From the NCBI GenBank assembly GCA_028823415.1, contig JAPKBL010000012.1, positions 1 to 64,000 of the forward strand: a stretch of DNA of 64,000 bases. Reading direction: 5' to 3'. The notes under the pieces were generated by a model that saw only the letters and a program-made list of their open reading frames with translations, had not been told where the DNA came from and ran no database searches. Position numbers and translations under genes: made by a program. The DNA is from Mariniblastus sp. (GTDB taxonomy: Bacteria; Planctomycetota; Planctomycetia; Pirellulales; Pirellulaceae). Positions 1 to 64,000 of this stretch are shown piece by piece; the stretch's first letter is position 1, and each line of letters begins with the position of its first letter.

Positions 1-193
1 CGTAAGCTTGGCTGAGTTGGGCTAGTGAGAACTCCTCCTCCTCCTCCTCCTCCTCGCCTTCCTCATCACTTGGAACCAAATCGCGATCATCGTTGGCTTG
101 CAATGAGTCAGCGGACCCGGGAACAACGGTGGAATCCAGTTCATCGGAATCCAAGGGTTCAATGTCAGAATTATCATCAGGATGATCGGTCAT
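1..193 (-). CDS. Acidic protein N-terminus, partial (cut by window edge)
   Basis: An open frame starts at ATG 191-193 on the minus strand and runs off the left edge after 64 codons. The visible part is strongly acidic (many Asp/Glu plus Ser) and holds an uninterrupted run of eight Glu (residues 47-54) encoded by eight identical GAG codons. After it the sequence turns to a mixed hydrophobic stretch with a pattern like FSLAQLSQAY, which may be the start of a folded domain. Planctomycete ScpB proteins can carry an acidic N-terminal extension, so ScpB is one possibility, but nothing visible proves it. It is divergent from the gamma-glutamyltransferase gene, sharing a 169-bp spacer. Confidence 0.5.
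   Translation of the reverse strand, partial: MTDHPDDNSDIEPLDSDELDSTVVPGSADSLQANDDRDLVPSDEEGEEEEEEEEFSLAQLSQAY
32..55. repeat. (CTC)8 trinucleotide microsatellite
   Basis: Eight perfect CTC units lie in frame within the leftmost gene and encode a poly-Glu run (GAG x8 on the minus strand). A repeat of this type can change length by slippage without breaking the frame. Confidence 0.85.
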
Positions 194-362
194 AGTGTTA
201 GCTTAAAGGAGACGTCGGTCGCCTCGCAAGACGGAGTCTCGTCTTCGCGCCGAAAGTGGCAAAATTTGAGTCGGTATCTGGCGAACGGGGCATTAAATTA
301 CTTAGCGGGGTTACCTATTTATACTGGTCCATTGCTTTTAGAATTAGAGTAGTCTGGCATCA

Positions 363-2165
363 TTGAAATTTGCTTTGGATTGGGGATTGATTGTGTTGAA
401 ATTCTATTCATTGGGTTTGGTGGTCGGCGTTGTTTGTTTGGCGGCCACGACATCTGTTTGGGGCCTTCAGACCGGAGTCGGCCCGACGACAATTTTGAAG
501 TCTACTACAGGAGTTTTACCCGGCAGTTCGGAATCGACATCTCGAAAAAACATGGTTGCTTCGGTTCACCCTCTGGCGACGCAAGCCGGGGTAGATGCGT
601 TTGCCAAAGGGGGCAATGCGATTGACGCCGCGATTGCGACCGCACTGACGCTCGGGGTAGTTGATAATTTCAATTCGGGTATCGGCGGCGGGTGTTTTAT
701 TTTGATCCGCACGGCGAAGGGAGAAGTGTACGCGATTGATGGACGAGAAATGGCGCCCTCAGCAGCGACACAGGATCTATTCCAAAATGCCAAGAGTCGT
801 TTTGCGAATCCGAGTCAAACGGGTGCACTGGCCAGCGGTGTGCCGGGGGCATTACAAGCATATGCCCAGGCGGTTGCCGAACATGGGCGGTTAGGTTTAA
901 GTGCCTCATTACAGAAGGGAATGGAGGCTGCCGAGAATGGGTTCCCGGTGACCGATGCGTATGCTGGGAAATTAAGAATTGCGAAAAAAGCGATGGTCCA
1001 ATTTCCTGGGACAGTCAAAGTGTTTTTTCGGCCCGACCCGACGACAGGGATTGTAGAACCCTACCGGGTGGGGGAAATCTTAAAGCAATCTGATTTGGCA
1101 ACAACCTATCGAATGATTTCCCAGAAGGGAACCGATTGGTTTTACCGAGGAGCCTTTGCCGAGTTGGCGGGTCAATGGATGAAGGCTAATGGTGGAATCA
1201 TGACGGCGACTGATTTTGCGAATTATAAAACCGTCAATCGTAAACCCGTTCGCTCGAAATATAGGGATTTCGAAATCTATGGGTTTCCGCCCCCCAGTTC
1301 CGGCGGAGTACATGTTGCTCAGGTATTAAACATACTTGAACAATTTAAGATGGCTGAGATGTATCAAAACGATCCGGTTGCTTTCTATCATGTCGTCGCC
1401 GAAGCGATGAAGCTTGCCTTTGCAGATCGAGCTTTCTGGTTGGGCGATCCGGATTATGTCGAAGTTCCCTTGGGCTTGATTGAAAAGAGTTATGCCAAAG
1501 AACTTGCCAGTAAGATTAAAATGGACTCGGTGTTGACGACAGATCACGGCATGCCCCCGAATGCAGCGACGGAGTTTTTCGAGGGACATACGACCCATGT
1601 GGCTGCGGCAGATAGTGAAGGGAATTGGGTTGCGTTGACCACAACCGTCAATACAACATTCGGTGCTAAATACGTCATTCCTGGGACCGGGGTAGTTATG
1701 AATAATCAAATGGATGACTTTGTTGCCTTTCCCGGAAAGCCCAACGCGTTTGGTTTGATCGGTGGTGAAAACAATGCGGTCGCTTCCGGAAAACGTCCTC
1801 TTTCAAGTATGAGTCCAACGATTGTGCTTCAGGATGGCAAGCCGATTTTGACGGTGGGTGCTGCGGGTGGCCCCAAAATCATTACCGAGGTCTTATGGGC
1901 CATTATTAACCACCTCGATTTGGAAATGCCGATTGGTAAAGCGATTGCCGCGCCACGTTTACATCATCAATGGGCGCCGAAACAGCTCTTACTTGAATCC
2001 AGTTTTGATGATGAGATTGCGGATCAACTTGCTGCCAAGCAACATCAGATCAAGCGGTCTCGATCGATGGGGATCTGTCAGGGAATTACATTCGATGCAG
2101 AAACCGGGCTCTTTACGGGAGCCTACGATCCCCGCACGACAGGTAGCGCGGCTGGTGAGCAATAG
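363..2165 (+). CDS. ggt: Gamma-glutamyltransferase
   Basis: Gamma-glutamyltransferase hydrolyses or transfers the gamma-glutamyl group of glutathione and related compounds in the periplasm. The precursor normally cleaves itself into two subunits at a Thr. That Thr is visible in the motif HTTHVAAAD (nucleophile near residue 410, codon 1590-1592), followed by the family pattern NTTFG, NNQMDDF and later PLSSMSPTIV. The length of about 600 aa fits the family. The N-terminus carries a hydrophobic segment ending near an Ala-Thr-Thr region, a likely signal peptide. The first codon at 363 is TTG; GTG at 393 also gives a complete signal peptide and is an equally good start. The gene stands alone, 74 bp ahead of the next gene on the same strand. 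Confidence 0.93.
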   Translation: MKFALDWGLIVLKFYSLGLVVGVVCLAATTSVWGLQTGVGPTTILKSTTGVLPGSSESTSRKNMVASVHPLATQAGVDAFAKGGNAIDAAIATALTLGVVDNFNSGIGGGCFILIRTAKGEVYAIDGREMAPSAATQDLFQNAKSRFANPSQTGALASGVPGALQAYAQAVAEHGRLGLSASLQKGMEAAENGFPVTDAYAGKLRIAKKAMVQFPGTVKVFFRPDPTTGIVEPYRVGEILKQSDLATTYRMISQKGTDWFYRGAFAELAGQWMKANGGIMTATDFANYKTVNRKPVRSKYRDFEIYGFPPPSSGGVHVAQVLNILEQFKMAEMYQNDPVAFYHVVAEAMKLAFADRAFWLGDPDYVEVPLGLIEKSYAKELASKIKMDSVLTTDHGMPPNAATEFFEGHTTHVAAADSEGNWVALTTTVNTTFGAKYVIPGTGVVMNNQMDDFVAFPGKPNAFGLIGGENNAVASGKRPLSSMSPTIVLQDGKPILTVGAAGGPKIITEVLWAIINHLDLEMPIGKAIAAPRLHHQWAPKQLLLESSFDDEIADQLAAKQHQIKRSRSMGICQGITFDAETGLFTGAYDPRTTGSAAGEQ

Positions 2166-2239
2166 TGTAGGGCCGTTTTAGTTTCCGAGGTTGTCTTTGG
2201 GTTGACGAGTCCATCAGCAATCAACCAGTCGCGAGCGCA

Positions 2240-2932
2240 ATGAATTCTTTTAGTTTTCTCAGTTGGAATTTGGGTTTAATGGAAAACTCTCACGGGGCTC
2301 CCGTGGGTTGGCGGGTGGACCAGACGGAGTCGCTCGTCCGTGAGCGTGTGCTCGCAACTGCGCCGGACTTTGTTTGTTTTCAGGAATTGCCTGGGTTAGT
2401 GCCTTATGTTGAAACGCATGAGTTGATTCCAGCCAACACCGTGAGCCATTGCGGTAATTTAGCGACGCTCGTTCGGCGAGAACTGCTGGACCAAGTTGAA
2501 AGCAGGGCCGTTGGGAAATGTGCAGTTTTAACGGCGATAGAATCTGCAGGAATTAGCATTGCGAATGTCCATTTACCACCTGGAAGTAATGGGAAGGCTG
2601 AGCGATTGAGTGCGATCCAGCGATTGGTTTCGATTTGCCCGACATCACGCTTAGTGGTGATTGGCGATACGAACACGCGTATTGGTGAAACTCCATCGAT
2701 TGAAGCATTGGGGCTTCTGGGTGATTTACCCCCCTCCCCTACTTGGGATAGCCGCATTAATCGGTTTCGCGCAGATGGAAAAAAATATACGGCCTATTTC
2801 ACTCGCTATTTTCATAGTGATGGCTTGGCTGTGAAAGACGTCAGGGTGTTCAATCAGGCGTGGGATTTAGAAGGCTCCCGTTTTTTTCTATCCGATCATT
2901 TTGCATTGGCGGGTCGGGTGGAGTTGCGATAA
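2240..2932 (+). CDS. Endonuclease/exonuclease/phosphatase (EEP) family protein
   Basis: This 230-aa protein has the EEP superfamily landmarks in order: SWNLG near the start (metal/strand 1), FQELPG around residue 47 (the metal-binding Glu), VIGDTNTR around residue 140 (Asp/Asn pair) and SDHFAL near the C-terminus (catalytic Asp-His). The members of this fold cleave phosphodiester or phosphomonoester bonds using Mg2+; the substrate here cannot be told from sequence. No signal peptide is visible, so it is probably cytoplasmic. It follows ggt closely and could be co-transcribed, though the two functions have no obvious link. Confidence 0.8.
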   Translation: MNSFSFLSWNLGLMENSHGAPVGWRVDQTESLVRERVLATAPDFVCFQELPGLVPYVETHELIPANTVSHCGNLATLVRRELLDQVESRAVGKCAVLTAIESAGISIANVHLPPGSNGKAERLSAIQRLVSICPTSRLVVIGDTNTRIGETPSIEALGLLGDLPPSPTWDSRINRFRADGKKYTAYFTRYFHSDGLAVKDVRVFNQAWDLEGSRFFLSDHFALAGRVELR

Positions 2933-3093
2933 GTTCTGCAGAAACAGAGGCGAAAAGGAAGTATTTTAAAGAATGCTGAAGGAAAAACTAAGGAACCAAG
3001 AGGACCTAGGCAAAGACGGAAATCCTTTCAATAATTAGATATCGTTAATTAGAAATCAAGCCAGTCGTTAAGAAATATTTTTGGGATCAAAAC

Positions 3094-3558
3094 ATGAGTG
3101 CAGATGCGAGACTTGAGGAATTAGGATTTGTATTGCCCCCTGCCCCTTCAGCAGTTGGCGTTTATAGACCCGCAATGATCGTTGGCAACCTGTGTTACAC
3201 TTCGGGGCATGTTCCCGTGCTTACTGACGGTTCCTTGCTGACCGGATGTGCAGGGCGAGATGTCGACCAGCAGGCAGCATATCTTGCCGCTCGTCAGTCT
3301 GGGCTGAGCATGTTGGCCACGCTGCGATCGGAACTGGGGACACTCGACAGAGTTAAGCGAGTGGTGAAATTATTTGGCATGGTCTGTTGTACTGATGATT
3401 TCACGCAACAGCCTGCCGTAATTAACGGCTGTAGTGAACTGATGTCCGCGGTGTTTGGTGAGGATGCCGGGATTGGAACACGGAGTGCTGTCGGCGTTAA
3501 CGCATTGCCGCTTGGGGTAACTGTTGAAATCGAAGGGATTTTCGAACTTCATGACTGA
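3094..3558 (+). CDS. RidA/YjgF family protein
   Basis: A 154-aa protein of the RidA/YjgF/UK114 family, with the typical motif run GNLCYTSGHVPV near residue 33 and NALPLGVTVEIEGIFE at the end. RidA itself hydrolyses reactive 2-aminoacrylate released by PLP enzymes. This member belongs to the longer subgroup of about 150 aa, whose substrates are mostly unknown, so it should be called RidA-like only. The ATG at 3094 is the first in-frame ATG. The upstream 161-bp spacer is AT-rich without a clear Shine-Dalgarno site. Confidence 0.88.
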   Translation: MSADARLEELGFVLPPAPSAVGVYRPAMIVGNLCYTSGHVPVLTDGSLLTGCAGRDVDQQAAYLAARQSGLSMLATLRSELGTLDRVKRVVKLFGMVCCTDDFTQQPAVINGCSELMSAVFGEDAGIGTRSAVGVNALPLGVTVEIEGIFELHD

Positions 3559-3614
3559 GCTTTCGATCGGTCTTCATTGTTGATCAAAATTCGACTCATT
3601 AAATTAGCTTAAAT

Positions 3615-4154
3615 ATGTTTGAACATCAGTATCCAAGTGCGGATGGCGTTTCCGATAGATTAGCCACAGCGATTCGGCATATCGAATTCGCCAGAAATTA
3701 CAGCCGATCATTATTGGACGGGCTTGATGATGACGATTGGTTTTGGAGTCCGGAGCAATTCGCGACCCACATTGCTTGGCAGGTCGGTCATCTTGCGATG
3801 TCCGAATATGGATTAACGTTGTTTCGACAGCGTGGTCGCGATCTCCACGTCGATCAACAGTTAATGTCTAGTAAATTTCGAAAACTCTTTATGCGTGGCA
3901 CGCGGCCGATAGCGGATCGCAGTGCCTACCCTGCGCCGAGTGAGATCATTGCGGTTCTCGATCGGGTCCATGAGCAGATGCGGGTTGAGATTGTCGGATT
4001 TGATGGCCCACAGTTAGACGAGCCCCTCGATCCCCCGCACGCGGCCTACGCTACACGTTATGGGGCGCTGTTGTTTGCGGGTGACCATGAAATGATTCAT
4101 TCCGGCCAAATTGGTATGCTTCGCCGTTTGATGGGAAAAGACCCAATTCGTTAG
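3615..4154 (+). CDS. DinB-like (DinB_2) family protein
   Basis: A 179-aa all-helical protein with the DinB/YfiT four-helix pattern: a first-helix arrangement HIEFARNYS, the motif HIAWQVGHLA (metal-ligand His candidates) and DHEMIHSGQIGMLRRLMG at the C-terminus. In this superfamily three His residues hold a divalent metal, and some members transfer low-molecular-weight thiols. The actual reaction here is unknown. It ends 14 bp before the ABC ATPase ATG and is probably co-transcribed with it. Two other DinB-type genes occur at 6112 and 44844. Confidence 0.8.
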   Translation: MFEHQYPSADGVSDRLATAIRHIEFARNYSRSLLDGLDDDDWFWSPEQFATHIAWQVGHLAMSEYGLTLFRQRGRDLHVDQQLMSSKFRKLFMRGTRPIADRSAYPAPSEIIAVLDRVHEQMRVEIVGFDGPQLDEPLDPPHAAYATRYGALLFAGDHEMIHSGQIGMLRRLMGKDPIR

Positions 4155-4168
4155 CCATAGGCGTGTTT

Positions 4169-5080
4169 ATGTCAACAAAACTGGTTCAAGCAAAATCCCT
4201 TACCAAAAGGTATGGCGATTTTACGGCACTGGACCGCTGTTCACTTGAGATTTGCGAAGGCGAAGTGTTCGGTTTGCTCGGTCCTAACGGGTCTGGCAAA
4301 TCTACTTTCCTCCGCTTGCTGCTTGGGTTTCTAAAGCCCACGGAGGGATCGGCAGAAATTGGCGGGTTGGATTGTCTCCATCAGCGCGTCGAAGTCCACC
4401 GAATGGTGTCCTATCTTCCCGGTGACGCCCGTTTGTTTCGAATGATGCGAGCACGGAAAATGCTCGAGATCTTTTGTGGATTTCGCGAGGATGCGAGTTT
4501 CGAAAAAGCAGTAGAAATATCGGATCGATTGGAACTTGATTTGTCTCGCTGGGTGGGTCTTATGTCGACTGGGATGCGGCAAAAGCTGGCGTTGGCAATC
4601 ACGCTTTGCAGTCAAACGCCACTGGTGATTCTGGATGAACCGACAGCCAACCTTGATCCGACGGTTCGCGGCAGGGTGATGGATTTGGTCAACGAGGCGA
4701 AAGTTTCCGGGCGAACAGTAATTTTCTCGTCGCATGTTCTTCCCGAAATCGAGGATACATGTGATCGCGTCGGAATCTTGCGAGATGGTCAATTGGTCCA
4801 CGTTGAGTCGCTGAGTCGATTGAAAAAACAGCATCGAATACTCGCGGATCTCAGGGGTAATCTGCCGGAACTCCCCGAGGGATTGCGAGACTCAATAGTC
4901 ATCAAACAAAACGGAAACTCGGTTCAAATAGAAACCCCGGGCGAACTGTCTCCGGTTTTAAGGTGGCTTTCGGACGCGCCAATTTCTGATGTTTATATCC
5001 AGCCAGTTGGGCTACGGGCCGTTTATGATCGTTTTCACCATAAGTCGACGATTGTGTCTCAGACGGAGGCGTCCGCATGA
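4169..5080 (+). CDS. ABC transporter ATP-binding protein
   Basis: The nucleotide-binding subunit of an ABC-2 type exporter. Walker [10 protein letters not shown] is at residues 38-46, the signature is the NatA-type variant STGMRQK near residue 133, Walker B is LVILDEPTANLDP and the H-loop is SSHVLPEIE. Length (303 aa from ATG 4169) includes a C-terminal extension typical of the DrrA/CcmA subgroup. A GTG two codons upstream (4163) is also possible. Its stop overlaps the permease start (ATGA at 5077-5080), so the two are translationally coupled and very likely form one transporter. Substrate unknown. Confidence 0.93.
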   Translation: MSTKLVQAKSLTKRYGDFTALDRCSLEICEGEVFGLLGPNGSGKSTFLRLLLGFLKPTEGSAEIGGLDCLHQRVEVHRMVSYLPGDARLFRMMRARKMLEIFCGFREDASFEKAVEISDRLELDLSRWVGLMSTGMRQKLALAITLCSQTPLVILDEPTANLDPTVRGRVMDLVNEAKVSGRTVIFSSHVLPEIEDTCDRVGILRDGQLVHVESLSRLKKQHRILADLRGNLPELPEGLRDSIVIKQNGNSVQIETPGELSPVLRWLSDAPISDVYIQPVGLRAVYDRFHHKSTIVSQTEASA

Positions 5081-6045
5081 ATCGTCCTTTGATTAAAAAA
5101 TATATTGCCGAGGGGGTGCTGCTATTCGTTGGATTAGCACTTGGTGTTTTTGCGTTTTCTTGGTTTCGTGTTTGGGTCGTCGGGGAATTGGATACCGCCC
5201 AGTTTCGACAAATTATCGATCTCCTCCCGAAAGATTGGCGGAAATTTGCAACGGTCGATTTTGATTGGTTAGTCTCGTATCTGGGTAGAACTTCGTTGTC
5301 CCTCAATGAGCCGATGCTGATTTCACTGGTTTGTGCATGGGGATTGGTCAGAGGTTCGGACGTCGTTAGTGGAGAGTTAAGCCGAGGTACGATGGAAATG
5401 TTGCTGGCTCAACCAGTTAGTCGCCGAAAAATATATCTCCAACATGCCGGGCTGACGTTATTAATGATGTTTGTCTTGATTTTAGTATGCTGGTTGGGAA
5501 TGGCCTTGGGGATCTGGACAACGAATGTTAAGGAGACCACGTATCCATCTATTCAAATTCCATTAGTCGACTATGCCATTCCTTTGAGTTTCTTGCCGCC
5601 GAAAACAACGATTGTCGCGATGAGTTCTGAAGTCAATCCTCTCCTCTTTTTTCCTGGGCTTTTCAACTTATTCAGCCTCGGTTTTTGCATGAGTGGATTG
5701 GCGGCGTTTTGTTCGTCGTTGGATCGATACCGCTGGCGAACTCTGGGCATTGTTTCCGCGTTCTACTTTTGCAACGCAGGAATTCGAATGCTTGGGATGG
5801 GATCTGAGAAGTACTCGTGGGCGAAGCATTGCGGTGTATTTGGACTCTATCATCCCGCGGCGTTGATCAAGCAGACCGATGCCGATGCTGCTAATTACTA
5901 TGCAATATTGCGCTACGACCCAGACGGCACATTGGCAGGTCTGGCGTTGTTGCCGAATTGCCTACTCCTATTGTTGATCGGAGTTTGCTTTTATTGGGTG
6001 GGCTTAATCGTGTTTGAAAAACGGGACCTCCCAGCGCCGATGTAG
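5077..6045 (+). CDS. ABC-2 type transporter permease
   Basis: A 322-aa integral membrane protein coupled to the preceding ATPase by a 4-bp overlap. A first membrane segment lies at about residues 10-30, followed by a periplasmic loop, then several segments including the motif GELSRGTMEMLLAQPVSRRKIYL (residues about 98-120), the classical cytoplasmic coupling region of ABC-2 permeases. The last segment is near residues 295-312. The pair forms a minimal two-gene exporter; nothing in the neighbourhood names the cargo. Confidence 0.88.
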   Translation: MNRPLIKKYIAEGVLLFVGLALGVFAFSWFRVWVVGELDTAQFRQIIDLLPKDWRKFATVDFDWLVSYLGRTSLSLNEPMLISLVCAWGLVRGSDVVSGELSRGTMEMLLAQPVSRRKIYLQHAGLTLLMMFVLILVCWLGMALGIWTTNVKETTYPSIQIPLVDYAIPLSFLPPKTTIVAMSSEVNPLLFFPGLFNLFSLGFCMSGLAAFCSSLDRYRWRTLGIVSAFYFCNAGIRMLGMGSEKYSWAKHCGVFGLYHPAALIKQTDADAANYYAILRYDPDGTLAGLALLPNCLLLLLIGVCFYWVGLIVFEKRDLPAPM

Positions 6046-6111
6046 AAAGAGACTGGGATCCAAGTTGGCATTCTAAATAAGGGAGAAGCTAGGCTGTAAT
6101 TCGCTTCTTAC

Positions 6112-6639
6112 TTACCAATCGTTGCGATTTCTTAGCCACGTGATTTGAGCAACGTGGTGGCGGATGTGCCAGAGAGTGCGGGAAAGCGCCTGCCGAAGGG
6201 AGAGGATTTCTCCAACCTCCGGGTGAAAAAAAGTGCGATCCAATTCATCATCGCTTAAGTTTTCCAGGAGGACGGCCCATCGGGCGTGAAGTCCATCCAT
6301 CAGAACCAGAGACGGTTCGAGATCTGATTCTTTCGCATCAAAGGTTTCTGACCATTTCGTTTCGTTGAACGTTTTAATTAACGGGGAGGCCTCCGTTAAT
6401 GCCCATTTAAACCGAATATAAGTGTTCAGTTGGCTGTCGGCGAGGTGATGAACAATTTGGCGAATGGACCAGTTACGGTAGCGGGTCGCAAGCTGTTGTG
6501 CAGTGAGCGAATCGATGGAATTTCGAATCTCTGAAGGACATCCTCTGAGTTCTTCCAGTTGGATGGACACTTGCTCGGGGATTTGAGATTCGACATATTC
6601 CCCTGCGGGGAAATCTGGTGGTTCATTGTTTGTGATCAT
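6112..6639 (-). CDS. YfiT/BstA-like DinB superfamily protein
   Basis: A 175-aa protein of the YfiT group of DinB-like metal proteins. It shows the group pattern at the start (FPAGEYVESQIPEQ), the first metal His in IRQIVHHLADSQLN and the final pair in LWHIRHHVAQITWL. The Bacillus homologues include bacillithiol transferase BstA, and others are annotated as putative metal-dependent hydrolases; the thiol used here is unknown. The frame stays open to 6732, which would overlap uxaC by 46 bp, but ATG 6637-6639 starts exactly where the family starts, so I use it. It lies directly downstream of uxaC and may share its transcript. Confidence 0.85.
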   Translation of the reverse strand: MITNNEPPDFPAGEYVESQIPEQVSIQLEELRGCPSEIRNSIDSLTAQQLATRYRNWSIRQIVHHLADSQLNTYIRFKWALTEASPLIKTFNETKWSETFDAKESDLEPSLVLMDGLHARWAVLLENLSDDELDRTFFHPEVGEILSLRQALSRTLWHIRHHVAQITWLRNRNDW

Positions 6640-6686
6640 AGAATTTTCTTCAGTATCCGATTGAGATCTCGCCGGAAAATTGCAGG

Positions 6687-8096
6687 CTAAGCGTTTTCTA
6701 GCCGAAGATAGTCTTTTGCATTTTTGTAGCAAATGTTTTTGACCATCGTTCCAATAAATTGGAAGTCATTGGGAATGAGTCCATTTTTCATGTCATTCCC
6801 GAGCATGTTGCAGAGGATTCGACGAAAATATTCATGCCTTGTAAACGACATGAAACTTCTTGAATCGGTTAGCATACCAACGAACCTCGACAAGAGGCCC
6901 GTGTTTGAAAGAGCGTTGAGTTGCCATTCGATTCCCTCTTTTTGATCGAGATACCACCAGCCTGATCCAAATTGCATTTTCCCTGGCATCGCTCCGCCTT
7001 GGAAGTTGCCCAGCATCGTGCTGAGGAGATAATTGTCAGAGGGATTCAGATTGTAAACAATCGTTTGGGGGAGTGCGTCCTCTTGGTCGAGTCGATTCAG
7101 GAAAGCGCCGAGCGAGCGCCCTTGAGAAGCGTCACCCATCGAATCACATCCGATATCTCGCCCAATCGAATTAAAAAGTCGTGTGTTATTATTTCGCCAT
7201 ACGCCCGTGTGAAATTGATTCGTCCAGTTTTTTTGTGCGTCCATACGAGCTAATTCCAAGAGCATGAACGTAGAAAATGATTCATGTTGTTGCGTGTTGG
7301 CGGCCACTCCTTGGTTGGCTTTGTCAAAAATGCCCGCCGCGGTGGCGTGGTCACAGAATGCCGCGGGAACGAATTCGCAACCATGATCCGAAAGTCGCGC
7401 TCCGTGCGAGTGGAAAAAGTCGTGGCGATTTCGCAATGCCGAAAGCAGATCATCCAGCGAGTTGATCGCCATACCCGATGTTGATTCAAGCTTTGCGATC
7501 CAGAGTTTGAATTCGTGGGGACGATGTACAAACAGTGCCCAATCGGGGCGAAAGCAGGGGTAGACCATTGTCTCAAAGTCGGACGCCGCGATCTGTTTAT
7601 GGAATTCGAGTGTGTCTGTCGGATCGTCTGTGGTACATAAGGCTGTGACATTGAATTGCTTAAGAATCCCCTGAGTGCTCAATTCGTCCCGTTGTGCCAT
7701 CTGTTCATTACATTGATTCCAAACGGTTTCGGCGTTCTCTTCGCAGAGCAATTCGTCAATATTGAAGAACCGTTTTAATTCCAGGTGGGTCCAGTGGTAG
7801 AGGGGGTTACGAAGGGTGTGTGGAACCGTTTTTGCGAACGCGAGAAATTTATCTTTGGGTGTTGCGTCTCCGGTGATTAAATTTTCAGGAATTCCATTGG
7901 CTCGCATTGCTCGCCATTTGTAATGATCGTGGTTAATCCACATTTCAAACAGGTTTTCAAATTTCCGATTTTCGGCAATGTCGCGTGGAGAAAGATGGTT
8001 GTGGTAATCAATAATCGGTTGGTCGAAAGCGTACTCGTGGTAAAGTCGCTGACTCGATGGAGTGGTCAGTAAAAAATCTTCGTCGATAAATGTCAT
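6687..8096 (-). CDS. uxaC: Uronate isomerase (glucuronate/galacturonate isomerase)
   Basis: Converts D-glucuronate to D-fructuronate and D-galacturonate to D-tagaturonate, the first step of uronic acid breakdown. The 469-aa length and the markers IIDYHNHLSPRDIA (residues about 28-41), MWINHDHYKWRAMRANG and the closing FTRHEYFRRILCNMLG match UxaC closely. It is an amidohydrolase-fold enzyme in the cytoplasm. No other uronate pathway gene (uxaA, uxaB, uxuA, kdgK) is in the window. Marine planctomycetes degrade algal polysaccharides rich in uronic acids, which fits. Confidence 0.95.
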   Translation of the reverse strand: MTFIDEDFLLTTPSSQRLYHEYAFDQPIIDYHNHLSPRDIAENRKFENLFEMWINHDHYKWRAMRANGIPENLITGDATPKDKFLAFAKTVPHTLRNPLYHWTHLELKRFFNIDELLCEENAETVWNQCNEQMAQRDELSTQGILKQFNVTALCTTDDPTDTLEFHKQIAASDFETMVYPCFRPDWALFVHRPHEFKLWIAKLESTSGMAINSLDDLLSALRNRHDFFHSHGARLSDHGCEFVPAAFCDHATAAGIFDKANQGVAANTQQHESFSTFMLLELARMDAQKNWTNQFHTGVWRNNNTRLFNSIGRDIGCDSMGDASQGRSLGAFLNRLDQEDALPQTIVYNLNPSDNYLLSTMLGNFQGGAMPGKMQFGSGWWYLDQKEGIEWQLNALSNTGLLSRFVGMLTDSRSFMSFTRHEYFRRILCNMLGNDMKNGLIPNDFQFIGTMVKNICYKNAKDYLRLENA

Positions 8097-8144
8097 TTGA
8101 GTGGTTCTCTGAAAAGCAAATCAATCGGTGGAGTGTTGAGTGAA

Positions 8145-9068
8145 TTATCTGAGTTGATCGGGCGTTCCGTCGGGGAAATTTTCGAGGATAATATTTTCGA
8201 TATAGCGGCGTCGGTTGAGGGGGCGGGGGTGCGTGCTTAAAAACTCAATTGGCTGAGAACTGGAGGCTGATGACTCGAGGATATCGATGACCTCGATCAT
8301 ATGGGTTGGGTCATATCCTGTCTTGGCCATTAATTTGACTCCCCATCCATCGGAAGCGAGTTCATCCGCTCGGCTATATTGGAGACTGATAAACCAGTCC
8401 GTTACGTCCGCGGCGAGTCTCGTGCCACCGGTTTGTGAATTTAATCGATTCGTCGAACTCGTATCATCCAAAACCTCAATTCCCGAAAAAACACCTCGGA
8501 TGAACCTACTCTTGGCCAGCCTCTGGGCGGCATGCCGTTCGATTACATGGCCGATTTCGTGGCTTAGTACCCCTGCGAGTCGACCGTCAAAATCACTCTG
8601 GCTATTGCTCATATATTGATTGTGTTCGAGCTGGCGATAGAGTCCAGTTGTGATAAAGACCTGCCCCCCAGGAAGGGCAAAGGCGTTCACCGTCTGAGAA
8701 TCATCGAGCAAATGAAACTGAAACGGATATGGTATCAGACGGGGCGAGTTTCCACTCGTTTCTTCCAGTGTGGCGATAAGCTGTTTTCCGATTCGCTTGA
8801 CGTGGGCTGTCGCTTTTCGATTGCTTGAAAGCGGCCCCATCGATGTCGCAGATTGCGATCCCAGTGCGATCTCTTCTGGGATGGTCAGATCTACGCGTTG
8901 TGACTCACCGGTGATGGGGTTGATTTGCCCCTTTCCAAAAAATGAAATCGCCGACATGACTAACACGCCACAGCAGATGAGCAAACGGAGGCGAAACCGT
9001 TGAGAGTTAGATCGCGATTTGTTGGAGGAAAAACCGATGTCGTCGCCGTTTTTTTGGAAATAGCTCAT
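8145..9068 (-). CDS. M48 family metalloprotease, membrane-anchored or secreted
   Basis: A zinc metallopeptidase with the HEXXH motif HEIGH at residues 170-174 inside GVLSHEIGHVIERHAAQR, and a downstream third-ligand region SRADELASDGWG. A membrane segment or uncleaved signal lies at about residues 27-45, after a basic N-terminus. The catalytic domain would face the periplasm, as in the BepA/LoiP group that controls outer-membrane protein quality. The 307-aa length has no TPR extension. It sits 48 bp upstream of uxaC on the same strand; a functional link is not evident. Confidence 0.9.
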   Translation of the reverse strand: MSYFQKNGDDIGFSSNKSRSNSQRFRLRLLICCGVLVMSAISFFGKGQINPITGESQRVDLTIPEEIALGSQSATSMGPLSSNRKATAHVKRIGKQLIATLEETSGNSPRLIPYPFQFHLLDDSQTVNAFALPGGQVFITTGLYRQLEHNQYMSNSQSDFDGRLAGVLSHEIGHVIERHAAQRLAKSRFIRGVFSGIEVLDDTSSTNRLNSQTGGTRLAADVTDWFISLQYSRADELASDGWGVKLMAKTGYDPTHMIEVIDILESSASSSQPIEFLSTHPRPLNRRRYIENIILENFPDGTPDQLR

Positions 9069-9258
9069 GGAACGTCTTTGATCGGATCAAATAAACTCAA
9101 TGCGACACTCTTTCGAGTTGCCGCACTGGTACAACCGCAATAGCTCTTACGGAAAGTATTTTAGAGCAATCGTGTTGGGATTCAATCATCGTTCCGACAA
9201 TCGCCACGAACTGGTCGTGTTCGATTCGCAGGCATGCGGGCGCAAGTAATTCCTGGAG

Positions 9259-10305
9259 TCAAGCGGTTGGTTTGTTTTTGAATAGGTAGTGGGCGACATA
9301 CCATTCGTTTCCGTCATTGTATCCAAACAACTCGCTACAGGAGAGGTAAAACATTCGCCATCGATTAAACCAGTGGACTCCTTCTTTTTTTCCATAGGTT
9401 GTTTCGAGAATTGGCATGATTTGCTCACGATTCCTGATCATGTTGGTATGCCAGGCTTCGCATGTTTTTTGATAGTGCTTGCCGTTCCAGATCCACTTAT
9501 TCGCCAGTTCCAGATCTTCATCGTACCGAGTGAGGAGAGCCTCGCCAGGCATGATGCCGCCGGAAAAAAAATAGCGGCTCATCCAATCCGATTCGCCCTC
9601 ATTTTGAAATTTGTAGGTCAGCTCTCGGTGGCAGAAAATGTGAACGAATAATTTTCCTTCTGGTTTGAGCCAGTTCGAGATTCGATTCATTAACTTCCGA
9701 TGGTTTCGGACGTGTTCAAACATTTCAACGGAGACAATGCGATCGAATGATTGATCGGTCTCGAAATCGTTAATGTCACAAGTGACGACCTTCAAGTTGC
9801 GTTCGATTCCAAGATTCACGGCAGTGCGTTCGATGTGTTCTCGCTGTGAATTGGAATTTGAAACAACCGTGATCTTGGCATTGGGGTAGCGCTCCGCCAT
9901 CCAGAGCGAGAGAGAACCCCAGCCACAGCCGAGCTCCAAAATGTTCATGCCGTCTTCCAGTTCCGCCCGAGCGCAGGTTTCCTTTAGAGCTGCCTTCTCA
10001 GATTCCTCTAAGGTGTTGACTCCAGCGGGCCAGAAACAGCTGGAGTACTTGCGATGGGGGCCAAGTGTCAATCTGAATAAATCGGCTGGTACTTCGTAAT
10101 GTTGATCGTTGGCTAGTTCTGGTACCAATGCGATTGGACCTTGGTCGAACTCCTCAACCAGTGATTCAGTCTGGGATGCATTGGCCGAAGGCGATCCCGC
10201 ATCGGCTTGAGCTAATCGTTTTTTTAATAAACGGCGAATTCCGATTCTCAGCAAGCTGTCTGGAACGTAACCACGTTCGGTCCAGTCAATGAATTTATTA
10301 ATCAT
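9259..10305 (-). CDS. Cyclopropane-fatty-acyl-phospholipid synthase family methyltransferase
   Basis: A 348-aa SAM-dependent methyltransferase of the CFA/mycolic-acid cyclopropane synthase family. The SAM-binding motif is LELGCGWGSLSLWMAERYPNA, with VSVEMFEHVRNHRKL and FVHIFCHRELTYKF following, all typical. Family members add a methylene or methyl group to unsaturated acyl chains in membrane lipids. It is shorter than E. coli Cfa (382 aa) at the N-terminus, so I do not use the cfa symbol. The next gene upstream on the same strand encodes a DUF1295 membrane protein; these two families often co-occur, suggesting a joint lipid-modifying role. Confidence 0.87.
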   Translation of the reverse strand: MINKFIDWTERGYVPDSLLRIGIRRLLKKRLAQADAGSPSANASQTESLVEEFDQGPIALVPELANDQHYEVPADLFRLTLGPHRKYSSCFWPAGVNTLEESEKAALKETCARAELEDGMNILELGCGWGSLSLWMAERYPNAKITVVSNSNSQREHIERTAVNLGIERNLKVVTCDINDFETDQSFDRIVSVEMFEHVRNHRKLMNRISNWLKPEGKLFVHIFCHRELTYKFQNEGESDWMSRYFFSGGIMPGEALLTRYDEDLELANKWIWNGKHYQKTCEAWHTNMIRNREQIMPILETTYGKKEGVHWFNRWRMFYLSCSELFGYNDGNEWYVAHYLFKNKPTA

Positions 10306-10395
10306 GTCGTTTTCAATTTATTGATTTCGATTAAATGACTTTGGAAATTTGTCGTCCGAGGGAATGGGGGGTGGAGTTTCAGAAGTCAGGGGCGA

Positions 10396-11184
10396 TTATT
10401 TTGGAGAGGCGGTTTTGGGAAACCATGGGAAAAACGCATTGGTCGTTTGTTGGTAATGACGGTACTTATCCCCACGCGACTTAACGGCTTGAATCTCAGT
10501 CAGCGGAATCCCCGTGACTCGGTTAAGAAAAAACCACATGGCAACAGGGGCTAAAATCGTGAGCCAACCCAAGGGAGCGGTAATCGCCAGCATCACATAG
10601 GACCACCAGTGCAGCCACTCAAAAAAATAGTTGGGATGACGAGAGTACCGCCACATGCCAAGGTTGCATACTTCCCCCCGATTTTCGGGGCGGCTTCTGA
10701 ATTTTGCCAACTGTTGATCGGAAATAGCTTCTCCACCGATCGCGACGATCCAAATGAAAACCCCTATCCAATCTGGCCAAGCAAACGGCGTTACGTTGCC
10801 GCCTGACGCGAGTAATGGTAAGGCGAACAGAAAACAGCCCAAACCCTGCATTTGATAAAATCTCAGCATTCGGGCTTGGGCCTTTGCACCCCACTTCACT
10901 TTCAGCGCAACGTATCTTGCGTCTTCCTCATGTGAGCGCCAACGGAAGAAAAGGTAGTAACTCAAGCGAAGTGCCCAAAGGGAAATGAGCAGTCCGCCCA
11001 CCCATCGACGTGTTGGATCACCGGGGGTGTTTAAGCAAAAAACGACCGCAATCACCGCGACCGTGGCGCCCCAAAATACGTCGACGACACCTGAGTCATT
11101 AATCTTGTATTGAATGATCCAGTAAACAGTGAACAAGACGATGGGGATCGTCAGCCCGAGCAGTGATAGTTGAATTAGGGTCAA
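10396..11184 (-). CDS. DUF1295 / steroid 5-alpha-reductase-like membrane protein
   Basis: A 262-aa polytopic membrane protein with about seven hydrophobic segments. The C-terminal signature GMWRYSRHPNYFFEWLHWWSY is the DUF1295/isoprenylcysteine-methyltransferase-like motif, where Arg, His and Asn bind a nucleotide cofactor such as NADPH in related reductases. The N-terminal DSGVVDVFWG is also typical of DUF1295. The only upstream start in frame is TTG at 11184, so the start is uncertain. It lies 90 bp ahead of the CFA-like methyltransferase gene and is probably co-transcribed with it. A lipid or isoprenoid reductase is the likely activity, by inference. Confidence 0.83.
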   Translation of the reverse strand: MTLIQLSLLGLTIPIVLFTVYWIIQYKINDSGVVDVFWGATVAVIAVVFCLNTPGDPTRRWVGGLLISLWALRLSYYLFFRWRSHEEDARYVALKVKWGAKAQARMLRFYQMQGLGCFLFALPLLASGGNVTPFAWPDWIGVFIWIVAIGGEAISDQQLAKFRSRPENRGEVCNLGMWRYSRHPNYFFEWLHWWSYVMLAITAPLGWLTILAPVAMWFFLNRVTGIPLTEIQAVKSRGDKYRHYQQTTNAFFPWFPKTASPK

Positions 11185-11678
11185 AGCAAAATCTAGGTTA
11201 AAAGCACGATTCGTTGTAAATTCCCGAGATCCAAGGCATAGAATCTATGATTCCCATCGGTTCGCTCGGTTATCCCGCAGGATCTGGTGGAACGCAACGG
11301 GTAAAACGTTCACTGAGTTATATTTTATGAACCAAAAGGTGGGTACCCGCTGGAGCCTCACGGTTTTCGATTGACAGAGTTCTCCGAAATTGCCGCAACT
11401 TCTGATTGAACCGGAAAACGCGGTGCCGATGTTCGCCCCCTCGGTTTTATCCCGGTTTGAAGTGAGTCATGATCCTGAGCAGATTGCGCGTCGATCAGAA
11501 TTGACGGTGGAATCGTGTTTTTGGGGTATGCAGCAATAGATCAAATCTAATTCGGAAATGAGAGTCTATTGTGCCAGCGATTAGTTTTTGTAGGCTGGTG
11601 AATTGATCAATCAAAACGAATGCTGGTTTTTTGGTTGCTGTTTGTTATTTCGCAAATCCTTCATTAAGTACCTCGTCT
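11185..11678. other. 494-bp divergent intergenic region
   Basis: The spacer between the divergent DUF1295 and M32 carboxypeptidase genes should hold both promoters, but I see no convincing -35/-10 pair. It contains one short protein-like open frame (11390-11539, described in the findings) and no repeat or RNA gene that I can recognise. Confidence 0.5.
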
Positions 11679-13202
11679 ATGTCTGACCTCGAATTAAACG
11701 ATCCCAACTACAGTGCGCTTTGCGAGCACGTTCGAGAAACTGGTTATTTGGAATCGACTGCTGCTCTTTTAGAATGGGATCAACAGACCAAAATGCCGGC
11801 GTTGGCCAGTGACTATCGTTCCGAACAAATCACGCATGTTGCGGGTCTGATTCACCAACGAAAAATAGATCCACGAGTTGGCGAGTGGCTTGAGCACCTT
11901 ACAGATTCGCCGCTTGCGGCAGACCCCACGAGCGACTCAGGGGCGACGATTCGTATTTTAAAAAGAGAATATGAAAAACGAATTAAACTCCCCGCAACTT
12001 TGGTGATGGAGTTAGCGAGGGCTGCGTCGGTCGGTCAGACGCAGTGGGTGGAGGCCCGTAGGGAAAATGATTTCAAGGGTTTGGCTCCCCAGTTAAAGAA
12101 GATCTTTGAATTGAAAAAATCTGAAGCAGAAGCGATTGGCTATGCTGAGGTACCTTACGATGCCCTCTTGGATGAGTACGAACCAGGTGCAAGAACGTCA
12201 GAGGTGGCGGGGATTCTCGAAGCCTTGCGACAGGAGTTAGTTCCGCTGGTGGCTCAAATCAAAGGGTCTAGCTATCGAGCACCGGTCGATATTCTAAACC
12301 GAAATTTCCCCATTGATCAGCAGCGCCTTTTGGGTCGAACGGCATCAGAGGCGATCGGGTTTGATTATCGAAAAGGTCGATTGGACGTAACGCATCATCC
12401 GTTTTGTACTGAAATGGGGCCGAAAGATTGTCGAATTACTACGCGATACGACGAGACATTTTTTAGTGGTTCCCTCTTCGGAACATTACACGAAGCCGGG
12501 CATGGGATATATGAGCAAGGCTTGAGGTCGGAGTATTACAGTTTACCACCCGGGAAATATTGCAGCCTTGGCATCCATGAATCTCAATCTCGATTATGGG
12601 AAAATTTAGTGGGAAGACGGTTGAGTTTCTGGCAATACTTTTATCCACAAGCCCAAGGTCTATTTCAGGAGGCGTTGGGAGATGTGTCACTTGGAGAGTT
12701 CTATCGGGCGATCAATCACGTCGAGCCATCGCTGATTCGAGTCGAAGCAGATGAGGCGACGTATAACCTTCATATCATCATTCGATTTGAATTAGAGCAG
12801 GCGATTATTAATGGTGAGCTTGACACCGACGATCTCCCTGACGCCTGGAATGAAAAATATATGCGTTACCTCGGAATTCAGGCTCCCGATGATGCCAACG
12901 GTGTTCTTCAGGATGTACATTGGAGCGCCGGTTTAGTCGGTTACTTCCCCACCTACTCGCTTGGGAATTTGTATGCGAGTCAGATTTTTGACGCAGCAAA
13001 TGCCCAATTGGGCGACTTGGACACAATGTTTCAAGCGGGCGATTTTGTTCCGCTGAAAAACTGGTTGAATGAGAAGGTTCACCATGTCGGCCAGTGTTTG
13101 TCTGGCCCACAATTGGGAGTGCAGGTAACGGGGATAGAACTTTCGCACGAGGCATTAATGTGCCATCTAAGAGAGAAACTCATCCCCATCTACGGTTTGT
13201 AA
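11679..13202 (+). CDS. M32 family carboxypeptidase (carboxypeptidase Taq type)
   Basis: A 507-aa zinc carboxypeptidase of family M32. The zinc motif HEAGH is at residues 271-275 within GTLHEAGHGIYEQGL, followed by GIHESQSRLWEN (third ligand region) and the family-specific NLHIIIRFELEQAIINGEL. These cytoplasmic enzymes remove C-terminal residues from peptides. The start at ATG 11679 is preferred because the 16 upstream codons (from TTG 11631) are outside the conserved protein. Near the N-terminus, LEWDQQTKMPA matches the family. It is a single gene, with a 173-bp gap to the next. Confidence 0.94.
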   Translation: MSDLELNDPNYSALCEHVRETGYLESTAALLEWDQQTKMPALASDYRSEQITHVAGLIHQRKIDPRVGEWLEHLTDSPLAADPTSDSGATIRILKREYEKRIKLPATLVMELARAASVGQTQWVEARRENDFKGLAPQLKKIFELKKSEAEAIGYAEVPYDALLDEYEPGARTSEVAGILEALRQELVPLVAQIKGSSYRAPVDILNRNFPIDQQRLLGRTASEAIGFDYRKGRLDVTHHPFCTEMGPKDCRITTRYDETFFSGSLFGTLHEAGHGIYEQGLRSEYYSLPPGKYCSLGIHESQSRLWENLVGRRLSFWQYFYPQAQGLFQEALGDVSLGEFYRAINHVEPSLIRVEADEATYNLHIIIRFELEQAIINGELDTDDLPDAWNEKYMRYLGIQAPDDANGVLQDVHWSAGLVGYFPTYSLGNLYASQIFDAANAQLGDLDTMFQAGDFVPLKNWLNEKVHHVGQCLSGPQLGVQVTGIELSHEALMCHLREKLIPIYGL

Positions 13203-13375
13203 CGATTAGTCCGAACGATATCGAAAACGCGGCGGTTCTATTTGGGTTCGGCGTAAATTATAATAGAGGAGATATCGGAAGCGCGTTTTACGAACGTTGG
13301 GGCAATATTTGTTTGTCGTCGATTTTTCGAAACGAAATTGCTTAGCACAACCGTTTGTTATTTTGTGAATTGAAA

Positions 13376-14026
13376 ATGGATAATCTCAATCAAGCATCTC
13401 CAGATTCTTCGATCCTCGGCAACTGTTTGAGTTGTCAGGGGCTTGTACGGGTGCCCGTAAAGTCATCTGCCGATTCTAAAGTTCGGTGTCCACATTGCAG
13501 TAATGAGTATCGGCTTAGTGAAATTCTAGATGAATCAGTCCCAGCGCTAGAGATTATCGATGATGCGCAACAGCCAGTCGCGATTGCGCCCGTTATCAAA
13601 GAACCGGAGCCCTTTCTAAAAGAGGTTTTTGTCGTGCCTCCGCAACTGAGCGATGGTGCTAAGCGGAAGCGACGCAAGAGAAAAGATCAATCGGAGGGAG
13701 GTTCCGATTCGAGACGTGCAGCAGCGGGTCGGCCGTCTTCGCGCGAGGAGAGGCGTTCTCGGAAAAGATCTCGGTCTGATAGCAAGCCCGAGTCTAGATC
13801 ACGAGGGCAAAAGAGAACATCGAAATCGCCCAGAAACCCTGCCATTGAGTTTATCAAGGTGGTTGTCGGTGGATTGATGGCGATCCCGATTGCCTACGCA
13901 ATTGTATTATGGGCTTTCAATAAAGACCCATTAAATGTCGGGCCTCAAATCAGTGAATATGTTCCCATTGTCATCCCAGCCGATTTCCAGGTTGATCCTA
14001 AAAGTGACCTGAATTCTGAAAAGTGA
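13376..14026 (+). CDS. Zinc-ribbon, basic-linker, single-TM hypothetical protein
   Basis: A 216-aa protein not matched to a named family. It has three parts: a CxxC...CxxC zinc-ribbon-like module near the N-terminus (GNCLSCQG and VRCPHCSNEY), a very basic Arg/Ser/Lys linker at about residues 95-150, and one membrane segment at about 160-180 (VVVGGLMAIPIAYAIVLWAF), followed by a short tail. This layout resembles planctomycete membrane proteins with an MJ0042-type zinc finger that stays in the cytoplasm. The basic linker could contact nucleic acid or membrane phosphate. ATG 13376 is chosen over an earlier frame opening at 13355. Function unknown. Confidence 0.75.
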   Translation: MDNLNQASPDSSILGNCLSCQGLVRVPVKSSADSKVRCPHCSNEYRLSEILDESVPALEIIDDAQQPVAIAPVIKEPEPFLKEVFVVPPQLSDGAKRKRRKRKDQSEGGSDSRRAAAGRPSSREERRSRKRSRSDSKPESRSRGQKRTSKSPRNPAIEFIKVVVGGLMAIPIAYAIVLWAFNKDPLNVGPQISEYVPIVIPADFQVDPKSDLNSEK

Positions 14027-14487
14027 CGCCAATTGAGAGATGGGTGTGATTGCGTTGCCGCGCGAAAGCGTGCGGGTCGAGCTTCACGCTCAGTATGGGC
14101 TAATTTTGTTATGACCGTGTCTCAACAGGTTAGAGATTTTAGAAATCAAGAATCCAATCGCACCCAACGTCAAAGCGGTTTCCGTGGCGATTTTCCTTGG
14201 GTTGCCTAGTGGTTCACCGAAGTCGTTTGAGCTGCGATGTCTCAATCAATCGAATCGCCACTCGGTTTTTTTTCTCCAGTCGGCAATGGCGCCTTCGTTC
14301 GCCCCATTGCCGCTAGGACCCTTCTACGCGTTGTAACCGGCATGGAGTTGATGCCTTTTGTCATCATTTCATGTTGAAAAAACGCATCATATTACCAATC
14401 AGTGTGGTACGTTTTGCCAGCTTGTGTCAGCGGGGAACCCGTGCGTTCCTAATCGCTGCGCTCAAACCAATGACGGATCGGTTAGTC
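14027..14487. other. 461-bp intergenic region with hairpin-forming leader
   Basis: No gene seen. Two inverted repeats stand out: a 9-bp arm pair 14184-14192/14253-14261, with eight T at 14266-14273 shortly after, and a 9-bp perfect arm pair 14281-14289/14304-14312. They could end the preceding transcript or structure the leader of the next gene. An in-frame ATG at 14371 would extend the next protein upstream. Confidence 0.45.
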
Positions 14488-16770
14488 ATGAGATTACAAT
14501 CGAAAACATCTTACCTTCGTCTAAGACTCACAATCACGGTCTTTGGGATTCTCTTGTTATTGGTGATTTTTCAAATTGGCTGTTCCTCGGCTCGTGTGCC
14601 GGCAATTGATCCATCAGGCGCTCGGATCTTTAAACGGGGTGGGAGCCCATTGTTAACGCCCCGCTCTGCTGAGAACAATCCTGGTAATTTTGATCAACTA
14701 GGTCAGCCGATAGCGATTGCTCCCGCTTACCAACCGCAGGCCTTTACCGCTCCGCCGGTTAGCCAACCCCAGATGGGGTTAAACCAACCAAATGCCGGCC
14801 CCGCGTTTCGTCAACCAGCAACCCCCCCTCCCTGTGATGGGCCTGTTCAAGTGAAAGCGAAAAAGCAGCGATACGTGCCGGATTTAAAAGGTTGGAAATC
14901 TCCTGGGCAGTCCGGGAAAATTGTGATTACGCCGTCTCGGATCGTCGCACCGGTCGGCAGTGAAGTTGTCGTCCTTGCGGGTTTGTGTGGAGACGATGGG
15001 TACTTCGTAAAAAATCAACCTCTCGAATGGATGTTGTCTAACAATAGTGTTGGTGAATTGATCGAAATTGGTGGAAATCATCATTCAACATTTAACAAAT
15101 TGATTCCCCCAACGTCTAAAAAACTAAGCGGCCAGTATGCGAAGGGACGTACAAGTTTGAAGCGAATTGTCCTGACACGTGGTACCCCAACTCCCGCCGA
15201 CGATATCGATTTAGCGAAGGGGCAGACTTTTGTGAGTGTTTCGTCTTCATCACCGGGGACGAGTTATGTTACGGCAGTTGCGCCGAAATCGGAGGGGTGG
15301 GATAAGCGACGGGCTTCCACTGTTATTCATTGGGTTGACGGTCAATGGTCGGTGCCTGCACCTGTTCGGGCAACTGCAGGAACCGTCCAGTCGCTCGCGA
15401 CGATGGTAAGTAGCGCCGATGGAGGAGGTGTCAAAGGTTGGGAGGCACGTTATGCGATTGTCGGTGGAGCACCTGCTGAATTTGCCCCGACAGGTTCCCA
15501 AACCGCCACGGCGACAACCGACGCCAATGGAAAAGCAATCGCCCAAATACGTCAGCCCTCAGGGCAATTTGAACCGGGGACTACGCAAGTGCGAGTGGAC
15601 ATCGTTCGACCGCCAATTTTCGGCGAGCCTGAACTCGTGGTTGAAAGCGGGGTCACGACGGTGATTTGGAGAGCGCCGGCACTCACGATTCGCGCGTTTG
15701 GGCCTGAAAAAGCCGAGAGAGATTTGCCATTTGAGTACACCGTGGAAATTTCGAACCCGGGAGATCTCGTGGCTCGTGAAGTCGTTCTTAAAATGAAGAA
15801 TCTGGATTCTGGTGTAAACTATATTTCAAGCTCACCAAGTCCTCAGCAATTTGCGAAGATTTATCAATGGGATTTGGGTGACGTCGCCCCCGGCGGAACG
15901 CCCAAACAGATTAAGATTCAGCTGAAATCAAACAAGCTAGGAAGTGTAGGGGCATTTTTCGAGGTGGCCAGTGCGATCGATCGGTTGAAAACTGAGGCGC
16001 CGGTTCAGACAGAAATTATCCAGCCATGCCTTGATTTAAGTATGAATGGTCCGACAACGTCGGCCGTCGGTGAGAGCATCTCAGTTAATTTGGGCGTCGC
16101 AAATCGATGTGGTGAGGGTTTGTCAAATGTGAAAATTGCCATCAGTTGGCCGCCCGCGTTTGTACGGTTAAACAGTAATGTTCCTGCGGGATCAGCGAGT
16201 TTTGAGAATCCGTTTATGCCGGCTGCCCAAACTGATAAAATTCCGGTACTTACCTTTCAGACGAGAGACGCCGGCCAGCATTGTTTCGAAGTAGAAATTA
16301 GTGCGGACGGAGTACAGACGTTAAAGAAAAGCTACTGCGTTACCGTTGGTCCGCAGAAGGTTGGCGCGCAGAACGGGTTTAATCAACCACCGGCCAACGC
16401 CAATTCTCCCCTTCAGCTAAGACTTGAACTGGGGCCCAAGATTCGGCCTAACCAGTGCAGTGTTATCGCCACGATCATAAATCAAGGGGATGCCGATGCC
16501 AGCGACGTCAAACTATTCAGTCGATTCCCTGGACAGTTGAATGGCCAGATCAAGTCTCCATTTAGCAACGTTGAAGCGGGACCGATCGGAAGTGAGAAGG
16601 AATTGATCCTTCCAATCGGATCAATCCCAGCGGGAGCACAACGCACGGTTGAGATTGAATACACGTCCCCGAATCTTCAGCCAGAATTACAAGCCTTAAA
16701 AAGTCTGATAACAATTACTTCGCTTGAGCGCGGTGCTGACAAGCAGGATATAGAGCTTGATTTCAAGTAA
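14488..16770 (+). CDS. Large secreted DUF11-type repeat protein
   Basis: A roughly 760-aa envelope protein. From ATG 14488 it begins with a basic n-region, a hydrophobic core (about residues 12-28) and a Cys in FQIGCSS, which looks like an imperfect lipobox. A Pro/Gln-rich linker follows, then beta-rich Ig-like domains. Two of these resemble DUF11 (conserved around FEYTVEISNPGDLVAREV near the middle and again near CSVIATIINQGDADASDV). A pattern ANGKAIAQIRQPSG recalls bacterial Ig-like domains. Such proteins are structural or adhesive surface components in planctomycetes. An upstream ATG at 14371 would add 39 residues without a better signal. Function unproven. Confidence 0.78.
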   Translation: MRLQSKTSYLRLRLTITVFGILLLLVIFQIGCSSARVPAIDPSGARIFKRGGSPLLTPRSAENNPGNFDQLGQPIAIAPAYQPQAFTAPPVSQPQMGLNQPNAGPAFRQPATPPPCDGPVQVKAKKQRYVPDLKGWKSPGQSGKIVITPSRIVAPVGSEVVVLAGLCGDDGYFVKNQPLEWMLSNNSVGELIEIGGNHHSTFNKLIPPTSKKLSGQYAKGRTSLKRIVLTRGTPTPADDIDLAKGQTFVSVSSSSPGTSYVTAVAPKSEGWDKRRASTVIHWVDGQWSVPAPVRATAGTVQSLATMVSSADGGGVKGWEARYAIVGGAPAEFAPTGSQTATATTDANGKAIAQIRQPSGQFEPGTTQVRVDIVRPPIFGEPELVVESGVTTVIWRAPALTIRAFGPEKAERDLPFEYTVEISNPGDLVAREVVLKMKNLDSGVNYISSSPSPQQFAKIYQWDLGDVAPGGTPKQIKIQLKSNKLGSVGAFFEVASAIDRLKTEAPVQTEIIQPCLDLSMNGPTTSAVGESISVNLGVANRCGEGLSNVKIAISWPPAFVRLNSNVPAGSASFENPFMPAAQTDKIPVLTFQTRDAGQHCFEVEISADGVQTLKKSYCVTVGPQKVGAQNGFNQPPANANSPLQLRLELGPKIRPNQCSVIATIINQGDADASDVKLFSRFPGQLNGQIKSPFSNVEAGPIGSEKELILPIGSIPAGAQRTVEIEYTSPNLQPELQALKSLITITSLERGADKQDIELDFK

Positions 16771-16815
16771 CGAATCGGCTCGTCGACGCTCACAAACCTT
16801 GGGTTTGCCAAATCT

Positions 16816-18030
16816 TTAGGAGAATAGGTCAAGTGATTCAAATTGACCGTCGAGGATCTCGCCAGGGGCAACGCCAAGCCAGTTTTTCAATAGATCCGAA
16901 TAGACGCGTCGGTAGTCGATTTGGTATTTGAGGTCGCCTTGATCGAGGTCAACAAGATTTGGTGGTGTGCCGATCACGCCCCCGTTGACTTTTTGACCGC
17001 AAACGAAAACAGGTGCTGCTGTTCCGTGGTCGGTACCTCGACTTGCATTTTCCCTTACTCGTCTTCCGAATTCTGAAAATGAAAAAATAGCTACCCGATC
17101 TGCGTTCTTACCTAATTCGAGTTGCTTCATGAAGGCAGAAATCGAATTGCCGAGATCGTTTAGCAAGTTCTGGTGGGTCGCGGCTTGATTGGAATGGGTG
17201 TCAAATCCATTTAACGTGACGTAATAAATCCGCGTAGGTAAATCACTCTCGATCAAATCGGCTATCACGCGAAGGTTGGTGCCTAAGTCGGTCGCTGGAT
17301 AGCCAGTTGGGTTGGAGGGACGTGTCTTAAGCCCCTCAATTCGCTGACTGGTGCTCAAAGCAATTTGGGCAGAATTCTGAATGTAATCGAGCAAATGATT
17401 ATTCGAAGGGCGATGGGTTTCCACCGCTTTGGTCAGTGCCTCGATATTGCGGTCCCCCTTCATCGATCGCAGTTTGAAATTGTCAATTGATCGAATGGAC
17501 GGAACCGGGCGGGTTACCGTTTTTAATGCGAGCGGTTGTAGCCCTTTTCCAAGATGAATGGCTGCCAGATCTTCCTTGAGAAAATGGTTTTCTACCGTAC
17601 GGCCTAGCCAACCATAATTCGATTTCTGGTCAGTTCGATGAGCGGTATTCCACAGGTCCATTGACTCAAAGTGCGAACGATTAGGGTGCTCGTAGCCAAC
17701 TCCCTGAATGATCGCAATTTGATTCGCTTGAAGGAGTTGATCAAATCCGCTAAGTGCCGGGTGAAGCCCGACGTGATCATCGATTTTTAAGACTTGATTC
17801 TTATTAAACGAAAGCGTGAACCGATTCTTATAATATTCATCATCACCATACGGAATCACGGTATTCAATCCGTCATTGCCGCCACTCATTTGAATGACGA
17901 CCAGGATGTTTTCTGAGCCGCAAGACGCTAATTTTGATGCCCCGCTGAGAAACTTCGGCATCCTGCCAGAAAGGCTAATTGCCGTGGTGCCGGCAAGTGC
18001 TGATTTTAGAAATTGGCGTCGATGTGTCAT
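16816..18030 (-). CDS. DUF1501 domain-containing Tat-exported protein
   Basis: A 404-aa DUF1501 protein, related to the sulfatase/alkaline-phosphatase fold. It begins with a Tat-type signal HRRQFLKSALAGTTAISLSG. Further markers are VVIQMSGGNDGLNTVIPYGDD, FESMDLWNTAHR and FSEFGRRVRENASRGTDHG, all characteristic of DUF1501. The substrate is unknown; the family is heavily expanded in planctomycetes and almost always sits next to a DUF1800 or Planctomycete cytochrome gene, as here (27 bp from the DUF1800 stop). The pair is probably one operon and one functional unit outside the cytoplasmic membrane. Confidence 0.93.
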   Translation of the reverse strand: MTHRRQFLKSALAGTTAISLSGRMPKFLSGASKLASCGSENILVVIQMSGGNDGLNTVIPYGDDEYYKNRFTLSFNKNQVLKIDDHVGLHPALSGFDQLLQANQIAIIQGVGYEHPNRSHFESMDLWNTAHRTDQKSNYGWLGRTVENHFLKEDLAAIHLGKGLQPLALKTVTRPVPSIRSIDNFKLRSMKGDRNIEALTKAVETHRPSNNHLLDYIQNSAQIALSTSQRIEGLKTRPSNPTGYPATDLGTNLRVIADLIESDLPTRIYYVTLNGFDTHSNQAATHQNLLNDLGNSISAFMKQLELGKNADRVAIFSFSEFGRRVRENASRGTDHGTAAPVFVCGQKVNGGVIGTPPNLVDLDQGDLKYQIDYRRVYSDLLKNWLGVAPGEILDGQFESLDLFS

Positions 18031-18057
18031 TTCGTTGCTCGTGGGGACATGGTTGAT

Positions 18058-19443
18058 TCAGTTGAGTTGGAATTCGGGCAGTGCTGTGAGGTAGGCCAGG
18101 ATTTCTTTCGGTTGAGCGTTGGTGCGTTTGATCCAATTTAGATATTGCGTTTCAGATTCACGGGTTAGGGGCGAGGCAAAAAAGTAATCATTCACCCACG
18201 GCGCTGAATCAATTGCCCCTAGCGGAGAGTCAATACCAAATAATTCGGATAATTCACCTTGGTCGTACTTTGTTTTTTCGTTGGCCAGAATTCCAGATGT
18301 CAAATTAGCCCGAGCGAGAATGGTCGAGGCATTGATCCAATTCTTTCCCCCCTCCCAGCCTTTGACATTCGGCGGGAATAAGGGAAGTTGACCAATCGCA
18401 GCGAGCTTTCGGGAGACTTCCGTAATATTTGTCGTGGCGCCGAGGAAATGGAGAAAGCCAACGCTCAATTCAAGTGGACTTTTAATTTTCTTTCCAATCG
18501 CCGCATCGGAGTAAAATAACTTGCTTGAGAAAATCAGGTTCAAGGCTTTCGTGATATTGAAATCAGTTGCTCTTAAATGTTCGGCGAGCGGTTCAGCCAA
18601 TCGGTCCGAGATGGCGAGATCGTCAAATACGAAAAAACGGATTAATTTTTTGGCAAGAAAACGACCGGCTGCAGGTTGTTCCATGATAATGTTGATCGCG
18701 TCGTCGCCACGGAATTTCCCGGAACGGTTAAGGAACGACTTCACCCCGTGGTCGTGTTGGTATTCATTAAATTGATACTTTCCTTTTTTTACCTCGCATC
18801 CGGTAAAGCACTTCGCGACTTCTTTGATGTCCTGTTCGGAATAATTTCCGACACCAAGACAGAATAATTCCATTAATTCCCGCGCGTAATTCTCATTAGG
18901 TCGCGTTTTTCGATTCTCCTCTGAATCGAGATAGACCAACATTGCCACATCTTGTGAAATGGATTGAACTAAAGGAGGGTATTCTCCCAACGCGTGTTTT
19001 CGAAGCAATTGGTTTTGCCGCAACATTGCGCGGGAGTTGAGCACTTTTTCGGCGCCGGTCGCAAAGTGCCCGTGCCAAAAAAATGTCATTTTTTCAACGA
19101 GTGGATTAGATGTTTTTAACATTCTCAATATCCACCAAGCCGCGAGTTGCCGGGAGTCTGAGCCACCGGTGACCATGCGGGCGGCGGTGTTCATTTCAGC
19201 TTCAAAATTCTCATTGCGCCGGGGTTTTAGAATCGACGCGACTGATTCGGCGAATCCGAGTTTAACAGCGGCCTGGATCTGGGTGGGATTTCCGCCAAAC
19301 CAGGCACGGCGATATAAGTGTGACGCGAGTCGGAGATCCCAAGGTTTGTCCTTCTCCGGTTCAAACGGTTGCCATGCCTCGTCTGGGTTTACGTTATCAA
19401 ACATGTTAATCGCCACGTTATTGTGTTCGTGAATCGGAGGCAT
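18058..19443 (-). CDS. DUF1800 domain-containing protein
   Basis: A 461-aa DUF1800 protein, partner of the DUF1501 protein downstream. The conserved start of the domain is HLYRRAWFGGNP, followed by MTFFWHGHFAT, NENYARELMELFCLGVGNYSEQD and NVKGWEGGKNWINASTIL. The family function is not established. No clear signal peptide is visible. The start is ambiguous: TTG 19470 and ATG 19443 both overlap the preceding gene slightly, and ATG 19404 would avoid overlap; I use 19443. Overlap or near-overlap with the 591-aa gene upstream suggests a three-gene transcription unit. Confidence 0.9.
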   Translation of the reverse strand: MPPIHEHNNVAINMFDNVNPDEAWQPFEPEKDKPWDLRLASHLYRRAWFGGNPTQIQAAVKLGFAESVASILKPRRNENFEAEMNTAARMVTGGSDSRQLAAWWILRMLKTSNPLVEKMTFFWHGHFATGAEKVLNSRAMLRQNQLLRKHALGEYPPLVQSISQDVAMLVYLDSEENRKTRPNENYARELMELFCLGVGNYSEQDIKEVAKCFTGCEVKKGKYQFNEYQHDHGVKSFLNRSGKFRGDDAINIIMEQPAAGRFLAKKLIRFFVFDDLAISDRLAEPLAEHLRATDFNITKALNLIFSSKLFYSDAAIGKKIKSPLELSVGFLHFLGATTNITEVSRKLAAIGQLPLFPPNVKGWEGGKNWINASTILARANLTSGILANEKTKYDQGELSELFGIDSPLGAIDSAPWVNDYFFASPLTRESETQYLNWIKRTNAQPKEILAYLTALPEFQLN

Positions 19444-21193
19444 TTTCAGAAGGTTGGAAACCCAACTCAAATTGAAAATTCATCCGTTGGGGCGTTACTT
19501 CTAAATCGAATTGAATCATCTTGATTAATTCGGCCATCGAAAGCGCTAAATCGATCGCATATTCAGCATCCCGTCGGTCATTGCCTTCTTCGAGCATGTT
19601 TTGAGTGATGAATGATTCACGATTAGCGCCCAGTGTTTTCGTCAGTTTTTCGCCATCGATGGTTGCCAGCGTGTTACTTTGGCTTTCATAAGCTCCGGGT
19701 GTCCCCGCGACTAATTGAGATAGTTCCAAGGCAAGTTTTCGGTTGCTTGAAAGAATCAAATGTTCTCCAGTGTAAGCAATCGAGGGCGAGAAGTTAAACA
19801 AAATCAAACCCTCTTCCGTATCGTCTTCGTAAAAATATTCCGCAGATGTGATTTTCGTCTTGTTAATATTCTCGGTTTCAACTTCTAGCTGTGGTTGTCC
19901 ATTCATACCGAGATTGATATTTGCGAATCCAATCACGCTCTGAAAGGCAATGTTGAGTCTGCGTCGTAATTTTTGGGGATCTTTGAGTTTACCGACCAAC
20001 GCAAACGCGGGAAGCTTCAAGTCAGGTTCGTAATTTTTTTCGTACTCGTTTTCGGCAACGATAATTTGGACACCCGGTTTTAAGGCACCTAGAACATCTT
20101 GGCCGAAATCCATGCCGGAGAAAATTGTTGACAGTTGGGTGTCCGCTTGAGTGAGTTGAGCAATTACGCTTTCGTCGTAAAGGTCCTCTTTCGATAGCCA
20201 CCATCGTCCAATATCACGGTAGGTTGAAAGGTTCGCAATCATATTTCTCGGTCGCAGCGGAACCGGAGCTCTCCCCTGATTGTCTGTGCCATAAAAGTAT
20301 TCACGGTGCTCGTTTGCCCAGTCTGGGTCAAACGGAGCAGAGATAGACAGTTGAATATTCGAGTTTACTGTTAGGCGGGCGGTAGCCGTGGGGGTGTGCT
20401 GCAGGGTATCGAGGATGCCACCGAGGAGTATCTCGATCGCGGGATTGTCGGTCTTGCCCTGAAAGGCCGATGGATTGTTCATGGTTGTTCGAATCGTTTC
20501 CATGTCAGCGGCCAGCCAAACGTCGGACTGTTCATTTTTTGGTGAAACTTGGGTAAACCAAGGTGATTCGGATAACGAGCTCGCTGCCCCATCGATCAGG
20601 TTGTCGACAATCTTTTTCGCCATTTTTGACTGATTGGTAATGATGAACCAATCCTGATACCTCGCGATTAAGCCGGCTCCCTGGATTTCCGCAGCAACCG
20701 CATCGCGATAGTTGACCTTCTTCAATGGGCGTTGGTCGGGGAGCCATTGGCTGCTGATTTTAAGTAGTTTGCCAACAGTGCGTTTGAGCCCAGCTTCATC
20801 CTTTGCGCGAAACATCAACACGACCGCTTCGGATTCAAGATCGACGGCGAACCAGATCCCATTCTTGGTTTGTCGTTTCAGTGATTCGAAGAGATCTTCT
20901 TCGAGTTCCTGTTCCAGCAAGCCCCAGTACATCATCACCGCGGCGAACTGTGGAGTTCGCATCAGCGTTTGGATCCCTTCGATCTCAAGGATTTGCCCAA
21001 CAACCGGGTGGCTTTTGAGAGCCTCGATGACCACCGACGGAGCTTTTATTTCACCGTAAATGACAGTGGATGGGGGGAGGAATTCAGCCGGTGTCGGAGC
21101 GTCCTGTCCCGAAATAGGCGAGCTTGAGGAGAACAGGATCAGCATCGCCGCGATTGGAAAAACTGAGTTGAAAATTCGATTGTAGGCTCTCAC
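19418..21193 (-). CDS. Secreted 591-aa planctomycete protein of unknown function
   Basis: A large exported protein with an N-terminal signal peptide (hydrophobic core at about residues 13-23, likely cleavage after SPISGQ). It resembles planctomycete DUF3352-type proteins in its opening (EFLPPSTVIYGEIKAPS) and its repeated alpha/beta segments such as GIWFAVDLESEAVVLMFRA, but I cannot assign a family with certainty. The GTG start at 21191-21193 is supported by an AGGAGA Shine-Dalgarno site six bases upstream, one of the few good ones in the window. It is the first gene of a likely operon with DUF1800 and DUF1501. Confidence 0.8.
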   Translation of the reverse strand: MRAYNRIFNSVFPIAAMLILFSSSSPISGQDAPTPAEFLPPSTVIYGEIKAPSVVIEALKSHPVVGQILEIEGIQTLMRTPQFAAVMMYWGLLEQELEEDLFESLKRQTKNGIWFAVDLESEAVVLMFRAKDEAGLKRTVGKLLKISSQWLPDQRPLKKVNYRDAVAAEIQGAGLIARYQDWFIITNQSKMAKKIVDNLIDGAASSLSESPWFTQVSPKNEQSDVWLAADMETIRTTMNNPSAFQGKTDNPAIEILLGGILDTLQHTPTATARLTVNSNIQLSISAPFDPDWANEHREYFYGTDNQGRAPVPLRPRNMIANLSTYRDIGRWWLSKEDLYDESVIAQLTQADTQLSTIFSGMDFGQDVLGALKPGVQIIVAENEYEKNYEPDLKLPAFALVGKLKDPQKLRRRLNIAFQSVIGFANINLGMNGQPQLEVETENINKTKITSAEYFYEDDTEEGLILFNFSPSIAYTGEHLILSSNRKLALELSQLVAGTPGAYESQSNTLATIDGEKLTKTLGANRESFITQNMLEEGNDRRDAEYAIDLALSMAELIKMIQFDLEVTPQRMNFQFELGFQPSENASDSRTQ

Positions 21194-21210
21194 GATTGCT
21201 CTCCTGATTG
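21194..21210 (-). promoter_or_regulatory. Shine-Dalgarno site deciding a GTG start
   Basis: On the minus strand the sequence before GTG 21193 reads CAATCAGGAGAGCAATC, with AGGAGA well spaced from the start codon. It supports GTG initiation for the 591-aa protein. Confidence 0.6.
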
Positions 21211-21260
21211 TCTTGATCGGTGTTTAGCAAATCTAATGTATTGCTGAATTCTGTTGCCGA

Positions 21261-22367
21261 TTACCCAATGCGGCCCGAGACATAAATGTCGTCGATAATC
21301 TGTTCGACTTTAATGTTCCATAACTCAGTCGCGTCACTCATCTTGGGCAGTCCGTCTCCCTCGACCGGGGATAACGCTTCGCTGCCGCCAATGATTTTTG
21401 GACCGATGAAAATATGTACTTCGTCAATTTCCCGCATGGTATGGAGAGAGCCGAGAAGTTTTCCACCACCTTCAACTAATAAATTGGTGATGCCCAGTTC
21501 GGCTAAATGGGTTAGGAGGTCTTTCAGACGCTCGTCTGCGGACTCAAATTTTGAACAAAAAACGTCACAGCCAAGTGAGGTCAGACGCGCTCGATTGTGC
21601 GGGGCCGATTCCGGCCCGACCGCAATAATTGTCTTGTGCGATTTGGCAGATAAAACCAATTTCGACTCTGGGGAAATACTCGCCTTGGAATCGATCACGA
21701 TTCGAGTTGCCTGGCGACAACCCGGTGGACGCGCCGTTAGCATTGGGTCATCGGCGATTGCCGTTCCAATTCCAACCATAATGCCGTCAACCCTTCCGCG
21801 GATTTGATGGACAACCTCTCGTGAAGAGGGATTCGAAATCCACTGGCTATCCCCCGAAACGGTCGCTATTTTTCCATCGAGCGTCATCGCCCATTTCGCG
21901 ATGATCCAAGGCTTGCGTTTTTGGGTCCATTTGAGATAGGGGGCGAGGACTTGCTCGGCTGGCTTCGAAAGTATCCCTGTAGTTACTTCGATTCCGGCGT
22001 TTTGCAGTTGTCGAATTCCCTCTCCACCGACGAGTGGATTGGGGTCATGGTGAGCAACCACCACCCGCGACACTCCGGCGTCTATCAAGGCGGTCGAGCA
22101 CGGTCCGGTTTTGCCAGTGTGGGAGCATGGTTCAAGAGTGACATAGGCGGTCGCACCGCTTACTCGATGCGTATTTAATTCACCGACAGACTCGATTGCA
22201 TTGATCTCGGCATGAGGGGCTCCAAACTCTTCGTGATGCCCGCGTCCGATCACTTCATCATGGTCAACGAGGATACATCCAACCATCGGGTTAGGCTCCA
22301 CCCTGCCCTGGCCTTTGCGGGCTTCGTCGATGGCAAGCTGCATGAAATGTTGATCTTCATTGGCCAT
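21261..22367 (-). CDS. ribD: Bifunctional riboflavin biosynthesis deaminase/reductase RibD
   Basis: RibD carries out two steps of riboflavin synthesis: deamination of diaminohydroxyphosphoribosylaminopyrimidine and NADPH-dependent reduction of the product. The N-terminal deaminase half (residues about 1-145) has the zinc motifs HAEINAIE and PCSHTGKTGPC. The C-terminal reductase half (about 150-365) shows WIIAKWAMTLDGKIAT, SQWISNP and NLLVEGGGKLLGS. The length of 368 aa is normal. It is flanked by secreted-protein genes of unrelated function, 85 bp downstream of DUF1552 on the same strand, and may be read from its own promoter. Confidence 0.96.
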   Translation of the reverse strand: MANEDQHFMQLAIDEARKGQGRVEPNPMVGCILVDHDEVIGRGHHEEFGAPHAEINAIESVGELNTHRVSGATAYVTLEPCSHTGKTGPCSTALIDAGVSRVVVAHHDPNPLVGGEGIRQLQNAGIEVTTGILSKPAEQVLAPYLKWTQKRKPWIIAKWAMTLDGKIATVSGDSQWISNPSSREVVHQIRGRVDGIMVGIGTAIADDPMLTARPPGCRQATRIVIDSKASISPESKLVLSAKSHKTIIAVGPESAPHNRARLTSLGCDVFCSKFESADERLKDLLTHLAELGITNLLVEGGGKLLGSLHTMREIDEVHIFIGPKIIGGSEALSPVEGDGLPKMSDATELWNIKVEQIIDDIYVSGRIG

Positions 22368-22452
22368 GGTAGGTGTTGGTTCTTTGTTTTCAGCCCAAAG
22401 CTAGTGAGGAATAGACGGTAGCGACGAAGAAAGTAAGGCTTGCGGGGCCGGT

Positions 22453-23823
22453 TCAACCATCGAGTTCGGGCAGTCTCCCATTAGAGTCTGAGAAGGATTC
22501 GACCGGAGCACCCATTTTATCGAGCATAGAAACATAGAGGTTCGTCAACGGCGTGCGATTCCGGAATCGAATGAAACGACCGGTCTCAATGGATCCTCCT
22601 CCGCCGCCGAACATCATGATCGGAAGATTATCGTGGGCATGTGAGTTGCCATCGGCAATTCCGCTACCGTACATGACCATGCAATTGTCCAGTAATGTAC
22701 CGTCGCCTTCTTCGATGGAATCGAGTTTCGAGATGAAGTGATTCGCGAGGCTCATATGGTACTGATTGATTTTGCTAATTTTCTGTTGTTTGTCACGCGA
22801 ATCACCGTGATGGGAGATGCTGTGGTGACCTTCACGAATCGACAAGTTCCGGTAGGCTCGATTGCCCCCTGCATTGGTGTACATGAATGTCGAGATGCGT
22901 GTGGTGTCTGATTGAAAGGCAAGCGCCATCATGTCGAGCAAGATTTTAACATGCTGAGAGTATTCGGCAGGCACTCCGACGGGCCGTGGGTAATCAGAGT
23001 GATCATCGTCAGAGCTTTCCAGTTTGTCGGTCGAGGCTAGACGCCGTTCAATATCCCTCACTGCGTACAAATACTCATCGAGTTTCCGTCGGTCTTGCTG
23101 ACCAAGATAGCCACTCAACGAATTCGCTTCTCCGCGAACGAAATCCAGAATGCTCTTTCGTCCAGACGCTTGTTTCTTTTGCGCTCGAAGATTTTCGATG
23201 CGGTCGGCCGAGCCAAACATTCTCGAAAAGACGGTTGCTGGATTGATTTCTTTTGGTAGCGGCGAGGTGTCGGTTCGCCAAGAAATATTGGAGGTGTAGA
23301 GGCAGCTATAGCCAGAGTCGCATCTTCCTCCCGTTGAGCTTCCTTCTGTTCCCAATTCGAGTGATTTTAGTTTGGTGAGGTGTCCAATTTTTTCGGCTGC
23401 GATTTGGTCAACCGAAGTGCCGTTCTTAATATCATTGCCATGTGTTTTTTTGGGATGGGCTCCGGTCAAAAAAGATGCGACAGATCGAGCGTGATCACCA
23501 CCGCCATCTCCAAGGGCCTGCGCCCCTCGCAGAGAGAGCCCGCTAAAGATGTTCATTTTCTCTCGATGAGCGGCGATGGGATCCATGATGGACTGCAGTT
23601 CAAAGTCGCCGTTGCCCGGACCTTGAGGAATCCAGTCAGGCATGTGCATGCCGTTGGGGACATACAGGAATGCCATTCTCACAGGCGGTTTGGTGATTGC
23701 CTGTCGGTTAGTCACGTTGGCGATCAAAGGTGCCGGTTGCGACATCGCCTCGAGCCATGGGAGGGCGAGTGAAGTCCCTAATCCACGAAGCACGGTGCGG
23801 CGAGTTAATTGTTTGCCCATCAT
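22453..23823 (-). CDS. DUF1552 domain-containing Tat-exported protein
   Basis: A 456-aa DUF1552 protein, related in fold to DUF1501. It starts with a twin-arginine signal (KQLTRRTVLRGLGTSLALPWLEAM). The family markers RMAFLYVPNGMHMPDWIP, FSGLSLRGAQALGDGGGDHARSVASFLTG and CMVMYGSGIADGNSHAHDNLPIM are all present. It lies 22 bp downstream of the DUF1592 gene, the standard pairing in planctomycetes and some other phyla. The two products are expected to act together outside the cytoplasm; the reaction is unknown. Confidence 0.94.
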   Translation of the reverse strand: MMGKQLTRRTVLRGLGTSLALPWLEAMSQPAPLIANVTNRQAITKPPVRMAFLYVPNGMHMPDWIPQGPGNGDFELQSIMDPIAAHREKMNIFSGLSLRGAQALGDGGGDHARSVASFLTGAHPKKTHGNDIKNGTSVDQIAAEKIGHLTKLKSLELGTEGSSTGGRCDSGYSCLYTSNISWRTDTSPLPKEINPATVFSRMFGSADRIENLRAQKKQASGRKSILDFVRGEANSLSGYLGQQDRRKLDEYLYAVRDIERRLASTDKLESSDDDHSDYPRPVGVPAEYSQHVKILLDMMALAFQSDTTRISTFMYTNAGGNRAYRNLSIREGHHSISHHGDSRDKQQKISKINQYHMSLANHFISKLDSIEEGDGTLLDNCMVMYGSGIADGNSHAHDNLPIMMFGGGGGSIETGRFIRFRNRTPLTNLYVSMLDKMGAPVESFSDSNGRLPELDG

Positions 23824-23845
23824 AAATAATAAATCCTATAGAAGA

Positions 23846-26221
23846 TTACTCATCGGTAACGAGAGTGGGAGGGCCGATGCGTTTGACAAAAGGATCGCTA
23901 TTCGCAATTGCGATAATCAATTCAGAAAAACGATAGCCGCCCGGTTCGATCTCCGCTAATATTTTATCGACTGAACATTCGTCAAAATACTCCAAACCTC
24001 GACCGAGTGCATAAATAAGCATCTTTTCGGTCATGCATCTTACGAACTGGTCCTTCATTTTCGTTTTCAGCGTTTCCTGAAGTTCAATCGCACCTTTAAA
24101 TCGCGTGCCGTCAGGGAGTTCTCCCGAGGAATCGATCGTGTTGTTTTGATCGGTGTCTCGCCATTTGCCAACCGCGTCGTAATTTTCTAACGCGAATCCG
24201 AGTTGATCCATTACTTGATGGCACACGGCGCAGGCCGGATCGGCGCGGTGCTGTTCCATTCGCTGGCGAAGCGTTCCCGTGAGTTCCGCTTGATCTTCCA
24301 ATTGCATTGCCGCGGGGTCAGGAGGTGGGGGTTCTTCGCCGAGGAGATTTTCAAGAATCCATTTGCCACGTTTTACCGGCGATGTTCTGGTGGGGTTGGA
24401 GGTCAATGTCAGCACACTGGCTTGAGTCATTAACCCACCGCGGCCATATTTTGCCATCGACACCTTGCGGAAATTTTCTCCCCGAATCCCTGGGATCCCA
24501 TAATGTTCGGCGAGACGCTGGTTAATAAAAGAGCTGTCTGAATCAAGGGCGTCGAGGATACTTGCGTTGCGTTTGATCAGATCGGCGAATAAGAGCTTGG
24601 TCTCGATCACCATGTCCCGCTGCATCTCAGAATTAACTCCCGGAAATAGGTCGGGGTCAGGTTTGAAATGCTCGAGGTGTCCTAGTTGGAGCCATTGTTC
24701 CACAAAATTTTCCACGAGTGCATTTGCCTTGGGGTCTTTTAACATTCGCGCGATCTGCCGTCGATATTCGGCAGGGTCGGAAAGTTCCTTGCGGGAGGCT
24801 AAACGAAACAGTTCTGCGTCGGGCATTGAGCTCCAAAGGAAATAGGAAAGACTCGTTGCAATTTCAAAGTCGTTTAAGTTTCTCGTTTTACCGAGCGCCG
24901 TGGGGGCTTCTACTTTGTACAAAAAGTAAGGCGAAACCAGGACCGCTTGAAAAGTAAATCTGAGTGAGACTTCGAATCCCTGCCCGTCCGCGCGGGACTG
25001 ATCGTAAAGTCTCATCAACCTGCCTAATTCACCTTGCGTCGCTCGGCGACGATAAGCTCGCGACATAAAGACGTTGAGTACTTTTTCAGCTTCGACTCTT
25101 TGTGCTTTGGGAGTCTTGGGAGCGTTGGGGATTAAATCGAGATGGGTTTGCGGAAGAGCGCCCATTGGCCCGCTCACGGTAGCGCTGACAACGTAGAGGT
25201 TTCGATCGCCTTTGTTGGGCTCGTAAAAGTCGTTGAGGAACTTAACCTCAAGTCGATTCTCCCCTTTTTTTAGTCGAATGGGAAATGTGAAGGTTTCGGG
25301 TTTTTCTCGGGTTGCCCTGATTGTTTTAGAAGCAGATTTTTTTCCGTTGACAGCGAAGCCCATTTTAACCGGTTCGTCTCCCCACTGATCTCCAAAGGCG
25401 ACGATCGATAATTCATATTTACCGCCGGCCATGGTGTCTAGTTGGTGGGTAATGGTGCCGTTGGTTGAAAGCACATGTTGGGATTGGAAGGGTCTGGAGC
25501 CGTTTGTTTTTTTAAACTGACTTCCGTTAACGGTTTCCTTGAATAGTGGAACCGAAGGATCGACCACGGCGGAGGTAGTAATTTCCTCCGCAGCTTGGAG
25601 ATATTTCTCCATCAAGATCGGGGGAAGCGATAAGACGTCGGCAATATTGTCGAACCCATAACCAACATCGTCTCCGGGGAATTGATCCGCAGGCTCGTAA
25701 TTAACACCCATCAGATCGCGAATCGTATTTTTGTATTCGGTTCGGTTCAATCGGCGGATCGTGACGCGACCGGGGTTTATTTCCGTGCAGTCGACGCTGG
25801 TGAGAAGGTTATCTACCCAATCCAGTAGGAACCGATGTTCTTTGTCGGGTAGCGGAGGATTATCTTCCGGAGGCATTTCTTTGGCAGTGACTCGAACCAC
25901 GACCTTTTTCCACTTCTTCCGCCCGTTGAGAAGTTGATCGAGGGTGACATAACCCTCTAGGTTGAAATCAGCTTCGGCGCCGTCTCCCCAGTGGCATTCT
26001 CCGCAATATTGTTTGAGTGCCGGGAGTATCTTGTGCGTGTATTGTCTTTGGATCTCTCGCAGGTCGTCTTTGTTGTCGGGGAATTTTAATAGATCACCAA
26101 TCTTCTCTGTGGATTCAGTTGAGTTGGGGGGCGGTAATTCCGGGTCCGTATTGGCCCATAAAATCCAACTAGAATTGGCGATTAAGAACAGGCAGGACAA
26201 AATTGTTAGTTTGGTTTTCAT
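23846..26221 (-). CDS. DUF1592 multidomain protein with cytochrome-c heme motifs
   Basis: A 791-aa exported protein. After a signal peptide (core about residues 6-22) comes a cytochrome-c-like segment with CGECH at residues 73-77. Then, in order: a DUF1587 region beginning at GRVTIRRLNRTEYKNTIRDLMG, a beta-rich carbohydrate-binding-like insert (about 255-350), DUF1595 (RAYRRRATQGELGRLM), DUF1592 (SYFLWSSMPDAELF), DUF1588 (GGLMTQASVLTLTSNPTRTSPVKRG) and DUF1585 (EKMLIYALGRGLEYFD). A second CxxCH, CAVCH, is at residues 664-668. A covalent-heme redox role is inferred from the motifs. It is the first gene of a pair with DUF1552. Confidence 0.93.
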   Translation of the reverse strand: MKTKLTILSCLFLIANSSWILWANTDPELPPPNSTESTEKIGDLLKFPDNKDDLREIQRQYTHKILPALKQYCGECHWGDGAEADFNLEGYVTLDQLLNGRKKWKKVVVRVTAKEMPPEDNPPLPDKEHRFLLDWVDNLLTSVDCTEINPGRVTIRRLNRTEYKNTIRDLMGVNYEPADQFPGDDVGYGFDNIADVLSLPPILMEKYLQAAEEITTSAVVDPSVPLFKETVNGSQFKKTNGSRPFQSQHVLSTNGTITHQLDTMAGGKYELSIVAFGDQWGDEPVKMGFAVNGKKSASKTIRATREKPETFTFPIRLKKGENRLEVKFLNDFYEPNKGDRNLYVVSATVSGPMGALPQTHLDLIPNAPKTPKAQRVEAEKVLNVFMSRAYRRRATQGELGRLMRLYDQSRADGQGFEVSLRFTFQAVLVSPYFLYKVEAPTALGKTRNLNDFEIATSLSYFLWSSMPDAELFRLASRKELSDPAEYRRQIARMLKDPKANALVENFVEQWLQLGHLEHFKPDPDLFPGVNSEMQRDMVIETKLLFADLIKRNASILDALDSDSSFINQRLAEHYGIPGIRGENFRKVSMAKYGRGGLMTQASVLTLTSNPTRTSPVKRGKWILENLLGEEPPPPDPAAMQLEDQAELTGTLRQRMEQHRADPACAVCHQVMDQLGFALENYDAVGKWRDTDQNNTIDSSGELPDGTRFKGAIELQETLKTKMKDQFVRCMTEKMLIYALGRGLEYFDECSVDKILAEIEPGGYRFSELIIAIANSDPFVKRIGPPTLVTDE

Positions 26222-26416
26222 GAACGGTTTTAAAAAATAGTTGGCCGTGTGAGGAACTCGCTCCGACGATTGAATTTTAGCAATTAAGTTACGTAAAGTG
26301 CACCTTTGGAGCGGTCCGGACGACGAGTTCAGCTAATGGTGAACCGGCGAAATATTCCAGATGTACGACGAAATACGGGTGTATTTGTAAAAAAATCCGC
26401 TTAAAACGCAGTTTTT

Positions 26417-26448
26417 GGGCAAAAATCATCGTTTTGCCCGTGTTTTTT
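26417..26448 (+). terminator. Hairpin plus T-run in the HU upstream region
   Basis: The arms GGGCAAAA and TTTTGCCC pair perfectly around a 7-base loop, and a T-rich run follows at 26443-26448. It looks like an intrinsic terminator, yet no plus-strand gene precedes it, so it may end a small RNA or shape a leader. Confidence 0.4.
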
Positions 26449-26562
26449 GCAATGCTGTATTGAATTATTGGGCTAACTGAGTCTAATTTCCGCGTCGCGT
26501 AATTCGGAAGAACTTGTTTTTCCCGAGTTTCCGAGTTTTTAAATCCAAAACCTACACTCATT

Positions 26563-26567
26563 GGAGG
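26563..26567 (+). promoter_or_regulatory. Shine-Dalgarno site of the HU-like gene
   Basis: GGAGG lies nine bases ahead of ATG 26577. It is an unusually good site for this window and decides the start against an upstream in-frame extension. Confidence 0.75.
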
Positions 26568-26576
26568 CATCGTCTT

Positions 26577-26900
26577 ATGGCGAAAAAGACTGGCCCAAAA
26601 GCCCCGACCAAGTCCGAAATCATGAACAACATGGCGGAAGCAACAGGTCACACGAAAAAAGAAATCGCAACTTTTTTTGAAGCCCTAACATCTGAAATCG
26701 CAAAAAATTGTCAGGCTGGTGGCCCTGGTCAGTTCACGATTCCCGGTCTTTGCAAAATTGTCGTTCAAGACAAGCCTGCAATGCCTAAGCGTGAAGTTCG
26801 AAACCCAGGAACAGGTGAAATGGTCTGGGCTAAGCCACGACCTGCTCGTCAAGTGATCAAGGTTCGTGCCCTCAAAGGCCTAAAGGACATGGTTCAGTAA
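26577..26900 (+). CDS. HU family DNA-binding protein
   Basis: A 107-aa HU/IHF-like nucleoid protein. It opens with a basic MAKKTGPKAPTKSEIM segment, then the helical dimerisation part (NNMAEATGHTKKEIATFFEALTSEIAKN), then GPGQFTIPGLCKIVV and the arm region RNPGTGEMVWAKPRPARQVIKVR. The family bends and compacts DNA as a dimer. The arm motif differs from the usual RNPxTGE..IPA by having MVWAKPRPAR. ATG 26577 is supported by a GGAGG Shine-Dalgarno site at 26563-26567; the upstream frame extension is noncoding. It ends in tandem repeats and a terminator and is expected to be highly expressed as a single gene. Confidence 0.92.
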   Translation: MAKKTGPKAPTKSEIMNNMAEATGHTKKEIATFFEALTSEIAKNCQAGGPGQFTIPGLCKIVVQDKPAMPKREVRNPGTGEMVWAKPRPARQVIKVRALKGLKDMVQ

Positions 26901-26903
26901 ATT

Positions 26904-26971
26904 GGAACGTTTTGAGAGTCGGAACGTTTTGAGAGTCGGAACGTTTTGAGAGTCGGAACGTTTTGAGAGTT
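26904..26971. repeat. Four tandem copies of a 17-bp unit
   Basis: The unit GGAACGTTTTGAGAGTC is repeated four times head to tail (26904-26920, 26921-26937, 26938-26954, 26955-26971). Only the last base of the last copy differs. It starts three bases after the HU stop codon, so it lies in the 3' untranslated part of that mRNA. Confidence 0.95.
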
Positions 26972-27007
26972 TGGGAATCGAATTTCCTGCTCTTAAATCA
27001 TAGCATT

Positions 27008-27040
27008 GAAAACCGTCGGAATTTCCGGCGGTTTTTTTTT
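27008..27040 (+). terminator. Intrinsic terminator of the HU-like gene
   Basis: A GC-rich stem (AACCGTCGGA pairing with TTCCGGCGGTT, one G-T pair) is followed by an unbroken run of nine T at 27032-27040. It lies about 110 bp after the HU stop codon. Confidence 0.85.
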
Positions 27041-27244
27041 GATTTAATATTCATTCGGGCGAGACCGGATGAGACTGAATGTTGGTTTTTCGGCTCTAAA
27101 AGCGGAGTTGAGGAATCAACAAATTTTCTTTTTCCATCCTCTGGAAATTCCGGCGTTTTCGCCCCATCATAGGTGTAAAGTTTGCGAGCATTCTATTTGG
27201 ACGTGCTTTTTAACCTGCATCCTACAATCCCGGACTTGTATTCC

Positions 27245-28447
27245 ATGCCGAAACTTTCTGATCGTGCGTTAACGTTACCCGCCTCCCCTATTCGTAAGCT
27301 TGTTCCGTACGCGGAAAAAGCGAAAGCGCGAGGAACCGAGGTATTTCACCTCAATATTGGACAGCCGGATGTTGAAACTCCACCTCAGTTTTTTGAAGCG
27401 ATTCAGAAAGCTGACTTGAAGGTCTTGGCCTACAGCCATTCCGCGGGAATCGAGTCGCTCAGAGAGCAAATCAGCGCCTACTATGGGCGACTGGGCCATT
27501 CTGTTTCGGAAGACCAAATCATCGTGACGACGGGAGCGTCCGAGGCGTTGAATTTCATCTTTACGGCGATCGTAAATCCGGGGGACGAGGTTATCGTGCC
27601 CGAGCCATTTTACGCTAACTACGTGTCGTTCTCATTGGGGAACGACGGCGTTGTGGTGCCCGTCTCGACAACGATTGAGAGTAATTTTTCCCTGCCTTCT
27701 ATCGAGGATTTTGAAAAAAAGATTACCCCGCGTACGCGTGCGATTCTAATTTGCAATCCGGGAAATCCCACGGGCATGCTATATCCTCAGGAGGCGCTTG
27801 AGGAGCTGCGGGAATTTGCGAAGGCGCATGATTTGTTTTTGGTTGCCGACGAGGTGTATCGAGAGTTTGCTTATGATTCCAACGTTCACCATTCAACCCT
27901 TGGGCTCGAAGGTCTTGAGGAGAATGTAATCGTCGTCGACTCGGTTTCGAAACGTTTCTCAGCCTGCGGAGCGAGGATCGGTTGTGTGATTTCGAGGAAT
28001 GCGGTGTTGATGGACGCAATTCTCAAGATGGCCCAGGCGAGACTCTCACCTCCGACGCTGGGGCAGTTAGGTGCTGCGGCGGTCTACCAACTGCCTCCGG
28101 AATACTACGAAGGTGTGGTTGGGGAGTATGCCAAGCGGCGAGATTTGCTAAAGGCGTCTCTGGATCGTATCGAAGGGGTGGTGTGCCCAGAGATCAATGG
28201 TGCCTTTTACGCGATGGTTCGGCTTCCCGTTGCTGATTCAGAGGATTTTTGTCGCTGGATGCTCGAAGAATTCTCGTACGAAGGGACGACCGTCATGATG
28301 GCGCCAGGGGCCGGGTTTTATGCAAGTCCTGCACTAGGGCACGATGAGGTAAGAATCGCTTACGTGCTAAATGAGGACGACCTAGAGTCTGCGATGGTCT
28401 GCCTCGCCGAAGGGCTCAAGGAATACGCGAAAACTCACGTTTCCTAA
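27245..28447 (+). CDS. Class I PLP-dependent aminotransferase (aspartate aminotransferase-like)
   Basis: A 400-aa fold-type I aminotransferase. The markers are VFHLNIGQPDVETP near the start, TGASEALNFIFTAI, NPGNPTG (cofactor/substrate region), VADEVYREFAYD and the PLP lysine motif SVSKRFSACGARIG. The Arg in the C-terminal part (EVRIAYVLNEDD) would bind the substrate carboxylate. It transfers an amino group between an amino acid and a 2-oxo acid; aspartate is the usual partner of this subgroup but specificity is not readable by eye. ATG 27245 starts at the conserved protein; the earlier TTG frame is not used. It is a single gene. Confidence 0.92.
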   Translation: MPKLSDRALTLPASPIRKLVPYAEKAKARGTEVFHLNIGQPDVETPPQFFEAIQKADLKVLAYSHSAGIESLREQISAYYGRLGHSVSEDQIIVTTGASEALNFIFTAIVNPGDEVIVPEPFYANYVSFSLGNDGVVVPVSTTIESNFSLPSIEDFEKKITPRTRAILICNPGNPTGMLYPQEALEELREFAKAHDLFLVADEVYREFAYDSNVHHSTLGLEGLEENVIVVDSVSKRFSACGARIGCVISRNAVLMDAILKMAQARLSPPTLGQLGAAAVYQLPPEYYEGVVGEYAKRRDLLKASLDRIEGVVCPEINGAFYAMVRLPVADSEDFCRWMLEEFSYEGTTVMMAPGAGFYASPALGHDEVRIAYVLNEDDLESAMVCLAEGLKEYAKTHVS

Positions 28448-28507
28448 TCGGGAGAAAGCGTACCCGCCGTTTCTGACACACCGGTCAAACCTAAAAAATT
28501 AAACCGT

Positions 28508-28531
28508 ACCTGAGGCGTCTGTACCTCGGGT
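28508..28531. terminator. Possible bidirectional terminator between convergent genes
   Basis: An 8-bp stem (ACCTGAGG with CCTCGGGT, one G-T pair) lies between the stop codons of the convergent aminotransferase and 677-aa genes. A run of six T follows within 15 bases on each strand. Spacing to the T-runs is loose. Confidence 0.4.
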
Positions 28532-28534
28532 GGT

Positions 28535-30511
28535 TCATTTTTTAATTTCTGGTTTTTCAGATGTTTCTTCCGTCTTTGGTTTCTCAGTTGATGCTTCAAC
28601 TGACTCGCTCTTCTCGACGTCGGCTTTATCTGGCCCGGTTAATTCCAGCGATGCTGCTGGCGGTTGGTCGGCACCTTCTTTGGCGTTATCGGCAGTCGGG
28701 GCATCGGCGGGTTTATCCAACAGATCTGTTTTGGGGGTCTCTACTGGAGGCTTGTCGGCAGGTGCATCTTCGATATCAGGATCTTTCTTGGAAGGCATTT
28801 CGTCGCCAATATCGCCACCCGAGTCTGAATTGTCATCACCTTGACGGCCTGAGCGGAGTTCTTCAATGTCATCGGTTGTTGGGATGTAGTCATCTGCAAA
28901 TCCGCTTACAGCTCTGTAATCGACGAAAGATTGAAGTGGGAAATCGTCCGGCCACTCGCGATTGGTAATCTTCAGCATGTCTTGATATTCCTTGACCGCA
29001 TCGATGAGTTGATCGGCAAATGCACCGTCTTTCAGATCTGGGAAATCGAGCAGGACTTCCGACCATCTGCTGAATGCGGTCAAGTACAGCGAGATCGCTC
29101 CCTGATTAGTGATCGACTTTGTTTTGGTTTTGTAATCAAAATCATATTCGTCGTCATAAATGGACTTTCGCCACATTTCTCTGGCATCGAAAAGAGACTG
29201 TCGAGCAGCGATTGTCATTTGCGTCGATTCTGAACGGTTGCGAGCTTTCCAGTATCGGTAGTTGATCGTACCGGCGCTTTTGTCAGTTGTTCGGATTTGC
29301 TCCAGTAGTCTCTGGATTTCGAGTGCGGATCGATCTGCCAGAGTTCTATCTTCTTCTTTTGCCTCACGGGCAATCGTCAAATCAAGGCCTTTGGCGCTAT
29401 CATTTAAGAACCTTGAAATGCCTCTTGCAAGCGCATTTTCTTCGTCGTTTCTTTCTGCCGGATCCATCGCCATTACGGCTTTCTGGGATTCCGTCAGTTT
29501 GGCTTCGTTCATGAGGTCTTCCATGATTTCATCACGGGTGCCCGGCGGAACGAGTTCGTCAATAATTCTTCTTTCTGCCTCGATGTCGCTTTCATAGTCA
29601 GCGATTTTTTCGAGCGAAACAGTAATCCCCTGCGTGTTGGAGATTTCCTCGTTACCATAGCCAGTCCACTCATCCATGGCTTCACGCCAGACTTCCTGGA
29701 TGATCTCATCGGATCGGAATTCTTCTTGGAGTGCGAGACCCTGGTTTCGCAGTTGGGCCGGACGGTACATGTAAAACATCATGTCCGGTTCACGCTGTGG
29801 GCAGCTGTCTTTTTCGACCATGTCACGCGAGTAGGCGTACCACTGGTAGGCCATTTTCCAACTGTCAGGTCCATAGCTGAGTTGATCATATAGGTCCGGC
29901 GCGATGTGGGTAGACATTTCTTGATGGAAGTCATCATCCTTACGGAACATGCGCCGGAATGAGAGTTTCTCGTCCGATTTCCCCATTTTGTTGCCTGTAA
30001 AGAACCCAAGTTTGCTTGGCATTCGATGGTCACGTTTGTTGTACGGCATTCCCTGTTTCAAGAACGCAAGACCCTTTTTAACCCACTTGTATCGATACTC
30101 GTAATCGTCGAACTCCATCGACACGTTGTAGGCCAAGTTGTGTGCCTGGTATTCCCAGACCTTCACAAAGTTCGGTTGAATTTTGGTTAACGCCTGTAAA
30201 GTCGAAGCGAGTTTGTCATAGTTCTCCTTCTTTTTGTGTTCCATCGCCTGCATCCACAGCATGTTGACTGCGACACCGCGAAGACCCAAAGAGGCGAGTT
30301 TCATGGTCTCGCTGGCAGGATCAATTTCGGACATCTTTGCCTGCGAGAGGTTGTTCTTCTCTCTTAGAACTGAGAGTACTCCACCGGCGTCTTCGATATT
30401 CCCCTGCGCGTTTCGCGTTTCCGGACGCGAAACTAAGGAGAGGGGAATCAACAGAGCGCCAATACAGGCGATGTAAATGATTTTACGAATGAATGGATTT
30501 GAATTATTCAT
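28535..30511 (-). CDS. Membrane-anchored partner protein of an ABC operon (unknown family)
   Basis: A 658-aa protein from ATG 30509-30511, whose start overlaps the permease stop by 4 bp (ATGA), so the two are translationally coupled. It has one N-terminal membrane segment (about residues 9-27), then a helical, TPR-like region (AVNMLWMQAMEHKKKENYDKLASTLQALTKIQPN), long charged helices in the middle, and an acidic, Pro/Lys/Glu-rich, disordered tail of about 100 residues. Most of it should lie outside the cytoplasm. I do not recognise a family. Its position says it works with the transporter encoded by the two genes before it. Confidence 0.82.
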   Translation of the reverse strand: MNNSNPFIRKIIYIACIGALLIPLSLVSRPETRNAQGNIEDAGGVLSVLREKNNLSQAKMSEIDPASETMKLASLGLRGVAVNMLWMQAMEHKKKENYDKLASTLQALTKIQPNFVKVWEYQAHNLAYNVSMEFDDYEYRYKWVKKGLAFLKQGMPYNKRDHRMPSKLGFFTGNKMGKSDEKLSFRRMFRKDDDFHQEMSTHIAPDLYDQLSYGPDSWKMAYQWYAYSRDMVEKDSCPQREPDMMFYMYRPAQLRNQGLALQEEFRSDEIIQEVWREAMDEWTGYGNEEISNTQGITVSLEKIADYESDIEAERRIIDELVPPGTRDEIMEDLMNEAKLTESQKAVMAMDPAERNDEENALARGISRFLNDSAKGLDLTIAREAKEEDRTLADRSALEIQRLLEQIRTTDKSAGTINYRYWKARNRSESTQMTIAARQSLFDAREMWRKSIYDDEYDFDYKTKTKSITNQGAISLYLTAFSRWSEVLLDFPDLKDGAFADQLIDAVKEYQDMLKITNREWPDDFPLQSFVDYRAVSGFADDYIPTTDDIEELRSGRQGDDNSDSGGDIGDEMPSKKDPDIEDAPADKPPVETPKTDLLDKPADAPTADNAKEGADQPPAASLELTGPDKADVEKSESVEASTEKPKTEETSEKPEIKK

Positions 30512-32487
30512 TTGGCGATTTCTCGTGTTTTGAGTGCAAAATAACCCAGGATGGTTAATCCGGCACAAAAGCCTAGTGTAATTGTCAGTGCGACCAGAAT
30601 TCGGTCGCTATCAATCGCGTAACCGTAAGTTAAGAACTCAGAAAAATTTAATTGGTTGAAGTTGGGTGCCAAATAGGTCATGGCATTGAGTAGTTGCACG
30701 ATTAATTTATCCAATTGTTCGACAACTGTTTGGGTAACTCCAGTGTCGAGATCGAGAATCATGTTTTTCTGAGTCACGACTCGAATCAAAGATTCAATTG
30801 GACCGCCACCCTCGTGGGACGCCAGCGTCATTTCGCGGATGAAGGCGGTAAAGAAACCGATAATAATCATCACCGAGGTTCCCAGCATTGCGATGGGAGC
30901 ACTGACGAAGGTGCTAAACGCAACTCCCATTGAGATGATGATCATCATCTGGCACCAAATGCCAATGTAGCCTTTGAAAAAGTTAAACCAGTAAACTCCG
31001 TCTTGGGCTCGGAAGTACAGGTCGGCTTTGGCAACCCCCAGATACTGGTTGTAGTCACGACACGTGAGATTCAATTTGATCTTACCGTTTTCTCCTGCGA
31101 AGTCATCAAACAAGTCGTACTCACCTTGTTCAAGAATTTTTCCATCAGGTGCAAGTTTCTTTCCCAGAATCTTTCTTGAAATTGGAAGAGTTTGCACTGC
31201 ATATTCGTTGGTCTCAAAATCGATCACTTCAGAAACGAATTTAGGATCTAGTTCATTAGGAACGCTTTCGAACTGAATGCCTCCGGTCACACGTTTTTCG
31301 ACGTTGGCCTTATAGGTTCGGAAGACACCGAGGGTCATTTCAATCGGAATGACATCGCCGCTCGGAAATTTATTCTCCCTAAAGTCTTCGAAATCGAACG
31401 TCGCTTTCGAGAGAGAGAAACGGGACAACGCATTGCCTCCATCGATATAGCCGCGGTACTCCCATTCTTTTCCGACATTGAGTCCCTTTTCTTTTAGGCT
31501 ACCCTGCCGGTCATAAAAGGTGAGAGACTCTCCGTAGACAGGTACTCTTGCCCGGAAATAGCCAACCGCCGACCCCAGTGAGATGGCGCCGCTATCGCTA
31601 ACGGTGACTTCGTGAGTGTGCCCTCCATAGGGGATGCAAACGATCCGCTGAAATTTGGTCGAACCGTTCTCTAATTTCTCCTCGCTCACGATGTTCGTTT
31701 CGATCCTCGGGCGGGGTTGACCTTTTTCACGAATGTCCTCAATCAATTCAATTCGATGAGAATGTCCCGAAACCTTGTTCGTGACGGCTTCCATGACCGC
31801 ATTGTCCGAAACGCGACGCCCGGTGATTCGGGAGATTTTGTCCTCAGGGATACTCGAAAACGAAGCAATGGTTTGTGATTCTCCGACGATTTGATGATCG
31901 TGAGACAACCCTCGCCAGACAAAGAAAAAACTGATAATTCCCATCACCACCAGCAAGGCGGTGCAAAGGGCTCCAAATCCGACAATCCGTCCTAAGACAA
32001 TCTCTGTTGAGCGAACGGGCTTTGTCACTACTGTGTAGATCGTGCGGTTCTTGATGTCCTCGGGGAGACTGAATGAACTAATCAACATTCCCATCAAGAG
32101 CACCAGCATCTGCGTTCCCCAGAGAACGAAGTTGACGTAGATTTGATCTGGGTGTTCCCCTCCGGTGTTCATGAACCATCCGCCAAATAGCAGCGAGGCA
32201 GCAAAAATACCAAAGGTCACGAGGATCACTTTTCGACGAAGTGATTCTTTAATCGCAAGCCTCGCGATGGCGATGGTCCGCCTAGGCGAGGTGAATAAGA
32301 GATCCGGGACGGCTTGTCCGATGACCTGCGCAACGACGTAAAACGCCTCGAACGGACCGTGTCGGAATGCAGCAATGAGATAGCCTGCGAACACGCCCAG
32401 AAGAATAGCCGTCAGCACGATAAATCCAAATTGGACAATGCCGCTAGAAAGCCATTGAGAATAAATTACAAAATCTTCGACAACCAT
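30508..32487 (-). CDS. ABC-2 type permease with large extracytoplasmic domain
   Basis: A 659-aa membrane subunit. Membrane segments appear near residues 19-40, 88-106, 120-140 and 165-190, and again in the C-terminal third (FFKGYIGIWCQMMIIISMGVAF and following). The coupling motif SLPEDIKNRTIYTVVTKPVRSTEIVLGRIVGF is the standard ABC-2 pattern. Between the two membrane blocks lies a soluble, beta-rich region of roughly 300 residues, much larger than in simple exporters. It is followed by the 677-aa-frame partner gene with a 4-bp overlap, and preceded 125 bp upstream by its ATPase. Cargo unknown. Confidence 0.88.
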   Translation of the reverse strand: MVVEDFVIYSQWLSSGIVQFGFIVLTAILLGVFAGYLIAAFRHGPFEAFYVVAQVIGQAVPDLLFTSPRRTIAIARLAIKESLRRKVILVTFGIFAASLLFGGWFMNTGGEHPDQIYVNFVLWGTQMLVLLMGMLISSFSLPEDIKNRTIYTVVTKPVRSTEIVLGRIVGFGALCTALLVVMGIISFFFVWRGLSHDHQIVGESQTIASFSSIPEDKISRITGRRVSDNAVMEAVTNKVSGHSHRIELIEDIREKGQPRPRIETNIVSEEKLENGSTKFQRIVCIPYGGHTHEVTVSDSGAISLGSAVGYFRARVPVYGESLTFYDRQGSLKEKGLNVGKEWEYRGYIDGGNALSRFSLSKATFDFEDFRENKFPSGDVIPIEMTLGVFRTYKANVEKRVTGGIQFESVPNELDPKFVSEVIDFETNEYAVQTLPISRKILGKKLAPDGKILEQGEYDLFDDFAGENGKIKLNLTCRDYNQYLGVAKADLYFRAQDGVYWFNFFKGYIGIWCQMMIIISMGVAFSTFVSAPIAMLGTSVMIIIGFFTAFIREMTLASHEGGGPIESLIRVVTQKNMILDLDTGVTQTVVEQLDKLIVQLLNAMTYLAPNFNQLNFSEFLTYGYAIDSDRILVALTITLGFCAGLTILGYFALKTREIAK

Positions 32488-32612
32488 GTTTGATTTTAAT
32501 CCGTCGTCTGTTTGATTTAAGGGTGGGAACTATTTCGCAAATGATCCGTGCATTTTGGTAGGTGAAAATTCACTATTAACATCGAGCAATCTTAAATGCG
32601 GATCAATAAAAC

Positions 32613-33575
32613 CTAATCTTTCTTGTCGACTCCAGTCGAGCGATGCCCTGGTCGTTGTTGACTTTCACGGACAATGCCAAGGAATAAGTCTTCGAGAGTA
32701 CTTGTTGGATTCTCGACCGATATCAGATCTCCGCCATGCTTCTTGATGACTTCAAGAATTTCGGTTTCGGCAATCTTGGGTAGGCCTTTCACTTTGATTT
32801 GTGTCTCGTCACTGACTTTCAGGAGGCTATCGACGCGGCCAAGTTCTTTGAGATCACCCTGATAAAGAATTGCGATTCTGTCGCAAACGTCTTGGACGTC
32901 AGCCAGCAGGTGAGAGCACATGACGATTGTTTTTCCCTGATCTCGCAACTTAAGAATCATATCTTTCATGTCGCGAGTACCCAGCGGATCGAGCCCGGAT
33001 GTCGGTTCATCGAGAAGGATCAAATCAGGGTCATTGATCAACGCTTGCGCCAGACCGATCCGGCGAGTCATTCCTTTGGAATACTCTTTCAACTGCCTAC
33101 GTTTGGCGTAGGTCAACCCAACCTGCTCAATGAGTTCCGCCGTTCTTTCTTTGCGTATCTTGGCAGGCATGTCGAACAGGCGGCCGTAAAAATCTAGTGT
33201 TTCCTCGGCGGTGAGAAACTTGTAGAGGTAGGATTCTTCCGGAAGATAGCCAATTCGTTCGTTTTTGGTGACTTCGGTCGAGTTTTGACCGAACACTAGC
33301 GCCCGGCCGCTGGTCGGGAACAACAATCCGAGCAGTAATTTGATGGTCGTTGATTTACCTGAACCGTTGGGCCCGAGGAGCCCAAAAATCTCGCCTTTGC
33401 GAACCTCAAGATCAAGCGCATTTAACGCGCGAACCTTTTGTCGACCCCAGAAATCGCGGTAGACCTTGGTTAAGTTTTGCGTTTCGATGACGATGTTGGG
33501 ATCGTAATCGGGATTGGTTTGTTCTAATTTTCCGGTCGCTTGAGGGGCTTGTTCCGTGGGAGTGTCGGCAGACAT
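32613..33575 (-). CDS. ABC transporter ATP-binding protein
   Basis: The 320-aa nucleotide-binding subunit of the operon. Walker [10 protein letters not shown] is at residues 68-76, the signature is [15 protein letters not shown], Walker B is [13 protein letters not shown] and the H-loop is [15 protein letters not shown] 30-residue polar N-terminal extension precedes the domain, and a C-terminal region of about 80 residues, like those in CcmA/NatA proteins, follows it. It is the first gene of the operon with the large permease and the anchored partner. Confidence 0.94.
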
Positions 33576-34116
33576 TGTGAACGGTTTCTCCGGTTAGAAT
33601 TTCGTTGAGTGAAGCTTGATTGTGGCCGGGAACGCGTGGTTTCCCGGAAAATGGACGTTTATCTTTATTGACTAGCCGAGCGAGCCCGAGTGAATCGGAA
33701 GATTTGATGAAAATCCACCGCTACAAATCGATATACGCCGCGATTGAATCAAAGGTTCAGGGGAGGCCCCGAGTCCGGAAAATGGACTAGGTTTCTCCTC
33801 TAATCAGCTAGATTATGACCTAAGAAAACCAGTTCGTTGGACAATTTTAGTGCGATTTAACAAGGGCTGAGCGCTAATCAGTTGAAAAACCGGACTTGAA
33901 CCGTCATCTTACGTAACCCCCATCTTAAATGCCGGTGATTTGATGCACCATGACTTATATGGAAAAAATCAAGTTAGCGGGCGTATGTCCTTCTAATAAT
34001 TCATACAAACCGTTATGAAATGATTCCGAGAGTTGCGGCGATTATTGTCGTCTGGCCGCATTCGCAACGAATAGACGTTTCAATCCAAATAACAGGCAGT
34101 GTTTGACGCAATCGTT
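33576..34116. other. 541-bp divergent intergenic region
   Basis: It lies between the divergent ABC operon and folC and should carry both promoters. I see no repeats, RNA genes or strong promoter pair. A 19-codon frame at 33959-34018 is too short to support as a gene. Confidence 0.5.
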
Positions 34117-35595
34117 ATGCATCATTTCAAAACGGAAATTCCAAATTTGTTGGAGGAGCATCTTTCACGCCTCTATGACCGAATCAACTATGAACGGCAG
34201 GATCCGGTGGACAACGAGCATTTTAAGCTCAATAAGATGCGGGAAATTCTGACTCGTCTCGGTAATCCGCAATCGAAATACCCGATCATTCACGTCGCCG
34301 GAACCAAAGGAAAAGGTTCGGTGTCCAACATGCTTGCGAGGATTCTAAGTGCAGGAGGGAAACACACGGGTGTCTACACCTCTCCTCACCTTGATTCAAT
34401 TCACCAGCGAATCGAAATTGACGGAAAGTACATTTCCGATGAGCAGTTGCTCGAAGTCCTTCAGCGATTAGATCCCATCATTTGCGAAATGGACAAGCAA
34501 GCCGAGTGTAATGAATCGAAGAAATTGACGTTTTTTGAGATCACGACGGCTGCCGCTATCGAATTTTTTGCCAACCAGGGTTGTGATGCTGTTGTTCTCG
34601 AAGTGGGATTGGGTGGCCGTTTGGATTCCACCAATGTTTGCGTACCGGTGACGAGTGTTATCACCAACATCAGTCTCGACCATACGAGGCAATTGGGCGA
34701 AACACTGGCCGAGATTGCTGCTGAGAAAGCTGGGATTATCAAAGAAGGTGTCCCAGTTGTCAGTGGCACGGTCGCCCCGGATGCAGCCAAGGTTATTAAA
34801 GAAATTGCAAATGCCAAACAAGCTCCACTGTTTGTTTACGGAAGTGACTTCAAAGACTTTCCGGTCGAGGGACAAGAGTTTCGGGTCGAAGGTGAAGTTT
34901 CGCCGGAGACAGGTAATGGCTCCACGCCGTTGCCCCCTGTTCGCTATAACGTCTCCGAACTACGACTTAAGTTGATCGGGGCACATCAGCGTCGAAATGC
35001 GTCGATCGCTGTCGCGGTTATTGAAACGCTCAATGCCCGAGGGTGGGGAATCGCAGATTCATGTATTCGCACTGGGTTGTCGATTGCTAGTTTGCCAGGC
35101 CGAACTGAAATTATTTCGACGCACGCAACGGTAGTGCTTGATATTGCTCATAATGTTGCCTCGGTCAAAGCCATGTTAAGTGCATTGAGAACCGATTTAG
35201 TGGAATGGAAGAACGCGTCGCTTCGTTCGTTGATTTTCGCGACCAGTCGTGATAAAGATGCCCGGGGAATGTTAGAGGAATTGTTGGTGCATTTTGACCA
35301 AGTCGTATTAACGCGGTATCAGGACAATCCGCGTGGTAAATCAGAGCGCAAGCTTTTTGAATTGGCTCAGGAAATTGCCGAGCAAAAAAAGTCAGAAGGA
35401 CAGCGTGTGGCCACTTTTTTCACTGAGCCTAACCCAGACGCGGCTTGGAAGTTTGTAAACCAAGGACTCGGTTCCGGGGCCGATGGTGAGCTAGATTCTG
35501 AGGACAAAGAGAAGGTTTTAATCTGCATTTCAGGTTCCGCGTTCCTCGTAGCTGAACTCAGGAAAACCTGCATTGCAGATCGCATCGTAAGTTGA
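34117..35595 (+). CDS. folC: Bifunctional folylpolyglutamate synthase/dihydrofolate synthase
   Basis: FolC joins glutamate to dihydropteroate to make dihydrofolate and then adds further glutamates to folates, using ATP. The P-loop HVAGTKGKGSVSNMLARIL lies near residue 61, followed by YTSPHLDSIHQRIEI, the Mur-ligase-like EVGLGGRLDSTN, ITNISLDHTRQLG and the C-terminal domain motif VLDIAHNVASVKAML. The length is close to 490 aa, slightly longer than E. coli FolC (422), with an insert near residues 245-275. GTG 34099 is an alternative start. It is a single gene on the plus strand. Confidence 0.95.
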   Translation: MHHFKTEIPNLLEEHLSRLYDRINYERQDPVDNEHFKLNKMREILTRLGNPQSKYPIIHVAGTKGKGSVSNMLARILSAGGKHTGVYTSPHLDSIHQRIEIDGKYISDEQLLEVLQRLDPIICEMDKQAECNESKKLTFFEITTAAAIEFFANQGCDAVVLEVGLGGRLDSTNVCVPVTSVITNISLDHTRQLGETLAEIAAEKAGIIKEGVPVVSGTVAPDAAKVIKEIANAKQAPLFVYGSDFKDFPVEGQEFRVEGEVSPETGNGSTPLPPVRYNVSELRLKLIGAHQRRNASIAVAVIETLNARGWGIADSCIRTGLSIASLPGRTEIISTHATVVLDIAHNVASVKAMLSALRTDLVEWKNASLRSLIFATSRDKDARGMLEELLVHFDQVVLTRYQDNPRGKSERKLFELAQEIAEQKKSEGQRVATFFTEPNPDAAWKFVNQGLGSGADGELDSEDKEKVLICISGSAFLVAELRKTCIADRIVS

Positions 35596-35856
35596 TGTTG
35601 CTGCGGCGATTGGGCTGAGCCGATTTTTTGCTAGACGATAATTTGATCGGTTGTCTTGGGTGTGTTGGTCTTAAAACGGGAAAACGGCGGAACGTGAGAT
35701 TGAGTTGTTTTGTTTTGTTTTTTGACGGAAAATAGGAGCTTCGGGTTCTGTTAACATGACTTAGTGAACTCAGCGGACTGGGTTTTCGTTCGACTAACCC
35801 AGTGCCTTGCAATCATGATCTGCTTGGGAATTCATTGATTTCTTTATTCGACCGGC

Positions 35857-37212
35857 ATGATTTTTATGAGAAAAATAATTACGATCGCCGTCCGTGAGTA
35901 TCGAGCGATGGTGGGGACGAAAGCATTTTTGTTTTCGATCATCATGATGCCGGTTCTGATGATGGGCAGTCTGTTTGCAATTGAATTGATGCGAAACGCG
36001 ATCGAAATTCATGATCGTAAAATTGCTGTTATTGACCACTCGGGGGAATTCGTTGAGCTTTTGATTATTGAAGCAAATCAGAAAAACCTATCCGTCGATC
36101 AAGGCATGGGTAACGGTTTTCAATCCGAGGGTGAATCGGAAGATGCTCGGGGGGATTTATTAGGTGGAGCCTTCGACCGTTATTTTATCGAACGAATCTC
36201 TCCAGAAGAGGCGAGCGATGAATTTAAGTCGCATCTTTCGGATCGTATTCGAGATCAGGATCTTTATGCTTTTGTGGAAATTCCCGCCGACATCAGCAGC
36301 GGTTCGAGCGAAATGAAGATTCGGTTTTATTCTCAGGATTCCAGTCTTTCGGTGGCGCGCAGTTGGTTGTCTACCATTATCAATACATCGGTTCGCGAGG
36401 CTCGGTTTGCCAGTGCTGGAATAGACCCTGGCGCCGTAGCGGAAGCCAGTATTCCAATCGAAGTCGTTGGAATGGGTTTAGTCGATCGCGCCTCCGATGG
36501 TGGGTTCAGTGCCGAAGAAGAAAACGACCCGATGAATGCAATTTTTCTGCCAATGAGTGTCATGATGATGATGTTTATGGTTATCTTCATGGCTGCTCAG
36601 CCAATGTTAGAAAGTGTGCTCGAGGAAAAATCGCAGCGAATTGCAGAAGTTTTACTTGGTAGTGTGAACCCCTTTGAATTGATGAGTGGGAAATTACTTG
36701 GAACTGTGGGCGGGTCGTTAACCGTATTTGTGATTTATATGATCGGCGCTTTTGGGCTGGCTTGTTGGCAAGGTTATTTGGATCAGATTCCATTTCACCT
36801 AGCACCTTGGTTTGTCGTCTTTCAAATTACGGGCGTGCTTTTCTATTCCGCAATTTTCATGGCCATTGGAGCTTCGGTATCTCAACTCAAGGAAGCGCAA
36901 TCGATGTTATTGCCGGTCTGGATGTTGATGATGAGCCCGATGTTCGTATGGTTGATGGTCGTTCGCGATCCCTTAGGCGTGATGCCGACCTATTTTTCTT
37001 TCTTTCCGCCGGCGACACCGACAGTCATGATGCTGCGTTTGGCAACGGGGCAGGCGATTCCATGGTGGCAGCCGGTGGCGTCCATTTTGATCATGACGGT
37101 GTCGACCATTTTGATTGTGATCGTGGCAGCAAGGATTTTTCGCGTTGGAATTTTATGGCAAGGGAAAACGCCCAAGCTACGTGAAATTCTCAGGTGGGCG
37201 GTCACGGGATAA
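35857..37212 (+). CDS. ABC-2 / NatB-like membrane permease
   Basis: A 451-aa membrane protein of the NatB/ABC-2 type. It has an N-terminal membrane segment (about residues 25-45), a long extracytoplasmic domain up to about residue 225, then five or six membrane segments. The coupling region ESVLEEKSQRIAEVLLGSVNPFELMSGKLLG is diagnostic. Normally an ATPase gene lies directly next to it; here none does, the nearest being the divergent one at 32613-33575. A second in-frame ATG at 35866 is an equally good start. The cargo is unknown. Confidence 0.87.
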   Translation: MIFMRKIITIAVREYRAMVGTKAFLFSIIMMPVLMMGSLFAIELMRNAIEIHDRKIAVIDHSGEFVELLIIEANQKNLSVDQGMGNGFQSEGESEDARGDLLGGAFDRYFIERISPEEASDEFKSHLSDRIRDQDLYAFVEIPADISSGSSEMKIRFYSQDSSLSVARSWLSTIINTSVREARFASAGIDPGAVAEASIPIEVVGMGLVDRASDGGFSAEEENDPMNAIFLPMSVMMMMFMVIFMAAQPMLESVLEEKSQRIAEVLLGSVNPFELMSGKLLGTVGGSLTVFVIYMIGAFGLACWQGYLDQIPFHLAPWFVVFQITGVLFYSAIFMAIGASVSQLKEAQSMLLPVWMLMMSPMFVWLMVVRDPLGVMPTYFSFFPPATPTVMMLRLATGQAIPWWQPVASILIMTVSTILIVIVAARIFRVGILWQGKTPKLREILRWAVTG

Positions 37213-37265
37213 ACAGTTTCTGATGGCGGATGCAGCGATACCAACGGTCAGGGACGCGAGCCGGT

Positions 37266-38270
37266 TTACTCAGGTTTTTCAGTGCTGATTTGTTTCGATA
37301 TCCACTCGATTGCCACGCCCTGAGGAGCCTGCTTTGCGACCAAAGTTGGGCGAAGGTAGCGGACCTCTTGGCGCTGACCGGCGATCCGAAAACGATCGCC
37401 TTTTTGAAGGATTGGGCGCGGTTCGGGCATTTCTCCAAAGGCATAGCTGCCGGCAGCTTGGCATGGAAACCAGGTCCCATCCCCGTTGACGTTGGTCAGA
37501 TAAAACTCGGGATAGGTATGCCCAGGTATCCAAACGGCGCGGGCGGGAATCCCTTGAGCCCGACAGATGGCGATAAACAAGGAGGAAAGTTCTTCGCAGT
37601 CTCCGTGTTGGACTTGCAGGGCTCTCAGGCAAGTGTGAATTTGTTTATCGAATTTATATTCTATGTTTTCTCGAACCCAGCCGTAGTTTTTTTCGACTTG
37701 TGACCAGGCGTTGAGGGATTCATCCTCGAGAGAGCTGGCGAGTTTTCGAATTTCCTTAGAATTACTTTCGATATACGGACTGGGTTTGAGAAATGGCTTA
37801 ACCTCGCTCGGTAATTTCCCGCCACTGGTAAATTCTAAAGTGTTTTTTGGGCGAGTTAAAAAGCTCTTTTTAATTTTGAATCGAATGACTGCCGTTTCCG
37901 ATTTCCCGGCGGCCATTCGGTTGACCGAAAAGGAGAACTGTTGCGTCTGTTTGGTTGGGTTTTTAAATCTGATTGGGCCAACTCCGTTCGATTTTTCCTC
38001 CGATAGGATTTCGATTTCTTGCTCAGGCCAGGCCATGGGGATCGGGACCGTCGCTGTGATGCCTCGGGCGTCGCCTGGCGAGGTTAATTTAAGCCCGAAT
38101 TCCCAAATGGTTTCGACGGGTTTCTCATTCATCGCGTTTGATAGTGACGGCGTCAGAAGTCCATTTTCACTCGAATTGAGCGTTTGACCCATCACAGAGG
38201 TTTGCATTAATAAAATGACAAACAGGACGCGTAGGTAATTCGAGATCAGTTTGTTATTGTTCATGAACAC
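37266..38270 (-). CDS. Secreted transglutaminase-fold (papain-like) protein
   Basis: A 334-aa exported protein with a signal peptide (core about residues 12-24, cleavage near MGQ). A beta-rich N-terminal half is followed by a transglutaminase-like core with an apparently complete triad: Cys in GDCEELSSLFIAICRAQGIPARAVWI, His in PGHTYPEFYL and Asp in NVNGDGTWFPC. Bacterial members are usually proteases or peptide-cleaving enzymes rather than cross-linkers. It is 39 bp downstream of a paralogue (38310) and both likely share one transcript. Two ATG codons lie close together at the start. Confidence 0.87.
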   Translation of the reverse strand: MFMNNNKLISNYLRVLFVILLMQTSVMGQTLNSSENGLLTPSLSNAMNEKPVETIWEFGLKLTSPGDARGITATVPIPMAWPEQEIEILSEEKSNGVGPIRFKNPTKQTQQFSFSVNRMAAGKSETAVIRFKIKKSFLTRPKNTLEFTSGGKLPSEVKPFLKPSPYIESNSKEIRKLASSLEDESLNAWSQVEKNYGWVRENIEYKFDKQIHTCLRALQVQHGDCEELSSLFIAICRAQGIPARAVWIPGHTYPEFYLTNVNGDGTWFPCQAAGSYAFGEMPEPRPILQKGDRFRIAGQRQEVRYLRPTLVAKQAPQGVAIEWISKQISTEKPE

Positions 38271-38309
38271 GGGCCAAATTGGCGAGTTTATGTTTTGACG
38301 ACGCAGAGA

Positions 38310-39341
38310 TTAGTCTTCGAGCAGGACACGTTGGAATGCGACTGCGGGTTTAGATTTCCCTTGGCAGGTGGCAAATTCTCCCACGAATTTCTGGCGGCTT
38401 TCTTTTTCGGGAACTTTGATGCAATCTCCCTTTTGAAGAACGATACGCGGTTCCGAGTACGAGCCAAATTCTCGAACACCTCCTACGCTGCACGGAAACC
38501 AATGAGCTTTACCCTCAGAGTCGACCAGCATGAATTCCGCGTATTGCGTTCCCTGGACCCACACCATCCTCGCGGGGATTTTGTGCGCGCGGCACATGGC
38601 AACGAAAAGCCCTACTTTATCCTCATTGCATCCTCGACGGTCGCGGAAGACTTTGATTGTGTCGCGAGGCGGTTCTGATGTGTCTTCAATATTGTCGCGT
38701 ACCCAGTCGTAAATCGCTTCGATTTCCGACCATAGGGCGTCCTGCTCTGCGACAATCGATTTGACTTGCTTTTTTAATTTTGAATCACGGAAGTTAATTT
38801 GAGGTCCAATTCCTAAGTATGGCTTCCCATCACGTTGGCTTGTTTTTGGCCGAACAAAAAGACTTGGATCTTGTGGGGCATTGATTTGACTGGTGGAAAC
38901 TAAAAAGGTCATCGAAATCGTGATTTCTTCACGCGGCCTAATCTGTGGAATCTTGGCGATAATTTGCCTAATGCCGCCGTCGAGATCACGATAACCTACG
39001 TTGGCGATATTGGTTGGGATTTCGTCTTCAGCCACCGCAACGGATTGTTCGGGCCACTCGGTCGGGATTGGCATGGTGAGGAACATGTTAACGGCCGGTC
39101 CGGAACCACCGCGGATTTTAGCCGTCACTTTCCATTTGGTGGTAACGGGGTTCGAAAAGGTCACCCCTTCGACCGCAGTTTCTTGCGTTTTCTGATCCTC
39201 GCTGACGGTTTGTAATTTCTCGGGGGTCAGGTCGGCCGCCGGTGCTGGCGGGATTGGGAGCCAAAATAGGGCTGCGATTAAGCCGGTCGCGATAGAAAAA
39301 AAGAACTGAGATGTGTTACATCGACGCATGGTAATACCCAT
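38310..39341 (-). CDS. Secreted transglutaminase-fold protein, catalytic His apparently lost
   Basis: A paralogue of the next gene with the same layout: signal peptide, beta-rich N-terminal region, and C-terminal transglutaminase-like core. The Cys is present (DRRGCNEDKVGLFVAMCRAHKIPARMVW) and an Asp-like position follows (VDSEGKAHWFPC). At the place of the catalytic His, the paralogue reads PGHTYPEF while this protein reads QGTQYAEF, so His is replaced by Thr. If this reading is right the protein is a pseudoenzyme or uses another residue. The start is taken at ATG 39339-39341; ATG 39327-39329 and 39369-39371 are alternatives. Confidence 0.83.
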   Translation of the reverse strand: MGITMRRCNTSQFFFSIATGLIAALFWLPIPPAPAADLTPEKLQTVSEDQKTQETAVEGVTFSNPVTTKWKVTAKIRGGSGPAVNMFLTMPIPTEWPEQSVAVAEDEIPTNIANVGYRDLDGGIRQIIAKIPQIRPREEITISMTFLVSTSQINAPQDPSLFVRPKTSQRDGKPYLGIGPQINFRDSKLKKQVKSIVAEQDALWSEIEAIYDWVRDNIEDTSEPPRDTIKVFRDRRGCNEDKVGLFVAMCRAHKIPARMVWVQGTQYAEFMLVDSEGKAHWFPCSVGGVREFGSYSEPRIVLQKGDCIKVPEKESRQKFVGEFATCQGKSKPAVAFQRVLLED

Positions 39342-39670
39342 TTTATAAAACCGTTCCGTTACATAATACATCGTATCGATTGCTTCGTAGCCCTTATTTT
39401 TTTGCCGGGTTGAGGAAGATGCTTACGAGGTTCGGTCTCAAAAGTCTCGGTTTTATGGATTAATAGGCCAGATTGCGTTGGGAGTTGTTTGTTTTGGGAA
39501 GGGGCAACGCGAAGGTGAGTCTCGTTAGCAAGATTGTCGTCAAAGACCGCCGCAAAGTTGCAAACGCAAAAAGAGCGGCAAGCACGAAGCTTACCGCTCT
39601 TTTGGATCAGGAGGTTTTTCTGGTCTGCAGCTATTATCGTGGGGTTGCAGGTTGGACTATTTCATGATGA
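39342..39670. other. 329-bp intergenic region with a terminator
   Basis: It lies between the start of the transglutaminase-like gene and the stop of the Cys-rich lipoprotein gene, both on the minus strand. It holds the strong hairpin at 39569-39603 and should also hold the promoter of the transglutaminase pair. No gene is seen. Confidence 0.6.
39569..39603 (-). terminator. Intrinsic terminator after the Cys-rich lipoprotein gene
   Basis: A 15-bp stem with one mismatch (arms 39569-39583 and 39588-39602) closes on a four-base loop. On the minus strand it is followed by five T, about 70 bp after the lipoprotein stop codon. T residues on the plus strand side mean it could act in both directions. 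Confidence 0.75.
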
Positions 39671-40051
39671 TTAAAAATCTGGGGGCGAGACAATGTCACT
39701 CACTAGGCCAGCGTTAAACGAGTTAGTCGAATTGAGAAAGCTGGTTTCTGCCGGGGCCGGTGATGGAGAAGGAACCTGTCCGGTATCTACAGGCGCGTTG
39801 ATTGCAGGCTGCATTGCAGGGTCAAACGTTCCGCAGTTGTCGCATAACGGGGCAACGTTGGAGTCGCAGTTCATCATCTGTCCCGCTGGGGCGTTGCAAG
39901 TACTGCAAGCATCTCCCTTACACCAAGATCGCAGTTTCGATCGAATGGGTTTGTTTTTGAAAGGGTGAGCGATTGAGTAATCGTTGCAAGCGCATCCACT
40001 CATTAATCCAGCTAAACACATGCAAGCCGCAAATTGTAAAAATCGTTTCAT
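39671..40051 (-). CDS. Small Cys-rich lipoprotein
   Basis: A 126-aa exported protein. From ATG 40049-40051 it has a signal with KRFLQFAACMCLAGLMSGC, where the final Cys is a likely lipidation site, although the residue at -3 is Met. The mature part has a high Cys content in pairs (KGDACSTCNAP, PLCDNCGTFD), then a Pro/Ala/Ser-rich tail. The Cys pattern suggests disulfides or metal binding on the cell surface. I recognise no family. It starts divergently from the alpha/beta hydrolase gene at 40296 and ends before a strong terminator. Confidence 0.72.
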   Translation of the reverse strand: MKRFLQFAACMCLAGLMSGCACNDYSIAHPFKNKPIRSKLRSWCKGDACSTCNAPAGQMMNCDSNVAPLCDNCGTFDPAMQPAINAPVDTGQVPSPSPAPAETSFLNSTNSFNAGLVSDIVSPPDF

Positions 40052-40295
40052 CGCCATGTCTTCCCATGCCAATCATATGGATACAGTCGAAATCAAGGAG
40101 CTGATTTCGGGTGTAGAAACGTACAACACAATAAATGATGTGCAAGTACATCACGTGTATTTTTTACAACATCTGCAAAAATATCAGGAAGTTCGGCCTA
40201 AAACCGACCTACAGTACTTCGAAACACTTACTCACGTCCATCAACATTTCCGTTTGTAGCTAACATGCGGATTAATTCGAAAAGTTGTATTTCCA

Positions 40296-41429
40296 ATGAA
40301 TATTACTTCTCTGAAACTTCAAACTTGGATTCTCAGTTCACTATTAACCGGTGTCTTCTGCTTGGTTAGCCCTTCCGTATTCGCTGAAGACTATCCAGCG
40401 AAGGAAAATAAGTTGGAGAACGTTAAATCGGCGTTTACTTTGTCGGGATACGAAGCTGGAAACTCGGTCAACGAGACGCGCTGGAACTCGGAGATCACAC
40501 AAGGCGAGGACGGGGAAGGTCAATGGGTCGAGACAATCGATACGCGTGGACGAACACGTATGATTCAAGTCTGCCCTCGAGATGACGTCTGGCTAATTTC
40601 CGCACGTGATTCTCACTGCCGTCCTTGCGACGCGTCTTTGCTGGAATGTTCCCGTCTGGTTAACGGGTGTTGGCAAATCGAGGATCTTGAGAATCTTACG
40701 AACGACCATGCCAATGACAAAACTAAAGTCACCATGATTTACGTCCACGGCAATCGAACTGATTTGAGGTGGGCGAAATCAAGAGCGATGCAGTTTTACG
40801 ACAATTCCCTTCGCAGTTGCGAGCGTCCAGCGCTAAGATTTATAGTTTTTGCCTGGAAGTCGGAGGCTGAAAAAATACGTCCTATTCCGGATTATAAAAT
40901 TAAATCAAATCGTTCCGTTACCGTTGGCAAGGCGTTTTACGAGCTACTGAATCATTTCGAGGATCGAAAAATGTTTCTGGGGGGATTTAGCCTTGGAGCA
41001 CAGGTTGTATTGTCGGCAATGTCGGAGGCGGAAATGCAGTCGGCGGCATCCAAAGTTGGGAAATATCAAGTGGCCTTCATTTCGCCGGCAATTAATTCAG
41101 AGTTCTCAAAGGCGAGTTTGGCCATTTATCCACAGAATTCCCTGGTTGGACACACCGATGTATTTGTTAGTCGCGACGATTGCGTTGTGAAGGTTTCGGA
41201 AGCAATTACCCGGCGCACCAATGACTCATGTTTCAGCATCGCCGATCTGGTTGGCTACCAAGGTGGAGACTCTATTTCTGTCCATGATATTACTTGTGAA
41301 GTGACGAGACACCATTCCATCGATAATTACGGTCGTTCGCCTGCTGTAATCTCGCGGGTTTGTGAATCGTTGAACGAGGTTTTTAACGACGGTCAAGCCG
41401 TTTCCGGTTCCAGCGAAACGAGCGAGTAA
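40296..41429 (+). CDS. Secreted alpha/beta hydrolase
   Basis: A 377-aa exported protein with an N-terminal signal (core about residues 12-29, cleavage after VFA). Its C-terminal half is an alpha/beta hydrolase: oxyanion-region VTMIYVHGNRTD near residue 150, nucleophile elbow GGFSLGAQ (Ser in GxSxG, near residue 232) and a late His in RHHSIDNYG (near 350). The pattern is close to DUF900-like esterases. An N-terminal region of about 110 residues carries four Cys in CRPCDASLLEC and VNGC, possibly disulfide-bonded. Substrate unknown; esterase or lipase activity is the inference. Confidence 0.82.
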   Translation: MNITSLKLQTWILSSLLTGVFCLVSPSVFAEDYPAKENKLENVKSAFTLSGYEAGNSVNETRWNSEITQGEDGEGQWVETIDTRGRTRMIQVCPRDDVWLISARDSHCRPCDASLLECSRLVNGCWQIEDLENLTNDHANDKTKVTMIYVHGNRTDLRWAKSRAMQFYDNSLRSCERPALRFIVFAWKSEAEKIRPIPDYKIKSNRSVTVGKAFYELLNHFEDRKMFLGGFSLGAQVVLSAMSEAEMQSAASKVGKYQVAFISPAINSEFSKASLAIYPQNSLVGHTDVFVSRDDCVVKVSEAITRRTNDSCFSIADLVGYQGGDSISVHDITCEVTRHHSIDNYGRSPAVISRVCESLNEVFNDGQAVSGSSETSE

Positions 41430-41748
41430 CGCATTGGGACTTGGCCCAATGGGGGATGAGTCGCAGCGCCATTCAAATTTAGTGTTGCTGAGGTGGCTTT
41501 GATTTGGTGCCTCGCAGTAGCCCGCGGAAGTGACTTTGGAATGATTTTGCCCGAACAGTTTCGCAAACGGGGTGTTTCAAAGTGGTCTCAATCATGAATT
41601 TTGACTTGCAAAGCGGGCGGGTTGGCCTACTATGGTCGCTTCTTTCTAACAAACGATTTAGCCGGTAGATTGACGCTTCCGAGGTTTGCAATGGCGACTT
41701 CGAAAGCGGCCAAGGGCGTCAAATCTATTTTTATTGGGCCTGCCAACA
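41430..41748. other. 319-bp intergenic region with a possible promoter
   Basis: It lies between the hydrolase and ZIP transporter genes. A sigma70-like pair at 41606-41633 is the only feature I see. The transporter frame stays open back to a TTG at 41686, so the true start could be earlier than 41749. Confidence 0.5.
41606..41633 (+). promoter_or_regulatory. Possible sigma70-type promoter for the ZIP transporter
   Basis: TTGCAA (41606-41611) and TACTAT (41628-41633) are separated by 16 bases. The predicted start of transcription would be about 110 bp ahead of ATG 41749. Confidence 0.35.
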
Positions 41749-42645
41749 ATGTATACGCTGTTGATCATCTATTGCGTTTTGATCGCGTTGGCGTCGCTGT
41801 TTGGTGGTTCGGTTCCCTCGTTGGTAAAACTGACTCACCGACGAATTCAATTAACGCTTAGTTTTGTTTCTGGCGTGATGTTAGGCGTCGCGTTTCTGCA
41901 TTTACTGCCTCATGCGTTTTATAAACTGGGCAGCATCGAGTGGACCGCCGGTATCGGGTTGGTCGGTTTGCTATTCATGTTTTTTATGATCCGGATGTTT
42001 CATTTTCACCAGCACGATCTGGCGGTAGATCTGGAGCACGATCACAAACACAAACAATTGTGCGATCACGAGAATGATCACCATCACGTTCATTGCGAAG
42101 ATCACGGTGGCAGTGTAGATATTAGTTGGCTTGGACTCTGTTTCGGGCTTGCTATCCATACGATTATCGATGGAATTGCTCTGGCCGCGGTCGTACAGTC
42201 GACCTCTCCGACAGGGCTGTCGCTGGCAGGATTGGGTGTGTTTCTTGCCATTGTCTTGCACAAGCCATTAGACGCGTTATCGATTACGTCGTTGATGGCC
42301 GCGCGGGGTTGGAATGTACAACAGCAATTGACGGTTAACTTGGTGTTCGCCTTGATGTGTCCACTGGGAGCGATTCTATTTGCCTTTGCGATCGACCAAA
42401 ATGTTGCTTATCGCGATTTAATTCTCGGGGTCGCTTTGGCTTTTTCAGCCGGTATTTTCCTTTGTATCTCGCTGGGAGATTTACTTCCTGAGGTGCATTT
42501 TCATTCGCACGACAGATTGAAATTATCGGGCATGTTACTGCTGGGAGTTCTGATTGCCTTTGTTATCGAATTGACCCATCAGCACGATCAAGAAGCGCCG
42601 CTGGAGAAGCCGCGTGTAAGTGCCGCCGGGGAAATAGGGAGTTGA
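41749..42645 (+). CDS. ZIP family metal transporter
   Basis: A 298-aa membrane protein of the ZIP family, which brings Zn2+ or other divalent metals into the cytoplasm. It has eight likely membrane segments, a His-rich cytoplasmic loop between segments 3 and 4 (about residues 85-125, many HxH and DHxH groups) and the metal-path motifs HTIIDGIALAA (segment 4) and HKPLDALSI (segment 5). The C-terminus ends in a segment with GVLIAFVIELTHQH. The first clear ATG is 41749 and starts exactly at the first membrane segment; a TTG at 41686 would add 21 residues. It is a single gene. Confidence 0.92.
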   Translation: MYTLLIIYCVLIALASLFGGSVPSLVKLTHRRIQLTLSFVSGVMLGVAFLHLLPHAFYKLGSIEWTAGIGLVGLLFMFFMIRMFHFHQHDLAVDLEHDHKHKQLCDHENDHHHVHCEDHGGSVDISWLGLCFGLAIHTIIDGIALAAVVQSTSPTGLSLAGLGVFLAIVLHKPLDALSITSLMAARGWNVQQQLTVNLVFALMCPLGAILFAFAIDQNVAYRDLILGVALAFSAGIFLCISLGDLLPEVHFHSHDRLKLSGMLLLGVLIAFVIELTHQHDQEAPLEKPRVSAAGEIGS

Positions 42646-42688
42646 TCGGGGCCAATACAATTAGTTGCGGCCAGTCTAGTTAGTCTAG

Positions 42689-43291
42689 TCAGGCTTGAGG
42701 AGGCGTTGATGGGCCAAAACTGCGATCGGCATCATTTTCGTCGGTAGGCGAGATCGCATTTTCAGATTCGATAAATTGTTTCAGTTTTTGAAGGCTCATC
42801 ATATATTCCGTCTTCATGCGAGATGGGAATAGCCATCCGAAGTATCCGTAGAATGGGCCCCATGGCAATTTTCCATTACTGGACCAGGAAACGGTTGTCG
42901 AGTCTTCATTCTCAACAAGCTCGAAACTGCTAAACATCCTCGGCCGTTTTTCGAAATCTGTGGAATACTCGATAACCCGACTCGGGGTCGACTCCGTGAT
43001 CCATATTTTCCCTTTTCCACGGGTATCGGTCCAACTCAAGGCTGCCCCCTTCCCCGACTTCTGCTCGTTAAACTGCATTTCTAAGTCGGTGATTTTAGCG
43101 GGATTATATTGCCGTGACCAATTGGGCCAATTTTCGAACGAATCCAGCTGGGCGAAGATTGCCTCCGGCTTTCCTTGTATGGCAAGTTCGGATTTGAACG
43201 AATAGGAACGTGGAATCAAACAGCCAAGCAATGCAAAAACTAAAACGACAGATCCGAACAGAAGTAGCAATCGAAAATAATATTTAAGCAT
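42689..43291 (-). CDS. Membrane-anchored SRPBCC (polyketide cyclase-like) protein
   Basis: A 200-aa protein with one N-terminal membrane segment (about residues 8-25) followed by a START/SRPBCC domain: GKPEAIFAQLDSFENWPNWSRQYNP, GAALSWTDTRGKGKIWI, FSSFELVENEDSTTVSWS and GYFGWLFPSRMKTEYMM. The SRPBCC fold makes a hydrophobic pocket that binds lipids or other small ligands; the ligand here is unknown. The tail is acidic and disordered. It is convergent with the ZIP transporter gene and 58 bp downstream of the DUF1080 gene on the same strand. Confidence 0.85.
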   Translation of the reverse strand: MLKYYFRLLLLFGSVVLVFALLGCLIPRSYSFKSELAIQGKPEAIFAQLDSFENWPNWSRQYNPAKITDLEMQFNEQKSGKGAALSWTDTRGKGKIWITESTPSRVIEYSTDFEKRPRMFSSFELVENEDSTTVSWSSNGKLPWGPFYGYFGWLFPSRMKTEYMMSLQKLKQFIESENAISPTDENDADRSFGPSTPPQA

Positions 43292-43349
43292 TGATGGATT
43301 ACTTAACCGTTTAATGAGAAAACTAAAAGACGGGCAAAGCGTACAGGTT

Positions 43350-44690
43350 TTAGTTGTTAAGGCGTTTGATTTTTAAATTTCGAAATTCGACAGGGTCGTT
43401 ATGTCCTGCAAGTCCAAAAAATCCGGAGGTTCGATCTTTACCTGGGTGTGGACGGTCAGCCATGAATTTGGACACCTTGCTTAGGTCACAATCAAGAATA
43501 ACCGTTCCATTTAACTCGACTTTGATTTTAGAACCTGTGACGGTCACCTCCTGGAAATTCCATTCACCCACAGGTCGGTGGTAACCGCGTTGCGCCGCGG
43601 CCATTCCGTAGGCAGAGCCATGGTACTGTCGTTCATCAAGTTGGCTAAATTTTTTCGCTTCGTTATCGAGTACCTGCAGTTCGCACATTCCTTGATAAGC
43701 GGTATCGCCGCCGCCGGGATAGCGAATGGCGAGCCCGTTGTTTCCTCCAGGTGGAAGCTTGAACTCGAGCCGAGCGACAAAATCTTCGTATTCGTTTTTC
43801 GTATGGATCGTTCCGCCCTTCCCTTTCTTGCAGCGAATGCTGCCGTCAATGACCTCGTAATTACCAAGTGGGCCTTTCCAATCGGTTAGATCGGTTCCAT
43901 TGAATATTGATTCAAACCCTTCGTCATTTTTTGAGTCGAGAATCCGGTTTGCTTCTTCAGGTCCAAGGTCGCGAGCGTAGATGTTACGCCACTTAATTTG
44001 GCCGCCGTGTGTTTGGAGTTGTATTGGCCCTTTTGCAATCAAGGGAAGTTTGTTCTTCTTGTCCCAGTAATTCGCCATGATGGCATGGTCAACGACCTGC
44101 TTGTCGTTGAGCCAAATACTTGTTCTCGACCCGATCTGCTGAATTTTCACCCGATTCCATTCACCGAACGGACTGTCTGCTAACACGAGCGGGTCCTTGC
44201 CAGCAGATCCCCCGGGGTTGTTCCATAGTCCGCCGGATCCCTTGTCAGCTCCCAGTTTAAATTTGTTCTTGTCGGTATAGTCCCAGATCTGCACCTGAGG
44301 GGTGGCTTTGAGGTAGATACCACTGTCGGCCAGTGGAACGGTTTTGTATTCGATCAGGAGTTCAAAATCGCCGAACATCTTTTCAGAAGTCAAAAAAGGC
44401 CCCTTGCCCTCATTAACAATTTCTCCGTTTTCTACTCGCCAAAACTTATCAGTTGTTGCTTTCGCATCGGCGATTCTTTTGGCTTTTGCAGCGTCGTCCA
44501 TTTTTAACAGACTACGCGGATCATACGTTTTTATGGCGTACCAACCATCAAGGTTTTTTTCGTTAAAAATTGGTTGGAAAGCCTCACCGTCATCTTGGGA
44601 GAAGCTTCGACCAGATCCGCAGATCAGTATTGCCAAGGCAGTTAAAACAAAAATTAGGTTCACTCGGTAATTGGGCTGTTTATTGTTCAC
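43350..44690 (-). CDS. Secreted protein with two DUF1080 (3-keto-disaccharide hydrolase-like) domains
   Basis: A 446-aa exported protein from GTG 44688-44690, which gives a good signal peptide (core near residues 10-24, cleavage around SFSQ). Two DUF1080 beta-sandwich domains follow in tandem. The first covers about residues 35-235 (FQPIFNEKNLDGWY, FELLIEYKTVPLADSGIYLK) and the second about 250-445 (FESIFNGTDLTDWKG, ARLEFKLPPGGNNGLAIRYP, EFRNLKIKRL). Members of this family cleave 3-keto-glycosides or bind sugars; it is very common in planctomycetes. The frame is open to 44798 through another GTG, which would give an implausibly long N-terminus. Confidence 0.89.
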   Translation of the reverse strand: MNNKQPNYRVNLIFVLTALAILICGSGRSFSQDDGEAFQPIFNEKNLDGWYAIKTYDPRSLLKMDDAAKAKRIADAKATTDKFWRVENGEIVNEGKGPFLTSEKMFGDFELLIEYKTVPLADSGIYLKATPQVQIWDYTDKNKFKLGADKGSGGLWNNPGGSAGKDPLVLADSPFGEWNRVKIQQIGSRTSIWLNDKQVVDHAIMANYWDKKNKLPLIAKGPIQLQTHGGQIKWRNIYARDLGPEEANRILDSKNDEGFESIFNGTDLTDWKGPLGNYEVIDGSIRCKKGKGGTIHTKNEYEDFVARLEFKLPPGGNNGLAIRYPGGGDTAYQGMCELQVLDNEAKKFSQLDERQYHGSAYGMAAAQRGYHRPVGEWNFQEVTVTGSKIKVELNGTVILDCDLSKVSKFMADRPHPGKDRTSGFFGLAGHNDPVEFRNLKIKRLNN

Positions 44691-44843
44691 TTTTTTCTCG
44701 ACATTTTTGACGTGAAAGAGGAAGTAAATTCGACTACAACATCTTAACCTTCCCGCGAGAGGGGGACTACCAACCTTTCTTGGTTTTAGTAGTCGCACTT
44801 ACGAGTATTTTGCTTTTTTGTATCGAAATTCAAAATCACGCCA

Positions 44844-45371
44844 ATGAACAATCCTTTGAACGCCGAATTCGCCGGGGAATTTTCCCGTTTGTCTGTTGAT
44901 TTGCTCAACCAATCCGTAGTCAAAATTAATCACTGCCTTGGCCAGTTAACCGAAAATCAGGTTTGGTGGCGTCCCCAGCCATCGATGAATAGTATCGGTA
45001 ACTTGTTGATTCATTTGGCTGGAAACTTGAGGCAATGGGGCGTTGTTCCGTTTACCCTTGCCGATGACAGTCGGGATCGGGAATCTGAATTCAGCCCAGA
45101 GTCGCGGCGCGAGGTCGTTGAACTGATTCAGGAATTGGAATCGCTGGTGGTTGCTGCGAAAGACCAGTGGCAATATCTATCCGAAAGTCAATTGAGTAAG
45201 ACAATCAATATACAGGGCTTTGATGTTTCACGAATGCAGACCATTATTCACGCATCAAGCCATTTTGTTGGACATACTCACCAGATCATTCAACTAACTC
45301 GGTTGCAGCTTGCCAGCGACTACAAATTTCACTGGACGCCCAATGACTCCAGAGGCGAACTGCCAATCTAG
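44844..45371 (+). CDS. DinB family / DUF1572-like protein
   Basis: A 175-aa helical protein. The pattern SMNSIGNLLIHLAGNLRQWG (first metal-ligand His), a middle region with VAAKDQWQYLSESQLSKTINIQG and the C-terminal ASSHFVGHTHQIIQLTRLQL (second and third ligands) place it in the DinB superfamily, DUF1572-like. Metal-dependent thiol or small-molecule chemistry is possible, but no reaction is known for the subgroup. It is the third DinB-type gene in the window. The ATG at 44844 is divergent from the DUF1080 gene. Confidence 0.83.
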   Translation: MNNPLNAEFAGEFSRLSVDLLNQSVVKINHCLGQLTENQVWWRPQPSMNSIGNLLIHLAGNLRQWGVVPFTLADDSRDRESEFSPESRREVVELIQELESLVVAAKDQWQYLSESQLSKTINIQGFDVSRMQTIIHASSHFVGHTHQIIQLTRLQLASDYKFHWTPNDSRGELPI

Positions 45372-45764
45372 CGGTTAGTTGATTGGAGGCTTTGTAAAAT
45401 AGGTAATTGGCAGGATCAGCCGCGTACCGGGTTGGGGAATTAGGCACGCGCATCGCCACTATGGGTTTCGGCACGACGGTTCCGCAGAGGCGCCCCGCGC
45501 TTTGACCGACTTAATGCAGTGCTAGCGGTTTTTTGCCATTGCCTCTTCGGGGGGGAGGAGCAGTGCGTTTGGAAATTGATCTAGGTTGAAAAATTAGAGT
45601 GGATTAGATTTAAATACTGGGTTTTTTCCGCTTTTAATTTCCCTGCTTTTACCGAAGTTGGGCATTTCAGAATTCGGGAGAAAATTAGTATCCGGATCGA
45701 ATGGAATCGGCGGTTACATGATCGGTGAGCAATCATCGAATCGAATGACAAATGGAGTTGAGCA
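45372..45764. other. 393-bp intergenic region before the 1203-aa gene
   Basis: No gene seen. The upstream half is GC-rich and the downstream half is AT-rich near the start of the 1203-aa gene, where its promoter would be expected. Direct copies of GCAGTGC (near 45514 and 45560) flank a small hairpin with a G-rich arm. Nothing is diagnostic. Confidence 0.4.
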
Positions 45765-48700
45765 ATGAAGCTTACTGATCTTTTCATTGAGGGCACTCGT
45801 CAGCAGCACGACCTTCAGCTCGGACCATTCACCGATGGTCTCGCGGTTATTTGTGGTGAATCTGGGCCAGGCAGAACTCGCATTCTAGAATTTTTTAGAG
45901 ACGCATGTCTTGGGCTCAAGGCCGATTTTGATCCGTATGGAACGCGTAATCAAGCGGGTTGTCTGGGGCTTCGATTTGCTTCGGTACCATGTGAGTTAAA
46001 TCGTGATCAGGATTCTCGAACGACGATTAAGCGTCGGTTTCAAAGTGGCGATACCGTAAAGAAATGGGATCCTCAATCGTTAACAGGCTATCTTGCGCCA
46101 GTGGGCTCAGATCTGTTTGACTCTGTGTTCTGTGTGAATTTTCTCGAAACTGCGGCGAATGGAAGCAGGCTTGCCGGAGCACTGCATCGGCAATTAGAAG
46201 TGCCAGTTGGCAAGACTTCGATTGCGCAGCGGGAGGCGGTGGTAAAAAGGGAGCGGGATTCACAAATGCGTTTGGAGCAAATGGCCGTACTCCGGGACAG
46301 GATCGATGCGCTCGATTTGGAACGGCGCGATATTTTAGACGAATCTCATCGAGGGCAAGAAGGACAATCGACTGAGTTAAGTATGGTCGAGCTGGAAATA
46401 AACAATGTTGTTGCGGCAATCAATGAAATTGGGCAACGAAAAGCAGGTCTGGTAAGTGAATGTAATGACTATGAGTCATCTCGAAATTGGGCCTTGACCT
46501 CTCCGCTGGAGACTCAGTCGGAATTGAATGCCGGGGGTCACGAGTTGTCATTGCTGTACAGGCGTCTTGACCATGTTGAAGGGCAAGTCCATCGCTGGAG
46601 AAAATTTCAGCTGAGCGTTCACGAGCAGCGAGTCCAGATTCGCGATGAAATGGCGGTCTGGAATGGACTCACGCTTGATTCAGAGGAGCATCCCTACCAT
46701 CATTCCAGGGAGATTTTGGTTTCACTAGAAAGCAAGGTAGATGAAGTTGATCGAAACGCAAATCATTGGGGAGACGCTGCTGCTGCGAGAGTTGATACGG
46801 CCAGTATGGCTCGAACCGTCAACGCAATTTGCCACAATATGCGAGAGGATTTGTATGGTTTGTGTGACGAGTTAGCCCATCAGTATAAACATCTGAGGCA
46901 TAAATCTGCGGCGGCCGAATTGAAGCAGTTGCGTGCACTCTACAATGAAATAGGATCCAATTTGCAAAAATTGGCTCTCGAGCGCAAATCGATTGCGGAA
47001 CAAGTACGGGAGTCCGATGCTTTTGGTGCTAACTTAATTGCCTTAAGTGAAACCCGTTTCATGGCATCTGCGAGAACGCTGGGTTATCAGGAGGCTCGTG
47101 ATCGGTATTTTGCGGAGACGACTGCACAAGCGAGCGAGGCAGGGGAGACCTCGACTGATTTTCAGAATCGTTTAAATGCAATTGATCAGCGTCGCTCTGA
47201 TTTACTCGCAAGTGCTCGTTCATGGGAAACTGAGTTAGATCTTTTACGTCATAGGCATTCATTTTTACTTGAGCAGCGGACTGCGTTGACTCGCTCAAGT
47301 AAGCCAGTGGATTGGCGAGAACAGATTAAAGACATCGACCAAAAGTTGATTTCGTTAAGATATCAATGCGAAGCATTAAAAAGTCAAAGTGAACTAGAGT
47401 TGCCACCGTCTAATCCAATTATCGCAGGAGCGAGTCTTGCACTGACGACGTTGACCGGCGGGGAATTCGACGCGGTTTGGTTGCGGGATTCACAACTTTC
47501 TGATCCATCCAGCGAGGTTTCAGCTTCCGCAGTCGAACTGATGGTGAAAAATCGGTTGGGCATTGAAAGTGAATTCTCGGCGTTAGATTCAGAACTTCAA
47601 AACCGAGTGTATTTATCTCTTATTTTGGCCGTAAAGAATCACTTGCGGCAGAATGGAATTGAAATTCCGACGTTCATCGACAACGCTTTTGCTCATCTTT
47701 CCGATAATGGCGTTAACCAATTGCTTCAAGAGGTAGAGGGATTAACAGGGGCGGGCGATCAATTGATATTATTGGGTCGCCCTCTCAACAACTCCGCGTT
47801 GCTGCAGGCTGTGAGAGTTTTCGAACTGCCACCGGTCAAGCCGGCGGCCGAGTTTTATAATGCGGGGATCGTGCAGGATGTTGTTGAAGAATCGAGTGTT
47901 GAATTCGCTACCGAACCCGGTTGGCGGCCTGAAGATTTTGTAGCGACGGAAGTTTATGCGACGGCCTTTCTTCATCGGCCCTACCCGCTCTCCAAGTATC
48001 CTCGATCGCAAGCACAGTGGGCAATTGAGGAAGATGATTCAATTGTCAGTTTGCCGTTTCCCGTTTCAGGGCAAGTGCAAATGCCGGTCGGGGAAATCGA
48101 AGTTCCCTTTCGCGATGAGAATCAGCCTGCTGTTTCGTCAGTTTCGGTGAGTATGATCGGCGACCGATTGGGATACGTTTCAACTATTGATGAAACAACA
48201 AAGTTGGATCGAATGGGGTTTTTTGATGCAAAACAATTGAGATTGTTTCACGATCAGGGGATCGAGAGCGTTGGAGATTTATTGGTGGTCGACGAGGGAG
48301 TGGTTGGGGAACTCAATCTCCAGACGGAACAACTTGACCGTTGGCAAGCACAGTTGTGGCTGTTGATGCATGTTCCGGGGCTTAGGACGCCTGATGCGAG
48401 AGTCCTAGTCGCCTGCGGAATTACCGACCTCGAGCACTTAGATACATCGTTCCCACAACAGATATTGGATCGAATCGAGCGATTTTTCTCGACCAGTGAA
48501 GGTCGTCATTTTGGGGTAAAGCGGGAGTCGATTACGCTTGATCGAATCAACGGTTGGTATCAGTCTTTGGACCGAGCTCGGGATAATTGGGATCCGGTAG
48601 AAAACGAAGGTAAGGAGAATGCCGCACCGACGGAGCTAAAACCACCGGTAAAAGAATCAGTCAAAGGGGGTCGCAAGCCCTATCAACGGACAGCTCGTAG

Positions 48701-49376
48701 CTATCAGGCTCGTAATTTCGCACCAGATGGAAATGTGATTAAATCCAATCGGGTGTCAAAGACAACGCGACTCTCGAAAAATGGCAAAGCGCCAATCCTG
48801 GCCCGACCGCCTCGAATGCACGCCAACGCCGCAGTTGCCCAAGTCGCTCCCAGTGTCGCTCCGATGTCGATTCCGGAAAACGAAAAAAGAAAAAGTGTCA
48901 AGCAGCAAGTGAAGAAGGGAAATGTCAAATTGGATACACTCAAGTTTTATCTTGATTTGAGCGATCACGTTGAAGCGGCGCCGTCGATTGGCCCGAAGAC
49001 GGCGGAGAGATTTGAAAAAATTGGAATCAGTACGGTAACTGATTTTTTGAAGCACACCGCAGAATCAATGGAGACCAAGCTGAACTATAAGCGAATTTCT
49101 GCGAAGATAATTCGGGTTTGGCAACATCAAGCGAGGCTGGTTTGCCGCATTCCGAATTTGAGGGGCCATGATTCGCAGTTGCTCGTTGCCTGCGGTGTTA
49201 CTGAACCGGAAACGCTGGCCACAATGCAGCCACAAACACTTTTCGAAATCATCTCGCCGTTTTCTGAAACCAAAGAGGGGCAGAAAATCATTCGTAATGG
49301 TAAAAAGCCGGATCTGGAAGAGGTTACCAATTGGATCAGTTGGGCTTCCAACTTTCGTTCGCTTCAGGCCGCTTAA
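45765..49376 (+). CDS. SMC/Rad50/YhaN-like coiled-coil pseudo-ATPase with two DUF4332-like domains
   Basis: A 1203-aa protein. Residues 1-60 match the YhaN/Rad50-like ATPase N-lobe, but the P-loop GESGPGRT (residues 31-38) has Arg in place of the catalytic Lys. Long coiled coils follow (about 150-545). The C-lobe (about 550-665) shows LDSELQNRVYLSLILAV where related proteins have an LSxGT-type signature, and FIDNAFAHLS at residues 638-647 where the Walker B acidic pair would be; Asp639 is followed by Asn640 instead of an acidic residue. A middle linker leads to a DUF4332-like domain (about 808-938), a basic Lys/Arg/Ala linker (about 939-1060) and a second DUF4332-like domain (about 1062-1203: APSIGPKTAERFEKIGIST, VACGVTEPETL). 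DUF4332 resembles helix-hairpin-helix DNA-binding repeats. Chromosome-associated role inferred; ATP use doubtful. Confidence 0.78.
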   Translation: MKLTDLFIEGTRQQHDLQLGPFTDGLAVICGESGPGRTRILEFFRDACLGLKADFDPYGTRNQAGCLGLRFASVPCELNRDQDSRTTIKRRFQSGDTVKKWDPQSLTGYLAPVGSDLFDSVFCVNFLETAANGSRLAGALHRQLEVPVGKTSIAQREAVVKRERDSQMRLEQMAVLRDRIDALDLERRDILDESHRGQEGQSTELSMVELEINNVVAAINEIGQRKAGLVSECNDYESSRNWALTSPLETQSELNAGGHELSLLYRRLDHVEGQVHRWRKFQLSVHEQRVQIRDEMAVWNGLTLDSEEHPYHHSREILVSLESKVDEVDRNANHWGDAAAARVDTASMARTVNAICHNMREDLYGLCDELAHQYKHLRHKSAAAELKQLRALYNEIGSNLQKLALERKSIAEQVRESDAFGANLIALSETRFMASARTLGYQEARDRYFAETTAQASEAGETSTDFQNRLNAIDQRRSDLLASARSWETELDLLRHRHSFLLEQRTALTRSSKPVDWREQIKDIDQKLISLRYQCEALKSQSELELPPSNPIIAGASLALTTLTGGEFDAVWLRDSQLSDPSSEVSASAVELMVKNRLGIESEFSALDSELQNRVYLSLILAVKNHLRQNGIEIPTFIDNAFAHLSDNGVNQLLQEVEGLTGAGDQLILLGRPLNNSALLQAVRVFELPPVKPAAEFYNAGIVQDVVEESSVEFATEPGWRPEDFVATEVYATAFLHRPYPLSKYPRSQAQWAIEEDDSIVSLPFPVSGQVQMPVGEIEVPFRDENQPAVSSVSVSMIGDRLGYVSTIDETTKLDRMGFFDAKQLRLFHDQGIESVGDLLVVDEGVVGELNLQTEQLDRWQAQLWLLMHVPGLRTPDARVLVACGITDLEHLDTSFPQQILDRIERFFSTSEGRHFGVKRESITLDRINGWYQSLDRARDNWDPVENEGKENAAPTELKPPVKESVKGGRKPYQRTARSYQARNFAPDGNVIKSNRVSKTTRLSKNGKAPILARPPRMHANAAVAQVAPSVAPMSIPENEKRKSVKQQVKKGNVKLDTLKFYLDLSDHVEAAPSIGPKTAERFEKIGISTVTDFLKHTAESMETKLNYKRISAKIIRVWQHQARLVCRIPNLRGHDSQLLVACGVTEPETLATMQPQTLFEIISPFSETKEGQKIIRNGKKPDLEEVTNWISWASNFRSLQAA

Positions 49377-49407
49377 TTTCCCGCTGGTTAAATCTCGCGA
49401 AGATTGA

Positions 49408-51003
49408 TTAAACGAGGGGGCCGGAGTTGAGCACATCTTCGGAGGCTTTATCGGCGTAGGAGGTGAAATTATTGCGGAATTTCGTCGCCAACAATTTCGC
49501 CGTTTTTTCGAAGGCGGCCGAATCGGCCCATGTTCCACGCGGCTGCAGGATTTTCCCCGGAACGCCCACGCATGATTTTGGGACACGCAATCCAAAAATC
49601 GGGTCGGTGGTGTAATCGGCAATCGCTAAGGAGCCATTGTGAATGGCATCAATAATGGCGCGAGTGTATTGGAGGCTGATGCGCGAACCGACACCGAATG
49701 AACCGCCACTCCAACCGGTGTTGACCAACCACGCACTGGTTCCATGGAGTTGCATTTGTTCAGCCAACAGTGTGGCGTATTTGGTTGGATGCCAAACTAA
49801 AAACGCGGCGCCAAAACAGGCCGAGAATGTCGCCTCAGGATCCTTTACCCCTACTTCGGTTCCTGCGACCTTGGCCGTGTATCCGCTGATAAAGTGATAC
49901 ATTGCCTGTGCCGAGGTAAGTTTGCTAACGGGTGGCAGAACGCCAAAGGCGTCGCAAGTCAAAAATACGATGTTCTTGGGTGAATCCGTGATACACGGGA
50001 TTTTGGCGTTGTCGATGTATTCGATCGGATAGGAGCAACGTGTATTTTGGGTGAGCGAAACATCTTTGTAGTCGACTGCGTGGGTGAGTCGATCCTGGAC
50101 TGTGTTTTCAAGAACCGATCCGTAGCGGATAGCGTCGAAAATTTGTGGTTCTTTATCTTTTGAGAGGTTGATGCATTTCGCATAGCATCCCCCCTCGATG
50201 TTAAAGACTCCATCGTCGTTCCAGCAATGCTCATCGTCGCCAATGAGTGGTCGTGCTGGATCAGCGGAAAGCGTTGTTTTTCCAGTTCCAGAAAGCCCGA
50301 AAAATAGCGACACGTCATGTTTCTCGCCGACGTTGCATGAGCAATGCATTGAGAGGATGTCCCGTTTGGGCATGAGATAGTTCATGATCGTGAAGACGCC
50401 TTTTTTCATTTCGCCGGCGTATTCGGTTCCCAGAATGACCATTTCACCACGATCGAAGTTGATCGAAACGGAGGTCGTTGAATCGACACCTTCTACCGAA
50501 GTGTCGGCCGACACCTGGCCGGCGTTGTAAATAACGTAATCAGGTTCGCCAAAATCAGCCAATTCCTCAGCGGTCGGTCGGATCAGCATGTTGTGCATAA
50601 ACAGTGCATGGTAGGCACGCGAGCAGATAACACGTACTTTTAAGCGGCAGGTCGGGTCCCATCCTGCGAAGGCGTCGAGGACATAGAACTGAGGGCACTC
50701 GTCCAGAAATTCGACCGCTTGTTGTTTGACTTTGGCGAAAGAATCCTCCGGCATCGGAATGTTTATTTCACCCCACCAGACATCGTCGTTAATGCTGGCT
50801 TGCTGCACGATTCGTTTGTCTTTGGGGCTGCGGCCCGTTTTCTCACCTGAGTTTGACGACAATCCCCCAGTGCTGGTGATGGTTCCTTGGTCGAATTTGA
50901 TGGCTTCTTCGTAAAGACGCGCGGGTGCCGTATTTCGTAAAATTTCCTCTGGAAATTTAGGTAGACTAAGCGAGGCAATTCTTGAGTGGGTAGGAGTGGC
51001 CAT
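49408..51003 (-). CDS. pckA: Phosphoenolpyruvate carboxykinase (ATP)
   Basis: Converts oxaloacetate and ATP to phosphoenolpyruvate, ADP and CO2, the first committed step of gluconeogenesis. The 531-aa protein has the ATP P-loop [16 protein letters not shown], the metal/substrate region [33 protein letters not shown] near the N-terminus and [24 protein letters not shown] toward the C-terminus. All are typical of the ATP-type enzyme. The ATG at 51001-51003 is chosen because the frame upstream (to 51054) does not match. The gene converges on the 1203-aa gene and is divergent from prpB. Confidence 0.96.
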
Positions 51004-51363
51004 GTGATCGTTCCTGCGTGGACCGGAAACGGGAGAATCTGTAAGAGAAAGCAATGTTGTCGCAGCAATAAAGCAAGCAGAATGTTTTCTCGGAAGCTCC
51101 CTAATTGAGTCGACTTCAGTTAATGTTTCAGCGTAAGTGTTTCAGGTTAAGTGTTTCAGGTTAACTACCTAATTGAATCTGTCAAAGCCAACTCGTGGAC
51201 AGGACCCCCATATTTTGCTGAAGGCAAAGCAATCTTCGAGGTTCTGTGGCGAACTTCCATATATTGAATGATTTTTCCCGCAGGCCGACGTTTCCCTGTA
51301 GGATTACCTTAGCTAACCAAGACGCTCGGCAGTTTCGAATTTCATAGAAGGAAGTAGAACGGT
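51004..51363. other. 360-bp divergent intergenic region (pckA / prpB)
   Basis: It should hold the promoters of pckA and the prpBC pair. It contains the 14-bp tandem repeat at 51121-51162. A purine-rich GAAGGAAG site lies shortly ahead of the prpB ATG. I see no RNA gene. Confidence 0.55.
51121..51162. repeat. Tandem 14-bp repeat, three units
   Basis: Two perfect copies of AAGTGTTTCAGGTT (51135-51148, 51149-51162) are preceded by one degenerate copy (51121-51134). It lies between pckA and prpB, in the promoter-bearing spacer. Confidence 0.85.
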
Positions 51364-52248
51364 ATGTCCTCAACACCAGGCGCGCGGTTTCGAAAGGCGA
51401 TGGCCGAAGAAAAACCGCTGCAAATCCCGGGTACGATTAACGCCTACACGGCGTTGCTTGCTCAGCGGGAAGGTTATCGTGCGATTTATCTTTCGGGAGC
51501 CGGTGTGGCGAATGCTTCCTATGGGATGCCGGACTTGGGAATGACTTCCATGTCGGATGTTTTGGTGGATATCGAGCGAATCACATCTGCTTGCGCGGTT
51601 CCGCTATTGGTTGATGCGGACACAGGCTGGGGGCATTCTCTGTGTATTTCCAGAACCATCCAGGCGTTCATCAAAGCGGGGGCTGCGGCAGTCCACCTTG
51701 AAGATCAACAGGCGGCCAAACGTTGTGGTCATCGCCCCAATAAAGCGATGGTGAGCACGGGTGAAATGGTGGACCGTTTGCATGCGGCTGTCGACGCGCG
51801 AACGGATGAGTCGTTCGTGATCATGGCACGTACCGATGCACTGGCCGAGGAGGGGTTGGAGCGATCGATTGAGCGTTGTCAGAAATATATTGAAGCTGGC
51901 GCCGACGTAATATTTGCCGAAGCAATTACCGACGCTGAGCATTACCGGTTTTTCACCCAATCCCTCAGTGTTCCTGTTTTAGCGAACATGACTGAATTTG
52001 GAATGAGCCCGTTGATGACGGTCGAGCATCTTTCGGAGGTGGGGGTTGAGCTGGTACTCTACCCCCTGACTGCGTTTCGAGTGATGAGTCAAGCGGCCGG
52101 CGCGGCTTATCAAACTATCCGAAAAACGGGTACCCAAAGTAGCATTTTAGACCAAATGCAGACTAGGAAAGAACTTTACGAAGTGCTTGATTATCACGCT
52201 TACGAGCAAAAAATAGACGACTTACTAAAGAAGGCTGATTCAGAATGA
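51364..52248 (+). CDS. prpB: 2-methylisocitrate lyase
   Basis: Cleaves 2-methylisocitrate to pyruvate and succinate, the last step of the methylcitrate cycle for propionate. The 294-aa protein of the isocitrate lyase/PEP mutase superfamily shows [23 protein letters not shown] at the start, the metal-binding DADTGWG, the catalytic loop [13 protein letters not shown] and [28 protein letters not shown] is the diagnostic PrpB form. Its stop overlaps the prpC start by 4 bp, so the two are translationally coupled. A Shine-Dalgarno-like GGAAG precedes the ATG. Confidence 0.95.
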
Positions 52249-53387
52249 CAGTTAAGAAAAAAACAGGAGGACTCGCTGGCGTTGTCGCTGGCGAGACTGC
52301 CATTGCGACGGTGGGCAAAGAAGGTTCGGGATTAAATTATCGCGGCTACTCAATTCATGATTTGGCAGCGGAAGCGACATTTGAGGAAGTTGCATTTCTG
52401 CTTCTTTTCGGCCACCTGCCACGAAGAAAAGAGCTGGACAGCTTCACTGCGAGATTGGTAAACGGCCGCCAGCTACCGGACGCACTGTGCCAGACGTTGC
52501 GTGCGATTCCAGCGGATGCCCATCCCATGGATGTCCTTCGCACGGGCTGTTCTATGCTGGGGGTTCTTGAACCTGAGATTTCCTTTGATCAGCAAGAACT
52601 TAAAGCAGAGCGACTTTTAGCATGCCTGCCGTCCATGCTCGTTTATTGGTACCGGTTCGCCCAGGATGGAACTGAAATCGATTTCGATTCGACCGAGTCT
52701 TCTATTGCCGGTTATTTTTTGGAGAAAATGCATGACGCTACGCCATCGGATCTCCATCGTCGCGTGATGGACGTCTCGCTCGTTTTGTATGCCGAGCATG
52801 AATTCAATGCGTCGACTTTTACAGCGAGAGTCTGCACCGCAACGCTTTCCGATTTATTTTCTGCGATCACGGGAGCTATTGGAACGTTGCGAGGTCCTCT
52901 TCACGGGGGAGCCAATGAAGCGGCGATGGAGTTGATTGAACGATATCAAACGCCGGACGAAGCAGAGGCTGGCATTATGGAAATGTTGTCAAGCAAGGCG
53001 CTGATTATGGGCTTCGGCCATCGGGTCTACTCAGTTTCAGATCCCCGCAATGAAGTCATTAAAGGCTGGGCGAAACAACTTTCCGAAGCCAACGGAGATA
53101 CGGTGTTGTATCCAGTGTCGGAGCGAATTGAGCAGGTAATGTGGCGGGAGAAAAAGCTGTTTCCCAATCTCGATTTTTATAGTGCGTCGGTTTACCATTT
53201 CCTTGGAATTCCCACCGAGATGTTTACTCCGATTTTCGTACTTTCGAGAGTCTCTGGTTGGGCAGCGCATGTTTTTGAACAACGTTCCAACAATCGCTTG
53301 ATACGTCCAGGAGCTGAGTATATTGGCCCGGATCAGCTCGATTTTGTTGCAATTGATGATCGCGAGTCGGCTGTAGACCCGGTTTAA
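52245..53387 (+). CDS. prpC: 2-methylcitrate synthase / citrate synthase family
   Basis: Condenses propionyl-CoA with oxaloacetate to 2-methylcitrate. The 380-aa protein has the citrate synthase pattern: [13 protein letters not shown] near the start, [18 protein letters not shown] (first catalytic His), [16 protein letters not shown] (second) and [16 protein letters not shown] (Asp). The short N-terminus and the coupling to prpB point to PrpC rather than the house-keeping GltA; citrate activity may also be present. No prpD or acnD gene is in the window, so the dehydration step must be encoded elsewhere. The start codon overlaps prpB (ATGA). Confidence 0.93.
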
Positions 53388-53432
53388 TTGGACGCGCATA
53401 GATGCAAACTGGATCCAAGCAAGCGCGTTTAG

Positions 53433-54164
53433 CTAATCCAGTTGTGTCGCTGCCGATTGATCAACAAAGAAAAATAACTCACCCTCGGGATCGACGTACG
53501 AAGTGGGGTAGTCCCGATAGCGCCCCGATTCATGCATGATTTCGGCCAGGATAGGAGCTTTACTTGCGCCCGTAATTAAAAAATAAACGCAGGAACTAGC
53601 GTTGATGATTTTTCCTGTGATCGTGATCCGTTGTTGCCCACTGTCGGGATGGGTTGCAATCTCGCAAATGCGTTCCGATTCGAGAAATCTAATTTGATGT
53701 GGAAAAATGGACGCGGTATGGCCGTCACCGCCCATGCCTAATATCAGGATATCAAACGCGGGGATATCGTTTTCGTTATGGGAGAGGATTTGAGAGATTT
53801 CCATTGCGTATCGCTCGCACTCATCGGTCGGATCGTTTTCCCCAAAAACACGATGGATGTTAGCCGAAGGAATACTGATTTTCGACAAAAGTAAACGATA
53901 GGCTTCACCATAATTGCTATCCGCATCCTCCGGAGAAACGCATCGTTCGTCCCCCCAGAAAAAATGGACCTTTGCCCAGTCGACTGCCTCAGCGTGTTTC
54001 TCGGCTAACACTTGAAATAATAGTTTAGGGGTACTGCCACCAGAGAGTGAGACAGTAATGATGTCTTTCTCACTAGCCAGAGACTGAAGTTTTGTGACAA
54101 ATTCGTTCGCAAATGAACGGGCGACTTCAGGGTTGTCGGAATATTTTTTAATGACGGCTTTCAC
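53433..54164 (-). CDS. pgl: 6-phosphogluconolactonase
   Basis: Hydrolyses 6-phosphogluconolactone to 6-phosphogluconate in the oxidative pentose phosphate pathway. The 243-aa protein has the DevB-type markers: VSLSGGSTPKLLFQVLA near residue 38, WAKVHFFWGDERCVSPEDADSNYGEA (residues about 65-90) and ILGMGGDGHTASIFPH. It uses a GTG start (54162-54164). No zwf gene is next to it. The stop of a small open frame (54161-54430) overlaps the start by 4 bp and could be coincidence. The gene converges on prpC. Confidence 0.94.
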   Translation of the reverse strand: MKAVIKKYSDNPEVARSFANEFVTKLQSLASEKDIITVSLSGGSTPKLLFQVLAEKHAEAVDWAKVHFFWGDERCVSPEDADSNYGEAYRLLLSKISIPSANIHRVFGENDPTDECERYAMEISQILSHNENDIPAFDILILGMGGDGHTASIFPHQIRFLESERICEIATHPDSGQQRITITGKIINASSCVYFLITGASKAPILAEIMHESGRYRDYPTSYVDPEGELFFFVDQSAATQLD

Positions 54165-54430
54165 AGCAAGGATCCATTGAGAGTTGCGAATTGGTAAGTT
54201 GGTGTGTTGCGTTTAGATGCCGGAATCTTCCGGCATGCCTCAGTGGACTCAAAGAGTTGCGGATGGTCAAAGTGAATCGCTTGGCGTAACGCACCATGGA
54301 GGGTAAGGGCCGATCCAAAACTCGAGATCACACACGGGTTTCTTAAAATGAATTGCACGTGCGGAAGCACAATAGCGTTGGTGTAAAGGTGCGGGGCATT
54401 GAGTGGTGAATCCAGTTTAAGGAAAATCAT
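54161..54430 (-). CDS. Doubtful 89-aa hypothetical upstream of pgl
   Basis: An 89-codon frame with an ATG start whose TGA overlaps the pgl GTG start by 4 bp, as in translational coupling. The protein has no recognisable domain, signal or membrane segment, and a perfect hairpin lies inside it. It may be a real small leader gene or a chance frame. I keep it only because the overlap is tidy. Confidence 0.25.
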   Translation of the reverse strand: MIFLKLDSPLNAPHLYTNAIVLPHVQFILRNPCVISSFGSALTLHGALRQAIHFDHPQLFESTEACRKIPASKRNTPTYQFATLNGSLL

Positions 54431-54591
54431 GAATCGCTGATCCCGACGTTCAAACGCCGAGCGTTGAGTTCTGGGTAGTCAGGTTCGACCGGCGGATTGG
54501 CGCTGGAGGCGCCATGGTTTGAGCCCCATTCTACATTCTTCGGATTTCATAGTCAGGTATGCGTTAAGTAATTTTTTCTCCAGCTTTTTCG

Positions 54592-54620
54592 GGATTCCCA
54601 AGCGGATTCCCAAGCGGATT
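54592..54620. repeat. Tandem 12-bp repeat, 2.4 units
   Basis: GGATTCCCAAGC is present twice in a row (54592-54603, 54604-54615) followed by the first five bases of a third copy. Confidence 0.8.
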
Positions 54621-54733
54621 GTCTCGAGGAATGCGTAATTAGGTTTGGGGTACCGCCCCGGTTGTTATGCCCCGTACGCTTTTTTGTGAATTTGCTTTGC
54701 ATCCGTCGTCGATTTTGGATTCTTTTTATCGTA

Positions 54734-54761
54734 TTGTTTTGGTACTATTGAGGCGTATAGT
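54734..54761 (+). promoter_or_regulatory. Sigma70-type promoter of the lipoprotein gene
   Basis: TTGTTT (54734-54739) and TATAGT (54756-54761) are 16 bases apart. Transcription would start near 54768, just before a GAGGGGA ribosome site (54774-54780) and ATG 54785. The close fit of promoter, ribosome site and start makes this the best promoter I see. Confidence 0.55.
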
Positions 54762-54784
54762 TTCGCAAGATACGAGGGGAATAG

Positions 54785-55201
54785 ATGTTGTTCGTTTACC
54801 ACAGTCGGATTTTTATTTTACTAGTTGCTGTCTTTTGCATCGTTGGGTGTGATACGCAGACATCGACAGAAAAAATCCAAGTCAGTTTCGACGAAGTCAA
54901 AAGTGCTACGAATGAGTTTCACCAAAATATGGTTGAAATTACTGACAAGGCTTCGGCCGAGCGGATTTTGCCTCAGTTAGAGTCGAGTCATCAGCGATTA
55001 GCCGAAGCATTTAACGCTCTCGACGAAGCGACAATCACAAGTTCTCGGCAAGCTCGTAAACTAATAATGGATGTGGAAGATTATAAAAAAGAACAAAGGG
55101 AATTGCTTCGTGTTCAATTCGATCGACTGAAAGAGGATGAGTACGTTAAAGCTGTCGTTGAACCGTTCATGCGTCGGATCAATGCATTTAAGGCAATGTA
55201 G
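54785..55201 (+). CDS. Small helical lipoprotein
   Basis: A 138-aa exported lipoprotein. The signal FILLVAVFCIVGC ends in a clear lipobox (IVGC, Cys at residue 22). The mature protein is almost all helical and charged, with heptad-like patterns (KIQVSFDEVKSATNEF, LESSHQRLAEAFNALDEA), so it likely forms a coiled coil in the periplasm. No family recognised. A promoter and a ribosome site sit directly upstream. It is the first of several genes on the plus strand, with a 166-bp gap to the TorD-like gene. Confidence 0.78.
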   Translation: MLFVYHSRIFILLVAVFCIVGCDTQTSTEKIQVSFDEVKSATNEFHQNMVEITDKASAERILPQLESSHQRLAEAFNALDEATITSSRQARKLIMDVEDYKKEQRELLRVQFDRLKEDEYVKAVVEPFMRRINAFKAM

Positions 55202-55367
55202 TGAAGGATTCTCATTTTTTACTCGTCCAGGATATTTGGAACCTGATTATAAATTGATCCATAGGGATTGGGAAATTGAGTCGACAATATTTCTCACTCC
55301 GCTAGGTTATTTCGTTGATCGGAGTTAAGATTTAACGTTTTGACGGAGCTTTGTCTAAGTGAGTGGG

Positions 55368-55952
55368 ATGCCCAACGCGACTGCCCAATTGGCTGAAATC
55401 GTAAAATTACTAGGTAGACTTTGGTTGTTTGAAGTCAATCAAGCAACCCTTGAGTCGATGTGTGGGCCTGAGTTCCGCGAGCCCTATGAATCTCTGGGCG
55501 GGGAACTCCCTGAGTTCGTTTCGCCAGAATTAGTCGAGCAACTTGCGATTGAATACTGCGAGCTTCTGATTGGACCAAAGGGGCACATATCTCCGGTCCA
55601 ATCCGTTTGGGCTGAAGATCAGTATCAAGCCGCCGCCGCCGCTTCGATGAACAGGTTCTTTGACGTGCTGCCGAGTTATCGCTCGCAGTCTTCGTTGTCA
55701 GATCATCTTGGCGTTCAATTTGATTTTTTAAGTGAGTTGATGCGTCTGATCAAGGATCCTGAGCAAGGTGAGGTCGTTCGAGAAGTCATCCAGTGTTTTG
55801 TTGATGATCACTTGCGTTGGTCCTTACCTCTGTTTGACAAGATTATTGCTCAGACCCCTTCGTCGTTTTATCGGGGATTGGCAATTGTCTCGGCCAACTT
55901 TGTAAAGGGTGTGTTGCCGCAATTGAATATGGTATCCACCTCAACGGACTAG
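55368..55952 (+). CDS. TorD/DmsD-type molecular chaperone
   Basis: A 194-aa all-helical protein with the TorD-family loop motif ELLIGPKGHISPVQSVW (E..GP..H..P) near residue 67, and the family-like FDFLSELMRLI and C-terminal helix pattern. TorD proteins bind the Tat signal peptide of a specific molybdoenzyme or Fe-S enzyme and hold it until the cofactor is loaded. No such enzyme is encoded in this window, so its client is elsewhere or is atypical. GTG 55359 is an alternative start. It is eight bp ahead of the open frame of the transglutaminase lipoprotein gene. Confidence 0.8.
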   Translation: MPNATAQLAEIVKLLGRLWLFEVNQATLESMCGPEFREPYESLGGELPEFVSPELVEQLAIEYCELLIGPKGHISPVQSVWAEDQYQAAAAASMNRFFDVLPSYRSQSSLSDHLGVQFDFLSELMRLIKDPEQGEVVREVIQCFVDDHLRWSLPLFDKIIAQTPSSFYRGLAIVSANFVKGVLPQLNMVSTSTD

Positions 55953-55983
55953 TTTTTTTATGAGTATATTTTTGGGTAAAAAA

Positions 55984-57024
55984 ATGAAGTTTGAGTGTTC
56001 GTTTCGCTTCAGTGTTTTCTTGATTGGTTTAGTATCAATCGCGGCTGTCGGTTGTGACGGCAGCGGCACCAGTGCTTTGGACCAGGTGGTCGCGTCTCAG
56101 TCGGATTCCAGTGAAAATCCAGTTGTAGAATCCCGTCAGTTTGAGTTCGATTATGGCGCTGATATTTTGGACTTACCCGATAAAGCGTCGGTTCGCATTT
56201 GGTTTCCTGTGGCAGAAACCAATCCGCAGCAAACTGTCGAAATGATGAATTCGGATGTGCCGGGGGAATTGAAGCTTCATCGTGATGAGAAATATCAAAA
56301 CCAGATTGGCTATCTTGAAAAACAGTTGGACTCGTCTGGAGTTGGAACGCTTCATTTTGAAATTAAGTATAAAATCAGCCGGAGCGAGGCGGCCACCGAT
56401 GAATCGGAATTGTCGTTGACTAAAAACCAGAAGCAACTGTTTTTGAGTGCGAATGCGATGGTGCCTGTGGAAGGTAAACCGCAGAGTCTACTTGCCGAGA
56501 AACAGGTCCCTGGTGATCCGATGGAAGCGGGTTTGTTGCTCTACGACATCGTTGAGAAGCACATGACTTACGATAAATCCAAGCCCGGGTACGGGAAGGG
56601 CGATGCCGTTTGGGCATGTGATAGCCAAACGGGTAACTGCACTGATTTCCACAGTTTGTTTATTTCTCTAGCCCGTAGCCAACAGATTCCTGCTAAATTC
56701 GAAATCGGATTCCCCATTCCTGCTGACAAACAAGAAGGCCAAGTCGGAGGTTACCATTGTTGGGCCTGGTTCCACGTTAATGGCCTTGGCTGGGCGCCGG
56801 TTGATATTTCGGAGGCGGACAAGAATCCCGAATTGAGGGATTATTATTTCGGTAGGCTGTCCGCGGATCGGGTCACGTTTTCAGAGGGTCGCGACATAAT
56901 TCTCGTCCCGAAGACTGATCACGACCCGCTAAATTATTTCGTGTACCCGTACGTTGAAGTCAATGGAACGCCTTGGCCTAAGGAAAAAATCAAGTTGAAT
57001 TTTTCTTTTAAAAATTGCCAGTGA
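55984..57024 (+). CDS. Transglutaminase-fold lipoprotein
   Basis: A 346-aa exported lipoprotein; from ATG 55984 the signal ends in AAVGC (Cys near residue 24), a good lipobox. The N-terminal half is beta-rich. The C-terminal half has a full transglutaminase-like triad: Cys in TGNCTDFHSLFISLARSQQIPAKFEI, His in GGYHCWAWFHVNGLGWAPVDIS, and Asp in PVDIS. GTG/ATG at 55960 would place eight residues in front of the basic n-region and is less likely. It is the third transglutaminase-fold protein of the window. It lies just after the TorD-like gene and 29 bp ahead of a small membrane gene. Confidence 0.88.
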   Translation: MKFECSFRFSVFLIGLVSIAAVGCDGSGTSALDQVVASQSDSSENPVVESRQFEFDYGADILDLPDKASVRIWFPVAETNPQQTVEMMNSDVPGELKLHRDEKYQNQIGYLEKQLDSSGVGTLHFEIKYKISRSEAATDESELSLTKNQKQLFLSANAMVPVEGKPQSLLAEKQVPGDPMEAGLLLYDIVEKHMTYDKSKPGYGKGDAVWACDSQTGNCTDFHSLFISLARSQQIPAKFEIGFPIPADKQEGQVGGYHCWAWFHVNGLGWAPVDISEADKNPELRDYYFGRLSADRVTFSEGRDIILVPKTDHDPLNYFVYPYVEVNGTPWPKEKIKLNFSFKNCQ

Positions 57025-57053
57025 GCTCTCTTAGTTTGTAGGTAATCGTCATT

Positions 57054-57320
57054 ATGAAACAGCACCGAACCGTTGGAGTTTTTCTGCTCGGCTGCGCAGT
57101 TGTCTGTTTTTTAATTGCCTGGGAGCGTTACCATTCGGCAGTCCAGACCGCCAAAGAAATTGCCCGCGTCTTAAAGGGAATTGAATTTGAATCAGTATCT
57201 ACACCTGTCGAAACAATCGTCAGTGGACTATTGGGGGTCGCGATGACAGTCGCTGGTTTGGTTCTCATCGCCGAGTATGTTCGCGGAAAAAATAAACATG
57301 ACGAGCTCCTTAAGCCCTAG
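57054..57320 (+). CDS. Small two-TM membrane protein
   Basis: An 88-aa protein with two membrane segments (about residues 8-24 and 55-72) joined by a charged helix-like loop (SAVQTAKEIARVLKGIEFES). The C-terminus is basic. I recognise no family. It follows the transglutaminase lipoprotein gene by 29 bp and is probably co-transcribed. It converges on rph, with a short spacer that carries tandem AAAAGCT units. Confidence 0.65.
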   Translation: MKQHRTVGVFLLGCAVVCFLIAWERYHSAVQTAKEIARVLKGIEFESVSTPVETIVSGLLGVAMTVAGLVLIAEYVRGKNKHDELLKP

Positions 57321-57375
57321 TTGGCGTTTCGGAGAAATCGAAAAGTGTTCCACCAAATTTCCCAAAAGCTAAAAG

Positions 57376-58095
57376 CTAAAATTTAGGCCATTGTTTGCCA
57401 ATTGCTTTTTGTTGGATCTGGGTGAGCTGTTTAATGCTTTTTTTGGCCAGTTTGATCAGTTCGGCCAATTCCGTTTCACTAAAAGTCGCTTCTTCACCCG
57501 TGCCTTGGATTTCGACAAATTGCCCGCGACCGGTCATGACTACATTCATGTCAACGCTGGCGGCGAAATCCATGGGGTAATCGAGATCGGTCACAGCTTT
57601 ACCATCAACGATTCCCACGCTGATCGCTGCGATTGAGTCGCGAAGTGGATAAACCTTGGGGTCCGGTAGATCTTTCTTGATTGAATTGAGTGCGTCCACC
57701 AAAGCGATCATTCCGCCGGTGATGCTGGCGGTGCGGGTGCCGCCGTCGGCTTGGAGTACGTCACAGTCCACCGTGATTTGGCGAGCACCTAGTGCTTCTA
57801 GATTCGCAACGGCGCGTAGGCTTCGCCCGATTAACCGCTGGATCTCAGTAGTCCGACCGTCGACTTTGGACCGATCTCTCCGTTTTCTAGGACTCGTACT
57901 TCCCGGGAGCATATTGTACTCCGCGGTAATCCATCCTTTCTCAGAGTTTCGCATCCAAGGGGGAACGTCTTCGGAGACACTCGCCGTACACAAGACAACG
58001 GTACCGCCGCATTGATAAAGGACGCTCCCGGGCGTCTTGTCGGTGAATCTACGTTTTACTTTAACAGGTCTGATTTCGTTCGCTTTTCGGGTCAT
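57376..58095 (-). CDS. rph: Ribonuclease PH
   Basis: A 3'-5' phosphorolytic exoribonuclease that trims the 3' ends of tRNA precursors. The 239-aa protein shows [49 protein letters not shown] (phosphate- and RNA-binding Arg), [23 protein letters not shown] and [36 protein letters not shown], all typical of RNase PH. Length and order are normal. It is the most downstream gene of a minus-strand group after argB and argF, separated from argF by 59 bp. Confidence 0.97.
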
Positions 58096-58154
58096 GGCGC
58101 TTTGAGTTTTGGGGGTTAGTCTAAAAAGAAAATAATTCGTTGGGAGAATGGTCG

Positions 58155-59081
58155 CTAGTCGTTTTTCGAAGCTTCCGTGAGCAGCCAGACAACCAGTCCT
58201 TTTTGTGCATGGAGGCGGTTGTTGGCCTGTTGAATGATCGCGCTTTGCGGACTGTCAATGACTTCCGATGTAACTTCCTCGCCTCGCCTCGCGGGCAGAC
58301 AGTGTAGGAACTTGGCACCTTCTCGGGCTGAGTTCATGATGTTTTGATTCACCTGATAACCAGCAAGATCGGCGAGACGTTGTCGCGTCTGAGTCTCCTG
58401 TCCCATGCTTGTCCAAACATCAGTGTAGACAAATGCGGCATCGGCGACCGCGGCGACGGCATCGCTGGTCTGCGTGATGATTGCCGCACCGGCGGCTTCG
58501 TTGAGTTGATCGATAAACGACGGATCAAATTGGTATTTCTCAGGTGCCCCAATCCGCATTGGAATATTTAGCTTGCTACAGGCTACTGCGAGACTGTAAG
58601 TCACATTGTTTGCATCCCCGAGATAGGCAATGCTCACATCGCTCAGCCCTCCCGCTATTTCCTGTATCGTCAGAATATCTGCGAGTGCTTGGCAAGGGTG
58701 CGCTACATCGGTTAATCCGTTGATGATCGGGCACTGGCTGTGTTCGGTTGCCTCGACGACCTGTTGATGGCTTTTGGCGCGAATGACGAGAACGTCGAGA
58801 TAACTAGTGAGGATCGGCATGAAATCACAGAGAGGTTCGCGTTTCCCCCATCCGACATCTTGCCCAAGGAAGAGTGCCGAACCGCCTAATTGTCGAATCA
58901 ACGTTTCGAAGCTGACGCGTGTCCGAAGCGATGGTTTTTCGAACAGTAGGGCCATTACTTGATGTTCCAGCAAACCCGGTCGACTACCGGCGTTAAGCTT
59001 GGATTTTAGATCAGATGAAATATCCAGAACCCGACGAATTTCTTCGCTGGAAAGGTCAAAGAGTGAAAGAACGTGTCTCAT
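58155..59081 (-). CDS. argF: Ornithine carbamoyltransferase
   Basis: Transfers the carbamoyl group from carbamoyl phosphate to ornithine to give citrulline in arginine synthesis. From ATG 59079-59081 the 308-aa protein has the carbamoyl-phosphate motif [13 protein letters not shown], the [12 protein letters not shown] pattern, [26 protein letters not shown] and [11 protein letters not shown], which is the ornithine-type signature. The frame is open for eight more codons upstream. It lies 47 bp downstream of argB on the same strand, so the two probably form an operon. Confidence 0.96.
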
Positions 59082-59128
59082 GCGATATCCTTTTGCGTAC
59101 CTCAAAGAGATGGTTGGGGAACTTAAGC

Positions 59129-60004
59129 CTAGTCTGAAATGACGGTGCCGATACCGTTACTGGTGTAGACTTCGAGCAACAATCCGTGTCGCAGAGAACC
59201 ATTTACAATATGAACTTTTCTTACTCCGCGCTCAATCGTCTCGAGGCACGCCTCCACTTTAGGAATCATCCCATCGGAGATCGTCCCATCGGCGATCAAT
59301 TCCAGCGCTTCGGATTTTGTAAGACTGGAAATGATGGAATCGGGATCGGCGGGATCTCGGAGCACGCCAGGCACATCCGATAGGATTACGAGTTTATCGG
59401 CGTTGAGTTCTTGAGCCAGTTTGGTCGCGACCGTGTCTGCGTTAACGTTTAGTTTTTGGCCTTCAGAGTCGACACACATCGAGGGAATGAACGGTGTTTG
59501 CCCCGCGTAGCAGAGGTTATCAATGACGAGGCGGTCGATTTTTGTGATTTCGCCAACGAAACCGAGGTCCACCGGTTGGCCGTCACTTCCCTTAAGTTCG
59601 AGTTTCTTACCGGTTAAAACCGGCGTCGATTCGAAATTTAAGGTCATCGCGCGACCGCCAATTTTCTCGAATTCATCGGCGAGAAATTGGTTTGTCTCTC
59701 GCGCCAATACTCGCTCAACAATTTCCAAGGTAGGCGCGTCGGTATATCGTCGTCCTTCGACGAATCGAGGTTCGATCCCCGCGTTTTTCATGGCGGCGGT
59801 AATTCGACTGCCGGCTCCGTGGACGACCACTGGACGCATCCCAACGGTTTCCATGAAATGAATGTCCAGCAAAATATGGTGGAGTGCATCGATATCGTCG
59901 AGCATGCTTCCGCCAAGTTTGATGACGGTGGTTTTGTCTCGGAACATGCGAATCCAGCCGAGTGCTTCGATCAAAGTGTTCGCTTTTTGAATTGCCTGTT
60001 CCAC
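59129..60004 (-). CDS. argB: Acetylglutamate kinase
   Basis: Phosphorylates N-acetylglutamate in the second step of arginine synthesis. The 291-aa protein has the kinase N-terminal motif [57 protein letters not shown] and [26 protein letters not shown]. All are standard for ArgB. The start is GTG at 60002-60004. It is followed by argF. No regulatory leader is obvious. Confidence 0.96.
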
Positions 60005-60202
60005 GTTCTTCGTTTCTTTTGAGAGTCTAATTTTGGTTTTGCGTCGGCATGTTGAGGCAAAGGAAAGCCCACCATCCTAGAATCTGCCCTTCGGCGATGC
60101 AAGCTGGCCGGTGGTTCAGGTTTGCTCGCGAGCCCGAGAGTTCAATTGGAGCGACCAACCTCAAGCAGATTTCTAAGTAAGAGAATTGGTGCAAGCGTAG
60201 GG

Positions 60203-63200
60203 TCAGACGATCGCTATGTTTTCTTCGATGATTCTTTCCCATTCACGAGCCAAAATTTCTACCGAGTCACGTATTTGTTTTTCGGAGTGTGCTGCGGTCA
60301 TGAAGATTCTGACACGGGTTTCTTTTTCCGGTACTGCCGGATAAAGAATTGGCTGTGCGTTAATTCCATGATCGAACAGCGCTTCCGAGAGCCGCAGCGC
60401 TTTGAGTGAGTGACCGGTTATGATCGGGATGATCGCTGTTCCCTGGGCCATGCCCGTATCGAGTCCGGCTTCTTTTGCGAGGCTTAAAAACAGTTGGGCA
60501 TTGGATTGCAATTTGGCGACCAGTTCCGGCCGTCTTTGGAGAACGCGAAGCGAACCAAGGGCTGCACCGACATTAGCAGGCGGCATTCCGGCGGCAAAAA
60601 CATACCCCGGCGTCGTGTAACGGAGATATTCAATTAGCGAGCGAGAGGCGCCCACGAACCCGCCACAGCTACCGAATGACTTGCTGAGCGTGCCCATCCA
60701 GCACTCGATGTCATCGCGTTGGACGTCGTATACTTCTCCTAAACCTCGACCTGTTTCGCCAAGTGTACCAATGGAGTGAGCTTCATCGAGGTATAGCCAA
60801 GCTTTGTATCGCTTCTTGATTTCGACGAATTTTGGCAGATTCGGGTAATCGCCATCCATGCTGTAAAGCCCTTCGATGATGATCAGTACGCGTCGGTACT
60901 CACCACGGCAGCTCCGCAAGATGTTTTCTAAATCTTCCCAATTGTTGTGTTCGAATGGGCGGCGCTGAGCACCCGAGAGCATGGCACCTTGAATCAAGCT
61001 ATTGTGGGCGAAACTGTCGTGAAGAATCAAATCGCCGCGCCCCATTAGATGGCCAATAACCGACTCATTGCAGCCGTGGCCTCCAGGGAATGTGATGACA
61101 TCTTCGACTCCAAGGAATTCTGAAAGTTCCTTTTCGAGCTGCTTGTGAATGGTTTTCTCACCCGAGACGATGCGACTGGCAGAGACGCTGGTGCCAAAGT
61201 TGTCAATCGCATTTTTGGCAGACAGATTCACCTCGGGATCTCCGGATAATCCAAGGTAGTTATAGCTGGCGTAGGAAATCAGTTGTTTCCCGTCGATCTC
61301 GGTGGTGTCGCTGATTCGGCCTTCGTGGACACTGAAGAACGGGTTGCGAATTCCGGAATCTTCAATCCGTTGCCTCAAACTCTGAAGACGCATGAATTCC
61401 GGCATCTTTTCTAGTTTGTAAAATGACTCCGGAACTTCCCCATTCGTTTTTTTGGTTCCCGCATACTTTTGGATTGCCGTGGCAACTTCACGAACAGTTT
61501 CAATGTCCTGAAGGACTTGCTCTGGTATTTTGCCGCCGAAGGCTCGCTCAAGCGATTGGGCAACGTCGAGTCGGGCAAGTGAATCAAGCCCCAACTCAAG
61601 GATGTTGGTGTCGATTTCAACCGTTTGAGTTTTATCGGTTAGTGCTGAGTGAACTTGTTCAATCACAGCCTGCACGACTTCGGGGGCAAGATTGGAGTCT
61701 GCAAGGGCCTCGCCATCAATCTCAGCCGATGCATGTCTCTGAGTCGAATTCGTGTTTTGCGATTCTTCCCACAAACACCAGCGGGCCATGACATGAATGT
61801 CCTCTCCATTTTCAAAGTTACGCTTACAAGCGTGCCTTTGGACTTTGCCGGAGGAGGTTTTTGGAACGCTATGCCCCCGCACAAGAACAATCGCATCGGG
61901 GGGCAGGTCGTGCTCAAGAGCGACTGATGTACGAATGCGTTTGATGACGCTTTCCCATTGATCATTGTCGGGGCTTCGTTCGATTTCACAAACGATCACT
62001 AGGTGTTCGCGGTCCCACCGCGTTACCGAAAACGCAGCCGCACCCCCAGATCGTGTTAGCGGGTGGCAAAGTTCAACGGTGTTTTCAATGTCCTGAGGAT
62101 AACGATTCGCGCCGCGGACGATGATCATATCTTTCAATCGACCGGTGACAAATAATTCTCCCCGATCCATGAAACCAAGATCGCCGGAGCGAACATAGTG
62201 TTTGCCATTATCCGGTTTTAGCCGAGCGCGAAAGGTCTCCAAGGTTTCTTGTTCTCTTTGCCAATAGCCCAAACCACAACTGGGGCTGTTTATCCAGATT
62301 TCCCCAATTTTATCGTCGGGCAACGGTGTGTGGTTTTCGGGGTGGACGATCAGGACCTCTTCTTCTTCGAGGACCTTTCCGCAGCCGACCAGTTTCCGCG
62401 CGTTTTCGTGATTTTCGTCAACTCGGAGGACGCGATGTTCGACCAATTCATACTTGTCAAACGGTCTTACAATTGGCGCCTCCTCGTCCGAGCCTCCAGT
62501 CACAATCAATGTTGTTTCTGCCATCCCGTAGCAGGGATAAAAAGCTTCTGGACTAAACCCGTAGGGCGCAAATTTTTCGGTAAAGCGTTCCATAACCGCT
62601 GCGCTTACCGGTTCGGCACCGTTGAAGGCGACTTTCCAACTTGAAAGGTCAAGTCCTTCACAATCTTCGTCGTTGATTTTCATCGTGCACCAGGCGTAGG
62701 CAAAGTTCGGGCCTCCACTGGCTCGGGATCCGTAGTCGGAAATTGCGCGTAACCAACGGATCGGTCGGGTAAGAAATGCGACCGGTGACATTAAGTTGTC
62801 TTCGGTTCCGCAATACATTGGATTGAGAATTCCGCCGACCAGTCCCATGTCGTGGTACAGAGGCAGCCAACTGCAAATCGAACCCTCACGTGTTGTTTGG
62901 AACGCTCTGGTAATCATTCGGCAGTTCGCAATGAGATTGCGATGGCTCAGCATGACTCCCTTGGGTGAACCGGTTGATCCTGAGGTGTATTGGATCAGCC
63001 CAAGATCATCGAGCGAAGATTTTGGCTTCACCCAGTCATTAGCGAATTCCGCCGCAACGGACTCAGTCGATAACCACGGGATCCGCTGCAAGCCGGGGGA
63101 CTCATTGATCCATTTCTCGGAACTCTTGATTACGGATGTCACTGAAATCGCAACTGATGCCTGGGCATCGTCGGAGATGGCACCTATGCGTGCCATGTTG

Positions 63201-63517
63201 CGATTACGTCGAGGCGGGAAGGCAGGGACTGGCGTGACCGCAGCGTAGTGACAACCAAAAAACGCAACCACGAAATCAAGTCCCGACGGGTACATCATGA
63301 GCGCTCGTTTGCCGGCGTAACCTTTGGAAACGAGCATCGCCGCGACTGCCTTGGCTTGCTGATCGAGTTCAGCAAAAGTTAATGTTTTAATTTCGCCATC
63401 ACCAGCGATAAACCGGTATGCAATTTTTTCGGGTATCGCAGCAGCCCAATATCTTAACCGATCCAGGAAATTTGTTTCCGGCGGTGAGTAAGGATCAAAT
63501 AGTTCTTCAAGTTTCAC
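60203..63517 (-). CDS. Fatty acyl-AMP ligase / acyl carrier / alpha-oxoamine synthase fusion
   Basis: A 1104-aa three-module enzyme. Residues about 1-590 are a fatty acyl-AMP ligase of the FAAL type, with the adenylate motif YTSGSTGSPKG at residues 177-187, then YHDMGLVGGILNPMY, the Tyr/Asp-rich VRSGDLGFMDRGELFVTGR, and SGKVQRHACK. Residues about 612-690 are an acyl carrier domain with the phosphopantetheine Ser646 in LELGLDSLARLD. Residues about 725-1104 are a PLP enzyme of the alpha-oxoamine synthase family (BioF/KBL/SPT): YNYLGLSGDP, HDSFAHNSLIQGAMLSGAQ, YLDEAHSIGTLGETGRG and PLP Lys946 in GTLSKSFGSCGG. The order implies: activate a fatty acid, load it on the carrier, condense it with an amino acid while losing CO2. 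Product unknown. It stands 198 bp upstream of argB on the same strand. Confidence 0.9.
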   Translation of the reverse strand: MKLEELFDPYSPPETNFLDRLRYWAAAIPEKIAYRFIAGDGEIKTLTFAELDQQAKAVAAMLVSKGYAGKRALMMYPSGLDFVVAFFGCHYAAVTPVPAFPPRRNRNMARIGAISDDAQASVAISVTSVIKSSEKWINESPGLQRIPWLSTESVAAEFANDWVKPKSSLDDLGLIQYTSGSTGSPKGVMLSHRNLIANCRMITRAFQTTREGSICSWLPLYHDMGLVGGILNPMYCGTEDNLMSPVAFLTRPIRWLRAISDYGSRASGGPNFAYAWCTMKINDEDCEGLDLSSWKVAFNGAEPVSAAVMERFTEKFAPYGFSPEAFYPCYGMAETTLIVTGGSDEEAPIVRPFDKYELVEHRVLRVDENHENARKLVGCGKVLEEEEVLIVHPENHTPLPDDKIGEIWINSPSCGLGYWQREQETLETFRARLKPDNGKHYVRSGDLGFMDRGELFVTGRLKDMIIVRGANRYPQDIENTVELCHPLTRSGGAAAFSVTRWDREHLVIVCEIERSPDNDQWESVIKRIRTSVALEHDLPPDAIVLVRGHSVPKTSSGKVQRHACKRNFENGEDIHVMARWCLWEESQNTNSTQRHASAEIDGEALADSNLAPEVVQAVIEQVHSALTDKTQTVEIDTNILELGLDSLARLDVAQSLERAFGGKIPEQVLQDIETVREVATAIQKYAGTKKTNGEVPESFYKLEKMPEFMRLQSLRQRIEDSGIRNPFFSVHEGRISDTTEIDGKQLISYASYNYLGLSGDPEVNLSAKNAIDNFGTSVSASRIVSGEKTIHKQLEKELSEFLGVEDVITFPGGHGCNESVIGHLMGRGDLILHDSFAHNSLIQGAMLSGAQRRPFEHNNWEDLENILRSCRGEYRRVLIIIEGLYSMDGDYPNLPKFVEIKKRYKAWLYLDEAHSIGTLGETGRGLGEVYDVQRDDIECWMGTLSKSFGSCGGFVGASRSLIEYLRYTTPGYVFAAGMPPANVGAALGSLRVLQRRPELVAKLQSNAQLFLSLAKEAGLDTGMAQGTAIIPIITGHSLKALRLSEALFDHGINAQPILYPAVPEKETRVRIFMTAAHSEKQIRDSVEILAREWERIIEENIAIV

Positions 63518-64000
63518 AGGGATTCAACTCCGAGTTTCATCGTGGACGGCCCGAGGCAATAAGTTGCCTGATTGCCGGCTAAAATGATAGCGTTAACCAA
63601 GGCGGCTTTTACCTCAATGCGGTGGAAATCAAGTCGCCGCAAAGCACGACAGGCTCCGATTTCTCGCAAATACTTTCGCGATATTATAGCAGTTTCCCTT
63701 CTCGTGTTCAGGGCTGCTTTTTTTCGGTAAATCATGCTAATTTTCCATTTTCCATATAGTCCGGAAATCCGTCAGCCTTCCCCCATTCGGTTAAATTAGG
63801 GGTTGGAGTCTGCTGAAATCGTTGACTTGCAGGAATCCGAACTCGGATACCGAAGCTGATCGCCAAAAGCGGCTTTGGTTAGTTAGGCTTTGGTTAGTTA
63901 AACACCGCTTATCTCAATAACCACGAAATGAGGATTGTTCTTAACTCAATCCAGTGGTCTGCGAAGAGAAGCTTTAATTGTCAAACAGAGCCAAGTGCGT
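63518..64000. other. 483-bp region at the right edge, no gene seen
   Basis: Upstream of the fusion gene; it should hold its promoter. It is AT-rich and has a perfect 15-bp tandem duplication at 63871-63900. A 73-codon frame overlapping the fusion gene start (63514-63735) has no recognisable features and I do not call it. Confidence 0.55.
63871..63900. repeat. Perfect 15-bp tandem duplication
   Basis: GGCTTTGGTTAGTTA occurs twice in a row (63871-63885 and 63886-63900) with no mismatch. It lies in noncoding sequence. Confidence 0.9.

Follow-up and report, generated by a model that had tools for sequence, protein, structure and literature searches.

The window, a 64,000-nucleotide stretch of Mariniblastus sp. 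DNA, contains at positions 45765-49376 of the forward strand a gene for an SMC/Rad50-like protein whose ATP site has been lost, a conclusion that is well supported by its sequence. Comparison with its relatives places this loss on the stem of a clade of at least eight species, known from six frames of full length and two partial ones in different assemblies, with purifying selection acting on the rest of the protein. We favor, with modest confidence, the view that the protein is now a nucleotide-independent homodimeric tether or scaffold whose contacts are mediated by its basic linker and DUF4332 tail. The open reading frame is real and begins with ATG. Its parts and its two adjacent genes are as follows.

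45765..49376, + strand: whole gene, 1203 aa, with a degenerate YhaN/Rad50-like head, arms and two DUF4332 domains (reading frame, Pfam, orthologues and synteny)
45765..46244, + strand: N-lobe of the ABC-type head, residues 1-160 (AAA_23 below cut-off; family profile to Rad50 N-lobes)
45855..45878, + strand: degenerate P-loop at residues 31-38, reading GESGPGRT with Arg37 in place of Lys
45888..45944, + strand: helix-loop segment that follows the P-loop, residues 42-60, invariant among four divergent clade members
46245..47399, + strand: predicted coiled-coil arms with conserved center, residues 161-545 (mostly helical low-confidence model; conservation)
47061..47078, + strand: MASART, residues 433-438, the site of CxCxxH in relatives (alignment of 61 proteins)
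47400..47834, + strand: head C-lobe, residues 546-690 (match of the family profile to the C-lobe of Rad50, 3qku, with a whole-sequence E=3.1e-15)
47583..47603, + strand: degenerate signature LDSELQN, residues 607-613
47667..47690, + strand: Walker B region PTFIDNAF, residues 635-642, with Asp639 kept and Asn640 instead of an acid
47760..47783, + strand: H-loop region QLILLGRP, residues 666-673, with Pro at column 673
48222..48557, + strand: DUF4332 domain I (Pfam placement)
48585..48938, + strand: basic linker joining the DUF4332 domains, residues 941-1058, clade mean net charge +13.8
48981..49349, + strand: DUF4332 domain II with HhH-like APSIGPKTAERF, more conserved than any other region of the protein
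44844..45371, + strand: conserved DUF1572/DinB-like upstream neighbor, a positional marker outside the mechanism
49408..51054, - strand: conserved convergent downstream neighbor, a positional marker, PEPCK-like as judged from its translation

The head is recognized through the family

The first-pass annotation had proposed a YhaN/Rad50-type head, and this holds at the level of the family. A profile of 14 family members matched Rad50 chains of the PDB with E=3e-15, with both lobes aligned and with the P-loop, signature and Walker B positions covered. Taken alone, the window protein did not carry the assignment, as AAA_23 at its N-terminus stayed under the family cut-off (E=1.8e-4, Pfam), and neither the single protein nor a clade-only profile matched any PDB entry. 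The assignment, which depends on the 14-member profile, points to a head related to the ABC-type heads of YhaN and Rad50, bipartite, with N- and C-lobes split by the arms. The structure prediction that had been recommended for the head was run on residues 1-700 and gave a low-confidence AlphaFold model (pLDDT 42.5); the other part of the protein reached a pLDDT of 46.9, both from a clade-only alignment of 8 rows. In this low-confidence model, the arms are mostly helical.

All three ATP-site motifs are degenerate in the clade

The P-loop of the window protein reads GESGPGRT, with Arg37 where a lysine is expected. This exchange, which had been claimed from the single sequence, is confirmed by the reading frame and by all seven of the eight clade species in which the N-terminus could be read (the seventh being G101). 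The signature region, LDSELQNR, contains neither LSxGT nor LSxGx, again as previously described (LDSELQNRV), and the other clade members have variants of LDSELQN from which the signature Ser and Gly are gone. At position 640, Asn or His is found in 8/8 clade species, so that Arg37 and Asn/His640 are shared across the clade and the motif changes exceed what chance would give. The claimed loss of Walker B is correct for this second acid and does not extend to the whole motif, as Asp639 is retained in 8/8 species.

Column 673 of the H-loop region is Pro, Ser or Thr in all eight clade species and never His. Histidine occurs there in 13 of 17 same-genus rows and in the intact YhaN-like protein of the same genome, and in only 10 of 38 wider-family rows, and the H-loop His of Rad50 sits one column before 673 in an ungapped alignment. 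Because the column is variable in the family and the Rad50 His is one column off, we regard the loss of His as supporting evidence at most, of little weight by itself. The three motifs had also been described as lost in a coordinated manner. All three are indeed degenerate, but the nearest intact sisters are already off-consensus in the signature, which indicates that the losses were not all simultaneous and that the signature drifted first.

The loss is derived and has been repeated elsewhere

The P-loop Lys is kept in all 17 complete same-genus rows outside the clade, and 5/5 relatives read in a different family of the class have canonical P-loop, signature and Walker B motifs. Walker A and B are likewise canonical in syntenic homologues (L081, L082, L086, L089, L091 and L041), and several intact same-genus orthologues are syntenic on both flanks. 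The idea of a family that is ATP-independent throughout is not supported in view of these homologues, the very kind that the first-pass annotation had named as contrary evidence. Instead, the intact syntenic and other-family relatives indicate that the loss is derived and occurred on the branch leading to the window's clade, whose six rows cluster together (SH-aLRT 100) at the end of a long stem (0.73). Minimum-change counts alone carry no direction, which was taken from the other-family rows and the Rad50 alignment. The clade is one branch of aquatic Planctomycetes.

In the wider sample, which was non-random in that the 40 sampled loci and 7 rows from another family of the order were chosen among the better matches, the P-loop Lys is absent in 22 of 68 proteins, which takes no fewer than 10 changes on the tree. 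Other lineages lost head motifs in differing combinations with no single fixed pattern, and no head family reached E<=0.001 in four of six scanned relatives (L039, L051, L071 and L106). The two trees came from 'quick' searches and have SH-aLRT support only. The fragments L034, L035, L092 (in two pieces) and L093 were left out of the tree counts, as was L059, whose N-terminus has no recognizable head and would have added one row lacking the P-loop Lys. By these comparisons, the loss of the ATP site is lineage-specific within an ATPase family and repeated elsewhere, and the many losses of the same site in relatives suggest that such an SMC shape can work without ATP.

Constraint has moved away from the P-loop

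For two close pairs, dN/dS was 0.018/0.171 and 0.028/0.168 (about 0.1-0.17), and these low values, together with the eight species that keep the gene, argue against decay. Among 289 head windows, the P-loop stands at conservation percentile 0.997 in the intact orthologues of the genus, compared with 0.16 in the clade; across the whole protein, the corresponding values are 0.94 and 0.12. In a scan of 1193 windows, relative constraint fell most at residues 30-39 and next at residues 671-680, and residues 51-60 ranked second for its gain. In four divergent clade members, pN was 0.229 for the P-loop versus 0.000 for residues 42-60, the second half of which is highly variable across the genus and invariant in these four. 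Random decay is rejected on the basis of dN/dS, conserved synteny and a relaxation centered on the P-loop, in agreement with the earlier view that the loss is not random.

A rival view holds that only the DUF4332 tail, perhaps with the arm center, matters and that the head is a relic in slow erosion. Conservation is highest in DUF4332-II and the arm center (pN 0.036 and 0.045), and the repeated loss of head motifs in the family, the four scanned relatives without a head family and short proteins that bear DUF4332-II without an SMC-like head all fit a relic. However, the clade shows strong constraint at residues 42-60 as well as in the Walker B region, and the head is in frame in 6/6 full-length members, which makes this explanation unlikely.

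Quite unlikely, too, is a head that binds nucleotide without hydrolysis, for which ATP would be a ligand with a structural or sensing role. The window protein and L031 still have the P-loop glycines and Thr38, and with the retained Asp639 the window protein, taken by itself, might bind nucleotide weakly, but the P-loop shows the largest loss of relative constraint and the signature Ser and Gly are gone. Moreover, the P-loops of three clade members (SDSRAARA in L036, SDYRVGRA in L037 and SDSEAGRA in G101) have no consensus left, and nucleotide binding is therefore unlikely for the clade.

Arms, linker and DUF4332 tail

The two DUF4332-like domains of the first-pass annotation were placed by the Pfam profile (PF14229; 97.7 bits against a cut-off of 23.2, E=7.1e-28) on the two stretches listed above. 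The basic linker between them is present in 6/6 clade, 17/17 genus and 32/36 family rows, and the C-lobe carries a mean net charge of -9.5 in clade rows, -3.7 in genus rows and +0.1 in family rows. As DUF4332-II has a net charge of 0.0 and the HHH_5 match of the window protein is weak (E=0.046, Pfam), DNA binding is a guess. In the arms, CxCxxH at residues 433-438 occurs in 19 of 61 aligned proteins and is absent from the clade. DUF4332-II is a portable tail that is also found on Zn_dep_PLPC proteins. In the open-licence literature searched, DUF4332 turned up in a single paper, as a name expansion in an apparent figure legend.

Neighborhood and possible partners

Five of the 16 window neighbors, searched with Pfam, belong to metabolic or housekeeping families and none to a defense family. 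The two adjacent genes encode no ATPase by family search or reading, and no Mre11/SbcD or YhaO-type nuclease was found among them. An operon with a nuclease was considered and rejected, as the widest neighbor cluster occurs in 11 of 48 loci with variable place and strand; clusters in a fixed place cover at most 8 loci and are part of the window's own neighborhood. Some other locus pairs share neighbors of their own. Around the gene, promoter- and terminator-like sequences showed no excess over shuffled sequence.

The protein could also be half of a heterodimer, paired with an intact SMC-superfamily ATPase and supplying the degenerate second site. ABC proteins with one dead site provide a precedent, and candidate partners exist in the same genome: contig 38 carries a plain YhaN-like frame (L099:7016-10486; AAA_27, E=6.1e-11; GYNEAGKTT and LDDVLVNF) beside a weakly Mre11/SbcD-like one, and contig 134 an SMC_N protein above cut-off. 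In contrast, the intact syntenic orthologues share the same neighbors, the two nearest genes are not ATPases, the intact relative L063 aligns with the plain YhaN-like protein in the head lobes alone, and the motif losses of other lineages come in varied combinations, so that we consider such a pairing quite improbable. No second copy of the window protein was found in its own genome (assembly 92.7% complete). That the gene is a pseudogene or a sequencing or assembly artefact is refuted by the present results, since, even though all seven named near-relative records are titled MAG and L092 is split into two frames, six full-length and two partial frames from different assemblies bear the same changes with low dN/dS.

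A defense system or mobile gene was likewise rejected. With PADLOC, the window protein has weak matches to LmuB in the P-loop region, JetC3 in the arms and PtuA at the N-terminus, no plasmid record matched it, and the five searched neighbors are not defense genes. For the intact relative L063, PADLOC lists 67 families, and its LmuB match is strong (E=4.9e-15), which makes a defense role of some relatives possible.

Proposed mechanism

We propose, as the favored tether or scaffold reading, that the ATP cycle has ceased in the window protein and that its head would now serve as a platform with a structural role. The segment next to the former P-loop, which has newly become invariant, is the leading candidate for a replacement contact. 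The protein is probably a constitutive homodimeric rod, with the dimer being predicted, that may tether or scaffold its target through the basic linker and the HhH-like DUF4332-II, possibly on DNA, and not through the acidified head. This fixed state would replace the ATP-driven opening and closing of the head that intact relatives would use. A role as an organizer of DNA or RNA could follow from such an architecture. More tentatively, an SMC architecture without an ATP motor may be stable and repeatedly reached around the order of the Pirellulaceae, with the clade's head having gained a constrained contact by the dead site on its way to a passive tether or scaffold; we consider this broader claim possible.

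SMC and Rad50 proteins are generally regarded as ATP-driven machines. Intact and ATPase-dead orthologues at one locus in one genus constitute a natural experiment on an ATP-free SMC body, and the family offers a test of which contacts can substitute for ATP-driven head engagement. The window protein also supplies an architectural context for DUF4332.

Comparison with known systems

The family resembles YhaN (AAA_27, PF13514) of YhaON in its head, with N- and C-lobes far apart and long arms between; seven of eight relatives (not L038), and also L081, are above the AAA_27 cut-off. In contrast to YhaON, the window gene has no adjacent YhaO-type nuclease, its product has two DUF4332 domains, and the ATP site of its clade is degenerate. 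Rad50/SbcC is similar in both head lobes, which align through the family profile at the P-loop, signature and Walker B positions. It differs in that the window protein has no CxxC or CxC zinc hook before residue 900 and in that the two adjacent genes are not Mre11-like; the CxxC of Rad50/SbcC and the CxCxxH of the relatives are distinct elements, both missing from the window protein. Canonical SMC proteins differ as well, as neither SMC_N nor an SMC hinge was listed by Pfam for the window protein at E<=1.

Lamassu LmuB resembles L063 over residues 21-585 (53.8 bits), whereas the window protein matches it over residues 22-45 only (17.3 bits, E=3.3e-4). Wadjet JetC3 matches the window protein over the arms with E=0.0045. 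The Zn_dep_PLPC-DUF4332 proteins have the C-terminal DUF4332-II in common with the window protein, but they are 544-653 aa long, with another N-terminal domain and no SMC-like head. In the open-licence literature, an SMC protein with a pseudo-ATPase gave no match, and the present family was not seen among the matches listed. The archaeal ASRP/coalescin and Arcadin-4 are comparable as SMC-superfamily members with non-canonical roles, and Arcadin-4 is reported to associate with the cytoskeleton (PMC9389158).

The gene, its orthologues and its genome

The gene under study is a single uninterrupted ORF:
45765-49376, plus strand: 1203-aa query protein, with a head whose N-lobe and C-lobe are split by arms, and two C-terminal DUF4332 domains

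Pfam detected the two DUF4332 stretches at 97.7 bits (cut-off 23.2), which bears out the tail domains proposed in the first-pass annotation. At the N-terminus, AAA_23 matched below its cut-off. The search for copies in its own genome (5.4 Mb, 265 contigs, 92.7% complete) gave one match and one further weak DUF4332 place within an 1837-aa frame. The same genome encodes a 1216-aa SMC_N protein over cut-off on contig 134. A plain YhaN-like ORF with intact P-loop lies on contig 38, next to an ORF with weak Mre11/SbcD matches. PEP-mutase-like and citrate-synthase-like genes (window 51364-53387), with a PEPCK-like gene, form a conserved block adjoining the query gene.

Seven near relatives, two of them partial, were 71-77% identical to the query; their records are Pirellulaceae, Planctomycetaceae, Mariniblastus or Planctomycetota MAGs. 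Within the genus, 27 of 28 genomes gave a match, the single miss being an 80%-complete genome. Synteny was analyzed by tblastn of 16 window neighbours against the fetched stretch around each locus. Neighbours were shared on both sides by the five complete loci of the clade, that is, of the species sharing the lost ATP site, and by the same-genus homologues L081, L086, L087, L089, and L091 (the last on a 5.5-kb contig). The homologous loci L082 and L043 had them on the left, L041 on the right, and L038 and L083 each had one such gene. Among the 17 complete same-genus homologues outside the clade (genus rows), eight had no window neighbour in the DNA fetched, and L085 had only one, at a different place. 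Compared with L081, the seven nearest neighbours were 56-85% identical (six of seven at least 65%), four farther upstream neighbours 45-74%, and the query protein 44-45%. A further same-genus homologue (L092:2954-6443) lies in two overlapping frames near 4340, reflecting a real frameshift or an assembly error.

State of the ATP site

The N-terminus was read in seven clade members, and all seven had Arg37 in place of the P-loop Lys (GESGPGRT, GVSGAGRT, GDSGAERT, GDSGAGRT, SDYRVGRA, SDSRAARA, and, in member G101, SDSEAGRA), the change that the first-pass annotation had noted in the query. In all eight members, position 640 was Asn or His, Asp639 was kept, and column 673 was Pro, Ser, or Thr. The genus rows all kept the P-loop Lys, and 16 of 17 kept both Walker B acids (L087 has ND). 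His occupied column 673 in 13 of 17 genus rows and in only 10 of 38 wider-family rows. It is probably the H-loop His, because the intact YhaN-like protein of the same genome has His at this place (FTCHDH); the Rad50 His aligned one column earlier. The signature varied among the genus rows: L091 kept LSRGQ, and L081 and L082, the nearest of the intact sisters, had DPGLQ and DAGLQ, which indicates that the signature drifted before the P-loop. Of the suggested coordinated loss of three motifs, the P-loop and Walker B parts therefore stand across the clade, but the signature had drifted earlier. Only four positions (37, 406, 450, and 1137) combined full conservation across the 17 genus rows with a different residue in each of the six aligned clade rows.

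At E<=1, no PDB entry was matched by the query alone or by a profile of the clade alone. When 14 diverse members of the family were built into a profile, it reached Rad50 heads through N-lobe and C-lobe (E down to 3.1e-15), and in the profile alignments the family P-loop, signature, and Walker B fell on the Rad50 motifs. AAA_27, the YhaN domain, was above cut-off in seven of eight relatives scanned, with L038 as the exception. As the AlphaFold models were unusable for both the head (mean pLDDT 42.5) and the DUF4332 part (46.9), the ABC-type fold, which the family profile supports and the query or clade alone did not recover, rests on sequence profiles.

Derived and recurrent loss

In a 61-row tree with the motif columns left out, the six clade rows formed one group (SH-aLRT 100), whose stem was 0.73 changes per column long, compared with at most 0.1 for end branches inside the clade. 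In a 68-row tree, which added seven rows from another family of the order, 22 rows lacked the P-loop Lys (at least 10 changes) and 26 failed a P-loop test that asks for Lys, Ser/Thr after it, and Gly/Ala before it (at least 13). The Walker B acid pair was off in 37 (at least 14). All of these are minimum counts, taken from quick trees in which several branches are weak. In another family of the class, all five proteins that were read, including L111 from its 1200-aa minus-strand frame, had a canonical P-loop together with the signature LSRGT or LSSGT and the Walker B residues LDD or LDE, with His at column 673 in two and at 675 in all five; the intact site is therefore most likely the ancestral state. 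Homologues with canonical Walker A and B, named in the first-pass annotation as a refuting result, thus exist among these five, and the P-loop Lys persists throughout the genus rows. Mixed states also occur: L046, L048, L055, and L063 combine a perfect P-loop (GPNGSGKT or GPNGAGKS) with an ND Walker B instead of DD/DE. A subgroup of 1362-1542 aa (L054, L065, L066, L069, L070, L071, and L076) keeps the P-loop Lys and has ET, EA, or EI in the Walker B region, followed by an insertion.

Selection on the clade protein

dN/dS of two close clade pairs was 0.018/0.171 and 0.028/0.168. In a comparison of four divergent members, pN was 0.123 overall, 0.229 in residues 29-41, 0.000 in residues 42-60, 0.045 in the arm centre, and 0.036 in DUF4332-II, at a pS of 0.52-0.74. 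Among 289 head windows, the P-loop window stood at percentile 0.997 for conservation in intact genus orthologues and at 0.16 in the clade (0.94 and 0.12 over the whole protein). In a scan of 1193 ten-residue windows, which compared ranks of six close with 17 distant sequences without a formal null model, relative constraint was lost most at residues 30-39, then at 671-680, and gained most at 720-729 and 51-60. These patterns point to an ATP site that was released while the neighbouring head surface gained new constraint. At the sequence level, the loss is derived, with the rest of the protein retained under selection, so that the first-pass annotation rightly set it apart from random decay. 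A rival reading, a relic head, has the constraint on residues 42-60 against it.

Arms, linker, and tail

Of 61 aligned proteins, 19 carried a CxCxxH motif in the arm, near query residue 433 (7/17 genus, 0/6 clade), and five of these had an extra CxC about 90 residues before it; example sites are residues 417 and 507 in L048, 345 and 434 in L073, and 347 and 437 in L074. It is possibly a zinc-hook-like element, absent in the window's clade, and differs from the CxxC of Rad50. The predicted basic linker between the DUF4332 domains was found in 6/6 clade, 17/17 genus, and 32/36 family rows. The C-lobe was unusually acidic in the clade (mean net charge -9.5 vs -3.7 in the genus and +0.1 in the family), and DUF4332-II had no net charge. 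The suggested helix-hairpin-helix likeness of the tail held in part: DUF4332-II keeps APSIGPKTAERF, close to the helix-hairpin-helix hairpin, and HHH_5 was above cut-off in 5/8 relatives of one set and 3/6 of another, but below it in the query (E=0.046).

Distribution

The query matched in 79 of 100 family genomes, among the matches listed in many only through DUF4332. Its intact relative at L063:8349-11636, which matched the Lamassu LmuB model of PADLOC (E=4.9e-15, residues 21-585), was matched in 113 of 117 genomes of the order. In many families other than f1 and f7, the matches listed covered the head C-lobe, as plain YhaN-like proteins would. DUF4332 occurred at E<=1e-6 in 14 of 98 genomes of the phylum, in frames of 151-506 aa outside the window's class and 1118-1322 aa inside it (besides the window's own gene), and at E<=0.001 in 5 of 14 control genomes. 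Another DUF4332 group is a Zn_dep_PLPC fusion.

Proteins with PF00882 (zinc-dependent phospholipase C-like) and C-terminal DUF4332
L100:3408-5240, by Pfam
L101:2680-4551, by similar sequence
L102:2291-4249, by similar sequence
L110:3152-4783, by Pfam

Those of L100 and L101 adjoin ORFs that by eye look FlhB-, FliR-, and FlhA-like.

Proposed role and comparison with known systems

We slightly favour the clade protein being a nucleotide-independent homodimeric tether or scaffold. No ATP cycle would take place, the head would be a fixed structural element, the arms would serve as a spacer, and the basic linker with DUF4332-II would contact the target, plausibly DNA. Rival readings make the protein part of a heterodimer or its head a nucleotide sensor.

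No description of such an ATPase-dead, DUF4332-tailed protein was found among the matches listed from the open-licence literature. In kind, the protein belongs to the already known SMC superfamily; what is new is a selected, ATPase-dead form that carries DUF4332 tails, within a family where this loss recurs.
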